NCBI GenBank assembly: GCA_006384855.1
Contig: VCJN01002485.1
Span: forward strand, 62,001 to 126,000
Length of the DNA: 64,000 bases
Direction of reading: 5' to 3'
Source of the DNA: Tetraselmis striata
Taxonomy: Eukaryota; Chlorophyta; Chlorodendrophyceae; Chlorodendrales; Chlorodendraceae
This document shows, in pieces, positions 1 to 64,000 of the stretch. Position 1 is the first letter of the stretch. The number at the start of each line of letters is the position of its first letter. The notes below the pieces were generated by a model. The model searched no databases, was not told the origin of the DNA, and was given only the letters and a program-made list of their open reading frames with translations. Position numbers and translations under genes: made by a program.

Positions 1-1309
1 TTTTTGATAAAAGTAACTTAAAATATTTATCAATGGCTTGAGATGTGATAGGTGGCTGGAGGGGCCTGCTTGTTACGCTCGTGATAGGGAACGTGATAGG
101 GATTTTTAGGTTCTCCGACAAACCCTAATACAGTTGCTAACCGCCGCGCGACTCGCATCCCCAAAAAGCGATGCATTGGCCCCGCGCGGGCGGATTTTCC
201 CCGCGAAGGGGCCTACTATAGGCGCATCCCATAGCAGATTATGGGGAGCGTATTGATGGCCAGCCCTACTACATACCCTAGACGATGCCGTAGCAGGTGA
301 CCATATGGATCCACCCGCCGACTCGGGGGCTGCACCCCTGCGCATTACTGCTTAAGGCCGGCTCTACCAAGGGCACATAGAATGCGCGGACATCGGGTGT
401 AGGTGAGCTGCTTTGTTGCGAAGCCTTAATTGCGGTATTGGCCGTTTTGAGCGACCTGCTTACATGCTTGCATGCTGACGGCGGGAGAGCACGCATTACT
501 TGTGAATGCGTTCCACGATGGTAGAGCTAACTCTTATCGTGCAACCGTACACATACTTTAGTGACAGAGCGCTTGTACGTGCTTTAAAAGAAATCGTGCC
601 CTCGTGACAGTGGCGGGTTATCAAATTCATTACTAACCATGAACAATGACACGCACAAGCACGGCTCTTACAATGAGAGCACAACAAACTCCACATAGGG
701 CTCACCCCTCGCATGATGTCATATTCACGTATGGCACATGGAATAAGGGCGCGGCCGGAAACAAAGGCGAGGGCTGAAAATGGGCGCCAATATACAATTG
801 ATGCTTGGCAAAGGGGCAAGACTTTTGTGGGCATGTGTGGTAAAAAGCTGAAGTAATTCAAGTTGGTAGTCCGGGAATACCGCGCAAACAAGTATCAAGA
901 TTTCAAAGGGAGGGGGATGTGTGGTTTGCCGAAAATGCGTCTTGGCTCCGGTTACCGTGTTTTCTAGGGCATGAGCATATGTCGACAACCCGCAAGAACA
1001 GAAAGCACAAAGTGAGGGAGGGGTACAACCGCGGCCCGCCACATTGAAGGCGGGGCGCGAAGATGGAAGATGGGGACGGCAGAGAGCCCGCTAGTTTTTT
1101 ATATAATTCTGACTCGAGCGGGGGGTCGACGCACTGCGATGATGTGCTTGAGTTGACCGTGCTCGTTGTACGACAGTTTTCTACGTCAAATTTGGGTGCT
1201 ATAGCACGCTCGTAGTACAGCGGTCCGTGCTCGGGTTTAGCAAAATATGCAGATGCGCGCGTTGCATGTGCGCTACGTGGATTAGCGTGTCGCAGGTGAA
1301 CGCGCGCAT
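1..1309. other. No supported gene (left edge)
   Basis: Only short overlapping reading frames are visible. The longest is a 201-codon minus-strand frame at 903-1508 whose first half lies downstream of, and probably belongs to, the retroelement remnant that follows. I see no splice-supported exon, RNA gene or repeat structure here. Confidence 0.4.
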
Positions 1310-2625
1310 TGTGCGCTAGGAGGAAGGAGACCCGAGCAACTACTGGTAGGAAATTTTCAAAGGACAGGGCCATATGGTTTGCCGAGCTCGATCTTGAGGC
1401 ATGGCGTAGGATGAGTGCGCCGGCTGGCCCGAGCGGTAAACGAGGGGCGGTCAAGAAGCCGGGGACGGGCACCGTTAGTTCCCGGAGTGGGAGCCAAAAG
1501 GCGTCCAATTGTCACTTGGGAGGACCGACGATGTCGCGTACTCACTACGCCGAGGCGGCCGGGCGCGAAGAAGTCCGGGGAGGGCGGGAATACATCCACC
1601 TCGGACGCTATTTCCGAGAGTCGTTGGTGACAGCTCCGGTTAAGCTAGTATAGGGCACGATGACGGTGTCCGCCGCGCCGGAGGTGAGGAGTTTGATGAC
1701 GAGATCGTCGATAGCCCCCCCCCCCCCCCCCCTCCCCCCCTGGGGGGGGGGGGGAGGGGGTGGCGGGGGGTGTGCACCAGTTGTGTTCGCGACGCCACAC
1801 AAAGTCGGAAAGGCGCAGACTGACGGTAGCCTCACTGCATGGGTCGCGCAAGCGGGAGTTCTAGCGCGGGAGCCGCGCGTTCTCCATTGTAGGGAAGCGG
1901 TGGACGGTGTGACGACCCCAGATATTGTCGAGGTGGTTGAAGTGGCGTAGGTTGAACGCCAAATCGTCGTAGTTGATCTTGCGGCTGAGGCGGTCAACCC
2001 AGATGTCCGCCGTGGTCTTGATGTAGCGCGCACGAATTGGGATGTCGTTGGTGTCGACGAGGATGAACCATACCTTCCGTAGGTCGGTCACGAGCAGAGG
2101 GGAGCGGGATGTGAGGTTGGCGAGGATTTAGACCACCCCCATGCTGTCCTTGTGGAGGAGCACATGTCGGCCTCGCAGCGCTCCGAAAGGATAGTGAGCA
2201 CGGCGTACCGGATAGTCTTGAGCTTCTTGTAGATGATGTGCCGCTCGCGGTCGCCGTCGTACTGGAAGCCGCGCGCCTCGGTGGTCTCGTTGAGGACGGC
2301 GCCCCACCGGTAGCCGGAGCTGTCAATGTGGATTTAGACGGACTCGACGGGCTTGTAGATGGAGCGGCAGTTGCCGTGAGCATGCAACGCGGAACACCAT
2401 CGGAGGTCACGTTGGAGCAGGTGCGTCATCTTGACGCGCCTGCTCCACAAGTCCTTCATGAGGAGCACGTCGTGCAGCTTGCGGTCTTGCGAAGGTAAAT
2501 CCGAGCCGGCTCGATGGCGAGGAGCAAGAACCCGCCGAGTCCGTCTAAGAACCCGCCGGAGAATCTGCCCGCCAATTATTTTGCCCGGATTCATGCCATG
2601 CCTGAGCGGTTCCTTGAACACTGCC
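1310..2625 (-). pseudogene. DIRS-type retroelement RT/RNase H remnant
   Basis: Read on the minus strand from 2625 to 1310, several frames together give the end of a reverse transcriptase plus RNase H and the segment after it. The order is: an RT-end stretch with DLRWCSALHAHGNCRSIYKP (about 2400-2340); IHIDSSGYRWGAVLNET with EARGFQYDGDREHHI (about 2335-2230); the RNase H end IPIRARYIKTTADIWVDRLS (about 2040-1985); then WRREHNWC (about 1790), an SGAADTVIVP block (about 1690-1650) and DVFPPSPDFFAPGRLG (about 1597-1550). This succession is what I know from DIRS/Ngaro-type elements. At least three frameshifts, an in-frame stop and a C/G homopolymer (1715-1770) break it, so it is dead. It may belong to the same lineage as the recombinase fragments at 39.4-42.2 and 63 kb, but no nucleotide match links them. 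Confidence is high for a retroelement and moderate for the DIRS order. Confidence 0.7.
1715..1770. repeat. C-run/G-run palindromic tract inside coding remnant
   Basis: Eighteen C, T, seven C, T, thirteen G, A, five G, then TGGC and six G form a self-complementary hairpin. It lies where a Pro/Trp-rich stretch would follow the Asn-Trp-Cys motif of the RNase H-distal region on the minus strand, so it looks like a local expansion inside former coding sequence. Confidence 0.8.
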
Positions 2626-2830
2626 CTGGAGTGGCGGAGGTGATGAATATGAGACTATCGAATATATGTTGGTGGAGTGCATGCGGTGGGGGTATCACCG
2701 TCATAATTTTTGACTGTTAGTTCCGGAGTTCGGGGATTTTATTAGTCGAAATGTTATTGCGTCAACACTTGAGGACTTAACTGCCTTTATTTTGGGCGGG
2801 GTCCCCCCTCCCCTTCATCACTGCGCCCTG
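2540..2830 (+). pseudogene. LINE-like ORF C-terminal fragment (putative)
   Basis: On the plus strand a frame reads MPERFLEHCPG, then (after a one-base shift near 2635) DEYETIEYMLVEC, then LVPEFGDFISRNV and STLEDLTAFILGG. The layout Cys ... H/Y-MLVEC ... short helical tail resembles the zinc-knuckle tail of many non-LTR retrotransposon polyproteins. No RT domain is attached, and a DIRS-type remnant lies head-on to it. One frameshift and one stop are present. The fragment is short, so the family call is tentative. Confidence 0.35.
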
Positions 2831-3186
2831 GATTTTATTGGGAATGGGAATTTTTTCCAGCTATGGCGTCGGCCCCTCCCTCACATTGCCTTTTTTGTTG
2901 CACATGTATCGCACTCCCGAAATGCTTTGCTCCGCGGGTTGGGGCTTGCCCCAACTCGCATTATACTCGAATGAGCCGACGCCCAAACGGGCAGGGCGGA
3001 CCTTTCGTGGTCAGTGCCGGGTATTTTAAAGGCAGTTTTAGACGGTGATCCAACAATTATGTTGAAAATTCTATCATTGACATCTAAATAGTTTTGCAGA
3101 TTGATTCGGCAATTTGCTAGTTGACTAGAGCTGAGCGTCGCCTACCCAGGGCTTTCCGCAACTGGATCGATGCCAAAACGGCCGTC
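2831..3186. other. No gene seen
   Basis: Short frames only. The segment lies between a LINE-like fragment and the hAT element target duplication. Confidence 0.4.
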
Positions 3187-3194
3187 GTAGAGAC

Positions 3195-4387
3195 CAGGGT
3201 TGGGCATAAGTGACCCCTGGGTCGCTTATGTCATAACATAAGTACTTATGACATAAGTACATAATTATGTTATGATCCGGCATAAGCGGAATTATGCCTT
3301 ATGTTATGACATAATTTTTGAATAATTATGCTCATAACATAATTATGCCATAATTTATGGCATAAGAAGTGAGGAAGTGGCCAAAATACACCGCCACCGC
3401 GACCTTTGTATGTCAGCTCGTACTTGGGGAACAGCTTGGAACCGTTGCGATAGGGCCAGCTCAGCCATCGGCTCAGCCCACGTCTTGGCGTTCAGCTCCT
3501 CCACAGTCGCACAGAAGGGCCCCTCTCTCGGAAACTTCGGGTGCAGCTGGTTGGTTTTCGAGCCGATGAAACACAAAATACAGCATATTGCCTCTCCAGC
3601 GGACGAGCCATCCTCAATCTCGCAGTCGTCAGCCTCCCGGGAAGAGTTGTCGACGAATAAGCCCCAATAAGGCGACTTCCTGCGGGTCGCGTGCGATCCC
3701 CACGACGCCTTAAGATTCTTCTTCACTAGCTCAATCCGTGCGCGCGCGCGGCGAATGCACTCAGCAGTTCGTGTGTCCGAAGCGCCGCGTTCAGCCTTAT
3801 CGGAAGCCGGGAAGTTCGAATAATCGTCGGCTGTTGGGGCGGTGGTGGTGGCAGCAGCCGCAACGGGTGGTGCGGCGGCGGGTGTCTGCTCACTAGCGGC
3901 GGGTGAGGAGCCGCCATCGCCCGTACCGGAGCAAATCTCGCTGCGAACCGCAGTATGGTGCGACAGTACGGACCTCCAAGCGCATGTAGACATGGCGGAG
4001 CCCGTCAACGTTGCCTCGTCCTTGCCCGTTGGGGGTGTTGGTGTGGTCATGGCGGGCGCCTGTGCGCCTGCTGGCAAGGTGCTGGATAGCGATCCGGCGG
4101 GAAGATTGCCTCTGCGACGGTCGTCTGTGTCCCGGCATCACGAGTATATTACTTATAATTTCGTACTATCGCCTCGTACAGTAACACCTCGTACATAGGT
4201 ACTGTATCTACGAGCAGTACGCAGTCTGCGCGGGGGAGCCAACTGCGGGTTTTATCGGCACTTATGCCGGGCACTTATGCCTGGGACTTATGCCGATTTT
4301 CGATGGGACTTCCTCATAAGCATAACCGCTTATGTTATGTCATAACATAAGTTTCCCGGAATAACTTATGCCTTATGCCCAACCCTG
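3195..4387. mobile_element. Complete non-autonomous hAT element
   Basis: Both ends are exact: CAGGGTTGGGCATAAG at 3195-3210 and its reverse complement ending at 4387 (16 bp identical). They are flanked by an identical 8-bp duplication GTAGAGAC at 3187-3194 and 4388-4395. CAGGG termini with an 8-bp duplication define the hAT superfamily. Subterminal DNA (3205-3365 and 4255-4375) is packed with CATAAG/CTTATG hexamers in both orientations, the usual layout for hAT transposase binding sites. The 1,193-bp length is too short for a full hAT transposase, so it must be mobilised in trans. The perfect duplication suggests a fairly recent insertion. Confidence 0.93.
3355..4077 (-). CDS. hAT-element ORF, transposase N-terminus only
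   Basis: This uninterrupted 240-codon frame fills the interior of the 1.2-kb hAT element. Its N-terminal half is low-complexity (Thr/Pro/Ala/Ser). Its second half has a basic helix-like stretch (RRARARIELVKKNLKASWGS, about residues 109-128), then SPYWGLFVDN, a cysteine group EAICCILCF and HPKFPREGPFC. From family knowledge, a zinc-binding (BED-like) segment with LHPKFP/GPF words is typical of algal hAT transposase N-termini. The frame stops inside the right-hand subterminal repeat (stop near 3355), so the catalytic RNase H-like and dimerisation domains are absent. It could be a deletion derivative or a short DNA-binding repressor-like product. Two start codons lie close together (4077 and about 4050). 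Confidence 0.55.
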   Translation of the reverse strand: MPAGAQAPAMTTPTPPTGKDEATLTGSAMSTCAWRSVLSHHTAVRSEICSGTGDGGSSPAASEQTPAAAPPVAAAATTTAPTADDYSNFPASDKAERGASDTRTAECIRRARARIELVKKNLKASWGSHATRRKSPYWGLFVDNSSREADDCEIEDGSSAGEAICCILCFIGSKTNQLHPKFPREGPFCATVEELNAKTWAEPMAELALSQRFQAVPQVRADIQRSRWRCILATSSLLMP

Positions 4388-4395
4388 GTAGAGAC

Positions 4396-4928
4396 GCTGC
4401 AAGGGTTTCACTGTAGCCAGTCCTGTCCCGGGGCGGAAATAGGATTTACAATAACTGATGGCGACCTGCTCGGCCAGCTGTTATTGACGAGGGTCGGCGG
4501 ACGGCGCGGGCGGATTAACCCGACGCGAAGTGACAGCTACATAGTCGCTACACGCAGTACCTGTACCCTGTACCTGTATGGATGTTTTGCTTTATTTGTT
4601 TTTCCGGGTTACCCGTACGAGTAGTACGAGCAGTGTTAGGCGGCTACTCTGCTGCGCCACTCCCTATAAATATCATTTCGGCACGCTCCTGACTCCTGAC
4701 CCGTCGTCACGCTCCGAACCCATCAACTATCCCGTCCTATCAAACCATCACCTATCGGGTCCTTGGCCGAAACCGTGTCGTGGGTGCATATCAAAATTGC
4801 TTGGCAGGCTGCGCGGGTGTGCTAGACCCCCCCCCCCCCCCCCCTTATCATCCGCGGCTTATCGACGAACAGGCGCGCGCAATCGGCTGGCCCGAGGTGG
4901 CGCGAAAGGGCGCGACAGTCCGCCCGAG
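4396..4928. other. Upstream region of the TBC gene
   Basis: No independent gene is seen. It contains a sense-strand run of about 16 C at 4829-4844, ending about 85 nt before the candidate ATG at 4929. The Gln-rich gene at 60.4 kb has a comparable tract about 69 nt before its ATG. Confidence 0.4.
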
Positions 4929-5071
4929 ATGGCCGCTGTGAATAGGGATCGCAAGCGATGGGGGCTGGCAGCGAAGCTGGCGGTGGGAGTTGGGGCAGGG
5001 GTGGCGCTGGGCGCGGCGGCGGTGGCGGCGGTGAGGGTGGCGCAGCGGGAGCGGGAGCGAAGGCGCGCCCC
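4929..5071 (+). CDS. Candidate first exon of the TBC gene (N-terminal membrane segment)
   Basis: From the ATG at 4929 the frame reads MAAVNRDRKRWGLAAKLAVG, a 20-odd residue Ala/Val/Gly-rich hydrophobic helix, then an Arg/Glu-rich stretch (VAQRERERRR). It looks like a short cytosolic N-terminus, one transmembrane helix and a charged linker. Codon usage (GC3-rich) matches the TBC exons downstream. A possible donor (GCG|GTGAGG near 5030) gives the wrong phase for the next exon, which needs two bases carried over, so at least one more exon or another donor is missing. Another coding-like frame (NTAVFCVGERGRFVRR) occurs near 5155-5205. Membership in the TBC gene is inferred from position and strand only. 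Confidence 0.35.
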
Positions 5072-5771
5072 GACACCATCCCCATACTGCCCTCGCATAC
5101 CCTCTTCCCCCGTGCCCATATGGACAGCGTTGTGCGAACACGGCAAAATGGAAACTGGAAAACACTGCCGTGTTCTGCGTGGGAGAGCGCGGCCGCTTTG
5201 TGCGACGGGTGTGTGGATGCGGATGGGGTGGGTCACGGCATCAGCCAGTTGTGGCAAGGTCCTGACTCGGAGGAGGACCTCCCGGGAGACGACGCACCGC
5301 ACGCCCCACCGGCAAAACAAGCGCTTTCCTCTGGCTCATGGCGGCACACGCGCGCAATTACGTCTAGCACATGTGCGCACCTATGAAGTTATGGGTAGCA
5401 ATGCGGCTTGATTACAGGATGTCATAGATTGTCGTAATACACAGATTCCACAATCGTCACATCACCCCCCCCCCCCCCTCTCTTTCTGCCTCTAACTACC
5501 TACCTGTGTATCTGCGTATGTACATCTATCTATGTGGTATGAGAGGAGAAAAGTACCCCAAACCTGTCCCATTCAAACAGGTACGGGGTACGGGTGTGCA
5601 CCGGGCCCCCCAACCTAGTGCCACAGGGCTGGCTGTATGGCGCTGGGAACACGCGACGCAGTGTCAGCGTTTGGGGCCTCCGGAGGGCGTAGCGGAAGGG
5701 TGGGGGCGGAACGGGGCGGGAGGTGAGCTAAGGGGCTAAAGTCCGGATGATTGTTGGGTGTGGCCCCGCAG

Positions 5772-8700
5772 GAAGCCGCTGCAGCCGGAGCAGTGGTATA
5801 GCGGGCAGGACTCCGCGGGGGCCAGCAGGAACTTTGACGCAATCCTGGAGAAGGTCCGCCTGCGGGTGCGTCCCCGCCCCCCCCCCCCCCCCCCCCCCCC
5901 TCATACCCCCACCCCCCCATCGCCCGCTGTGGAGTAAGTATGTAAGTATTGTTTCTTCGGGCCGTGAGGTGGCGGCTGCACGCGGAGGCGGTGGGGCGGA
6001 GGCGCTGACACGGAGGTGGCGCTGGTGCGGCGGCGGCGCAGGGTGTGGCGACGTGCCTCAAGCCGCAGCTGTGGCCCTACCTGCTCCAGCTGTACGACCC
6101 CGCGAGCTCCGGCGTGGAGCGCGCCGAGCAGCACCGCGTCCTGGCGACCGACTACGCGCAGCTGCTGGAGAACTGCGAAGTGCCTCCCCCCCCCCCCCCC
6201 CCCCCCCAACCCCAAAAGCACTCTACCACGCGCAACAGCACGGAGCATGGGAGGCGCTCAGCGCAGCCGGAAGCTGGGTTGAACGACATGGAAACGGCGC
6301 AAAGTTTAATGTGTTTAGCCGATACATTTAGCTGGAACTCGGGCCCGACCTGCTAAAGCGCCCGTGCAGCATCCATGGTGTACGTACGTGCCGCAGTAAG
6401 CCTACTTCGGGCTCGCTTGACATTCTCATTTTGCGCCCCCCCCCCCCCCCCCCCCCGGGGTGCGCGCTAAACCCTAAATCTAACCCTAAAAACCCTAGAC
6501 ACCGCACGCTAAGAGGGGCGAACCCAGCGATATATACAGTATTGAAATGCACCAAACTACGCGGCAGAATTATGGAGGCAATATGGCGAAAGCAGAACTT
6601 TGGGGAGCGGGAGGGGGGCGGGCGAGGTCGGCCCTGTTTAGAAACAGTGCGGTGTGTGTGTGCGGTTCCCTGGGCCTTCTGGCCTGGATTCCAGGTAAGC
6701 CCGGCCTGAAGTCTTATCTGGCCTGCGGCGGCGCAGATTCAGTGCACCCCGCTGTCAGGGCATAACTGACTGAAGCTGAAACGCCCCCTCTAGATACGTC
6801 CTCACGCGCCGCTGTCTGGTAGAGTGTGACGGCCTGCTGCCCCGCCCGTGCTGCCTGGGGCGCGCAGAAGCTGGACTCGGACATCATCGACGAGGTGGGC
6901 GAGGGCGGCATCCTGATGCCCTCCGCGATGCAGTCCTCCCCCGCCAAGCCGGACCTCGACCGCCTGGCCATCATGAACTTTGAGGAGTCGCAGCGCATCA
7001 TCGTGATGGACGCGGTGCGCACCGAGATGGGCGCGCTGGCGAGCCTGGAGGCGCAAAGCCGTGGCGACGCGGGGGGCTGTGCGGCGGGGGGCGGCGGGGG
7101 GGACGCGCCGCCGCCACCACCGCCGGGCGCGATGGTCTGGAACGGCCGGCTGGCGCGCGAGATGCTCGCGGCGTCGGAGCACTTGTCGCCCTACGCGCGG
7201 CGGGCGGCGGCGCGCCTCATCTCGCTGCTGTCGGCGTACGCGGTGTACGACCCCGAGATCGGGTACTGCCAGGTGACGGGGGCCGGCGCCGAACCCATGA
7301 GACCCAAGAAGCCCCTCCCGCACTACGTCATTACGTAAAGTCAAGCTCGCCCCGGCCGGGACATCGGCTTAAGCTGCCCCAGCACTTGAGCTCCTGCACC
7401 GTTTGCAGTCGTGGGTCTGGCGTATATCCATCAGACTATCGCCTCATTCAAACCCCAAAGGGCTACAATGCAGCAACCAGGGTATAACCCGGGACAGCGG
7501 CCCGGTCGGTATTGCCCTCAACTGGGAGAACCGGGAATCAAACCGGGGACCTCTTGCACAAGAGACCTCCGCTCCACCGAGCGGACGGACAGCGAGGCCT
7601 GTCATTACGTCAGGTTTGATGTTGTCGAATCTACACCGGCATGCACTAGGGACGAACTGCGGTGCTGGTGTGCGGAACAAACCTCGGGGCCACATTTGCC
7701 GCAGCTGGCCTCCTTCCAGGGGGGGGAGGGGACTGAATAATCTCAGCCGTGGTTCAGTGCCAGAGGCGGCCAGGGCCGATTTTTAGGCTAGTCCAGGCTG
7801 AATTCCGGCCTGAAATTCCGTTCAGTTCGAAGGGTGGAACGGAATCCTGCTCAATTTTGCCTAAAGTGCCGGAATTCCGTTCGGCTTACAGGCGCACAAC
7901 CCTGCGACATGCCGTACACGCCCCTCGAAGTTGAGAGAGCCATTGTCACTGTTATTATTGACTCATCGTTGCGCCGCCGGTATTGTCTCTGATGCCGCCA
8001 GGGCATGGCGGACCTGGCGGCGCCCTTCGTGGCGTTGGTGCCGGACGATGTGGAGGCCTTCTGGTGCTTTGAGCGCCTCATGCGCCACTCGCGCGCCAAC
8101 TTTGCGCACAGCGGGGAGGGCGTGCGCGCGCAGCTGCGCATGCTGGGCCGCGTGCTGGAGCACAAGGACCCGGTGCTCATGCACCACCTGCGCCACGTCG
8201 GCGCGGGGGAGTGCCTGTTTGCGTACCGCATGGTGCTCGTCCTCATGCGCCGGGAGCTCAGCCTCGCCAACGTGCGCCAAGCCCCCCTGCTCCCCCCCCT
8301 CCAGACATGCACACACAAACATACATATACACATATATATATACATATATACACATACATGCACCTTCTTTCTCAACAGGGACGCTGATCGGCAGATTAC
8401 CAATACGCGTGCGGCCATCGGTGTTTCTCGGTCAGGTGCACTGATTTTCCCATCGGCAACAGTGGGCAGGGATCCTCCCAAGCGCCCGGACAACCGCCTC
8501 GCGATGTTTGGCGGTGGTCTTGTGGGTTCGGCAGGTTGATGGTGTTGCGCTCAGGACACCGCCCGCCGGATTCCCCCGTGGCCGCTCGGGGCACCTGGCC
8601 CGGGGCAGCATTTCAGCTATGGTTTAGTCGTATTCATTGTGTTCGCGGGTCGTCGATGGCGGGGCGGGACAATGGTCGGGGACGACCAGGCCGCTACAAA

Positions 8701-9233
8701 TACGCACCTCCCGCGCGCGTTGGGATATGATATGTCCTAGCTATCCTTTCCCTTCGACTTCCGGTGTAGGATTAGGGTTTAACAATAGGGCTACAGGTTT
8801 CCTTGCCCACAAGCCGCTACGATCGCCTCTGATGTAGCGAGCTTGATTTCGTGGCTATGTCTCTTCATTGGCGTTTCCTCTGGAGCTTTGGCGCGACGGG
8901 CGCTGGTTTGGGTTGGGAGGAAGAGGGGGGGGGGGGGGGGGGGTTGCTTAGACCTACAGTGGGCCCTCACACCCCCCGCCACGGACCATGTCCTGAACCG
9001 GTAGCCCTCATCCTCTGCACCCTTCCCGCACCCACGCTCCTCAGTCTTCTGCCTGGGCGACACGTGTGTCGTCGTCTTGAAGCCGGTTGTCCACTGCATT
9101 GCTGGGAGGTTGTCATGGATCGGGCAGGAAAAATGTGGGGATTCTGAGCGCCCCTGAGAATCCCATAGATGCTCTGGCTGGCTATGTCATGGCGCACTCG
9201 GGGGGAGGCTGGTAGCGATCGATCAGCATCAAT

Positions 9234-9276
<43 letters not shown>

Positions 9277-10118
9277 TGTAGCACTGTTGGCTATCAGGGT
9301 CAATGGCACGGTTATGTTTAGTGGGTAGGTAGTGTGTGTGTGGGTGTGGCGGTGTTTGGGGGGGGGGGGGGGGGGGTATCATGGGACACCTGCACGAGGG
9401 CATTCAAATGATACGTCACGCCTCCGCCAACGCCGCAACGATCCCGGCGCGCACCCTTGCCTGTATCTATGCATGCAGTGATGCCGCAGGTGCAGCTCCG
9501 CATCGAGGCTGCAAGCTGCTCTTGTAAGTAAGCATAGCATGAGTACGCCATGTATGGGTTTGGTGTGTGCACTCAAAAGTCGGATGGCAGGTAAGAGTCA
9601 GATGATGGGGTAAAATAACCGCCACCAACCTCGGAAACTGGGCCGCTTTGCGAGCCTAATGCCCTAAGACCCTAAATCCGGAAACCCTGACGCGCTGTCG
9701 TGCACATGCTTGTCGAGCTCGGCATGACGGCGTTGCTGTGACGCTGCCGCAGTGCTTGCTGCTGTGGGAGATGCTGTGGGCGGAGGACCTGAGCGCGGAG
9801 CGCGCCAAGCAAGCGGCGATGGAGGCGCGCGTCGCTGCGGCGGCGGGCCGGGACGCGGCCGCCAACGGGACGCCGCCGCGCTCGCCGGGCGCCACGACGC
9901 CGCCCTATCGGGACCCCGACACCGCGGAGCCGAGCCTGCTGGTGTGCTTCATGGCCGCCGTCATCCACCAGCAGCGCCGCCGCGTGTTGGACGACTCGCG
10001 CGGCGTGGACGACGTGCTGCGCCTCTTCAGCTCGTACCACATCGCGCTCTGGCGCTGCCTCCGGGACGCGCGGCTCATCCGGGCCTCCTTCATCCAGGCC
10101 ACCGCGGGCAGCCCGTAG
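5772..10118 (+). CDS. TBC-domain Rab GTPase-activating protein (Gyp7/TBC1D15-like)
   Basis: TBC proteins speed GTP hydrolysis by Rab GTPases and so switch off vesicle-traffic steps. Five exons join without a frame break: 5772-5865, 6042-6179, 6868-7272, 8002-8271 and 9753-10118 (TAG), giving 423 residues plus an unresolved N-terminus. Exon order gives KPLQPEQW, then LKPQLWPYLLQLYDP, IIVMDAVRTEM, AYAVYDPEIGYCQ|GMADLAAPF, EAFWCFERLMRHSRANF, LMRRELSLAN|CLLLWEMLWAEDL and a C-terminal DDVLRLFSS helix. This is the TBC order of plant Gyp7-like proteins. Both catalytic fingers are present: the Arg in VMDAVRTE (codon 7018-7020) and the Gln of YCQ (codon 7270-7272, last codon of its exon). A Gly/Pro-rich insert lies between them. 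The four introns between these exons are phase 0; two begin with long C-tracts, and one carries an antisense SINE. Uncertain: the 5' end and the acceptor at 6867. Confidence 0.85.
6467..6500 (+). repeat. Degenerate CCCTAAA telomere-like repeat (intronic)
   Basis: The phrase ACCCTAAATCTAACCCTAAA followed by ACCCTAG sits next to a C-run in the third resolved TBC intron. It matches the plant/algal TTTAGGG telomere unit. Single degenerate units also occur near 122, 9655-9690 and 42610. Too short and degenerate to mean more than an interstitial remnant. Confidence 0.4.
7335..7605 (-). mobile_element. tRNA-derived SINE, copy 1 (antisense in TBC intron)
   Basis: On the minus strand the head holds a D-arm-like hairpin (about 7569-7584: CCGCTC, loop GGTG, GAGCGG), an anticodon-arm-like stem (CTCTT...AAGAG) and a T-arm box CCGGTTTGATTCCCGG (about 7531-7546), in tRNA order and spacing. 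A roughly 200-bp body follows that matches the copy at 19.77-20.03 kb, including the shared words GGTCTGG, CATCGG and CGCCCC. Internal A/B boxes imply RNA polymerase III transcription. It lies in the intron 7273-8001, opposite to the gene. It is not a functional tRNA: the acceptor stem and the 7-nt anticodon loop are lost. Confidence 0.65.
9235..9276. repeat. (AATC)n microsatellite
   Basis: About ten AATC units in the last TBC intron. G-runs at 8927-8943 and 9361-9376 in the same intron are on the antisense side, unlike the C-sense tracts near the other splice donors. Confidence 0.9.
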
Positions 10119-10149
10119 AGTGCGCCTTAGGCGCTCCAAGCCCGCGGCG

Positions 10150-10154
10150 TGTAA
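10150..10154 (+). promoter_or_regulatory. TGTAA polyadenylation signal of the TBC gene
   Basis: TGTAA starts 32 nt after the TAG stop. TGTAA replaces AATAAA in chlorophyte algae such as Chlamydomonas, so this fits both the gene end and the host assignment. Confidence 0.5.
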
Positions 10155-11873
10155 TGCGGCCAAGAATCCATCCTACGACCCCCTGCATTCACCTTTTCAT
10201 CTCACAGTACATGTGATCCTTACATGTATGCAACTATCATATATAAACGCCACTATCGTCCCTCCAAGCTTATACTAGCAGCGCACTAATAGTCAAGCCT
10301 GAGATACAGTGTCCCACAAAATATTGACAGCACTTGATTGCTACCCTGGAGCTGCCCCCCACGAATACCGACCCTCACAAGAGCCCCTACTATAATACGC
10401 CTCAAACTGGAGTTCCATGCAACCTACGGGTGCCGGCGCAGGTGCACTAGTTACGCTGCGAATAAGACTTGACTTGCCCTGCCTGCCAGATGAGGTCAAT
10501 TGTGGACAACGGATCGAACTATTGGTGCGGATAAGACGCGCCAACAAGAAGCTTTGTAATGCAACCTATGAGAACCTTAGCTATGATACCTCGTCTTGAC
10601 TTGACGCCAGGCAGAAAAGTCAGGTTCATATCCGCAGTGTTCATATCCCTGCTTTTGCAACGCATAGAGAATGTTCGTATAGGTTGCTAGCAAGCCCAAT
10701 CATTCGAAGCTTATCATATCCGGGAATCGACACCCATATAGGAACATTCGGTATAGTATAGTACGTATAGTATAGCTCCGCTGCAGATTCGTGTTTTTCA
10801 ACCGCTGGCAGGCAGTAGGGCAGGTTCCTATTAGCAGTATGCTTACAATTACTGCACCGGCACCCGCTCATCGAACACCCGCCCCATCACCGAGCAGAGC
10901 CATGGCAGAGGCACCCGGCGCCCCACCCGTTAGTGCTGCCTCCTTGGTGCACAGAAATTAAAATGGCATATGTACCCTATGCAACCCTAAATAATATCCG
11001 TTGTAATTTGCCGCTCTGAGTCTTGTGATCTCGCTCCTGGACTGTCGTTTACCAGAGCTGCGAGTTTAATGTCGGCGCGACAGGCAGGACAATACTCAAG
11101 CAGAGGCACAGGGTTCCCGCCTCCTGTGGCCCTGCTCGGAAATAGTTTGGAATGTGGGCGCTCGTATGAAATGGAAAACTGCCTGAAAACTCGGTGGTGT
11201 CAGGGTTGTACTGTTGCCCGCCTTGTCAGGGGGGGCGTAGAAACAAATGCACCATGTATTCCAAGCAAGCCCAATGCACAGTTGGGCACATACTACATGC
11301 TGCCGATGCTCACCGTCCATGAGCCAGCACCTCCACGGACCAAGCAGACTCACTACTGGGGTAGACTTTCCGCAAACCTTTTGTTCAGCCTTTTTATCAT
11401 AGAAGCAGGAGGATGTCCGTGGGCCAGCGTCAGTCACTCAAAGGCGGCGCCCCAGACCTTGGGTCAGTTCATTAGAGCCTCGACGAAACTACGGGAGAAA
11501 CCGCAAGGTGGTATTGCGCCAGCAGCTCACCATCAGGCGCCCTGTCTAGATTCAGAACCATTGCTATGCGTGGCCACATGACAGCCCAAGATGATAGCTA
11601 CCCTTGAAGTCAGAGCACGGCCGGGTGTCGGCAGTGCCATGTGCGCCCGTGAAATCGTCACTATGATCATCAATGTTGTCGCCATTGTCATGAGAAGCGG
11701 TGCGCTGCGGACCGCGCCTGCGATGTCACCTTCACGGAGTGTCAACGCCATGGCATGAGCCACATCAAGAATGATGCGGTGTGATGGCGGTGTGGCGCAG
11801 GGGCTGCATGCCATGGCGGTGTGGCCCATCACACATGCATTCGATGTCCATCATGCCATGGCGCCACGCCGCA
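10155..11873. other. Convergent intergenic region, no gene supported
   Basis: It lies between the 3' ends of two convergent genes. A 170-codon plus frame at 11069-11581 overlaps a minus frame at 11096-11437. Neither shows domains, splice context or codon bias like the neighbours, so I do not call them. Confidence 0.4.
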
Positions 11874-13763
11874 TCACGCGAGCGCGGTGCCGGTGACGTC
11901 CTTCTTCATGTTCTCAATCTGCGAGGTAAAATTCTTGACAAACTTCCGAGCGACCTCCTTGCCGTCCGCCTTCTGCAGCTCCTCGCGCATCTTGGCGGCG
12001 TCCGCGTCCAGGGAGTCCACGGCCTCGCGGTGCTTCTCCTAATAGCGCCCGGCAAGACACGCAACGGTCAGGGCAGATCCCGCATCATTGTGAGAAGAGG
12101 GGGGGAAGGGGGGGGGGGGGGGGGGGATGACACGGTCCCAATGGCATGGCTCCCTTGGCTAAAATGGGAATGCAGGTTTGGATGTATCAAACTGGCATGG
12201 CGGGGCCGCGCTTCATATGTATCAAGCACCGGGCTACCTGCGGCTCATTTGATGAGAAATGTCGTCTCATTGTGTGATACGTTTCTAGTCTAATGGTTTG
12301 CGGTCTCCCCCAGGACGAAACTGGTAATGGTATGTCCCATATTAGCAGCACCTCCACCCGAGGCGCTGGCGCTCTCTTCACACATGTCATGAGCGTATGT
12401 AGCAGCCTTGCCCGCGGACCTGGAACTCGCCGATCAGGCTGTAGATCTTCTGCGAGCTGGCGTTGAGCTTTGCGCAGTCCTCCTGCCGCAGAAGCGCCCG
12501 CAGCAGCATGTCAGCACCAGCGCCCCCCTCCTCCCCATCAAGCTCACTAGTTATCATTGACTGCATCATGTCGGGTGCATTTGCCGCAGAGCGTAGCTCA
12601 GGGTCGCGCAACAGTCACCAACTGATGGGGGTGGCGCGGGCATGCCTGAGCCATCTTGGCGACGGCGTCCATCTGCGCCTGCAGCTTCTCCTCTGCGGCG
12701 TTCGTCGCTTTCTCCAGCTGCTCCTCCCTCAGGGCGTTGACCTGGCAACATTGGGCAGCCCACAGATGGGGCGGGCGGGGGGGGGGGGGGGGGGGTCAAA
12801 GAGGGAAGGGGGTAGCGCGGCTCGCTGTTATAGCAGGTGGGTGCGCGTGCTTGTGACGTTCCGATGGGATCTGCCGAAAAGTGAATGTCGCAAGTGAATT
12901 GAACCCTGTGCACGGAGCCCCCGTTTGACAAGGCATTTCAATCAAACCGGTGCTGCTGCGGCAGCCCCTGCACGTGTTGGAGCTTGGTGCCCAATATCAT
13001 AAAATCGGTATGCAAGTGAATGTTGCAAGTGAATCGAACCCTGCGCACGGAGGGCCCATTTGAGACTGGGATTGATGCGGGGTCTTGAAGCTGTGTTACC
13101 GAGCCCGTCGATACTCATTCAAAGAACACCGCAGTGAATGATACAAAAGGAGCTACAGCAACGCTGGTACAGCCTCACACGCCAATTCATTAGCAGGCCG
13201 CTGCAGTCGTATACAAATTTTGTATGTATATATGTTCTCACGGTCTACATGTCTACCTTACATGACAGGTACACAAATCATTGGGATGGGTGGGGCTGGA
13301 CATGCTGATCTGCCAGGGAAGCCCCGGCGCATGAGGGAGGAGGGGGGCGGGGGTTGGGGGGGGGGGGGGGGGAGGGGGAGCTTGCCTTGGCATGAAGCAG
13401 GGAGCGCAGCTGCTCAAAGTCGCCCACCGGCGCGCCACCTGCCTGCGGTATCGCCTGCAGAGATGCCGGGTGGGGGAAGGCTTCCGCCTGGGCCGCGCCC
13501 TTCCGGGACGGGTTGCCGTCAGCCGCGGCGGGCCGCGTCCCGGGGCCGCCCTCGCCCTCCTGGGACTCCACCACGCCGCGGAGCGTGAAGACGTCCCGGC
13601 GGCCCTCCTCCGCACGCGGGCTTGCCGGCCCGTCCGCCTCAGCGCCCTCCTCGGCACCACGGCCTCGCTGCTTGCCGCCGCGCGGCTTCTTAGCGCCCGG
13701 TGCGGCGTCGTCCGCCGCCGGGCCGCGGGCCTTCCGGCTCCGTGTGCCGCCAGCCTTGGCCAT
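11874..13763 (-). CDS. Four-exon basic N-terminus/coiled-coil protein, family unknown
   Basis: Minus-strand exons 13763-13386, 12741-12646, 12596-12420 and 12038-11874 (TGA) join in frame, all introns in phase 0, to a 271-residue protein. Residues 1-60 are Lys/Arg/Ala/Gly-rich (MAKAGGTRSRKARG...KKPRGGKQRGRG), like a nuclear-localisation or nucleic-acid-binding tail. From about residue 115 it is helical and heptad-like: DFEQLRSLLHAK, ALREEQLEKATNAAEEKLQ, LLRQEDCAKLNASSQKIY, and a final EKHREAVDSLDADAAKMREE...NFTSQIENMKK. Two donors appear to be GC rather than GT (AAG|GCAAGC at 13386 and CAG|GCATGC at 12646). Introns hold C-tracts on the sense strand. I do not recognise the family; the shape (basic head, three-part coiled coil) suggests a chromosomal or cytoskeletal structural protein, but that is a guess. 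Confidence 0.6.
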
Positions 13764-15756
13764 TCTTGCGCCTCTAAGCTGTCGGGCTGCAACGAAGTAC
13801 AATGGGAGCGCACTGGGCACCGTAGGCCAGCAAAACCACGGCGCCATTGTGTTACTGGTAGCCATGCAGGGATTCGTCTAAAAATTATGGTATGGTCTGT
13901 GATACCTACTGTGGGGCACACACGCATACAGTTAAGACCATCATACACAGTAGCCTGGTACTATGGTTAAATGCCCCCAGCTCTTGGGCCCGGGGGTAGC
14001 TAACTGGTACCACCCGTCCCCAATTCGACATAGCTTTGATATTCTATACATTCTACAGCATATCGCAATGCCATGTATCATCGACAGTGAAGCACACGGC
14101 TGCTACTCGGGCAAATCCTAGCAGATATAGCTATGCCGCACGAGTTGTGTCGATTCTGACAGATCAACGACCTCCCGCCGAGAGTCGCAGGTCCCGATAA
14201 TTTGCCAAAGCCAGAGCTCAGAGTTGTAACTCGCTTACCGACATCAGATATGGGGCACGACCGGCAAGCGCCCTCGGCTCGCCGTGACGGGATCTTGCTG
14301 GATCGGACGGCCCGATGCCATATAGGAACTTTAAGGCCGAGGAAGACGATCCGTGGAGACGCTATACGGTGGCGCGAAAGAGCGAGGGGGCGCACGATGG
14401 CGGCATGGTGCAGCGCGAAGTAGGGGCGCGCGATTGCAGCTTTAGTCCGGCAATGCAGCAGGGGGCCGAGCGACACCCGTTCGTGAACACTGCTGTCACT
14501 GCATTGGCTACTGCTAAGAAAATTATTGTTTCGGCATATCGCCGCCGATTCGTCGACGGCGAAACGCGGCAACCTTTTCGATGTGGCGATTCCACGTTTC
14601 GCCAGCACAGCCAGCCTTCTACCAGGGAGGTATGGAGGTCTCAAGAGGGATGCAGTCGAACTTCACGGCAGCTGGGCGCACTACGACTGATGGAGTCTGT
14701 CGGGGATCACTCGGGATTATCGATACAAGACGATGAATACAATGTGCATCAGTGTCGTCCCGGCTCATACACGTTGTATAAGTCAATCAGCCTGCCGCCT
14801 GCTATCGACCCGGCTTGGCATATCAGAAGCCTGGTAGACGCTTGATAAGCTGGCATCAGGCGCAGAATAGCCGCTCTCGCAAGTCCGCGCGGGGTAAACT
14901 GCAAATAGCAAAATGATACGACGTGCATGCCACTGACGCGGCGCAAGAAGTTCTTGGACTGCAAAATTTAGCTTAAGAAAGAGTATGAAAACATTATTGT
15001 ACACAAATACGCGCCCTACGACGAGGGGCATCTCGTCGCAACTACCTTGCGCTATGATTCCGAGGGCCTGAAGACGCAGCACCCTGAGACTTCCCGGGCT
15101 TTAAAGGGTAAACATCCTGCCATCCTGGGCACCGCTGTCTGATAGTTGTTAAAGGGCGGTATTGAAATACCTGAGACTGATGACGGCAAACACTTGCTTT
15201 GTCAAATTGTAGTGGAGCTGCAGTCTGCCCGAGAAGTCTGCGCCACGACAGAAGTCGCAAGTGATACAGGGCTAGCCGCTGCTGCGGAAGTTGTAGTTTG
15301 CAGAAATGTAAGGAGTACTACTACGTTCGTCGCTGCATCTTATCATTGGTCGTCGAGCGCACAGGTGCTGTCTAAATTCATACATCATGCTGGTCTGGAA
15401 GTCCTTTAGTCATTGCTACGAACAGATGAATTCCCTCGTGGCCGCTAAATACACCCATCGACTGCTATGATATGGCAGTCGATCCCTCCCAGAGTAAACC
15501 ACATCCCCTGAATATTTGTGCCAGCAGGTTATGCTGTTTGTAACGTTGCACAATAAATGCACCCACCAACCTCGCTCGCTGAGCCTGCCAGCGCGGGGAT
15601 CCCAACATCTCGCCGACGGACAATGGGCGTTGGCTGAACGAAGGCTATCAGCAGTCCATCATTAGGAACACTTCACGTGTTAACATAGAAGAATGGAATA
15701 TCTTGATTCCCCTAGTCCATAATATGCGGGATCCAGCTGCGTAATGGAGTTCGCTT
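13764..15756. other. No gene supported; possible upstream part of the Ty3 element
   Basis: The 5' side of the coiled-coil gene. Overlapping frames of 176-188 codons on both strands at 14078-14845 carry no motif I recognise. An 87-codon plus frame at 15146-15409 is also unrecognised. The RT and RNase H expected ahead of the Ty3 integrase below are not visible here. Confidence 0.4.
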
Positions 15757-17090
15757 TGATTCTACTGATGGGCGGTTTTGTTACATGTCCGATAAAATCT
15801 GCCTCCCCACTTCCGACGATAAACTATCAAATCTAATTATCGACGAACTTCATGATGCCGCCGGTCACGCCGATGATTTCGAACGCACACTCCTCAATAT
15901 TTCGCGCACTTTTTTGTGGCCACGCATGTGCAATACTGTTCGCCGTTACTACAGAATTTGCCAAACGTACCAACGCATTCAGAGCTCGACCCAAAAACCC
16001 AATAGGCTCTTTGTCACCACTGCCTTAAGGTTCTCACCCCTGGGAAATAATTTAGATGGATTTTACAACCGCGGCTTGCCTCTGCAAAATTGCTTCGATG
16101 CAATTGCTAAATTTGTTTGCAACTTCACTCAGCAGGCCCACTACTTATTATCCCATGTAATATTCACATTGACGCCCCTCAACTCGCTCGGTTATTTATT
16201 GACGAAATTTTCAGACACGACCATGGCTTGTGTCGTACAATTATTTCCGATTGCGATCCCGCTATACCTCTACGTTTTGGAAGAAATTATTCCGTTCCCT
16301 TACCACCAAATTGGATATATTACCTCGTCGTTTCACCCCGAGACCGAAGGACAAACCGAACGCACGCACCGCATCACTATTGAGCATATTCTACGCTCTT
16401 ATGTGCACCAAAACCATATACTACGACTGGCTCAATAACCCGTCCCTTGCTTAATTTGCCTATACAACAATAATTACCATTCCGCGATAAAACGCTCGCC
16501 CTTTGAGGCTTGGTATGGCATGTGCCCCCTTGTTCATGCTGCCTTATTATCCCAACCCTTGGATTATACTGACCATGTCGATATTGCCCAACACATGCAT
16601 AACACCCATGCCATGATATCCGAAGAAATAAAACTCGCTGATGTGTACCAATTTGCTTCGGCTAATCGTCGCTCCCGGCCTGGGGAATTTAACGAGGGTG
16701 AAAACATTTGGCTATCCACCGATAATTTATTATCGCGTAACCATCATGTTCGCGCAAACTCCGCCAGCGATTCTTCGGTCCGTTTCCGATCGTCCAAAAC
16801 ATATCCTCCCAGGCATACCGCATTCGCTTGCCCCCGACTATGGAGCGTCACCGTGTGTTTCATATTTCCAAGTTACGCCGCTGCTATATTCGCCGAATGC
16901 CCCCCCCCCTGATGTTTCCCGTGGTCGACTTATATCCCCCACAGCAAGATGAATTCATTGTTGAGAACATTCTTGATCGCAGAATTGAACATGATACCGA
17001 TCATTATGCTCGCGACCCCGCCCTTGTGTTCCTTGTGCAATGGCTAGGCTATGACTCTTCGCAGAAGTCTTAAGAGCTCTATTGCAGCCT
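15757..17090 (+). pseudogene. Ty3-type retrotransposon integrase plus chromodomain
   Basis: The frame from 15785 begins with an HHCC-like zinc domain (ELHDAAGHAD ... TFLWPRM ... YYRICQTYQ), in which the last Cys of the CxxC pair is Tyr. Then come the integrase core words NNLDGFYNRGLP with CFDAIAKFV (first Asp), ARLFIDEIFRHDHGLCRTII-SDCDP in a second frame (about 16160-16250; second Asp) and FHPETEGQTERTH (about 16333-16371; catalytic Glu). A chromodomain follows: DEFIVENILDRRIEHDTDH with FLVQWLGYD (about 16950-17060). This order defines chromodomain-bearing Ty3 elements, where the chromodomain guides insertion by binding modified histones. At least two frameshifts and stops kill it. No LTRs or upstream RT were found, so it is a 3' pol fragment. 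Confidence 0.8.
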
Positions 17091-17559
17091 CAGAAAGGTT
17101 GACATGCTCACTGTCTATGGCCAACGCACACCCGCGCCTTGTCTGCTTTGTGTTGCCGCCCACACTACCGTGAGCTTAACCGAAAATACCATGCCCCATT
17201 TCCCCTCAACATTTGAGACCCTTGTTTTAATTTTTTGAGAGGAGTAGAAATGTTAGGGTCACTCTGTTCCCCAACCCTACCTATGCATGCACCTATACCC
17301 GCGCCATTGTTACATATATCATTTGCATGATACTTGTAATCATCCTCATTGTCTTTACTATACTCGTATGCTTGCATGCGCCCAATGTCCGAGGGCAATC
17401 CCCGCGCCCCACATCTGTTATACTACATATGGTGCCATCTGACTGCCACCGCCCGGTCACCAGTGACCTCTAGCCCGATCTGCCACAACCTGCCAGCTGT
17501 AAGCCGGCGGCCAACCGGCATGTAGCCAGAATCCGTCTGCTCAAACCACTTGTCCTGTC
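17091..17559. other. No gene seen
   Basis: AT-richer spacer between two retroelement fragments. Possibly the 3' non-coding part or LTR remnant of the Ty3 element; no paired copy is present to test this. Confidence 0.3.
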
Positions 17560-19543
17560 TCAATATAGCACCGCACTACTGCACCTCACAGGTGAACACC
17601 GTGCACCAGGGCGGAAGACGCCCGGTCCAATACCACCTTGTTGTGCTGCTCCGCCTTGATCGCCGCGATCCCCGGGGTGTATCAACGGGGGTCGTTTCCC
17701 CAAGTGGGGGTCGTGGAGGACATGCACGCGAAATCGATCATTTAATCACCCCCCAACCCCGCAAGTGTCAAATCTGACGGCCTCGAGCGGTCCGCTGGGC
17801 GCATCCCATAGGTCTCAAGGGTCAGGTCGCCGGTTCCAGAGCGGTCTCGGTCAAGCACCGCCCCCGCTTCAATCGCCACAGAAGCCCATAGAATTTTCAA
17901 GGCGATATACATGCGGTGCTTGTAGCTCGCGACGGGGCAGATGGGCAGATGATCCATGACAAAATCCGTAGCGTTCCGGTTCGAGCCATCCGTAGAGCGA
18001 AGCCATGTAAGGGATCAATAACACACGTGGGGCCCGGGCATGTGACAAGCGCGGAACCTCGCGCGGGCGAAGGCCCAGCACCCGCGCAGCGCGACTGAAT
18101 AAGCAGCATGGGGCTGACTCGTGATCCGACTGGAAAAGCGATAGGGAGCCCCGCCCGCACACGCTGTACAAGCGCGGGGCATCAAGTTGCGAGGCCGCGG
18201 CACCCGTACGATGGAAGCCAAGATCGAGGGCCACGAAGTCAGGCAAGCGAATCGCACGGCTGAGGTGCGTTGGACAACCATGGTCGTGGGTTGGTCAAGG
18301 GCGGCAGCATCCGTATCCGTACCCGAGGGCGGAGCTGTAGTACCGCCTAGCTGCGATTCTAGTAGGGAAGGAGTTGCCGCTGACGGAGGGGGTGCCACTA
18401 AATCGCCGGGCGACGGTGTCTTGAGAGCTACAAAAGCGCATGTAGTAACGGTATGGGCAGTACTCGTACCACCGATAGGAAGCGATTGTTGGGCAGCAGA
18501 AGCGGCCTCACCAATATCAACCCCAAGGGACGTGGCCGTAAAATGATATGTGGCGACGCGCAGTCCTCCGCTCGTGCTCGTACCCGTACGGGCCGTAGTA
18601 CCAACTAATGGACCCGGTGCAGCGGGGCTCGTAGCATTACCAACCGTAAGTAATTCGAAGATCTCGTGGGCATGCCCGTACGCCGCGCGCCGCACATCTT
18701 TCTGCGGTAACGTGGTGAGGGCTTGTACAATCTCGTACACACGGCGCGTCTCGCGCGCCCATGGCAAAGCACTCGTAGCCACGGACGACACCTAGGCGCG
18801 GACCGCCTCGTACAAGGGGCCGAGTGAGGGCCATTACTCCCGTACCAGCTTTGGCAAGACAACCGATTGCGCGGAATAGAACGCCGCATGCATGGGCCTC
18901 AGACTGCAACAAGGCCATATTCAAACCGCCAAAATTCGCGGGCATACTCATCTGGACGATTGCAGCCTCCATGCGCGGTGCAGCCTCCATGCGCGGTCGC
19001 AAGCATCCTTATCAAGCAACGGAAATGCAGCCGAAATGTTGGCGGCGTCCACGGCCTCCAAGAAAGGGTCAAGCTCCGACGGCGGCATCATGCGGCCAAG
19101 GAAGGTCTGCCGCACCGCGCATACGACCAGAAAATCGCATGGCCCAAAAAAGGGGCATCCGTATCCCGATGTGCCAAAGGAGGCGATGTCCTCCAAAAGT
19201 GCGGCGTGTGCCTGCTCACGGCGCCACCCCAACGCAACGGTCATCCACCGCGGGTAATGGCTAATATATCAGCACCCAGATACACGGCGCCATCATGGAC
19301 ATGGTCATCGGCCGGGGTACGAAATCCTCCCGGCGCAAAAATCGCCCGCACTGCCCGCAACTCGGCCTCGCTGATGTCACCGCCGGGGTGAAGAACGTAC
19401 CTCGTCTTATTGTCGTTGACCACCAGTCTGACTTTGAAAAGCTCCGTGCAATACTCGTCGAAAACACGCGGAACGAGAGCCGCCGATGATGATAAATTAT
19501 CAACTCGCTGCTTAGACTTGTGAGCCCCTAGTTGCTCGTTCAT
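17560..19543 (-). pseudogene. Non-LTR-like retroelement, RT end to C-terminus (copy A)
   Basis: On the minus strand, 19543-19241 reads RVFDEYCTELFKVRLVVNDN and HPGGDISEAELRA, like the RT region just after the active site. 19244-18948 gives HAALLEDIASFGTSG, VVCAVRQTFLGRMMPPSELD and DAANISAAFPLLDKD. Next is NFGGLNMALLQSEAHACGVLF (about 18950-18890), the GGL box that follows RT in many such elements. Farther on are DFVALDLGFHRTG (about 18235), a Gly/Asp-rich stretch, and RPSDLTL (about 17780), the start of a region that in copy B continues as a probable endonuclease-like C-terminus. The match to copy B (43.6-45.4 kb, opposite orientation) extends to about 17565. Several frameshifts are present. 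The family name is from motif memory; an RLE-type non-LTR element is my best fit. Confidence 0.65.
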
Positions 19544-19771
19544 CTATCCCGCAGCTCACGTTCACCTGATAGTCGTATTTGAAAAAGGTAGCGACTATAC
19601 ACGTCTCGTGGGAACACGGCCGGGGGCGATACACGGCTGGCGGCCCGAGATGTGTTCCCAAAATCCCGGTATGTGTTCCTCCCGTTCCCTTATAATCGCA
19701 CTTATTGAACTGGCCGGAACCCAGTCGCTCGAACCGCATTATTATTACTTTTAGTAGTACGGCACTACTAA

Positions 19772-20030
19772 AAGTAAAGTTCGCCCCGGGACATCGGCCG
19801 AAGCCGCCCCATCACTTGACCTCGTGCGCCAACTGCAGTCGTAGGTCTGGCATAGCCCATAGACCATTGCCTCATTCGAACCCCGAAGGGCTAATGCATC
19901 AACCGGGTAAACCCGGGACACGCCGGGCCGATATTGCCGAAATACATCAGCCAGGAATCGAACCCGGGTCTCTCGCACGGGACAACACAATACATAATTG
20001 TATGTAGCCTCATCGCGTACTGGTTTGGTC
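19772..20030 (-). mobile_element. tRNA-derived SINE, copy 2
   Basis: The minus strand has the T-arm box CCCGGGTTCGATTCCTGG (about 19951-19968), a near-consensus pol III B box, preceded by CCGTGCGAGAGAC. The roughly 180-bp body aligns with the copy at 7.3-7.6 kb. The 3' end runs into CTTTACTTTTAGTAGTGCC, whose complement is repeated just outside (19746-19770), giving an inverted pair ACTTTTAGTAGT/ACTACTAAAAGT at the tail. Confidence 0.65.
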
Positions 20031-21371
20031 ACACGGGGTATCCGTTACATGAAAAGAAAAATGCCAGAAACCGCTACCACTAGCCACCACCCATGCCAGC
20101 AGTGTTCGGCAATAAAACACCATTCGAACCAAACGGCAAATCTCGCACATTTAAACCATTCCGTCAAAGTTGCGCCAATCAAATCCCGTAGCACAGCAAG
20201 CATCGGCAAATCACCGCGAAATCATCATCACATAAACAGCAATCAGTGCCGGACCACAAAATAAATTCCAGACCACCCGAGGGCGAGCGGACGGGAAAAA
20301 GTAGAGTGTGCCGGTAGGACACGAGAGAATGAATGCTACCTCAGTAGCGGCCTCCTTACATAACAGGCGCGCCGACAGCAAGGAAAACTGGCATTTCAGG
20401 CTTCAATGTTAGTCCCAAGGTGAGCTCACTGCAATCTCGTTTAGCTGAGTAGAGAAAAGTTGGCACCCGGTGCCCAACCGATTCATACTCCCTCATGAAA
20501 TGACGCCGCTCAAAGGGTGACGAGCCTCCTGAGCTGCCTCATGCCACTGGCCAACACATAAGAAGCGGAGGCTTGGCACGCACGTAGTTGAGTAGTGGTG
20601 CGGCAAATGTAATATAGTTTGTCCATGCAGCATTGTTGGCGCACGCGCCAAGTGGAACTCGTTTTAAGACATACTAAACAACATCATCATCCGCTCATTC
20701 CCCCATTAGCAATAATGCAGCGACAATTGCATTGCAGAGAAGTGGTGTAGCGACACTTGTTGAGCGGCAATGCATTGCGGCGGTGCAGGAACCATATACT
20801 ATCTATGTATTTAAATACATTCATTGTAAAATCAATATTTGATATATTCATGTCTAGCATTTCTCAAATATTCATGGATGTCACCTCCTTGGCTGACTGC
20901 AAATCACAAACTTTACAACATTGGTGACGTACATATTGCTTGGATGTGAGGAATTTGCATAGATTCAAGGATGTTGCTGGGTAGTGCACACACATATGGG
21001 TGCACGAGTTGAGCAACGGTGATGTACTAATATCTATATGGCACGCGGCGTCAAAGTAATATCAACGCGCAAATTCACCGGTTTACCACAGCTCGTCCTT
21101 TTGGTGGTGAAATACGCATATTGCGTTATGAATGTGCATAGAGCACCCACATGAAGTTGCCTCAGCTCGGCGTCCTTCCTTTTTGTTACGCGCGTACCAA
21201 ATGGTACGCTGCGCATACCAAACCCTTGGATGTTCAGCCGGCGTCACATTTATATCTTTGTGGTGCCCATGTTCAACGCTGGCGCAAGCATGGCATATAT
21301 TATTATAACATAGGTTCGGTACTGGTACGTATGCGGGCGGCAGTCCCCTATAGAGGTATGTACACGGGCAG
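20031..21371. other. Gene-poor, AT-richer stretch
   Basis: From 20270 to 21000 there is no open frame of note. Composition is AT-richer than the host genes. No repeat partner in the window was found. Confidence 0.4.
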
Positions 21372-21511
21372 TCCGATGCGTGGGCTCGTGCCCATTCTGC
21401 ATCTTCTCCTGCTACTGCTTCCACCTCGAAGTTGCTGTAGAGGACCTTTCCGATTGTCCTTTTCTGGCGATTTTCTGATATCGCCTTCTGCAGCTAGCTC
21501 ATGTAATTATG
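21372..21511 (+). mobile_element. Solo 3' tail of the retroelement seen in copies A/B
   Basis: About 140 bp match 45264-45404, the 3' end of copy B: GATGCGT, CATTC, TTGCTTCCACCTCG.AGTTGCTGTAG, the TTTCTG/GATTT block, and the end GCAGCTAGCTCATGTAATTA. Similarity stops in both places right after GTAATTA, which marks the element's 3' terminus. A truncated insertion of only the tail fits 5'-truncating target-primed reverse transcription. Confidence 0.7.
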
Positions 21512-22615
21512 TACGCGTGGACGCCCCGTATACACATGTATACTATGTGGGTTTTGCTGTGCATACTACATGTATACGACTATATACGAGTGTTAATGTA
21601 GACGACGTACTACGGGCCCGCAAATCACAAAGTAGCTATTGTCGCTATAGGCGGCACGGTGGGAAGACATTGACTTTCAGACAAGCGCAGATTGGTATCG
21701 TCCCAGAGGTTTTACGGTCAAATCAAGACAGATTGTGGTATAATCTGCATACGTATTTGTGGGATTTGTGCAACATCAGCGGAAGATAATATCAGTGGGG
21801 TTGTATTGGAGCACACCCGAGCGGAGCAACTCTTTACCCCCCCCTCCCCCTCCACCCCCCCCCCCCCCCCCCCCCAACACCTACATGCGAGATTGCCACT
21901 GCTGAAATAGCTTGTCGTTTCCCAGTATTACTTCACAAAGCCTCGCCCCAAACCCGAAAAACTTTTTCTGCAAATCGGTAATGCACCGGCACTTCGCAAT
22001 GTACGGTCGCCGTCCCTACCTGAATTTGAAATTGAAATTGGATTACAATTATCAGTCCGCTGCTCTCCGCGGCCCGGACCGGGTCGCTCTAAGGACATGC
22101 CATCTCTAACCATAATATGGGACACGATGATGTGTATTACAGCTCCGGGTAGTGCCGCCATCCTCTTTATCCGTTTCCATCCCCGCCTCCTTCCGTCGCA
22201 GCCTTGGGCCGCCCCTCATGTCTGCTATTTTTGACTTTGCGGGGCATCTCCATCTTCCGCACCTAGTTCATTATAGACCCCCATGCGTCCTTTGGGTCGT
22301 TGGTGCGCTATGTGCAACTTCGACCCGTTGCTCGGGCAAGCATCTAGCTAGGGCGACGCCATGTTGCCGTCTATTCATATTGGCCAGGTATGTCCCACAG
22401 AGGAGGCGCATGCGGACTGAGGCAGCCGAAGCGTCCCGCCCTGCCATGCGCCCCGTACATGGATCTCCGCCACCAAATGAGGTGCCGTCTCAAGCCTGTG
22501 GTAGTTGAGGTTGCGATTGGGAGAGTACGTTGTGTAGCTTGATGAGGCCAAATGGGGGTTTGCAAATAGTACGCCGCCGGGGCGCGGGTGGTTCGTGCGG
22601 GCAAGGGGGCTCAGC
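21512..22615. other. No gene supported
   Basis: Contains a C-tract at 21855-21875 and short frames only. A GTATACACATGTATAC palindrome lies near 21528-21543. Confidence 0.4.
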
Positions 22616-23540
22616 GGCCCTCTACATGTGCATCCATGTAGTCTTCTTCGTCTTCTAGGTCACTGAGGTCGGCGCCTGAGTCGTGGTCGTCGTCGGACAT
22701 CCGCTCGTTGTCTATTAGGAGAGAGGATGAGGGGGAAGAGTGAGCGAGTGGAGCGGATCGTCCGTGCTGACGGAGTCAATTCTTTTTGCAATGCGGATGG
22801 GTCTGCGGGCGCGAGTTGCGGTCCATTCGGGCGACAGATTCCTTGATGAGGAGTTTTGCGGCGAGCGGCCTCTGAGGAGATGCCACGGGAGGCGGTAAGG
22901 TCGTCCGGGAGGCGGGTTCTGGCGCGTGGTGAGCTTCCGGAGCATGGAGGGTAGAATCGGCGGGTTGACCGGGCGGAGATAGGTTGTTTGTGCTGCGCCA
23001 CGCGTTTTTCCCGGGGGCCGTGGCTCTCGGCGGGTTGCATGCCGCCGCCGGTGGCCCCGCTGTTGGCCATGACCGGACGGGTTGGTAGGATGCGGATGTG
23101 AGTGGGCCACGTCCGGTTCCTCTTCGGGAATGGATTGTGTTGTGCCTCGGATTCGTAGGCGGTGTGTGCGGGCATGCCTCGGCCGTGGCCTGGGCGCCGC
23201 CGGAGCCGTCGGCCGTGCCGCGGCCTCGGCCGCGATTGGTGCGAGCTGCGGGGGCCGGGGGAAGGCGGCCGTGTTGAGAGCTTCTGGGGTTTGCGGACCT
23301 TTGCTTCGTTTGGCGAACATTCGACGGTGGCCCAGCCCACGAGCTGGGAAGTCACCACTTTCTGGAACTCGGTGCGTTCGGCTTCGGTGTGTGTGGCCTT
23401 GGTGTACGCCTCGAGTGTGCCACATTTGTAGATGACATTCAAGAGGCGAAGGTCGATGTTGGTGCCCTGGGTGGCATTGAGCCGCCGCGCCGGGCAGCGG
23501 TTGTGGGAGGGTTGGCGTGGAGGGAGGGCACACCGTGTAG
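22616..23540 (-). pseudogene. Unrecognised gene or element ORF with acidic C-terminus
   Basis: Three minus-strand frames each hold protein-like parts. NIDLRLLNVIYKCGTLEAYT, ERTEFQKVVTSQLVGWATVE and AKVRKPQKL come first (about 23450-23265). A Pro/Arg/His-rich middle follows. AAKLLIKESVARMDRNSR lies at about 22865-22810. The tail NERMSDDDHDSGADLSDLED and DYMDAHVEGR ends at the TGA at 22616. The tail starts right after a pyrimidine tract ending CCTAATAG, so it could be a last exon; the upstream joins do not resolve without a stop (TGA near 22782). The acidic tail and basic, Pro-rich body suggest a nucleic-acid-associated protein or a retroelement gag-like ORF. I do not recognise it. Confidence 0.35.
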
Positions 23541-23724
23541 TGGCATGTGGCGCCTCAAGGTCGTCCTCGATGCGATGGCGGACACGTGTCGTGTTAATAG
23601 CGAAGACCACGCCAAGAGGGGGCTGGAGAGTTTGTTTTGGAATATATTGACATGGTAAAAGGGGTATGCATTTATTGCGAGTACCGGTACTGGTGTGAAT
23701 TACGAAAAGGCCATTCAAATCCAC

Positions 23725-24639
23725 GCTAAAAACAGTACTAAAAGATCAAGACAGCCGTACGTACGGCTTTGTAGGGTTAATCCTTAAGGGTTTCTTAAAA
23801 AGAACAGCATGCGACGCCGTAGCACCGTACGGCGGTCACGCCTCTTCTCCGTCGGGACCGAGTCAGACCGAAACGCGGGGCGATCCGGGTGCATCGATAC
23901 CGTCGCCGCCGCCATCGCCCCCGCTGCCCTCTCCGCCGCTCTTGTCTCCCCGAAACGAATCAGCGAGCCCCGCACCCAGCGGCGGGGAGGGGCGTTCGTC
24001 GTTGTGTGGCGGTGGCCTTAATTTAAGCATGGCGACGCAGGAGATGAATGCCGAACTTAACGTGGGCGCTGTCATAACTAAGACGTTCGGGAGCGGGGGA
24101 GCTTTCTCGCCCCCCCCCCCCCCCCCCCCCCCCCACTTCCCCCCCCCCCCCAGGGTGCCTGGTGCCGTCTCTAACATCCCGTTACATGTATGCCATCGAC
24201 CCATCGCCGCCTAGGGATAGCCACCCGTGTGTATCATATCCAGTCCGCTAGTTGGAGATGGGATAATATGAGTCAGGACGCAGTGTCCCGGCGGATAGGG
24301 GGCTAGTGATGAAGTTGATTTACGACGACAGCAACAAGGAAGAGCGAAATGAATCGGAGATACATAGCGTTCGCTAAACTGTGCATGACGACAGAGCAGC
24401 TGAGCGAATTCACTTGCAGGTGGCCTCAAGGCGCCATTGACGACCTACCGATGGTGCGCCCCTTGCGCCATCACCGCCATTTCTTTCGAAGGGTGCTTGC
24501 CCGCGTTGTTGCCCCGTAGTTTAGGTATTGGCGAGAGTATCGCGATGGCAACGTGCAACCGATGATTTGCCTTGTTTCCTTATCCCACACGCGTTCGTTT
24601 AAATGCTTGCGCGCATGTGCAACTGATATGAGGTACGCG
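23725..24639. other. No gene supported; C-tract at 24109-24133
   Basis: Holds a long C-rich tract broken only by ACTT. Frames on both strands are Gly/Pro low-complexity products of that tract. The TIR of the outer tnp2-type element should lie here or just upstream, but I could not pair it with a right end. Confidence 0.35.
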
Positions 24640-25700
24640 AACTGCCCGACGTCGACAGCGACGCCGATGCGACGCCGAATAAGGCATTATTGTCGCGGGG
24701 ATTGGCAACCCCTCTGGCAACGGCTGCAGCAACGACAACGACGGTGAAGGGGGCGCTGGCGCGAGGCATGACTTCATTATCGGGACCAGCAACGCTCGAG
24801 GGAAGTACGACGGGAAGAGGTGAGCATGGATAGTGTCGACTTTTCCTCCCCCTATGTGGCACCTACTAGTCCGTTGCTAACATTTACTCGTGTGCCCCCT
24901 TCGCAATAAACGCCGTCAATTGTACACCGGTGCCGAGACCACTGTAATATAGAGGGCCGCGCTCATTCTCTGCGAGTGGAAGCTGAAGCACACCATCAAG
25001 ACGGCGGCGTTCGAGAGGCTGTCGAAGCTGTTGAAGAAGCACATGCTATCGAATGACGGGTCAGAGGTTACCGAGACGTGGTAACATTTGGAGCAGTGCC
25101 TAGACGTCCCGGACACCAAGAAGTGTATCATGATACACTGATGCATGCCCGTGCGACGAGCATGGGTACGCCCACTCCTTGGATGATGACTGGAGGTACG
25201 ACGACCGTTGTCCTCGCTGCAATCTGGCACGTTAGACACCCGAGTTACAGCGCCACCCGCGCCCCGCCACGCCTCAACCGCGCATATTTTACTACGACTT
25301 CAACGTCTCTGAGGTGATGCGCCCCCCCCCCCCCCCCCCCCCCCCCCCCACCTTCCTTCCGTTTGCCCCCACTTGACAGCATTGTCTTCATAGAGTAATT
25401 GAGTTGTTGTTGCTGGTGCACGAAACACGCTACAAGTGGTGAAGCAATTCTTTTGGGATGAGGAATAGGCTCCGCGCAGAGGCATATGAATAGATCAATT
25501 CATCAGTGAGATTTGGAACTCTGAAGCCTATAAGCCCATGGATGTTGCCACCAACATGCAGTTTTCTCACAAAGACAACGGGGTGTATGAGTTATGTGGA
25601 AATAGGGTGGAGCTGCACTATGCATGTCTTACATACAACAAAGCATGTTCTTGCTAGATCTTTGGCATTAGATTCGTACCCCAACGCCCCATAACCCGTA
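24640..25700 (+). pseudogene. Outer tnp2-type transposase, N-terminal part
   Basis: A plus-strand frame gives LYTGAETTVI, ALILCEWKLKHTIKTAAFER, LLKKHMLSNDGSEVTETW and HLEQCLDVPDTKKC (24,920-25,130), then YDDRCPRCNLAR (about 25195-25230) and FYYDFNVSE|. The donor GTGATG at 25314 is followed by a run of 28 C. A next block (25,480-25,640) reads QFISEIWNSEAYKPMDV and SHKDNGVYELCGNRVEL. From family knowledge this is the N-terminal part of tnp2/DUF4218-type transposases (lysine-rich helices, a CPxC zinc motif, the region before the catalytic core). Internal stops occur. Protein order continues at 33,338, beyond the inserted CACTA element, so one transposase gene was split. Confidence 0.6.
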
Positions 25701-26364
25701 TATGCTGCGACAAGATGTATGAGTAGAATTATAGTCGGGTGATTTTGACCTGCTGTAATGCGTTCACTGTGAGATTCAGATGTGACGTAAATGTGCCCTA
25801 CTGGTGACGAACGACGACATACGGGGACGATACGGGACGGAGGAGGGACGTGGATTTCATACCCAGTAGCGACGACTATCGCGCGCGACCTGTAAAGTAC
25901 TATATGAATTTCTCGTTTCCATAATTTCATCAAATTGATATGCGCACGCGGGCTCGCGTGTCGCCCGCCGACGCGGAGCACCCGGGCTAAGTACAGGCGG
26001 ATGTACGCACTCATTGCACATCGCCGCACATCGCTGACCGCACATCGCTGACCGCCGACCCGCGGTGTGCCGCGATGTGCGGCACGACGGGCGGAGGTGT
26101 GGGCGGATGTAGGTGGTACGGTAGGTGGTAGGCGGTAGGTGGTGTTCGTAGGTGCGCGTTTTAATGCAGCCGCCCTAACTGCTGATGATTGTGTAACGCC
26201 CCAGCACGCGCATGAAGTACGGGGTCGCCTCACGGTCACCGCCGCTCACCGTTGAATCAAGCGCGTACAGCCGCGCACTCGCATCTGTGTTGCCTGCCGG
26301 TGGTGGGTTACATCCACCCCAACTCTCAACCCCCCCCCCGCGCCCCCCGCGCGCGGCAGCAGGC

Positions 26365-28000
26365 ATGCCGGCAAAGGGATGGATAGCGAGTTTGTCGAAG
26401 GATGGCGTGTACTCATGCAAGCACTGCCGGGGCAACGTGACGGGCACATGTGATAAGATGGCGCGAGAGCGGCACTTCCTAAAATTCCCGAACTGTAGCC
26501 ACTCGTTGAAGCGTGCGGCTAAGTTGCGCCGCAAGGCCGCCTTATCACAAGCAGCAGCAGGAGGGGCGGCAGCAGCAGCAGCAGCAGCAACAACAGGGGC
26601 GGCAACATGAGTAGCTGCAGCCGTCGGAAACGGCCCGCCGGCGCCGGTCTCGGACGACGGCGGCTCGAAGGTGGACGATGTGATGGGCGTGGGGGAGGAC
26701 CCCGTTGGCGAAGACGGTATGGACATCGACGCGCCTGCGTGGCCGCCGGCGGGCGTCGAGCCCGCGATGAGGGCGTGATATGGAAAGGCGATCCCGGCGA
26801 CTTCTACATGAAGGTCATCGCCAAGAAGTTCCGGGGAGTATGGCACTACGGCGTGATAACCGGCGTCGTTACCGAGTGGGTGTTGGAGGACTACGGCGGG
26901 GCGACCCAGTGGCGCGCTGTTTTCGAGGACGGGGACATTGTGGGCCTTCTGCGTTCAGAGGTGAGTGGGCCCGGCATGCGTGCTGGTGGCACCACTCAAC
27001 TGCGGTTGTATGGAATCACACGCACCCGCCCGGTCGGCGTGGCAGGTTGTGGAGGCTATGGCGGCTGCCCAGGAGCAACCCCATGTGGATGCGGACGGGG
27101 AGGCTCGCTTGGTAACCGTCCATGAAGGCGATGACTTGTCCAGTGAATCACGCACCTTGCCCGGCGTGCGTTCAACACAACCCGGCTGGCGGAGGCCAAG
27201 CAGAACACTGGCTGCCATGGCGTGTGCCATGTGCATGTGGTCCTGGGCTATGTCAGCATGATCAACCGCTTCCCCCTCGCGCCGTTCCACCTGTTTTTTT
27301 TTTGGCTTCGGAAGGGACTTCTGGAGGAAATTTGTCACCGTGCAGGGCCACATTGGATTCCGAGCTATGAAGCAGGAAGACCGGCGCCAGGCTTTAGTCC
27401 CGATACCCAGCAACTTTGAACGCGGGTTGCGCCCTTCGTTTGCAGTGTCCAAGAATCGAAAGGTAACCCCCCCACCCCCCTCCCCCCCCCGGGCGTGGGC
27501 GTGGGCGTGGGCGTGACGGCATTCCCCTCCATGACTGCAGGGTCAGGCAAGGTGACGGTGCAGTCCGGCTGGGTCATGGAGGACTGCTTGCACCACATGG
27601 AAACGTTTTCCATTCTTAACGCCGGTCCGCTGCTCGAGGAGGCCCGGGTGAAGGCGATCATGACCGAGAAGGAGCTTCGCGTCCCCAGGCGGTGCTTGGG
27701 CACATGTACAAGCGCATGCAAGGAGCTGCGTGGTTCGTCACGCGGTGGGGGTTGCAGAATGTGGTGACGGAGGAGGACGGCCCCGAGCGCAAGGCGCAGG
27801 TGGAGGCGCTCACTAGGGAGGGGAGGACTCGATACCCAGCGCGGCGCCAAGGCGCGGCGGCCGGGGCAGCGCGGCGTCAAGGCGCGGCGGCCGGGGCAGC
27901 GCGGCGCGAAGGCGCGGCGGCCGGGGCAGCGCGGCGCCAAGGCGCGGCGGCCGGGGCGGCGCGGCGCCAAGACAGCGCATACAGCGGAATCGGCGGAAAG
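26365..28000 (+). pseudogene. CACTA-element transposase: BED finger, Tudor-like domain, tnp2 core
   Basis: From the ATG at 26365: MPAKGWIASLSKDGVYSCKH with C-x2-C...H spacing (BED-type DNA-binding finger) and basic KRAAKLRRKAALSQ. After a TGA (about 26608) an acidic linker VDDVMGVGEDPVGEDGMDID continues in the same frame. In another frame 26767-26960 gives a Tudor-like domain (KKFRGVWHYGVITG ... WRAVFEDGDIVGLL) with a donor GTGAGT. A spliced exon VVEAMAAAQEQPHVDADGEA follows. The core shows VLGYVSMINRFPLAPFHLF, DFWRKFV and EDRRQALVPIPSNFERGLRP (27200-27460), and after a C-rich intron (donor 27463) SGWVMEDCLHHMETFS and HMYKRMQGAAWFVTRWGL. The blocks parallel the outer element's core (AHALLLGVAKDYWE, DRRMALVAMTGDFGRPVR). 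Stops and frameshifts make it non-functional as read. Confidence 0.6.
27838..27975. repeat. 30-bp GC-rich minisatellite, about 4.5 units
   Basis: Units of the type GGCGCGGCGGCCGGGGCAGC repeat with period 30, encoding repeated RRQGAAAGA on +. A related unit in reverse-complement orientation occurs at 35578-35705 in the outer element. Confidence 0.85.
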
Positions 28001-28525
28001 GGATGCATTACAAGCTGTGGACGGCAGCCGCTGAAAACTATGCGGTCATGCCGCAACAACCCCAGCACTGGCTTCTGGATACCTCTGATCTGGCTGACGG
28101 CGGCGGGCTGCGGGATGCAGGGCCGCATGACTGAGGTGGCGGTGCTGGTGAGCCCGCAGAGTCTGCATGCGGCGGAGGCGGCGCAGCCGCATAGGCCCCT
28201 AGACAATGCTCTGAAGCGAGCCCCAATTGTCTGCCCAGCGCCTGCCCCAATGTAACGCACCAGCTTGGCAGCAATTGGCAGCTCTTTTGCAGTTGATGCG
28301 CAGTTGATGCGTATACCCAGGCTTGTGCGTACGCGGTGCGGGGGGGGGGGGGGGGGGGGGGATCACTATAGCTAAGCTAGTGATGTGAGATATGAGTGCA
28401 GCAACATATATTGTGCAAGATATAATACGATGGCATGCAAGCGGGTCCCCGCTCTTCCACAATCATTGGCCCTGCTCCCTCTTGCCCCGCCCCCGGTGCC
28501 CTTTAGCTGCTCTCAGCATCCCGAG

Positions 28526-28834
28526 TGGGATGGGCGGGGCAGCGGTTGCTACCGAGTGAGGCGTAGCATCGTTTGCAGTAGCAACGCAGCCTTTCCGGTG
28601 TGACGCCGCCTGGATGTAACCCCGCAGTACGCGCAAAGTGCAAGTGCAAGCTGCTGATGGCGGGGATCCCGCGCGGGGGGGGGGGGGGGGGGGGGGGGCA
28701 GCGGCTGTGGGATAGGCGCGGCAGCGGTTGCTACAGAGTGAGGCGTCGCATCGTTTGCAGTAGCAACGCAGCCTTTCCGGTTGCATAGTGTGACGCAGCC
28801 TGGATGTAACCCTGCAGTACGCGCAAAGTGCAAG
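28526..28834. repeat. About 125-bp duplicated unit, 179-bp spacing, split by a G-run
   Basis: 28526-28650 and 28706-28834 both carry GCAGCGGTTGCTAC, CGTTTGCAGTAGCAACGCAG, CTGGATGTAACCC and CAGTACGCGCAAAGTGCAAG. Between them is a run of about 24 G (28674-28698). The second unit has a 9-bp insertion (TTGCATAGT). Confidence 0.85.
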
Positions 28835-28878
28835 TGTTACACGTCCGTGTGCCCCACTAAATGACATTGCGCCCGACC

Positions 28879-29685
28879 TCACTGACGGCATGTCTCGCTC
28901 TCCTTCAGCTCCTGGGCCGTCCGCCGCCTCACCCTGCGCACCCTACCAGCCGCGCGTGCCTTCTCGGAAGCCTCACACACGGCGGCGCGAGTCGCGTCGT
29001 GGAACGCGTCCCTGACATGGCGGAACTCCGCCCTCACCGTGGCCGTGGTCGGGCAGGGGACTGCCCGCTGATGGGTCGCCATGCATGGGTACTTGGGGCC
29101 GCACAAACCCGGGGTGCCGTCGCAGCAACACTCCCAGTCCGTCCGTTGGCCGCAGTCCACGCATGACGGGCGTCCGGCCAGGACACGCACATGATAGTGC
29201 ATGTGGCCGCCTCCCGCCACTGCTCGTAGTGCTCCGGTCAACATGGCGACGAGCAAGTCGGCATGTCCCGCAGGTGGCTGCGGGGCGGGTGGCGCGAGCG
29301 CAGCCTCGCTCGCCTCGACAACCCCCTCAGCCCGATCAGTCGCCTCGACCACGGCCTCCTCCGCCTCCTGACGCGGCGCACCAGGCGCATCATCGTCGCC
29401 TGGCAGGGCGTCCCCCCCCGCAACGGCGCCGTCGGCGGTGGCCGACGCCGTCGTGGCGGGGTGTTGTGAGGAGGTGGCCCTAGACATAGGTGGGGCCGGC
29501 ACCGCCATGTGTTGCTCCACATGCGGTGCGGTTCCTGACGCGACAGCTCCGTCGCACCAGTACCGGCGCCGGCACCCCACGCCTGCTGGGCTTACCACCA
29601 ACCGGCATGTTTCCTTTGGGAGGCGGTTCATCCGCGTCGGAGGTGAGCGGCTGTGCCTGTGTGGGTGTGGATACTGCCCGGCCAT
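28879..29685 (-). CDS. Cys-rich zinc-ribbon-like ORF in the CACTA element
   Basis: A 268-codon uninterrupted minus frame. The N-terminal half is Ala/Pro/Glu-rich (GDALPGDDDAPGAPRQEAEE). Near residues 165-210 it has a dense cluster SCVDCGQRTDWECCCDG, GLCGPKYPCMATHQ and AVPCPT, with paired Cys and a His spaced like a zinc-binding cross-brace. A basic helical end follows (RAAGRVRRVRRRTAQELKES). Similar Cys/His ends occur at the C-terminus of several DNA transposases and TnpA-like proteins. It lies opposite in strand to the transposase remnant of the same element, as accessory ORFs often do. It may be a last exon: the ATG is not well supported and upstream minus sequence is G/C-tract rich. Function not recognised. 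Confidence 0.45.
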   Translation of the reverse strand: MAGQYPHPHRHSRSPPTRMNRLPKETCRLVVSPAGVGCRRRYWCDGAVASGTAPHVEQHMAVPAPPMSRATSSQHPATTASATADGAVAGGDALPGDDDAPGAPRQEAEEAVVEATDRAEGVVEASEAALAPPAPQPPAGHADLLVAMLTGALRAVAGGGHMHYHVRVLAGRPSCVDCGQRTDWECCCDGTPGLCGPKYPCMATHQRAVPCPTTATVRAEFRHVRDAFHDATRAAVCEASEKARAAGRVRRVRRRTAQELKESETCRQ

Positions 29686-30445
29686 TAGGGCTCCCGCCGC
29701 CTGCCGCTCCGCCGACCCACGCCGCGGCGTGTGCTGCGCCCCGCATAGTCGCCTCGAATATAATATACATGACGCGGGGACGGGGGGGGGGGGGGGGGGG
29801 GGGATTCGTGCGTTTCGTATGTCGGCGGAAAGGCGTGCGAAGCTGCGGCTGGCGAAGGTGGTGGAAGTAAGCGTGGCGGCGTCGGCGGCGTATTACCGTG
29901 CGTGCATGCGTGCGCAACCCCGCGGCAGCAAGCGCCGGACTCGGCGTGTGCCAGCGGCAGAGCTGCGAAGCCATGGACACGGTACGGGATGCCAAGTCTG
30001 GCTAAGCAACTGCCGAGGCTGGCGGCTTAACCCCCATGTCCGGCGGTTGAGGGACGGAAAGTGCGTAGAAGTTGATCGGGAAAGCGGGCATATAAGCCTG
30101 GCTGTGCTAGGTTCCTATTAAGTAATGGCGGTTTGTGCTAAGTAATTCGTAGGGGTAGACCATGAAGCGCAGGTAGGGGGCGGTATACATGAGGCCGGGC
30201 ACATATACTGCTCCACGAAACGACACTGTCGCACGTGTAGTTGAATAGACGCCCGCCGACCCGCCACGGCATGTAATATCTGTCATGCATCGCCGGGGTA
30301 TGTGTGAGTGGATGCCCCGCCGCCACATCCCCCCCCCCCCCCATTTACACTTGTGCACTCATTAAGTTTGGGCTGGTTTCGGAGCAGTACATGTACGTAT
30401 GTATATACATACAATGGAACGTAGGACCTGCGCGGAAAGAGGCGG

Positions 30446-31575
30446 GGCTGGCGGAGTGCGTTGGGGGTGCGTAGAGTAGCGTGTTGGTGAGATTCGGGGA
30501 TGGGCATCGGACGCCGGATGCCCATCCACCCAGCGTAAAAGACGCGTACGTAATATTCACACTATATATATTCACACGCAAATGTGTGAAAACCGGACAT
30601 TCCGTGCCGGATGGGTGGGAATACGGCGTCCGATGCAGCCAAGACCCCAGCAACACGCTATTCTGTGCACCGCCAATGCACTCCGCCAACACTGCCTCAT
30701 TCTCTGTCGATTTCGAAAACGCCTTCACATTATCCACCGCTAATTGCAATTGCCACCGTGTAATGTTGTCACGGTGTGCGCACACAACAACACTTACTAC
30801 CGGTTCCGACGCGGAGGGAGGCGAGGCTTGCGGAGTGCGTTGGGGGTGCGTAGAGTAGCGTGCTGCAAATAATTGGGGTGCATCGGACGCCGGATGCCCA
30901 CCCACCCGGCGTAAAAGACGCGTAATATTCACACTTTTTAACACACAAATGTGTGAAAACCGGACATTCCGTGCCGGATGGGTGGGAATACGGCGTCCGA
31001 TGCAGCCAAGACCCCAGCAACACGCTATTCTGTGCACCGCCAATGCACTCCGCTAGCACCGCCTCATTCTCTGTCGATTTCGAAAACGCCTTCACATTAT
31101 CCGCCGCTAATTGCAATTGCCACCGTGTAATGTTGTCACGATGTGCGCACACAACAACACTTACTACCGGTTCCGACGCGGATGGAGACGAGGCTTGCGG
31201 AGTGCGTTGGGGGTGCGTAGAGTAGCGTGCTGCAAATAATTGGGGTGCATCGGACGCCGGATGCCCATCCACCCGGCGTAAAAGACACGTACGTAATATT
31301 CACACAGCTTTATTAACACACAAATGTGTGAAAACCGGACATTCCGTGCCGGATGGGTGGGAATACGGCGTCCGATGCAGCCAAAACCCCAGCAACACGC
31401 TATTCTGTGCACCGCCAATGCACTCCGCTAGCACCGCCTCATTCTCTGTCGATTTCGAAAATGCCTTCACATTATCCACCGCTAATAATTGCAATTGCCA
31501 CCGTGTAATGTTGTCACGATGTGCGCACACAACAACACTTACTACCGGTTCCGACGCGGATGGAGGCGAGGCTTG
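30446..31575. repeat. Tandem array, three units of 367-379 bp with internal hairpins
   Basis: Unit starts at about 30446, 30825, 31192 and 31570 (the start of a truncated fourth). Units are nearly identical. Each holds an inverted pair: a 31-nt arm starting GCATCGGACGCCG (30504 in unit 1) and its imperfect complement ending GGCGTCCGATGC (30636), with a loop of about 70 nt containing TTCACAC...GTGTGAA. Each unit also keeps an open minus-strand block (DNVKAFSKSTENEAVLAECI and flanks). The array lies near the right end of the CACTA element. Confidence 0.9.
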
Positions 31576-31873
31576 CGGAGTGCACTTGCGGTGCACAGAC
31601 TAGCGGGAGACTAGATCCATTGTCGCTTATTTACAAGCACGGGCGGTGCTGCCAGACCTGATCGTCTACGGCCGATATAATATTCACACTATATTAACAT
31701 CGGTGAACACCGCCGCACACCGCCGCACACCGCCGCACAACGCTGCGCGCGCACATTCGTCGCACACATTATCCCGGATTCACTCGCCGTATCCATTACG
31801 CCGTGCTACTTCAACAGTAAACATTGCGAAATTACACCGACACAATGCCGCACCGACTAGCTCTTGACAATAC

Positions 31874-32306
31874 GTGCATATGAATAGTAGTGGCGCGCTG
31901 CTCCTCGCCTCCGATGTGTCGTTGACTGCTGCGGAAGGCGGTCGTCGACTGGGTGTTAGTTTCTCCACCTCGGCCCCCCCCCCCCCCCCTTCCCCGCCCT
32001 TCACCGCTCACAGCGCCATGGCCGACCTCGCCCCCCCGGGCAAAAGTGGGCGGCGAGCCTTGTTGTCTCGCGTGTCCGCGCCGCCGGCATCGAGGAGGAC
32101 GAGAAAGACATGAGGAAACGCGTGACAAGGTGGGCGCGCAACAAAACACTCCATCCTCCACATTAGCACGCACCCACTCGTAGCTAACTTGCGCCGCGCG
32201 CAGGTTCGTCCGGGAGCGCCGTAATGCCCACCTCAACGCCAAGGCTTCCACAGTGCCAGCGGCGCAACTCGTGGTGGCCGAGGAGGCCGCATCCTCAGCC
32301 GCTTAA
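31874..32306 (+). CDS. Small spliced ORF in the CACTA element, unrecognised
   Basis: The clearest part is a two-exon join: QKWAASLVVSRVRAAGIEED then EKDMRKRVTR up to ACAAG|GTGGGC (about 32131), spliced in frame to FVRERRNAHLNAKASTVPAA, QLVVAEEAASSAA and TAA (acceptor GCGCAG, stop near 32306). The protein is helical and Arg/Ala/Glu-rich. A possible first exon, MNSSGALLLASDVSLTAAEG from 31880, is separated by a C-tract intron, but its phase does not fit the acceptor I would choose. It could be the start of a TnpA-like accessory protein continuing into the Lys/Glu-Ala ORF at 32379. No family recognised. Confidence 0.4.
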
Positions 32307-32378
32307 AGGCAAAACGATTGTGGCTTGTTGTGGGTGTCTGGGCACAGGGGGCGTCCCGACGCGAAGGTAAGGAAGCTC

Positions 32379-32618
32379 ATGGCGGCGTCGTCGACGGCAC
32401 AGCCTCCCGGGGTGGTGAAGACACTGACGGATGACAAGAAGTGGAAGAGGCCAGTGAAGAAACGCCGAGGTAAGAAACTGACGGTCGCGGAGTCGGAGGC
32501 GGAGGCGGAGTCGGAGGCGCAGGCGCAGGCGCAGGCGGAGGCGGAGGCGGAGGCGGAGGCAGCGAGATCGTCGAAGCGGAGGGTCCCCCGGGCACGCAAG
32601 AACAAGAACAAGCAGTAG
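32379..32618 (+). CDS. Lys-rich/(Glu-Ala)n ORF with NLS-like tail
   Basis: The ATG at 32379 opens an 80-codon frame: MAASSTAQPPGVVKTLTDDK, then KKWKRPVKKRRGKKLT, an (Glu/Gln-Ala) run encoded by GAGGCG-type hexamers (about 32490-32560), and a tail SSKRRVPRARKNKNKQ before TAG. Basic blocks on both sides of an acidic/Ala helix suggest a nuclear, nucleic-acid-associated product. It may be an exon of the small gene just upstream. Hexamer-repeat length is probably variable. C-tracts follow at 32633-32649 and 32704-32726. Confidence 0.4.
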   Translation: MAASSTAQPPGVVKTLTDDKKWKRPVKKRRGKKLTVAESEAEAESEAQAQAQAEAEAEAEAARSSKRRVPRARKNKNKQ

Positions 32619-33337
32619 CCCCCGCCCCGTTACCCCCCCCCCCCCCCCCAGGCGGGAGCGGCTGGCGGCGAGGGGGGGCGCGGGGGGGCGGGGCGGGCGT
32701 GGTCCCCCCCCCCCCCCCCCCCCCCCGGCCCACATTCCCCGATGGCAGCTGTCGCGAATATTGTAATTCAATCATTCTTCGGCAAACCGCTGCCTGCCCC
32801 CGCCCTCCCCCTCGCGAATATTTATGTAACGTGAGCACTCTTTGGCAAAACATGGCAGCCAAACCGCCCATCTGATGACCTTTGATCGGACGGCTGGCAG
32901 GCCCGTTCAGCAGTACTTGCTATAATGTACACAAAATTCCCCACTTTGGCCAAATAGTACGGCTGAGATTTGCGCTCCCATGTACTAATAGTCGTAGTTA
33001 TCCACAGGACGACTAGCCATCGCGCCCGGGTTCGTACTAGATACCCGGTACCGGCTTAATAAATATGTCGCGTACTACCCGGTACCACCCGGTACTACCC
33101 GGTACCACACGGACAACCTTGTACCTTATACGTCAGTGCCATGTAACAATTCACCGGGCTAGTACGACTACCAGAATGATGACAAAAAGGATTTATCGCC
33201 CGCCGGCAATAACGCCGGATGTACTCGCACGTAACTGGATGGACATGCCGCCACCAGCAGCAGCTTCACGGATAATAGTGGTACCGGTACGGCAGTGCTT
33301 CGTCACCCGTATGTCACATCTGAATCTCACAGTGGTT

Positions 33338-36300
33338 GTGGTCTAATACGGTTGGTGTCAAGACATGCCATCATCAAAGTGGGGGGAGAAGCGCAACATG
33401 AAGGTGTTGATCATCATCCCATGGCCCTTTGCACCAATGAAAGCACATTGACATATATGTGGAGGAGACACTCTAGGCAATTGCCAAAACGCAGAGCGCG
33501 GAGGGCGCACTGATTGTTCAGGATGTGTATGAGGTGACTGACGGCGATGGCAACAAGTCCAGAGCGCGCCGTGACTTGCATCAGGTGTGCTTCCATTGTC
33601 AACCTGAAGTTAGCATGCTGGCCTGCGATTGGCTGCTGCCGGCATATAACATTGACATGTACAATGTGCGATGATAGACCACAGATATATACATTGGCGC
33701 CTTCTTTGTTGACATGCCTGCTGGACGCTTCAAGACTATATGAAGCGTGGTGAAGTTACACTTTGGTACGGCTGCTCCTACTGTCTGCTACAGATTACAT
33801 AGGGCAGGGACAAGAAAAACGGTATGATTGTGCATGCGTTATGTGTCTGCATTCAGATATCGTATTACTACTCTGGATGATGATAGTCATACATGGGCGG
33901 CTTCAGATGCAAGCAAGTACTACTTCGGAGTCTGCCGTCTAAACGCCTCTTACTGCAACGGCTCTACTGACGGCGTGCACATGGTGGTGATGGACGCAGC
34001 GCAGGGAAAGACTGCCGACGATGACTACAAACCCAGCATTGCCTAATGCGGGGATGTTCACCTGCTGCTCTCCAGCGCAAAGATGCGGTATTTCGCAGTT
34101 GAGGCCGGCGCATGGCGCATCGTGCAGACGATATCCGGCACTTTGGGCCTGTCTCCATTTTTGCGCTTGTTGCTGTCTATAAGCTATGTTGACTTCTGGC
34201 CGTTGCCGATAGCACATGCACTACTGCTGGGGGTAGCCAAGGACTATTGGGAGTGTGTCGGCACCTTGAAAGTTAGTGATCTTTTACATCGTTATTGCTG
34301 CTCTCCCGTGGTTCCTGCCGCAAAGGGGGTTGCTGATATGTGTGTGCCCTCACATGATATGCGGCCCAAGATGAAGAAGATGGACAGGCGGATGGCGCTG
34401 GTCGCCATGACCGGTGACTTTGGCAGGCCAGTCCGGCCGATGCTGCCGTGTGGTGTGTGCCAACTGGACATGCGAGGACTCCCCGCACTTCACGGAGACT
34501 ATGGCAGTGCTGGTCGTTGGGCGAAGGCCCCTCGAGGCTATTGGTCGGAGTGAAAGAGCACAATTATTCAGCTGTAGGTGTGTGATATCTATCGAGTACC
34601 TAACATGCGCGGCATTCTTGCAAAGATATGCTTGACAGCGCGGAGCATCAACACCTGGCAGTCATGTGGCATATGCAGCAAGGAGCGGTTATCCACTACC
34701 TGAGGGACTGCGAGGAGTGTGACGTTCCTGCTGACAGTGAGGAGTGCCAGCGTGTCATCGAGTACATCAAAATGCAGCGGGAGGAGGGCTTCAATTGCTT
34801 GCTAACCTATGCGCAGATGTGCAACATGTATTTGCCTGATGGGATGATGAAACTGAACCTGCACAATCTGGTCTGCCGAGTTAAAGCCCAGGAGGCGGCC
34901 AGGGGCAGCACTGCCCGGGACTCAAGGCTCTGGATGGAGCGCACCGTGCGCCCCCCCCCCCCCCTTGCCCCCCTTGACCTGCACGGTGTCTAGGCTGCTG
35001 TCATATGAATGCATGCCCTATGCCCTATGCAGATGCGGGACGTGAAGTGCGTGGCCAGAGGCAGTGGCACCACTGACACGGAGCGGGCATACGGGCGGCA
35101 GTTCTTACTTGAGGCACACATCAAGTTCCCGCGTGTTGGCTTGGACCCCGACTTCCCTAGCATGCGTCTGTGGCGGCCATGCTTTGTGGGACACTGGGAG
35201 GCCGCTGGCGCAAACGATGCGGTGAATATGTTTGAGAGCACGGGACCAGGCTGCATGGGCGCCACCGTGCAGCCAGGCACCTCAGCCACCCCCGCCACCT
35301 GGACGGCCTGCGCAGTATCGCTGGATAAGTACTATCAAGGAACTGGTACACCGGAGCTTGAGCCGGCCTCGAAGGCCGAATGTGCTCAGCCTCCATGAAA
35401 ACAAGTGATCCCCCCCCCCTCGGCCCCATGCCGCCCTCTACCTTCCAATTGATTGTAATCATAAGTCCGGTGATAGGTCAGAATCTTAACGCAGCATGTT
35501 CCATGTATATACTCAACTTCCTACACCCGTGTGAACCGCCTACTTATTACTGCATACCCTACAACGTTGCTACCTTGCTGCGCGCTGGCGCCCCGCTGCC
35601 CCGGCCGCGGCGCGCAGGCGCCTTGCTGCCCCGGCCGCGGCGTGCTAGCGCCCGGGCCGCTGCCCCGGCCGCGGCGCGCTGGCGCCCCGCTGCCCCGGCC
35701 GCGCTAGCAAAGGAAATGCGGTTTGTGAAATTGACGGACATGAGTCGAATTCACTTTTATCTACGGTCGAAAATGATTTATTATGATTGTTGGTTATGAT
35801 TAATGAGGTTGTTGCACTACCCCGCAGGTACAGCATGTATCACCAGTGCAAGATAGGGGAGGGGACATCATTCCTTGCTACCTATGTATCGTACACCAGG
35901 ACAGCACAAGGACGGAAGCGCAACTACTGGGTAAGGGCACCCCCTCCCCCACGCCCGACTCCAAACTGCCTACACAGTGTCGCCTTGACACTGAGTTTTA
36001 TTTTTGTATACACACACATGCAGGCTATGCATGAGAAGCCCAAGGCACGGAGGCCTGTGGTGTTCAAGCCCAACATGGGACGAGCAGTGGGTGCCCATGA
36101 CAACCATGTGCGTGTTGGGGAAGTGATGTACTTCCTAGATGTGACCCCAAACCTCACCGCCGTTGTGTGCACGCAACTCAGCGCATGGTGATAGGGCCCC
36201 TCCTCGACACTGGTGTGTGGCACAGCAAGGCGTCCCTTCGACCAAACATTCGCAAGGGGCATTACGCCTTACCTGTCGCGCTGAAGCACATCGAAGAGAA

Positions 36301-36455
36301 ACTGTGCTGCTTCTATGTTGATCCGGACATAGTGACAAACCAGCATTTATCCAACTTTGGCATGTCCCTACATGATGTGGGGCAGTATGCGTGGTACACA
36401 TATAACAGTTACAATGACCCTGCACTAATAGCTGAATTTCTGTATAGCTGGTAAA
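33338..36455 (+). pseudogene. Outer tnp2-type transposase, core and C-terminal part
   Basis: Continues the protein begun at 24.64 kb: DMPSSKWGEKRNMKVLIIIP (33365-33420), EGALIVQDVYEVTDGDGNKS (33500-33560), LQDYMKRGEVTLWYGCSYC (33732-33790), PIAHALLLGVAKDYWECVG (34203-34262), KMDRRMALVAMTGDFGRPVR (34378-34438). Then a DUF4218-like block: HYLRDCEECDVP, NCLLTYAQMCNMYLPDGMMK, LNLHNLVCRVKAQEAARGST and RLWMERTVR (34690-34950). C-terminal exons follow: GRQFLLEAHIKFPRVGLDPD (35090-35150), ATYVSYTRTAQGRKRNYW (35877-35931), KARRPVVFKPNMGRAV (36040-36088) and ALPVALKHIEEKLCCFYVDP (36264-36323). Several stops and frameshifts, but splice-like joins are kept. The N-terminal part is displaced by the inserted CACTA element. 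Confidence 0.65.
35578..35705. repeat. About 30-bp GC-rich minisatellite, inverted relative to 27.8 kb
   Basis: Units of the type GCTGCCCCGGCCGCGGCGCG with CTGGCGCC spacers, about four copies. The reverse complement closely matches the 27838-27975 unit. It lies in a probable intron of the outer transposase. Confidence 0.8.
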
Positions 36456-36850
36456 TGTAATTGATCAAACTTATGCTGCCCAACAGTTCCGCGCAGCGCC
36501 CCCGCGCTGTTGCCTTGCGCTACCAGCGCCCACCGCCCAAAACCTAGCCCCTGTGGCCATCTAAATCGACGGCGGTTTTAAAAAAGCCCTTGCTGCCAGT
36601 CTGCTGGATACGAGGGACTGCAAATGGAGGTGACACAGTTGGTACAGTCACAGGGATAAGACTTGTCAGACGTTTACACAATGCTAAAATTACAACACTT
36701 CTGCGTGCTGATACTCGCTACTTTACTGACTACGGGCGACTATGCCTCATCTGTACCTTTAAGCACTTTGGCTGATGGCCCAACTATGCCTCATCTGTTC
36801 GCAGTCTACTTTCCCAGGGTGGGGGTGGAGCATCTCATCATGAGCTTGTT

Positions 36851-37756
36851 TCACTGCAAAAAAATGTGAGTCGACCAATATAGAACACGAGGCTGCCGGT
36901 ATCTATCTGCCCATTGCATGATGGGAGTCATTACGGCGGCCGCTGGCCCGGTGCCCTCGTCCACGCCCCATGGAATGTTGGGGTACGGCAGGAAGCATGC
37001 CCTGAGTGCCGCAGCTGCACTTGCTGGGTGCGGGTAATCGGGGACGATGCCACCGGCCAGGTCGGCTTCCCAACTCTTGGCAGCCTCCATCAGTATGCGC
37101 ACATTTCTCAACGTGTCACGGGGATGGTTCAAGTGCATGGAGCGGGACATCATGGCCGTAGCCGCGAGCGCCATTGCCGTGAACAGCTTGAACTGGCCGA
37201 CGAAGGCTTCCCGCAGCTTTGGGTTTCCATGTAGGTTCTTCTCGATGCACACCTCCAGGGCGCGATACAGCTGAGCCCGCGCCGCAGCGAGCCATATCCG
37301 GCCGACTTCGCTTAACATGTCTCTATCAGAAACCCGGGTATCCTCCGGCGCGGGGCTATGAGGAAGAACTTCCAGCCCGGGAGACCCTCTGCCCCAACGG
37401 CGAGGATGCCCGGCCATGTCTGTTCCTTGTCGAGAGAGGCATACATGTTGGTCATGCGGGTTAGACCCCACCCCGGCTAGAGATGGATGCATGCATCCCC
37501 TCACGATCAAATGCTGGGTGAGGGAACGGCTGAACTCCATAGGGACCCCGTTGTAAGCTTCGTGCTCCCGGTGGCCCTTGGCCATATTGAGCGGGGTGAG
37601 GAACCGTGTATATGGTGGGTAACCATGGGCGCCGGCGGCGGGTGGGTGATGGTGGAGTAGATGGGTTTGGGTTTGGTAGCTACGAGAAGCCGACAACTTT
37701 GTTGCATCGTCGTGTGCCGACCGGCCCATGGCGGCACTACTACAAGTCGTTGGCAT
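36851..37756 (-). CDS. 301-codon ORF, unrecognised
   Basis: The longest clean minus-strand frame in this part. Its second half is convincingly protein-like and helical: LSEVGRIWLAAARAQLYRAL, EVCIEKNLHGNPKLREAFVG, QFKLFTAMALAATAMMSRSM, NVRILMEAAKSWEADLAGGI and YPNIPWGVDEGTG. The first half (His/Pro-rich, residues 20-110) may be intronic, with the real exon entering near residue 115. It sits just right of the outer tnp2 element on the opposite strand, so it could be an accessory ORF of that element or an exon of a host gene. No motif recognised. Confidence 0.4.
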   Translation of the reverse strand: MPTTCSSAAMGRSAHDDATKLSASRSYQTQTHLLHHHPPAAGAHGYPPYTRFLTPLNMAKGHREHEAYNGVPMEFSRSLTQHLIVRGCMHPSLAGVGSNPHDQHVCLSRQGTDMAGHPRRWGRGSPGLEVLPHSPAPEDTRVSDRDMLSEVGRIWLAAARAQLYRALEVCIEKNLHGNPKLREAFVGQFKLFTAMALAATAMMSRSMHLNHPRDTLRNVRILMEAAKSWEADLAGGIVPDYPHPASAAAALRACFLPYPNIPWGVDEGTGPAAAVMTPIMQWADRYRQPRVLYWSTHIFLQ

Positions 37757-38188
37757 GCCGGAATACGAAGTAATCAGCCGCTTGTCTTACTGTTTGGGCT
37801 TGTGCGAACGCGTAACGTCGAATTTAAAGCGGAGTACGCAAGACATCGCGACCCATTCCCCGTTAAGGGGTACCTATGGCCGAAATAAGATTGTGTAGAA
37901 AATGTGTGTCAAATGTGTTCTCATGTTAGCGTTAAATACGGTTTCTATACGGGATATTACGCTATGGCTACGCAGCAACCTGGAGTGCGCTATATCACCG
38001 GAGCGCGATGAGAAGTCGTCCATGCGCGGCGCCAGACTTGGTATTTTTTAAAAGCAGGCCACCTGACGCACACTCGCACAACGCCCGCCTGACAGTATTG
38101 TAGATGCTCGTCCCCACGCACGCACCCTCCATCATGGCTACCTACGCCAAGCTAATTCCAGGCACCCCCTACGGCAAAGCTGTGAGGC

Positions 38189-39405
38189 ATGGGCAGCACG
38201 TGCCGCATCGTTGAGGACGTGTGGCAAGCATTGTTCCGCGGCCAGGGGACCAACAGCCATATCCGCGTTTACCCAGAGCAGCCCCGGGCCGAAGACGAGT
38301 TCGGGTTTGCTCTCGCGGACATACTGAACAACGGCGCTGAGCGAAAGCAATACGACGAAGCCAAGAAGAAGCACCCGCTTGAGGCAGGTTTTCAAGTGTC
38401 CGATTCGGGTGTCGTCACGCTGTATTTTACCTCGTGCGTACCCGATGCGACGCGTGCCCACATCCCGACACCCGAGGCGGCGCCCCCCCCCCCCCCCCCG
38501 CCCCCTCCCCCCCCCCCCCGCCCCCCGCATGATCTGACCTGGGCACTGGCCTTAAGATCGCCTCCGTCGACGGTCCATCCCATAGTCTCACGAGCCGGGG
38601 ATGGAGTTCACCCTGCTGAAAGGTACACTGAGTCGGCGGGTGGCTGACATGACTGCGTGAAGGATTTGAATTTCACAGGCGCTGACCGCACCGTGCCGCG
38701 TTTTTGCCGTTGCTCATGCACACAGGAACAACGCGATGCTGTCGGATGTCTTTGACGATTGATGGCCGCACGACACTCAGACGGGGATCCCTTACCCTCT
38801 GAAGAAGACGCCGAGGTTTCCCGTCGCTGCGCCCCCGTACATCGAGCGGATATGCTACGCTGCCTTCAACTACCGTGCCGGCTACACAGCCGCAAACCAC
38901 ATCTACGCCAAGGAGACCGTCATGGCCGCATTCCGAGAGTACACCCCTCCCCCTCCTTCCCAAACCCCACCGCGACCATCCTTGTGAGTTGTGCTGACGG
39001 TGCACCTTGTGCTGTACGAGAAGCAAGGGAACAGGAGGAACTACCTCGCTCGGCACTACTTCCTGGATGAGGGCAAAGACGGCCAAGTAGGTAGAAAGAA
39101 GGGACCAGTGCCGACATCGAAAGGCCCTCGACCTTGCAGAGGCCTGGCAGCAGAGCGAATTGGGGAGGTATTCGAAGCCGGCAAGTCCCCCCCTTTAAAT
39201 TTGATGTTCAAGGACGAGGAGGAGGTCTGCGAGGTGACGCCGCACCGGGAAGCCGCAAGTGAGTCGCATCGTTTGTTTTCGCACTTTTTCGATTACACAG
39301 CCACCGCCGTGACAAGCGATAAACACACATACTTACTTTCTCATTCGCCGTTTCAGACCGCCGCCGCCCAATCCCTACGTGTGGCGGTAAGCCGACCGTA
39401 TCGAG
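38189..39405 (+). pseudogene. Unrecognised multi-exon gene, interrupted by a retroelement
   Basis: Plus-strand exon-like blocks: MGSTCRIVEDVWQALFRGQG, PRAEDEFGFALADILNNGAE and EAGFQVSDSGVVTLYFTSCV (38189-38470), then a C-tract. Next are CRVFAVAHAHRNNAMLSDVF, a TGA (38760), PYPLKKTPRFPVAAPPYIER, ICYAAFNYRAGYTAANHIYA and KETVMAAFREY (38680-38945). Then VHLVLYEKQGNRRNYLARHY with FLDEGKDGQVG and GEVFEAGKSPPLNLMFKDEE up to AAS|GTGAGT (39000-39260), and a short exon TAAAQSLRVA|GTAAGC (39358-39388). The DIRS-like element begins 20 nt into that last intron. One internal stop suggests decay or a missed intron. Function not recognised; a transposon origin is possible. Confidence 0.4.
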
Positions 39406-39779
39406 TATTTCAAAGTTGAGTATGGTTTAGCCAAAAAAGGTCGCGCAGGCTGTTTTACACGGACAAGAGCCGAAATTGGCTGGAAGGTGAAGTGAAGGCG
39501 AGGAGGGAAAACGGAGTCAAGGGGGGGCGCGGGAACATGGCAGGCGCAGCTGTTATGGCTGCTTTTATGCCTACTCGTGCCGCACCCAAAAAGGGCGCAA
39601 CGACAGGTGCCTAGTTCCCATACCACTGAGCAACACTTGTAGCCGAAAGCGGTTAGGGAAAGGAGGGAAACCCCATAAACTAGTTTAGATCATTTCAAAG
39701 TTGAGTCTGGTTTTGCCAGTCATGAGCGAACGCATAGAGCGGTGGATTGACGGAGAAGGGGTAGCGCCAGATCATGAAG

Positions 39780-40540
39780 GAGGCACCGGGAAGGCCACCG
39801 CTGCGGAGTCCTGTTGGACTTGAAAGTGGCGGAGGGGCCCGATGTGACCGAAGAAGAACCACGCGCCATGCGAAGGAAGAACTTTGGGGTCGATGTAGTA
39901 CAGAACGACGTCGGCGTTAGTGGCCCAGCCGGCTTGGTAGCAAATGTGGGACAATGGAGCTCCGATGGCGTTCGCGGCAGACGTTGCACCCTTGCGAAGG
40001 TTGTGTGAGCTCCATGAAGTGCCCGCGGGAGGGGCAGCACCGACAAGATCGACGGTGGTAGAGAGCCAGTCCGACATTGTAGCGGCGGTCCAAAATTTGG
40101 ACTGCTCGCTTGGGGTGACCGCCTAGAAGTTTGTCTCGACCAAGGGATCAAAAACCAGGGGAATAGACTATACGTGGTCAATGAAGTGGTGCATGAGACG
40201 TGCAATGCGGGGGTGTCCTGATATTGGAAGGAGGAGTACGCGCAGGTCGTCGGGGCCCCGCCGTCGACCAGCGCGGCCTTTCTCTCGGTACACAGAACGA
40301 CGGTAGCAGTGGTAGCCTCCAGCGGGCTGATGTTCTCGAAGTCGTGGCAGAACTCCGCGAGCTGAGAGAGTCTATTAGCGTAGCTTTTGAGGGTCTAAGC
40401 GACGAGGGAGCATGAGAGTAGTTTGAGGGTCTGTTGTCCCAACTCGTCTAAGCCGAATGCATCATGCAACCGAGACTGGAGCTAAGCCGCCCAAGGGGCA
40501 ACAGCTTCTGGCTCGTCAATTACGTATGTGCGGCGCTTGG
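39780..40540 (-). pseudogene. Tyrosine recombinase of DIRS-like element (copy 1)
   Basis: Such recombinases insert the circular DNA copy of DIRS-order elements. The minus strand gives an N-terminal SAM-like part (CSLVA, TLKSYANRLSQLAEFCHDFE, NISPLEATTATVVLC; about 40430-40290) and the catalytic end SSHNLRKGATSAANAIGAPL (about 40010-39950), GWATNADVVLYYIDP (about 39925-39885). The HxxR pair and the nucleophile-region Tyr (YYID) are present. The C-terminal AWFFFGHIGPLRHF follows. A stop and frameshifts separate the halves, so it is not intact. The call rests on the H-L-R-K-G ... GGWA-like ... Y pattern, which I consider distinctive. Confidence 0.75.
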
Positions 40541-41054
40541 CGGACAGAGTAACATAGCGGCGGTTTTGTTAGCAAAATACTCGGCAGCAACGGTTTGATT
40601 TCCAACGGCTGGCCGGTAGTTGCTGGACGGGTTTGTCACAGCACCTGTACGGGTTTGCGCGGCTAGATAGGTTTAGGTAGGAGGGCAGCCCCGCGCGCCC
40701 TTCGCGCTCGTCGCGCCTGTCACGCGCGTAATGTACACGCGCGAAGCTTGGTCGTTGCGAACCAGTTGTAACACGCAGTGTGACAACCGACTGACGCAAC
40801 GGTGAGATGGTACGGGAGGCGGTTTATTGAGCCGCCATGCGCAGGTGTGCGGATGGTTGAGCCGCACTCGGTTGTAGCTGTAAGAAGCGCCGCACCGAGG
40901 AAGGTCTAACTGAAGTCTGTAAGGTGGGGGGGGGGTCTGGTCCTGACACAGGGAGCTCATCCCGTCGTTGAGCTGCTAGCGTTCGCCTTGCGGCGGTCAC
41001 CGAAAGGTGGCCTCGCAAAGCGCCAGCAACTCCGAAAAAAGGCGCCCGACACGG

Positions 41055-41936
41055 TCACTCGTGCTCACCTTCGCGGCCACGCCCACGACCGCCACCACGC
41101 CCTCGTCCCCGCCCGCGTCCTGCAACCGCTGCCGCTACTCGAGTAGTAGCGGCTGCTTTGGCGCTGTTGGCAACTGTCGCCTCGAAGACGCGACGCTCGT
41201 AGTCCCTCATGAGGTCCCCAAAAATCGCAGAACCTAGGCGGTCCCCAGAAGCAGGCTGAAAATGTTTGGCTCGCAGCATGTCAAGAACACCTTGATCACC
41301 ATGCACGCGTTTGATCTTACTAAGCCTCCGTAAGAATGCCAATCAAACGAAAGCGAAACGCCTTGTCGATGGCTTCGGCGTGATTCCGGGCACGTGCGAG
41401 GTAGGGGGTGAAGTCTTGATTTGCAGCCGGAACGCAGGGTAGCAGCTTGTCGAGAGTTGCGAAAAGTGCGGCCATGTGGGCGCCGAAACACGACATCCAA
41501 AGATACTCCTCTTGTGCAGGCAGACGCCGGTCATCCTGCTTGAGGTACTCGTTCGTTAGGTCGGTGCTCAGGGGAAGAGTTCGGGCACTCGGCTGACCGG
41601 TCGGACGGCCTCGTAATCAGACTCTGCTCGTTGCAGTAGTTCTGGCACCGCGAGGTAGTCGTCCTCGTCACTCATGGATTTTGCTCCGACACGGCCGCCC
41701 TGGGCTAACCTTAGCAAGTCGGGGCGCTCTGCGGCTCCCCCGCTGCATGTCGGCTGTCCCGCGACGCGCTGCCCGGAACCGGAGCCATGTGCCCCGTCTC
41801 CATCAACGACACGGTCACGAGCCGTCAATTGAGCCAACGATGTTGCAAGCTCGCGCAGTGATGTAGACTGGGCCTTCATGTCTGCTTGAAGCGATTCGAG
41901 CGTCGGCTCAACGACGGGTTCTTCTCCATCTGACAT
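41055..41936 (-). pseudogene. gag-like ORF of DIRS-like element
   Basis: Starts MSDGEEPVVEPTLESLQADM with a short coiled coil (KAQSTSLRELATSLAQLTAR). Continues MSDEDDYLAVPELLQRAESD up to PELFP, then after a one-base shift LSTDLTNEYLKQDDRRLPAQ, EEYLWMSCFGAHMAALFATL, DKLLPCVPAANQDFTPYLAR, then another shift into LSKIKRVHGDQGVLDMLRAK. The end is an Arg-Gly-rich RNA-binding tail (GRGRGRGRGGGRGRGRE, about 41105-41065). This layout (coiled coil, helical body, RGG tail) fits structural ORF1/gag proteins of this element order. Two frameshifts. Confidence 0.6.
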
Positions 41937-42249
41937 GGTATAACGCACGGACGTACGGATGCGAATTTCACACACGGGTGGTTAGCCGGGTGTGGTCTTG
42001 AACAACCTGGGGTGACCTTGCTCGCAACATGTTACAAGACAGTTTTAACATCGGTGCGTGTAACTCAACGAAAACTGGAAGATGGCAGGCTCAATTGTTA
42101 TGGCTGCTTTTATGTCTACCTACTCGTGATGCACCCAAAAAGGGCGCAACGGCAGGTGCCTAGTTCCTGTACCTAGTTCTTGTAGCCGAAAAGCGGTTAG
42201 GGAAAGGGAGGAAACCCCATAAACTAGTTTAGATCATATCGAATGTCCA

Positions 42250-42435
42250 GGATTGAGTGCTCAACAAGGTCGTGTGGTTGCCGCTGGCGGGCACCGCTTC
42301 GTCGCCAAAGCTCCACGGCTTGGCGGGCGTGCTGGCGCAGCGGCAAAAGAGGGCGGGCGGCATCATCAAACACAACACCAACGCGGTCAAGAACCTGGCC
42401 GCCGCGCAAGCCGTCCCCGGCGACAACGTCGACGA
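42250..42435 (+). pseudogene. Possible exon right of the DIRS-like insertion
   Basis: Plus frame NKVVWLPLAGTASSPKLHGL, AGVLAQRQKRAGGIIKHNTN and AVKNLAAAQAVPGDNVDEGS, beginning 12 nt outside the element. It could be the next exon of the gene whose exons end at 39388; both element boundaries have TATCGA nearby (39399 and 42237). The link is inference. Confidence 0.3.
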
Positions 42436-43594
42436 GGGCAGTAGCCCGTGTGACAATAATGGCATACTCTCTGCACGGGTACTGTATGATTGTAGAATCA
42501 TTTACGTACGAGTACCTCTTGTGTCGTATGTGTGCGCGCGTGAGTCACGCGCCACAATACGAGTACTAGTGGATGATGAATCATAAGAGATGTGAGGATA
42601 TATCCTATACCCTCACTAACCCTAATCAACCATAGCACACATTAAGGCGCGTAGCGCGCGCACCACTTGTAGTGGCTGCGCCTGCGCCCTGTCGTCCGCA
42701 GTGCGCCCGATGATATATCCGCGCGGCGCCCTGCCGGACTGTAATCAGACAATACTCACCCTCACAGCCTCAGAGTAGCACAGACTCCTGCCACCATAAG
42801 CGCATCCCCTCACAAGAGAACTCCTACTGGTACCGGTACACTGTACATTAGTAGTTACGGGATAATACGCATGTGCGTATGTACCCGTAGCAAGCATATA
42901 TGTAGGCGCCCCGCGGCCCGGCGCTAAGAGGGTTCTGCTTAAATGTAGGCTTTTTCCTTCCCCAGTACTTTGCGTGCATTCTCTGGACGCTCTCCCTGTA
43001 ACCAAAAAGACAGTAAGCATATATGTACTATGTGCATGCCTTTGTAACATCAGTTGTATACCTTTGTATAAACTGATGTGTCAACTACTTGTGCGAAGGT
43101 CTCTAAGCGACGACCTCCTGTTCGACACTTCAAGAGGCACAACTCTCCACGGTGACGCACTTAGCAATGCGCGTGCCGCTTCGGGTGACTAGCTGCGAGC
43201 TAGCCAGACATAGAAATAGCGGCGGGTGGTGACAACACTGTAAACATTGTTTCCCTTGTCGTCTCTATCTGTCCACGCCAACCTTGGCTTTTGCGTGTGT
43301 GAGGGGCGAGACTGTCGCAGCCCGAAAGCCCCGGCCAAGAAGGCCAGGCAGCCCGCCAAGCCGGCGGCTGGAGTGCCGGCCTGGGGCCGGGGTGGTGCCG
43401 GGGCCAGGGCGGGCGGTGGCTGGGGTGTTCGGGTCGCGGGCCGGCCGCCATGCCGCCGTAGCCGCTGCCTTCACCCCCGAGCAGCATGCCGGCCGCCGTG
43501 GCGGTCCCGGCCGAAACCGGATGTAAATAATCCGCCCGCGCCCACTGCCGTGCGCCTCGCTGCCCACTGCCGCGCGCCGCAATGTAAAAAGCCC
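42436..43594. other. No firm gene; contains a dispersed repeat
   Basis: 42890-43015 matches, in opposite orientation, 60935-61050, and in the same orientation part of 55430-55500 (shared: TTTTTC/TTTCCTTCCCCAGTACTTT, GGACGCTCTCCCTGT). An Ala/Lys/Pro/Gly-rich plus frame at 43310-43440 is low-complexity and not called. Confidence 0.45.
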
Positions 43595-45404
43595 GCAGAT
43601 TTTGGCGGTTTGAATATGGCCTTGCTGCAGCCGGAGGCCCCTGCCGCGTGTTATTCCGCGCAATCGGTTGTCCTGCCAAAGCCAATGCGGGAGCACGGGC
43701 TCGCCTTCAACCCCTTGTACGAGGTGGTCCGCGCCGACGTGTCGTCCGTGGCTACGAGTGCTACGAGGCGCGCCGCGTGTACGAGACCGTACGGACCCTC
43801 ATCGCGTTTCCGCGGGAAAATATGCGGCGCGCACGCTCCGCGTACGGGTACGCCTACAAAATCTTCGAGATACCTACAGTCGGCAATGCTACGACCACCG
43901 TTGCACCGGATCCGGTAACATGTCCTACGGCCGTACGGATACGAGCACTAACGGAGGACTGCGCGTCACCACATATATCCTTTTACGGCCACTCCTCCTA
44001 GATTTGGTACTGGTGAGGCCGCCTCTGCTGCTAGCAATTGCTTCATGTCGGTGGTACGAGTCTGCCAATACCGTTACTACTACATGCGCTTTCGTAACTC
44101 TCAATATACCATCGCTCGGCGATTTAGTGGCACCCCCTCCGTCCGCGGCGACTTCTTGCCTAATAGAATTGCAGCCAAGCGGCAACTGCTGCTCCGCCCT
44201 TGGGTACGGGTACGGGTGCTTCCTCCGATTATCAGCCCACGACTATGGTTGTCCAACGCCACCTCAGCTGTACAGTTCGCTTGCGTGACTTCGTGGCCCT
44301 CGATTTTGGCTTCCAGTGTACGGGTTCCGCGGCCTCGCAACTTGATACCATGTGCATGTACAACCCGTGCGGTGCGGGCTCCCTATCGCTTTTCCAGTCG
44401 GATTACGAGTCAGCCCGCAAGATTCCCCATGCTGCTTATTCGGCCGCCGCTCCGCGGGTGCTGGGCGTTCGACCGCGTGGGGGTTCCGCGCTTGTCACTT
44501 GCCCTGGCCCCACGTGCGGTATTGATCCCTTATGGCTTCACTCTACGGATGGCTCGAACCCAAACGCTACGGATCTCATCGTGGATCATCTGCGTATCTA
44601 CCTGTCGCGAGCTACGGGCACCGCATGTATACCGCTTTGAAAATTCTGTGGCTTCCGTTGCAATTGAAGCGCGGGCGGTGCTTGACCGGGACCGCTCGGA
44701 AGTCGACGACTTGACCCTCGAGACGAGTGGGCTGCGCCCAGCGGGCCGCTCGCGGCCGTCGGATTTGACGCTATAGCGGGGTGGACGGGGGGGGGGGGGG
44801 GGGGGGAGGGGCGATTACATGATCGATTTCGCGTGCGTGTCCTCCACAACCCCCACTTGGGGCGACGCCCCCCGCTGTTGCACCCCGGGGATCGCGGCGA
44901 CTACCGAGGCGGAGCATAGTAAGTTTGCAGTGGACCGGGCGTCTTCCGCCCCGGTGCAGGGTGTTCACCGGTACTACCCTTTTGTCGTTGAGGACCGCGG
45001 CCGCCTCAGAAAATCCGCTTTGACGGTGGTCTACATCTTCGCGGTGTTGCTCGTTGTGGGCGACTTTCCTGGCGGTCCTTCCGCCCCGACTTCATGCTTC
45101 CTTCGTGGTCAGTCCGTTCAGGCTCTTCGGAACTTTATGGCTAGCAAGCCTGCCGAGTTCAGCCATCACTTGTCGCGCACACGGCAGGGGCTGTCGCAGC
45201 GGGGCTCTGCTTGCGTGCATGGTACCTAGGGCGGCATTCTCTCTGTCGGGGTGCAAACGGCCAAGCGTGATGCGTCTGCTCGTGCTCATTCCGCATCCCC
45301 TTCTCTTGTTGCTTCCACCTCGCAGTTGCTGTAGTGGGCGTTTTCTATTGTGTTTTCGGGTGATTTCCTGATCACCTTTTGCAGCTAGCTCATGTAATTA
45401 TAGA
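43595..45404 (+). pseudogene. Non-LTR-like retroelement C-terminal half (copy B)
   Basis: Plus-strand homologue of copy A in inverted orientation. It begins at the GGL box (DFGGLNMALLQPEAPAACYS, about 43597-43655) and runs through LRDFVALDFGFQCTGSAASQ (about 44280-44345), CGAGSLSLFQSDYESA and RPSDLTL (about 44755), then a run of 20 G. The C-terminal region reads FACVSSTTPTWGDAPRC, TPGIAATTEAEHSKFAVDRA, YPFVVEDRGRLRKSALTVVY, FRGQSVQALRNFMASKPAEF. A run of the type D-V/C-V-S ... PG.AA..AE..K ... P.V.E..GRL is what I know from the endonuclease-like end of such RT proteins. The 3' non-coding tail ends at GTAATTA (45404), as in the solo tail at 21.5 kb. The RT itself is missing (5' truncation near 43595). 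Frameshifted. Confidence 0.65.
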
Positions 45405-47321
45405 ATATATACCCGAGGTTTACCGAGGTATACGAGTACTCGTGCGCGCGGCACGCTCCCACTTGTATTGGTACCCGTTGTACCCGTACCTATAGTATGT
45501 TACACCATCCCGCAGGAACTTGTCGTACATAATTATGCCAAACGAAGTTCCGGTAAAGTATAACGCAAAAGGATAACTGTCACACCTGTGGGGTAAGGTG
45601 CAGCTGGTGGCAGCTGGATTTCGCTTAGCTGCCGGCGATAGGTTCCAGCTCTACACCCGCCCGACCGTGGTCTCGCGTCTGCCATCGGCTTCGGCGCCCG
45701 GATATGACAGCGCCATGAAAACTTTCACTGACGGCATAACGGCACCGGACGGCACGGACAGGAAGCGGGTTGAACGCGGTATCCTAGGTGCATCTCCTCC
45801 CGTCCCTCCCGTCCCTGCAGACCAACTAGTACATCATCTTATTTTGTGATCAATTCAATTTAAGTCGACGACCCCCTCCCCCCCACAACACTTCCCGCGG
45901 TAACCCGCACGACATTTCGCGATCCGAATATGACACGAATAATATGTCCGCGCGCGCCGCGCCCCTGCGCCGTGAGATCCGCCTCGCGCCGCCCGAAGTA
46001 ACCGCCCGGCGCCGGGCATCATCGAAATTCGCTACCGGGCGCGAGTACTGCGGGCGGCGAATCATGCATCCACTACCACGACACCCCCGTCCAGCCCACC
46101 AGCCTCCGCCCACCCCGCAGCGCTACCTCCTGCCCCCTTGGAGGACACATGGAGATAATGGCTGGCTCGGGGCGCGTCTAGGTCTTGAGACGGCGACCAA
46201 GAGGTCTACCCTCGCGACTGCCGCCCGATTGACCAACCCCATCGAGGATTCGCATTTTGCTGACACTATGTGCCTTTAGGGCCAAAAGCGCTCGGATAGA
46301 AGGCAGCTTAGTCAGAATATAAGGAATAAATATTGTACGTTTTTTCCCTAGCTGGTCCGACGGAACTTGTGCCATCGGTGCGAAGTTTATGGTCGGGGCG
46401 GCGCTCATATCGGTTGTTGCGTGGTCGCCACGGAGATCCCGCAGCACGCCGCCTGCGCGGCCGTAGCGGTCGTGACTTGCCCACCATCGCCTCAGAAAGA
46501 GGTACGTCTGGCGCTACGGGCGGTCGCGGTGTCGATGATTGACAGTCGTGGGCTTGCTAGAGGCTAGAGCATGGGCAATGGGCCGCGCGAGGTGCGCGTC
46601 GCGTCGCCGCAGGTGCACATTGTACGAACGGCGCGAACCGCATATCGGGTCTTATTATGTTCGGACAGTTTTTTTCGCAATATCGTACGGGTTACCGCGG
46701 GAATTGTCCCCCCCCCCCCCCTCCCCCACGAGCAGCGCTACTAAAACAACCGTTTGACAAAGACATCGCGTCGCTCCACCCCATCGATGGTGTTTCCGGC
46801 TTGCCCATAACAGCGAGATCCTTGAGTATAATAAGCGCCACACAGTGAAGCGGTTCAAGGAGCTCGCGGTGGCTTGCGCCGGCTATCTGTCCGTACGACC
46901 GTATCCCCAGCCAGCCCACCGACGCCACCATGCGGCATGTGCAAGTAGATTGAAAAGGCGGCTCGCAGCCGCAGGAGGAACTGGCCGCTCTCCAAGAAGT
47001 GGGCGTATAAATAGGATGAAGGCATCCATCTATGGAACTTGTCGTGGTGGGGCAAGTTTTTCGTAGTCGGTGCGAAACGGGACGTCCGACCACCCAGCAC
47101 CCCGCTACTTGAACGAGGCCCAGGAGGCTGCCGCTTTGTTACCAGTGCTCTGTGTGACAGTTATAATGTATGGTAACCTGTCAATGTGCTATCTTTCGCA
47201 TAATACAGTACGAGTACCGGTACCACCATACACTGAATGATGTACATTCTACGGGTACAACGGATGATGGTACGAGTGCGCGCATGTCACGCGCACGAGT
47301 ACTCGCATATCGGCCTTTTGT
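45405..47321. other. No gene supported
   Basis: Short frames on both strands (for example 45598-45849 +, 46692-47093 -) without motifs or consistent splice context. C-rich tract at 46708-46730. Confidence 0.35.
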
Positions 47322-47672
47322 ATTATATATGTTAAGACCCATATGAAAACGTGACACATGTGCACATGTGTCGCCACATGTGCACATGTGTCATCTGAGG
47401 ACACATGTGCACATGTGTCATGTTGCTTTTGACACATGTGCACATGTGTTGCCTCGTGACACATCTGCATATGCGTCAAAATCAAAACCACACATATGCA
47501 CATGTGCTAGCACATGTACACATGTGTCATTTTCCGGCTGATCACGACACATGTGCACATGAGGCATGAACAGTATGGCTCATGTGCATATGCGTGGCCC
47601 GACACGTGACACATGTACATATGTGTCATTTTCGAGTGTGAGATAAGACACATATGAATATATGTTCAGTTT
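47322..47672 (+). repeat. Left inverted repeat: 11 palindromic units
   Basis: Perfect 18-nt palindromes ACACATGTGCACATGTGT at 47354-47371, 47401-47418 and near 47432, plus degenerate units near 47374, 47460, 47491, 47510, 47547, 47579, 47607 and 47647. The core is the 8-bp palindrome CACATGTG doubled. Spacers of about 3-20 nt are not conserved within the arm. Confidence 0.9.
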
Positions 47673-47907
47673 CGTCCACGGAATTCGAGCGTGGGGTTCT
47701 AATTTAGAATTATTTAAATATAGATATTCCGGAAGGCACAAATAAATTGTTTAAGCATGCCGGCCACTCGTTTGATGCCCTTAAAATGTGTATTAGGGCA
47801 CTACAAAGCAACATCAGCCAGCAATGTAAAAAGGACGTCGTCAGCATTTAGACAATGGCAAAGTTAGTGTTGGCAGGTGTCATTACATTGCTGCGCACTA
47901 CTTAAGG

Positions 47908-48242
47908 ACACAAACATGGGTCAAAACTTGGCTAGTGGAATCACCCTCGTCGTAAATGTTCTCACATTTACTGTTGCCATTGTGACACCGGGAATATTGC
48001 ATGTCCTGCGTGCATTGCGGCATGCACATACATTGGTTCTGCACGGACCCTTGCAACTACTCATCAACATACTCTGGCCACCAAATAAGGATGCAGAAGC
48101 CGAAGCGAAGCATTGCGCACTGATATTTGTTTCAAGTTGGCTTTCTCTCGCCGTTGTTCTAGCACACCTTGCAGCCCGTGTTGCGCTAGGACATTGCCAC
48201 GCACATGATCAATATACCCGTGGCCAAAAGTTGGCTTTCTGA
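47908..48242 (+). CDS. Hydrophobic ORF inside the palindrome-bounded unit (weak)
   Basis: From MGQNLASGITLVVNVLTFTV the frame has two hydrophobic stretches (ITLVVNVLTFTVAIVTPGIL and CALIFVSSWLSLAVVLAHLA), each long enough to span a membrane, separated by a His/Leu-rich loop and PPNKDAEAEAKHC. The minus strand of the same DNA also reads through (CELVFQVIEHGHFRLATKVG; 48064-48330), so either strand may be the real one. No family recognised. Confidence 0.25.
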
Positions 48243-48479
48243 CTCCAACCTTTGTCGCAAGCCTGAAATGACCATGCTCAATCACCTGAAACACCAGTTC
48301 ACAGCCATGATATGTGAATATGTCACACACTCATTAAATCAAAACCACAAGCACATAGCAGTACGTAGGCAATGCCATACCAAAAATACATTTATATATA
48401 CATAGGGCTTGTTACCTCGATGACGATGCACACCAAGCATTGTGCATCTAGCTTGGAGCGGTCGACGCTTGGAATTGGG

Positions 48480-51184
48480 GTACGGACGACATCGCCAACC
48501 AATGGTGCTGGCCCATGACGTGCAACCACTCCGGTCCGCATTGCTATGGCTTGATTGGCCTGAGCGTCGGCACACCTAGACCTGATGGCTTGGCGTCTGG
48601 CGTGTCTGCGACGTTCGGGTCTAATTGGACAGACCGCTCCCGTGACTCATGGCGCACCCAGCAGGACGTCAAACACAAACGCCCGAAGAATGCGCGGCTG
48701 AAGGCGCTCGATACGTTGCCGTCTGCAGCCATCTCCACGGGCACCTCCTCTTGTTTGTACACCCAGCACGCCACGTTGGCGACGCCGCGCTTTCGCAGCA
48801 CCTCCGCCAGCCGCATCCCGCCGTTTGCGTCCACGTACACGCCCCGCCCGCCACCGACACGGAGCGTCAGGCGTTGCGACGTTGAAAAAGCTCATGTTAT
48901 GGCAAACATTACATCGCCGCGGCGCAAAAGCAGCAAACCAAACTCAGCACACCAAACAGGAGCCAATGCTGTGCCATCAATGGTGCTGAGGGATGGGCGG
49001 ATACATCATCATTTTCTTGTCATTGTTTAACATTCTCATACATATGCTACGAGTGCAGACGCGGTGTTGAAAACACAGGGAATATGAACATGCCTTTTGT
49101 GCCACGTCAAATCTAGACGTAACAATTGCGGGAGTATAGGAAGTGCTCTTTTATAGCTTGCGGAACATGAGGCTTCTAGACAAAAATCTTATGGGTGAGT
49201 TGGCACCCGTAGTTCTAATATCATATTTTATGTCAATTTGTTTTTGCATCAAGTACGACAGAAAACCTAACCAGGATGGCATGCCGTCAAGCGTGCGGCA
49301 AAGCGTGCACCGCAAAGGTGATGGCGATGCGGACGGCGGCAAGCCCGGGAGGGGCAACCTGGCAAAAGCTGCCACAGGAGCAGATGAACTCCGCGATATC
49401 CTCCTGGGTTGCCACGCCGCCGGGCTCCACTTACCGCCGCCCATACGCAACGCCCCCAATGATAGGCCGCTGCGGCCGCCGTTGATGCCGTCCCTGTATC
49501 CACGGCGGGGCAGACAAAGTACGGCAAGGTGGGGTGGAGCTGCGCCATGGCGTCACCGAGCGTTGTTAGCACGGAGTTCCACTCAACCTGCACCTCTACA
49601 TGCGCCCACGCCCCAAGCGCAGAGTTAGGCAAGCCGCCGTCGGGTCGAGCACGGCGATGAGAGGCAGCAACAGGCAGGAACCCCCCCCCCCCCCCCCCCC
49701 CCCCCCGCCCCCCCTCCCTCCAACACACACTAAAGCCCCAAGTACAGCTGCTTGGGCTCCCTAAAGGGACAGTCATGTACTCTCAAGCGCACGCACCTCA
49801 GCCTTGTACGCTTCGCCACAGAGAGCCACGACGTCGCTTAGCGCGCCGCATCCGCTGCGGAAAGCCGGCGCCTGGCCTTGACTGGAACCGCACACCACGA
49901 CGAGGATGCGCCCCACCTCTGTCTTTGCGATCGACTCCCACTCATTGGCGCGTGCGGCCCCAAGCTCGGCGGGGGCCGCCGCTTCTTGCAACGTGTCTCT
50001 TCGCTCGTCTGCCTGCTGTTCCAGCTGTTGAACATCGACAGCATGCATGGTCGGAGCAGACCAGAAAGGGAGACATGTTGCCAGTTGGGGGGGGGGGGGG
50101 GGGTTCATGCTCATTCTCCGCCTCAGCCGCCGCCGCTCAGCCATATCGCTTCCTCTTCTGACGTTAGGCTCGCGCAAGGGTTCGGTCCCGATCCGGACGG
50201 GGGCACTGGTCTCTTGACCAGTACTTGACCCCCGCCACGAGTGAGAAGTTCGAATTTTCCCGCACTAGGGGCTGCCTTCTTCCTTTCCTGAAACCACAAC
50301 AACAACGTCGAGGAGGGAAGTAAGACAATATCTATATCATACCATTGTTCAATTGTGTCAGCGATAATGATAGAGGAAGGAGACGATGAGAGAGAGCGGC
50401 GGGGAGCATGGGTGGAGATCGGGGGCATCATAGTCCAAGATTGCGCGAGGCAGGAACGCCATTGTCATATAATATTTTCGGTTGGTCGGTATAGGGAGGC
50501 GAGGGACAGAGAGAGGGACTTTTGGGAGAACGAAAGAGAGCGGGTGGGGGGGGGGGGGGGGGGGGGGGGGGTCGTTCTGGCCAAGCATCGCAAGGCGAGA
50601 GCGCCCATAGGCAACGTGTAGTAGGGGCGAGTGGCGGACGGCGGCCGCCGCGGCTCCTCGGCGGCGGCGGCGGCGGCGCGGCGGCGGCTTACCTCCGATC
50701 CTACCTCAAGGGTGTCGTATATGCGCAAGCACTCCAGAGCGTGTGCGTACTCCGACTCGAATACTAGTGTCATGTTCTTCGCTTTGCTGGCGAGCTACTC
50801 CTAGAGCTTGGCGTTGAAAACATGCCGATGCAGGTCGACCATGTAGGCAGTGTCCTCTGGAGGCGGCACAGCGTTGAGAGCGGGGCATGTACCGCAGCTG
50901 CTAGGCAGGCAGCGCCACGGTGCGCCGGGCGCCCCCCGTGCTGTGCAGCATTAGCGCCATCCGGAGCGATAGCCGCCGCGGCTGGCTGGCCGTCGAGCAT
51001 GACGTCCTGCAGACAAGACCGCCTCGCTGGTTGGGGCCGACGGTGGAGGGGGGAAAGGGGGTAAGGCGGGCTGGGAGTAAGGGTACTGAGTGCGCGACCC
51101 AACCTGTGCACGCGCCATTTTGAACTTGCGGGCGAGCTGCCGCCCGCACGCCCGCCGCCCCGCCAGGCAGCCACCCATGAACAT
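48480..51184 (-). pseudogene. Decayed multi-exon gene inside the palindrome-bounded unit
   Basis: Minus-strand blocks in order: MFMGGCLAGRRACGRQLARK with FKMARAQ|GTTGGG (51184-51104); PPPEDTAYMVDLHRHVFNAK, two stops, ASKAKNMTLVFESEYAHALE and CLRIYDTLEVGSE (50880-50695); MHAVDVQQLEQQADERRDTL, NEWESIAKTEVGRILVVVCG and CGALSDVVALCGEAYKAEVR (50050-49780); WNSVLTTLGDAMAQLHPTLP with YFVCPAVDTGTAS (49590-49500); VATQEDIAEFICSCGSFCQV (49415-49355); GRGVYVDANGGMRLAEVLRK, RGVANVACWVYKQEEVPVEM and CWVRHESRERSVQLDPNVAD (48850-48610). C-tract introns separate several. It could be the element's own transposase, but I see no DDE, HUH or other catalytic signature, so no function is assigned. Confidence 0.4.
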
Positions 51185-51249
51185 CTTTCGCCCGCAGCTT
51201 ATCGCCCCTCCGCAGGGTCGCTACTTATACTCGTTTTTCACGGATAGGA

Positions 51250-51588
51250 TACAAACCTATGAATATGTGTAGAAAGCAATGGACGCGGGTGACCCATATG
51301 CTTATGTGTATCGATAAATACGGCGCATGTGTACATGTGTCGTCATCAGCCGGAAATATACCCCATGTGGACATGTGATAACACAAATGCACATGTGTCA
51401 ACTCCGGAGTTGCCACAGGTGCATATGTGTCATCGTACAACACATGTGCACATGTGTCTAAAATCACGATGATACATGTGCACAAGTGTCCTCAGATGAC
51501 ACATGTGCACATGTGGCGTCACATGTGCACATGTGGCGACACGTGTGCACATGTGTCACGTTTTCATATGGGTCTTAACATATATAAT
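51250..51588 (-). repeat. Right inverted repeat: about 11 palindromic units
   Basis: Inverted counterpart of 47322-47672. Perfect or near-perfect units near 51440, 51499, 51521 and 51541; degenerate ones at about 51326, 51364, 51383, 51413 and 51473. Read on the minus strand, unit order and several spacers match the left arm. Confidence 0.9.
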
Positions 51589-54500
51589 TAGGTCTGCCTG
51601 TCATGTCAGATATATATATTATTGACAATGCGGGGCATATTTATGTATTGCCGTCCAACGACGGGGCTGACGTCCTGGCTGACGGCTGACTCTCCATGGT
51701 GACGCCCTTGGCAGTGGGGGTGCTGCTAGAGGTCGGTCTGGCTTGACGACTATAGTACCGACTATAGCTAGATTATTATTTGGGCAGCGGGTGGTGGCAT
51801 CTTGTCACAATTATTGCATGCTGAGAAAAACATTGTAGCCTCTCGCCTCTGCACTAGCACAGCACATCCACTTTTGTTTATCTTTGCGTCTCGACTGCTG
51901 AGACTCTCGCATCTCTCCCCGGCACACCGGTCCCCTGGGTACTCGCTAAATGAAATCCCCCCGGGGTTTAAGTTGTGTATAGCGGGGTCCCAATCCTGAG
52001 ATGCAACTACCGAAACGAGTGAGAATAGTGATTAGTGTACGGTTGATACAGTCAAATATAACGACATTTGATCAAAACTCAGAGCCCACGTGACCACCCG
52101 TCTCGCCAACCCATCCCGCCCCACCGATGCCAGTCGAACACACCGGCCGGCACCATCACGCGCATACCGCGGTAGCAGCGGGCTAACGTAGTCATATGGT
52201 GGCGTTCAGGTGCCTCGTCTTGTGTGTCGCTGGCAGGGTCGGGGCTGGCGGCGGGATGATGAGAGAGGAGCGCGAGCGGTCACGTGCTAATATTTCGCAC
52301 GCAGTGCGTGCCACGTAGTCAAAAAGCGTTGCCAGCTACACATCTCGGATTTGAGCCCCGGTTACGGTCTTCAGAAACGAGTACCTACGCGAACCGGTGT
52401 GGGCGGAGAAGGGCGATGCCAACCCTACCACAATCCCTGCCGTGGAAAAGTGTCCGAGATTATTTCAGTGCAATTGGTGTTGGATGTTTGCACGCGTGCT
52501 GCCTTATGCATGTGGTGACGACATCATAACGACTGGATTATTTGTTTTTTGTAATTATAACTTAGGTGCGGCATCGACATGAACGGCAACCCACTGAAGG
52601 AGCAATCTATCGGTCTCCCCCCCCCCCCCCCCCCCCCCTCCGTTGTCTAGTCCCCCAGCTCCCGGCCCCCGCGCCGCTCGAGCCTCCCCGCTGCATCATG
52701 ATACGAACAACATGCAAACGGCTTCAGTTGGGCGTGTGCATGTGCCCTCCAACTTCGTTTCTACGGCGAGGATGCAAGCCGGGCGTCAACAACGGCAAGC
52801 GCATTCGAGAGCGGCAGTAACGGCCAACAACCCGTGACCAGTCAACACCTTAGCCGTGGGCATCGGATGGCGGGCATGGAAATGGACAACACCACCTCAC
52901 AAGCCGCAGCCACAGGGGCGAGGCAGGCCGGGCAAGAGAGGCCCGCGGCAGCCCAGCCCCCGGGCAGTAGCAGTAGCTAGCCCGGCGGCCGCGGGCGGCA
53001 ATAGAGGTCCAATGTAATTACATTTTCTGGTTTGTATCTCAGTACTTTCGCACATTGTCCAACCCCACCAGCAGCATAAAACTGAAAGTGACCGATACTC
53101 ACCTGTCAAATATGCTAGATAGGATCAAGCGTGCTTAAATGCGCTTAACTACAGTTATAGGTAAGCTCCACTATCATTGGCTGTTGGGTTGGCAACATCC
53201 AATATGGCGTGTCTGCTCTGATAAAACCTCAAACCGGCCGCCGCCCGCGTGAGATTCATTTCCGCTGTCTCTATCACGTTGTCGATATGTGGCAACAATA
53301 CTGCAGCTCCCACCCGTTACGCGTTTGAACCCCTGCGACAACTCGCGAGTAGCCGCGGAGTAATCGTGCTCCCATCCACGCTTAGTGATCTTCTAGAATA
53401 TCATCACAAAGTATTGTACTTGTACCACTCCCGCCGTATCTTATAGTGATGACTCGTGACTACTCGTGCCCTACTCGTCACGCTACTCTGTAGTATATAC
53501 TCAGCAGTGCAAGACATCGATGCGGTTCACATGCTTGTATCCCAAAATAAATTACTGCGGCGCTTACCGGTTAAGCGATGTACATCGTGCAGCTTCATAC
53601 ATGCGATTACTCGCGCTTACTGTTTGGTAGGCGCTGTTAAGCGGACCCGTTATGACGAGTTAAGGCGAAGTACTACCGGCGGCATGAAGTAGGCATGCAC
53701 TATTGCGGTAAGTACCAAGACCAGCGGAGCGCGCGTGGCGTTAGCCGGCAACCGAAGGGCCGGCGGTGTTCTCTCGGAGGTACTTCGCGAATAACACGTG
53801 CATGTCGACGGACATTTGAGCCGTCAAACAACGTACCAAAAAGGCGACGACAACATCAAGGCGCAAATAGTTTTAAAACGCGGGCAAACGGATATTTGGC
53901 CTAACGATACATCCCGCTCTGCAAGTTATTTGCGCAGCAAAACCAAGAAGTGCTCGACCAACCGATCGCCCTACTCAATGACACAAGGCACGAATCGGTG
54001 GCGGCGGCGTTGCACGCGGCGCGAGGCCTAGTTGCATGAGAGACCATGGAGAGCTTTGTGCGCTCGCGGTGCAGCTCGGCGTAGCATGGCTGTAAATAAT
54101 CCTCAACATAGATACGAAATATGACTATGAATAACAATATATAATGACAACAAACAACAGTGACGACATGTAATCCTCAGCAGAGACGCCCAGCCGACAA
54201 TGTGCACCGTCGACGTTGCATGAAGATAAGACTTCCCCATCATATTCTGCGAAGAGGGAGTCTGATGTGAGTCAAGTGCGGTATAGTTTTTTACATGAGG
54301 GCTTTAACAAATGCGCACTACAAACAAAACTAACATCAACTATGAAAGGTTGCCAGCAAAAGAGAGACGTAAGCCTGAAACCAAGGTCGAGCAGGAGGCC
54401 AGGGAGCCAAGAACCAAGGAGGAGCCAAGGGAACCACGAAGTCGCCAAGCAGTCCGGAACCAAAGGGGGCACCGCCCCGGGGTAGGCTATCTGCCACGGC

Positions 54501-57056
54501 GAGGACGATTGCAACCAATGACCCGGGTCATAGCAACAAAGGCCGCCGAGCGACGCGACGCAGGCGCAGGAGCACCATCACGTGCCGCGCGCACGGCCGC
54601 GACCCCGCCAAGAACTGTGTCAAGTGCGGTATGCACTCCCTATAGACGTCGGATTGTTCCATATGCTAGCTCTAATATTGATGCTAGCTCTAATATTAAT
54701 CCTAGATACGCTAGTCGAATATGTAAATCCGGGGTTCGATATTCGACTCAAGTACATATTACTCGGCGAGGACCGACGTCCCGGACTTCGCCGTATTCGA
54801 ATACGGAATTACGGGACGAAATCGCCTGCCGTCATCCCCCGGTTATTAAGATATCGGATCGGATCTAGTCATCGTTTCTAGTAGTATATCATTGTTGGAG
54901 TACTCGTATCGGCTTGTGCCCGCCGCCTCTGATGCAACCTGCCGTAATAACTCACTGCGTAATCAAACGTACTTTCTGTCCCATCCCCGGGACAGGACTG
55001 GGAACATTAGCGAAGCCCGGGGTAGAGCAAAGCTTGTGAAACTACTAGTCGCTATCTAGAACAGACGGGTCAAGGAGTAAAACGAGTGAAACTAGTACAT
55101 ATAGTATCCTACTCCTGGTAAAATCCTTGTATGGTTTCTTCGCTGACGGCTGTTTAGTCTGCGGTCTAGCTTCGGAAAGCCATGGGTAGGAGACGCTCCG
55201 GGTATTTGTGTATGTAGTGCATGTAGGCATCAAGCAAATTGCCGAAGCATTCCGCAAAACTAACTCAAGGCCAGTGAAAGCTGATTTCCAACACTGTTGG
55301 ATCACCGTCAAAAACACTGCCAGGAAATCCGGCACCTACCACGGGAGGTCTGCCCTACGACCTGTACTGTCTCGGCGTCGGCCCAACATTCGGGTAATGA
55401 GACACTACAGCCTACAGCAGCATGAGCACCAGATGCTTTTTCTTTCCCCAGTACTTTCCGTGCAGTGTCTGGACGCTCTCCCTGTGACCAACATCACGAG
55501 CACCAAAGCATCAGCACCATGAGCATGTTTCCTCTAGCCGGGCACGGAGTGCATAATACCGATGCCGGTGTCAATAATACAGCAAAATACTCTGATACAG
55601 CATTGATAAGGTCCATATCCCATCCCTTCCGGCGGTCCTTCCCTGAATAAAAGGATTAATTATGGCGGGTTCCGTTGGCGGGGGACGGGCCGGGGGAATC
55701 ACTATGCCGTACGAAACGCGTATCAAAATTCGTGTAGTATATGTACCAGATTATCATAGTTGTTACATGAGCTAGCTGCAACAGGCGATCAGGAAACCAC
55801 CCGAAAAGGCAATAGGAAACGTCCACTGCAGCAGTATTGCGCGCTGTGCGGTGGAAGCAGCAGCACCAGAAGAGGGTGCGGAATGAGCATCACAGGCAGA
55901 CGCATCAGACTTTGGCCATCTGCCCTCCGGCAGAGGGAACATGTACAAGATTTTGCGACAATATTGTACCATGTTTTAATTTATGTTAGTCTGTTTGTCG
56001 TAGGCTTTCGGAACAATTTCGCAAATATTACTATTAGATAGATCGACGACAATGTTTGCTGTTAATATTAATTCCGTCATAATTCCGCTCAGGCCAAAAT
56101 AATCGTCGCGATTATATACCCGCCGAGGACCTGTCCGGTACGGGTACCGGCCGCCCTGCCGCCGCCGGTCGGGTCATCAGTCGTCACCGTTCGTCAGGTC
56201 CACGGGGCGGGCATGGCGCGACGCGCCTAGCCCGCCGCGTGGACCGGACTTGGGCGCCGGACGCCCGCGTTCGCCAGTCGCCGGACCCCGGGTCGGCGGA
56301 CGCAGGGCTGTACAATGTAGCGAATACCACGATTGATCCTTGCGGCTCTCTGGATTCCACACTCCTGCAACGGGTCTACCTGTTAAAGAATAAAAGAACG
56401 CGCCGCCTCGTCCCGTCGATCGCCCCCCAGCCGGCCCGGCCCGGGAACGGGATGAAATGGCCCTAAAACGCCGATCTCGGGGAAGGGGGGGGGGGGGGGG
56501 GGGGGGGGGGAGGGTTCCGCCCCTAACGCGACATTCCGCCCCTAACGCTATGTCCCCTAACGTCCGGCCTTTGCAAGAACTGCGCAGCCGATCAGACTGT
56601 GTGCTTAGAGTGGCTACCTGATAGGCTAGGGGGTGCAGCTAAGACCTTGTCTTCTGGCTCCTCGGCTCGGCATCCGTGCAGCATCAGCTCGGCACGAGCG
56701 TTGGACATGGCGCGGGCGATGGCGACCTCAGGCTTAAAAAACCCCCATCCCGTCTCACGCCCCCCGATGACCAAAAGCAGTGCAAAATAATGCTAGGGGC
56801 GGGACGGGATGGAATGGTAGATGTCAAAATATCGTACGGTGTTTCATCCCGTCCCCCCGGGTATGAAAGCCAACTATTCGAACATGGGCGTCGGGACGGA
56901 TAGTGCGTCTATGTTTACTATCAATGGGAGTGTAGATATCTGCATGATATCCTCATCTGCTAATCATCTATCACTGCCCGAACGCCATGCCAGCATCATG
57001 GCATGAGGTTGCATGTCATCGAAAATACTAAAGCAGATGAGCAGTGGGCATGGTCA
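51589..57056. other. Long region without a supported gene
   Basis: Contains a C-tract at 52617-52639, a G-tract at 56486-56510 and a dispersed-repeat piece at 55430-55500. A 185-codon Glu/Arg/Lys-rich plus frame (54311-54868) owes its length to local GAGCCAAGG-type repetition. None of the frames shows splice context or recognisable motifs. Confidence 0.35.
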
Positions 57057-57061
57057 TTACA
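57057..57061 (-). promoter_or_regulatory. Candidate TGTAA poly(A) signal of the Gln-rich gene
   Basis: TTACA on + (TGTAA on -), about 308 nt past the stop codon at 57369. The distance fits an algal 3'UTR, but it is not the only possibility. Confidence 0.3.
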
Positions 57062-57368
57062 TCAGCAACATTCATCAGCAATGGAGGCCGCGTCACAGTG
57101 CATCGCGGCTCGTTGGCCCAGGGACTGCAGATGCCCCGCCAATAACGGCGTTCTTGAAGTAGTAGTTGGCAATCATTGCAAGCTTGACACGTGTTTCCCT
57201 GCTGCATGGCATGCCGTGGCTATCATAGTAGGTAAAGGGCTGCAGAGCAGCCACTAAAGGTCTTGATATTCCCCCCAGCTCTACATGTAAGTATGGGTAC
57301 CCCTAACCAGACTACTGCAGATGGGCATGGTGCGAGTGTATGTACATACTGCGCCTCGCATCCCCACT

Positions 57369-58059
57369 TCAGCCGCTGCGCAGCTCTGGCCAGGTCTCGA
57401 AGTCCAGGTCCGAGCTCAGGCTGGGTGGGTGCACCATTCCTCCGCTACCGTTGGAGGTAGACTTGCCATTCTTGGCAGCCGCGGCCAGGTGCTGCAAGGT
57501 GGGATCCAGCAAGCCCGCGGATCCAATGGAGTTGGTACCCAGGATACCGCTAAGCGTGGCCTCGCGATTCAGGTCAGAGTTCTCAGCCATGAGCTCATTG
57601 AACAAGCCGCTCATAGTGGGGCTCGCGGTCGCTTGCGGCGCCTGGCTTTGCGCCTGCGCCTGCGTCACCGCCGGCGGCGCCGCCGAGGCTGGCTGGGCCT
57701 GGCTGCTGGTCACAGCTGCCTGTTCGGAGGCATGGAGGTTGTTGGACGCCATGGTGAGCTGCTGGAGGGTGCCGCCGCTGAGCAGGCTGCTGAGCGAGAC
57801 TTCGAAGGAGGGGGCTTGCGCGGGACCTGCTGCCTGGGAGCCACCAGGGGTCTGCACGGGGATGTTTCGAATACTCCGGTGCTCAGGAACGCGGCCGGCG
57901 GATTCAGCGTACGCGGAAAACGGGCCTGCGCTCCAATCGTCTGCAGAGCCGTTGGGCATGTTGCTTGCGGCATTATGGGAAGCCTGACTCTGGGGCATCG
58001 TCTGGCTGGCGGGCGGCGCTTGGCTCAGCGCAGCCGCGAAGTTCAGTTGCTGCTGCTGA

Positions 58060-58094
<35 letters not shown>

Positions 58095-60442
58095 ATACGC
58101 CTGGTAAGAAGGCTGAAGCTGCGGCGGTATGCCGCCCATCATCGACATGCCTGCATTGGGTACTGGCCCCGCCCCCATGCCGGGCCTTAGTGCCACGGAG
58201 CCGGCGCCCATGTTGAACACTGGCGGCACGGTGCCAGGCATCTGGGAAGGCATCTGTCGCGAGTGCGCCATCATGGAGCCCTGCTGGGGAGGCCGGAAGG
58301 AGCTTGGCCCCGTGGACACCACCGCCGCAAAAGGGCTGTTGTTGTCTGTGCCGGTCACCGCCGTGCGGGATGGCGGCATCGGGGGAGGGAGGCGCTGCTG
58401 CGCGCCCATCGCCGCCTGATGGTAGCCGAGCCGGGCCTGGCTCCCACGGCCAGCAGCCACGGCCCTGGCCTGCGCTGCCCGCTGCGCTTCCACGTTGCGG
58501 GCATTGGCCAAAGCGGCCGGATGCGGTGAAGGCGGCTCTGCAGGCTTGTCTTCAGGGCAGGGCGGCCAGCACTTGTCGCCCAGGAGCTCCCAAAGCCGGT
58601 CGGTAGGCTCCAGTCCCCTGCAAATGGGGAATAAGTGGCAGTAGAAAGGGTTAAAGAAACACCAGGCAGTATAACATATGGTCTTGATCACAGGCGACTG
58701 TATGGGGGGCAACGGGTAGCGCAACTGTTGCGGTTAGGAGCAGACACCGCCACTCACCGGTTTGTGGGGTTGTGAAAGCAGCGCGCCGCCTCCGCAATGG
58801 TGATTGGCCGCTGCAGGTACATGGTCAGCAGCACGCTGAGCGCCTCACGGCCTGCGTTGCGCTTCTTGGCCTTCAGCACCTCCACGGGCGCAAAGTCGCC
58901 GCCGAGCTGCCTCACAAGCTTCTCAGCCTCAACAATGGAGATGTCGTTCTTTGTGCGCACGCCCGTGCCAGCGCGCAGCATACGCAGCAGGCTGCGTGCG
59001 GTGTGGGACTTGACTTCCGGCGTGATCTCGGGCTCTGGTGGCGCCGGGATAGCGGCGGCGGGCGAATGAACCTGCATCGCACCCATTGGGCCATACGGCT
59101 GCTGCCCGCTCCGAGTGCGCTGCGCCTTGCCGTCGGGTACCACCATCATGTTGGTGAGGCCGGACGAGCGGTTGCGCTTCATGGGGTCGTGGTCCTGGAG
59201 CGCCGCCAGGGCGGGGTTGGGCATGACCGCGGGTGGGGGCGCCATGGATCCCGGGCCCGCAGTGGGCGTGGGCATCATCGGTTGCGTGAACATAAGGGGG
59301 GCGGGCATGGAGGTCGGCTGGCCATATCCGCCATGACCCAGCTGTGTGCTTTCCAGCAGAGACGCGAGGTGGCTAGGGTCCACATTGGGGTTGGCCCTGA
59401 TGTTGTTCTTAAGTGCTTCAGCGGCGGCGCTAGCACTGTTGGTGTTCTGAGCGCCCGCCATCGCCAGCATGTTCATGAACTCTCCGCTGGCTCCCGGTCC
59501 AAATAGGTACGCGTTGGCAGCGGAACCAAGATGAGCCTGCGCAGGACAACGGCGCGCAAGAACAGGTCTCAATCGGTAGCAAAGATATACACACAGGAGG
59601 CAAGCTCGTGCGGACAAGTAAGGCGCATTCGTCTTTCGGCACGCGCAAGTTTCGAACAGCGAGCGTTGTCGAGGAGGATTCTCGAGCCCAGACCTCGCCA
59701 CATCACCCCCGACTAGCAGGCAACCGCTCGGGGAGATACGCCATCCCCGCTGCCCTCCCCCACAGAATCTCGGCAAGCTATCGTATCCCTGAACCCTGCC
59801 TACCAATAGACAGCGGTTTGGGACAATAACACCCAGGAAGTCGGTGACCGGGCAACCGACCGGCGTGGTGCTAACGCCGACAGCTTCGCGACGTGTGCCT
59901 CGGCGGGTCGGCATCAGCCCACAGCCCTTCGCACCCTGCCCGCCCGCAACGCCTGGAAACTGATTCGCAGTACCCCAAGAAATCCCTTTTCACATGGCTC
60001 TTCTTAGGGTGGTCGGCGGTCTGAGGATACGGCGACGACACAAGGGGGGCGAGCCGGAGCGAGACAGATCGGCGCCGTTTCCGAGGAAGACGTAATATCT
60101 GCCCGACCAAGGCCTAGGAGGGGAGGGAGGCTACCAACAGCAGTCAACCGGGTTAAGTGATTAAATTCCTTTAGTGGGTGGAGGGCAAAAGCACACGAGG
60201 ATTACCTGAGGGCCCCCGGATGAGGGTGCATACGCGGGGAGCAGGTCGCCTGGACCGGTGGCCGGTGCTACTACTGGCGGCATCATGGCGACACTGGCGG
60301 TGGATGCACTCGGCGCCTGGCTGCTGCTGGGAGCGCCCGAGTCGGAGGAGTGCAGCCTGGACGAGGCGGCGGGGGCGGAGGCGGAGGTAGCGGCCTTGAC
60401 GTCCGGACGTTGACGGGTGACAGCCTCAAAGGGACTAGCCAT
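57369..60442 (-). CDS. Gln-rich nuclear-regulator-like protein, 754 aa, three exons
   Basis: Minus-strand exons 60442-60206, 59536-58758 and 58617-57369 (stop) join in frame (237 + 779 + 1,249 nt) with GT-AG sites. The N-terminus is Ser/Ala/Pro-rich (MASPFEAVTRQRPDVKAATS). A conserved-looking globular block spans residues about 260-360: KSHTARSLLRMLRAGTGVRT, KNDISIVEAEKLVRQLGGDF, REALSVLLTMYLQRPITIAE, AARCFHNPTNRGLEPTDRLW, with a WPPCPEDKP end across the second junction. The C-terminal half is intrinsically disordered, with a poly-Gln run (58050-58095), Met/Pro/Gln-rich segments and acidic ends (SSDLDFETWPEL). This architecture resembles a transcriptional coregulator. I do not recognise the folded block. 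A sense C-tract (27 nt) lies 69 nt upstream of the ATG. Confidence 0.72.
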
Positions 60443-61186
60443 AGGCCGGCTGAGCTTTAGGTGGCGTAGCCCGGGGCGGCCGAGCTTGGCGGAGAGGGAG
60501 GGGCGGGAGGTGGGGGGGGGGGGGGGGGGGGGGGGGGCGCGCGCAGGGCCTTTTAGTAGTTGGGGCAGTAGTACTACACAAGTATCGGCACCAGTGTTTG
60601 CCAACTATCGCCGCCAGAATCCCGGTATGAAGCCTCTTGAAAACGCAGTGTATTCGGAACGCCGTGGCCTGCGCTCGCGGCTGTGCGAGTGCGGCTGTGG
60701 CAACGGAGTAGCTTGGGAGAGCGCGCTGGTGTGGCTGAAAGCTGCGGTGCTTGCGTGGTTGCTTCACAGACGGGGCGGGACCTGCTGTTGTGTCGTTCGA
60801 GAGACGTCGCGCGGAGAAGAAACTGGGTATACACTGGTATTGGTGGTATCTGTATATGTAGTAGTGTCCCTCGCGCGCGATCCGCGCATCACGCGCGGGA
60901 GCATCATACCCGACGCGCGGTGTCCGCGCGCTCTATCCTTTTGGTTAGGGAGAGCGTCAAGAGAATGCACGGAAAGTACCGGGGAAGGAAGAAGCCTGTA
61001 TTTAAGCAGAACCCACTCAGCGCCGGGCCGCGCTGCATATATGCTACTGCCTACTGATACCGTTAGTACTACAGGATTTCTTGAATGTTGCATCTAGCAC
61101 ATGTAACAAAAAAAAATGGTACTACAGTATCTGACGACATGCAGGTGATCAGGCAGGGTACGGGAGGCGGCAGCACACAGGTTTAA
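60443..61186. other. Upstream region of the Gln-rich gene; dispersed repeat
   Basis: G-tract 60511-60537 (C on the gene's strand). 60935-61050 is a copy of the dispersed repeat seen inverted at 42890-43015 (shared TTTTGGTTAGGGAGAGCGTC, GAATGCACGGAAAGTAC, TTTAAGCAGAACCC and CGCCGGGCCGC). No gene seen. Confidence 0.45.
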
Positions 61187-62975
61187 CAGAGGCACCGATA
61201 ACCTTGGTTAGAATCTGAAAAACCGAATAAGGTTAACCTTGGGTTTTCGGTTGGCCTTGGTTAACCTTGGTTACAGCCAAAACCAAGCCGCCCCGGCCCC
61301 CGGGGCCCGGGCAGAACCGCGTAAAGTCGGAATTGGTGGCATTCAGTTGAATTAAATTGAACCCCACATGGTGGGCCCTCCCGCCACATTAGCATTTCGC
61401 CCCGCCCCGCTGCCACCCGTGTCCTGCGGGCTGCGGCACCCTCGCTACATAGGCCCGCACCCGGCGCTCGACCGCGCGCCCGCCTGCTTGCTGCCCGCGC
61501 CACCCACGCATTCGGTGCGGGCACACCCGCTGCATTCCGACCCGCCCCGTCCCGCCCCTAGCCCACCGCCGACTGCCGCTCTCCTGGAGACAAGCCCGCC
61601 CGCCCCCCTCACAGACCGCACCCAGCGCTTGATCGCGCGCCCGCCAGCTTGCCGCCCGCCCCTTCAGCACCCGGTGCGGGCCCGCCCGGCGCATTCCGCC
61701 CCGCCCCGCCCCACCCCTAGCCCACAGATGCACGTGTCTGAGGCGCCCGCCCGCCCCCTCACATGCCGTTATAACAGCCCACGTACATGCCGCGATGGAC
61801 ACGATCCCGCCAGCCCCCAGTGCTGCCTGGGCTCACGATCAGGCAAAGCCAATATTCAACATCAAAGGAGAGAGGAACGGGCAGCAAACTTTACGATGCT
61901 CGCGATGCAATCACATTCCACAAAACGAAAGGGGCTCCGACTGGCAGCTCATGCCCTCAGGGATCAGCAAGATGAAGTTGCACCTTGATGTTCACTGCGG
62001 TGGTATGCGCCCCCACTACGCTTATAGCGAGGACGCCAAGCAAGCTATGGTACGCTCTGCTTATCAACTTGACGGATAAGCAGTGCGTAACCAACAAGGT
62101 TGCTCAAGCACGTATGTCTCTTACTGGTATACAAGATGCTAGATACGGAGGCTGGCCTCATTGATCGAGAGGTCGAGGGCGTGCCTGAGGCGACAGATGG
62201 CGATGTTACGTGCATTGTCGATGAGGACGATGTGTGGAAATCCCCTCAACTTGCTCATAAGCGGGCGGCTGTTCTGTTTGATAAGACTGATGATGATTTG
62301 TACTCTCATGAGCTTTCAGCCATACTTGAGCGTCAGGATAGCCGAAAAGAGACTACTGCAGCACTCAAGACCCCCGCAAAGCATAGAGGCGGGAGGGCCA
62401 GCAAGCGCAAGCACCAAGACAATGATGATGGCAAGACATGCGCTGTAGCAGTCGGCGCACATCCCACATATGTATTGGCTCCCAACCCCTCGTCTGCAAC
62501 AGCGCAACCTGTTGTTGAGCAACGGTCTACCCAGATGAACCCTCTACATGTGGTGACTGTTTTGCAAAACTTGCAAGGGATGCAGCAGCAATTTGCTATG
62601 CAACAGTATGTAGCATTGCAACAACAATATTCATCAACAACAACTGGTGCATGAGTTGCTGATGGGAATGACCCACAGTCTGGCTCTGGCGATTCGCTTG
62701 CCACCACAACACCTCAGCACCAACATGGTGCACCAAGTGGGAGAGAAAGTGCATAGAAACCATGCAATAATGCAGTCCTAATGGAGGCTGTCGTCCTGAA
62801 TGTGGGTGTAAGAAATGCTATGGCCCTTTGCAGGTTTTGCCTGCGCCTCCTTGGTGCCTCCTTGGTGCCAGACAGTACATTAGAGCAATACATGGGCGCT
62901 AACCAAGGCCGGTGGGAAAAACCTTGGTTAACCTTGGTTTTGGTTAACCTATGGTTCACCAAGGCGGTGCCCCTG
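61187..62975. mobile_element. Second hAT-type element, 1.79 kb
   Basis: The left end CAGAGGCACCG (61187-61197) pairs with the right end, whose complement is CAGGGGCACCG (62965-62975): 10 of 11 bases. Subterminal DNA on both sides is full of AACCTTGGTTA words in both orientations (61199-61275 and 62900-62960). Flanks AGGTTTAA (61179-61186) and GGTTTCAA (62976-62983) are a plausible but decayed 8-bp duplication. CAG-R-G ends and subterminal repeats point to hAT. The right end abuts the DIRS-like repeat. Interior: one two-exon gene, no transposase catalytic domain. Confidence 0.65.
61795..62654 (+). CDS. BED-type zinc finger/Gln-rich protein of the hAT element
   Basis: Exon 1 61795-62049 (85 codons) and exon 2 62136-62654 join in phase 0 at GCTATG|GTACGC...ACAAG|ATGCTA, giving 257 residues. 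Exon 1 carries LRCSRCNHIPQNERGSDW and ISKMKLHLDVHCGG, a C-x2-C ... H-x3-H spacing of a BED finger, the DNA-binding domain at the N-terminus of hAT transposases. Exon 2 is acidic (DGDVTCIVDEDDVW), then basic (KHRGGRASKRKHQ, NLS-like), then Gln-rich (LQNLQGMQQQFAMQQYVALQ). No RNase H-like core or hAT dimerisation region follows, and there is no room for one. Either a truncated transposase or a self-contained DNA-binding regulator. Without splicing, exon 1 alone would read to a stop at 62079. Confidence 0.6.
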
Positions 62976-62978
62976 GGT

Positions 62979-63085
62979 TTCAAAGTTGAGTCTGGTTTTG
63001 CCAAAAAGCTCGCGCATGTTATTTAACACGGTCAAGAGCCGAAATTGGCAGGAAGGCAAAGGGAAAGCGTGGAGGGAAAACGTAG

Positions 63086-63116
<31 letters not shown>

Positions 63117-63770
63117 CGCTGCTTGTATTGCAACGAAAACTGGAAGATGGCAGGCTCAGCTGTTATGGCTGCTTTTGTGTCTACTCGTGTTGCACCCAAA
63201 AAGGGCGCAACGACATGTGCCTAGTTCCTGTACCACTGAGCAGCACTTTTAGCTGAAAAGCGGTTAGGTCAAGTGAGGAAACCCCATACACTAGTTTAGA
63301 TCATTTTAAAGTTGAGTCTGGTTTTGCCAGTCATGAGCGAACGGAGAGAGCGGTGGATTGACGGAGAAGGGGTAGCGCCAGGTCATGAAGGAGGCACCGG
63401 GAAGGCCACCGCTGCGGAGCCCTGTTGGACTTGGGAGTGGCGGAGGGGCGCGATGTGGCCAAAGAAGAACCACGCGCCAAGTGAAGGAAGAACGTTCGAT
63501 GTGGTCCTGGTTGACGTCGGAGTTAGTGGCCCAGCCGCCTTGGTAGCGAATGCGGGACAATGGAGCTCCGATGGCATTAGCGGCAGACGCTGCTCCCTTG
63601 CGAAGGCTGTGTGAGGTCCAGTAAGTGCCGGCGGGAGGGGCATCACCGACAAGACGAACGGCTGCATAGAGCAAGTCCGACATTGTAGCGGCGGTCCAAG
63701 ATTTGGACTGCTCGCTTGGCACTCGTCGAAACGGGGTCCGCTTAACCGCGTTTAACGACTGCCAAGCGCG
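62979..63770 (-). mobile_element. DIRS-like element fragment, copy 2 (repeat plus recombinase end)
   Basis: 62979-63329 matches the repeat at 39410-39730, with TTCAAAGTTGAGTCTGG at both ends (62979 and 63305, the latter TTTAAAG). Next to it, 63306-63770 minus encodes the recombinase end SKSWTAATMSDLLYAAVRLV, SHSLRKGAASAANAIGAPLS and YQGGWATNSDV. The H-x2-R is kept, but the Tyr-Ile-Asp segment of copy 1 is altered here (NQDHIERSS), removing the nucleophile. A run of 26 G (63091-63116) replaces 7 G at the matching place in copy 1 (39521-39527). Dead fragment. Confidence 0.75.
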
Positions 63771-64000
63771 AGTAGTCGCATGTATATATCGCTTCTAACG
63801 TTAGGCGGCGTCACAGTACTGTAAACTTGGCGGTAAGGATGAGTACGGCATCGGAGCCATGCATCAAAGTACTATAGCGAGTAGCGGGTACTCGGTAGTC
63901 ACGAGTGCACAAAGTACGACACGAGTACACGAGTCACTGTACTTTACGGGAATCGCCGCCCTTCATATCTGCTATTAGGCGCGCGCCTCCGTCCTCACGA
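63771..64000. other. No gene seen (right edge)
   Basis: Short AT/GC-mixed sequence rich in ACGAGTAC-like words; no feature supported. Confidence 0.4.

Follow-up and report, generated by a model that had tools for sequence, protein, structure and literature searches.

The segment at positions 47330 to 51580 of the window, the 64,000-nucleotide stretch of DNA analysed here (on the contig labelled C2003), constitutes a single copy of a DNA transposon that is repeated in the genome. It is probably a Pack-type, non-autonomous Ginger2-like transposon whose ends carry arrays of putative binding sites for transposase dimers. The element and its flanks are as follows.

47330..51580, unstranded: whole element, TGTTAAGACCC...GGGTCTTAACA, 4251 bp (ends in 8 full copies, flanks in 31 two-ended copies, empty-site alignment)
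47326..47329, unstranded: target duplication TATA, left copy (flanks of two-ended copies, empty-site alignment)
51581..51584, unstranded: target duplication TATA, right copy (flanks of two-ended copies, empty-site alignment)

When the genome of 224 Mb was searched with the element at the DNA level, at least 141 matching stretches were obtained, and the best 40 of 89 candidates were scored. At least 15 near-full copies, including that of the window, were present, each as one stretch of approximately 3.9-4.3 kb with 84-100% identity. Seven full copies (L002-L008) were 96-99% identical to each other and approximately 91% identical to the window copy, which suggests that this family, termed family A, has moved fairly recently and that the window copy, also a member, has diverged further. 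The tip TGTTAAGACCCATATGAAAA occurred 99 times in the genome with up to 2 mismatches, and the reversed control gave 0 occurrences.

The 8 full copies ended in TGTTAAG...CTTAACA, apart from one left tip that read TGTTAAC. Their left flank was TATA, and their right flank was TATA as well, with CATA once. Among the 31 two-ended copies of family A, 21 had identical and 10 had imperfect 4-bp flanks. The identical flanks of C443 (CATC), C1376 (TATC), and C2476 (TATG) (n = 3) were not self-complementary, indicating that the 4-bp flanks are duplications located outside the inverted repeat. RTATAY was matched exactly at 17 of the 31 target sites, and 11 of the remaining 14 had at least four A/T among the six bases; these sites are not all independent, as four lie in one repeat and C417 and C2182 have a common flank.

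An earlier note on this DNA had proposed one mobile element with arms acting as a pair, and this is borne out by the near-full copies, the paired ends (both read in 31 copies), the matching flanks, and the empty site described below. It had also reported outer ends without a target duplication, which proved incorrect, given TATA on both sides, the 21 copies with identical flanks, and the four duplicated bases at the empty site. The duplication was overlooked because TATA is self-complementary and was taken as part of the repeat.

Terminal arms and their dyad units

The two arms and their perfect units were located by arm alignment, shuffle test, and pattern scan.

47330..47664, plus strand: left terminal inverted repeat, consisting of the tip and approximately 11 dyad units (CACATGT-NN-ACATGTG)
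51253..51580, minus strand: right terminal inverted repeat, approximately 11 dyad units
47355-47370, 47375-47390, 47402-47417, and 47433-47448, plus strand: perfect left-arm dyads (doubled CACATGTG units)
51441-51456, 51500-51515, and 51520-51535, minus strand: perfect right-arm dyads (doubled CACATGTG units)

Aligned end to end, the inverted arms of approximately 330 bp each had the same unit order and similar spacers, as described before. Between the left and right arms of the window copy, 24 of 24 aligned tip bases, 137 of 156 unit bases, and 88 of 113 spacer bases were identical, the higher identity of units relative to spacers being partly built in because unit bases were chosen by consensus resemblance. 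The outer arm stretches showed 99% complementarity over 69 nt and 92% over 76 nt. Identity of the same arm between copies was 0.94-0.99 by block, and that of the two arms within one copy was approximately 68-84%, alike over the whole length.

In 500 dinucleotide shuffles, dyads with 7 or all 8 of the possible pairs had means of 0.57 (left arm) and 0.46 (right arm) with a maximum of 3 for both, compared with 7 and 5 in the actual arms. With at least 6 of 8 pairs, the left arm had 10 and the right arm 11 dyads, and the shuffle means were 3.2 and 2.7 with maxima of 8 and 8. Dyads were thus above shuffles in both arms, in keeping with the earlier view that the units look like symmetric, putative protein-binding sites. 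The description of the arms as arrays of perfect palindromes held in part: approximately 11 dyads per arm were present, whereas only the four doubled CACATGTG units of the left arm and the three of the right arm were perfect and the others were degenerate. An extra perfect dyad in a different register was located at 47501 in the left arm.

We interpret the dyad units as putative binding sites of transposase dimers. A parallel is offered by the hAT transposon Hermes, which in the excerpted text of PMC10368747 has repeated subterminal sites, two of which form a quasi-palindrome to which two BED domains bind cooperatively; by analogy, a row of dyads could be read by transposase dimers. The likeness concerns the repeated sites within the ends. 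Hermes belongs to another superfamily and has shorter motifs, whereas the present element has approximately 11 dyads per arm as putative sites. Transposase dimers, or dimers of one of its DNA-binding domains, would bind the dyad row at each end, and the bound dimers would bring both ends together, a pairing that would then be the work of the transposase. The transposase would cut at TGT...ACA, and insertion would occur with a 4-bp stagger at AT-rich, RTATAY-like sites.

For other families, nine loci were fetched (L039, L041-L044, and L097-L100), and three related families with similar tips and their own dyad words were found. Their tips had 15-16 of 20 bases in common with family A, and the termini were TGTTA in families A, B, and D and TGTTG in family C. 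The half-site consensus, taken within one element per family, was CACATGT (A), nCCATGT (B), CCTGTGT (C), and CTTGTTT (D), from 22, 18, 23, and 13 units, respectively. Family B (L039 and L041-L044) had the dyad CCATGT-NN-ACATGG, with identical 4-bp flanks in three of five loci (TATA, TATA, and CATA) and TAAA/TATA and CATA/TATA in the others. Family C (L097, L098, and an array adjoining L039) had CCTGTGT-NN-ACACAGG, and both L097 and L098 were flanked by TATA on both sides. Family D, represented by one locus (L099), had ACTTGTTT-NN-AAACAAGT, TATA on both sides, and 3 left-arm and 8 right-arm units. In L100, the left tip and a unit near 4983 were of the B type, and the right tip was not seen.

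The half-sites varied rather little in families A, B, and C but more in D, a uniformity that is partly built in because units were chosen for resembling the family consensus. Overlap was seen between the A and B words: the B pattern detected 9 and 7 units in the A arms, and the A pattern detected 7-8 in the B arms. They differed mainly at half-site position 2, the outermost position, and the centre. When unit positions from the tip were compared, 2 of 24 arm comparisons gave p < 0.02, neither being significant after correction: A-right/B-right, in which 7 of 11 unit positions agreed (p 0.012), and A-left/C-left, in which 6 of 11 agreed (p 0.016). The other 22 comparisons gave p values of 0.14-1. 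A unit geometry fixed across all families was not upheld as a general claim, as none of the 24 comparisons made under one rule was significant after correction. The spacers of A-left and C-left were 53% alike, compared with 44% for shuffles.

Tentatively, the clan could be a distinct lineage in which the ends are rows of spaced dyads whose inner core is nearly constant, half-site positions 5 and 7 being T throughout families A to D. The outer triplet would be particular to each family (ACA, CCA, CTG, and TTG) and would have changed simultaneously in the majority of units of the two arms, which would be a natural record of co-evolution between the DNA-binding domain of the transposase and its sites. 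A joint shift in the specificity of a transposase and its numerous binding sites is hard to explain, since all sites must change. Here, one genome contains four families with different dyad words, and the catalytic cores of families A and B are 60% identical, so that the word-reading residues could be sought by comparison.

Alternatively, the units might be bound by a DNA-binding protein of the host, or give rise to hairpin RNA and silencing, and be kept for expression or regulation. Such a role would suit the 71-bp copy at C813, which has matching flanks (TATG on both sides) and hardly any array, as well as the unit spacing, which is not generally kept across families. However, each family has its own half-site word although the tips remain similar, for which an element-encoded reader is more natural than a single host factor, and the central two bases vary in family B (18 units show at least 8 kinds), as they do in spaced dyads. 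We consider a host factor unlikely, though worth keeping in view, and retain transposase-dimer sites as the preferred reading.

The transposase of fuller copies and its classification

Fuller copies are predicted to encode a multi-exon DDE integrase-type transposase. On the minus strand of C501 (L040, 5144 bp), the three catalytic residues were present in order: D (YLLTCIDHG), D (ILQADNGREF), and E (GGAERFN). The same strand contained an N-terminal exon and an HHCC-like motif, as well as a PYKAVFG motif, an exon resembling a zinc finger, an exon with VGDVVRIPIPSVDRSK, and a cysteine-rich tail; the motifs were named by eye except rve and IS481, the splice sites were guessed, and one in-frame stop was present. 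The joined catalytic exons matched the IS481 profile at 4.8e-13 over residues 50-226 (49.3 bits, below the curated cut-off of 224). The rve match was 7.5e-7 in family A, from C501 (29.8 bits), and 7.5e-4 in family B (20.2 bits), both below the curated cut-off of 32.6, and C501 matched a PHROG transposase at 2.8e-5. The proposal of an undescribed element family is thus not sustained, C501 encoding a DDE integrase-type transposase by its IS481 and rve matches, both below the curated cut-offs. The earlier note had named a match of the interior consensus protein to a known transposase family as evidence against its proposal, and such a match was found, with the single copy C501 used instead of a consensus.

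HxxxxH and FCETCATC were visible in L041 by eye only, and Pfam gave no H2C2 finger match. The cysteine-rich C-terminal exon of C501 was CXC-like by eye with weak Pfam matches, and no Pfam match to an OTU or Ulp1 domain was obtained in the exon pieces tested. Searching solved structures with a single sequence returned nothing, and a profile of two sequences returned three integrases at E 0.03-0.17, beside six chance matches. The C-terminal half of the transposase may resemble vertebrate KRBA2-like proteins. The C-terminal piece gave at least 150 matches (the best 150 of 183 candidates), ranging from near 100% in family A down to relatives, mostly at 39-57% identity. One catalytic exon had 78 genome matches, five of them with at least 85% identity (C501, C220, C489, C2609, and a partial one in C1266), and all five contigs also carried a family A end or body. 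A sixth, broken match was located inside the family A copy at C2306.

According to PMC2836005, Ginger2/Tdd elements have TGTNR ends, a 4-bp duplication (5 bp in TDD-4 and TDD-5), an RTATAY target, inverted repeats of 45-180 bp (260 in TDD-4 and 297 in TDD-5), and a DDE integrase-type transposase. The same TGTNR termini, 4-bp duplication, RTATAY preference, inverted repeats, and DDE integrase-type domain were found here, the domain in C501, with scores below curated cut-offs, whereas the window copy gave no match to it. The element fits a Ginger2/Tdd-like filing, which is drawn from ends, duplication, target, and domain type rather than from a tree. It differs in its dyad-array ends, which the abstract and Results of PMC2836005 do not describe for Ginger2/Tdd, and in its multi-exon gene, cysteine-rich C-terminal exons, longer second D-E stretch, and internal gene fragment. 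The CCGG or CCGT duplication of Ginger1 was seen in 0 of 31 copies. In the partial texts that our literature search reached, no report was found of palindromes in Ginger2, gene capture by Ginger, or Ginger in green algae.

The clan might instead be IS481EU-like, or a separate superfamily of integrase-type transposons. The best curated profile is IS481, the distance from the second D to E is approximately 55-60 residues with the guessed splice, some 20-25 above the 35 residues of integrases, and the cysteine-rich exons are extra. IS481EU also resembles the present element in its TGT...ACA ends, related DDE domain, and 4-bp duplications in some families (PMC10045372, in part). However, in the same partial source it comes from parabasalid hosts, has several duplication lengths (approximately 4, 15, or 25 bp), and lacks the HHCC motif, whereas the matching flanks here are 4 bp and an HHCC-like motif was seen by eye; TGTNR ends and RTATAY targets are, moreover, those given for Ginger2 in PMC2836005. 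A place outside Ginger2 appears doubtful to us, and the Ginger2-like filing is kept.

The interior of the window copy

Four segments were recognised inside the window copy.

50702..50887, minus strand: remnant of the N-terminal transposase exon, 82% amino acid identity to C501 (tblastn)
48667..50209, minus strand: probable captured host-gene fragment that replaces the catalytic exons, collinear with locus C350 (L096 1952-3487), approximately 83% DNA identity
48413..48654, minus strand: remnant of the VGDVVRIPIPSVDRSK exon of the transposase, whose motif is shared with C501 and L004 (tblastn)
47901..48300, minus strand: remnant of the cysteine-rich C-terminal exon, in three pieces with a broken frame (tblastn)

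The outer 1325 and 1375 bases of the window copy matched C501, whereas the middle differed. In the three copies tested (the window copy, L003, and L007), the five middle transposase exons had no match, and the N- and C-terminal exons were kept. The absence of a catalytic motif from the interior, as noted before, was therefore confirmed for the window copy, whose interior consists of a probable host-gene fragment and transposase remnants; this copy is predicted to be unable to make transposase. Pfam searches with ten reading-frame pieces of L003, L004, and L007 did not rise above chance level.

The middle of the window copy matched C350 as a single stretch at approximately 83% over 1.5 kb. A protein piece of the replaced middle had 39 matches on 32 contigs; in 31 contigs it lay inside the element, and the remaining one was C350. 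This suggests that the catalytic exons gave way to 1.5 kb of a probable host gene, which then multiplied with the element. At C350, open frames of 219, 311, and 512 codons crossed both fragment borders, and five pieces of these frames gave Pfam matches at chance level only. We infer that C350 may be a working gene and the donor of the fragment.

That the C350 gene took exons from the transposon, or that both received the fragment from a third source, is improbable. In its favour, the putative donor frames matched Pfam at chance level only, and GC-rich DNA easily gives long open frames. However, the C350 match stops near the borders of the replaced middle while the open frames continue on both sides, and C501 is without the host-gene-like fragment, which argues for capture by the element.

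As a non-autonomous element with a host-gene fragment, the window copy falls under the definition of Pack-type, with C350 as the probable donor locus. Plant Pack-type DNA transposons, as presented in the excerpts of PMC8903248 and PMC13317346, are likewise non-autonomous inverted-repeat carriers of a gene fragment with a matching locus elsewhere; unlike in plants, the carrier here is Ginger2-like. With this gene fragment, an integrase-type transposon would join the known carriers of host exons. The fragment-carrying version reached approximately 30 copies, presumably moved by transposase made elsewhere, and window-type copies would thus be mobilised in trans.

An element of a related family was located approximately 190 kb from the fragment match on C350.

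The target repeat and its empty site

The window element interrupts a repeat, whose two parts were defined by the empty-site alignment.

47152..47329, unstranded: LTR-like repeat of a gypsy-type retrotransposon, the insertion target, one part
51581..51915, unstranded: the other part of the same LTR-like repeat

The window copy, C2425, C2846, and C1706 occupied the identical position of one repeat, which may reflect separate insertions or copying of the filled repeat. The predicted unfilled sequence had 65 genome matches, all with 1-3 mismatches and none exact, and the control had 0. In an alignment of the joined flanks of these four filled copies with six unfilled copies, the window copy, C2846, and C1706 matched five of the six unfilled copies in length if 4 bp were duplicated; the exceptions were the filled C2425, which was two bases shorter, and the unfilled L090, which was twelve longer. 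Although the arms are arrays of short repeats, a chance proximity of satellite arrays was ruled out and has a negligible probability, as both ends were read in 31 copies, in inverted pairs around a common interior, with matching 4-bp flanks in 21 of them and an empty site.

A frame adjoining one unfilled copy resembled, by eye, a gypsy-type integrase, and the repeat hit by the window element is therefore probably an LTR.

Insertion site of the element

The family A element, a probable Ginger2-like DNA transposon, interrupts a retrotransposon repeat in the window.

47152-47329 and 51581-51915: LTR-like repeat of a gypsy-type retrotransposon, in two parts, interrupted by the element

Among the 65 genome matches to the predicted empty site, 11 same-strand neighbours were spaced 6.2-6.9 kb apart, and one further same-strand spacing was 5.7 kb.

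Miniature and diverged copies

A miniature copy of the element was found on contig C813.

L057 (C813:7750-8020): miniature element copy of 71 bp, both tips present

TATG flanks this copy at either end, and the dyad array is almost absent from it.

For the captured fragment, the protein likeness to the query was only 56-62% in two of the genome matches (C2425:65727 and C221:9699), whereas most other copies were far above these. The two might be older copies, contain frame breaks or derive from a second capture.

Related families and tandem repeats

Related element families seem to be nested or adjoining at two loci: family C sequence encloses family B in L039, and a C element is adjoined by B-type units in L098. 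Two tandem repeats were also recorded.

Window 30431-31583: tandem repeat, 367-bp unit, 3.1 copies, 93% matches
L044 5287-7001: tandemly repeated 258-bp unit, copies 96-98% similar to one another, adjoining a family B element
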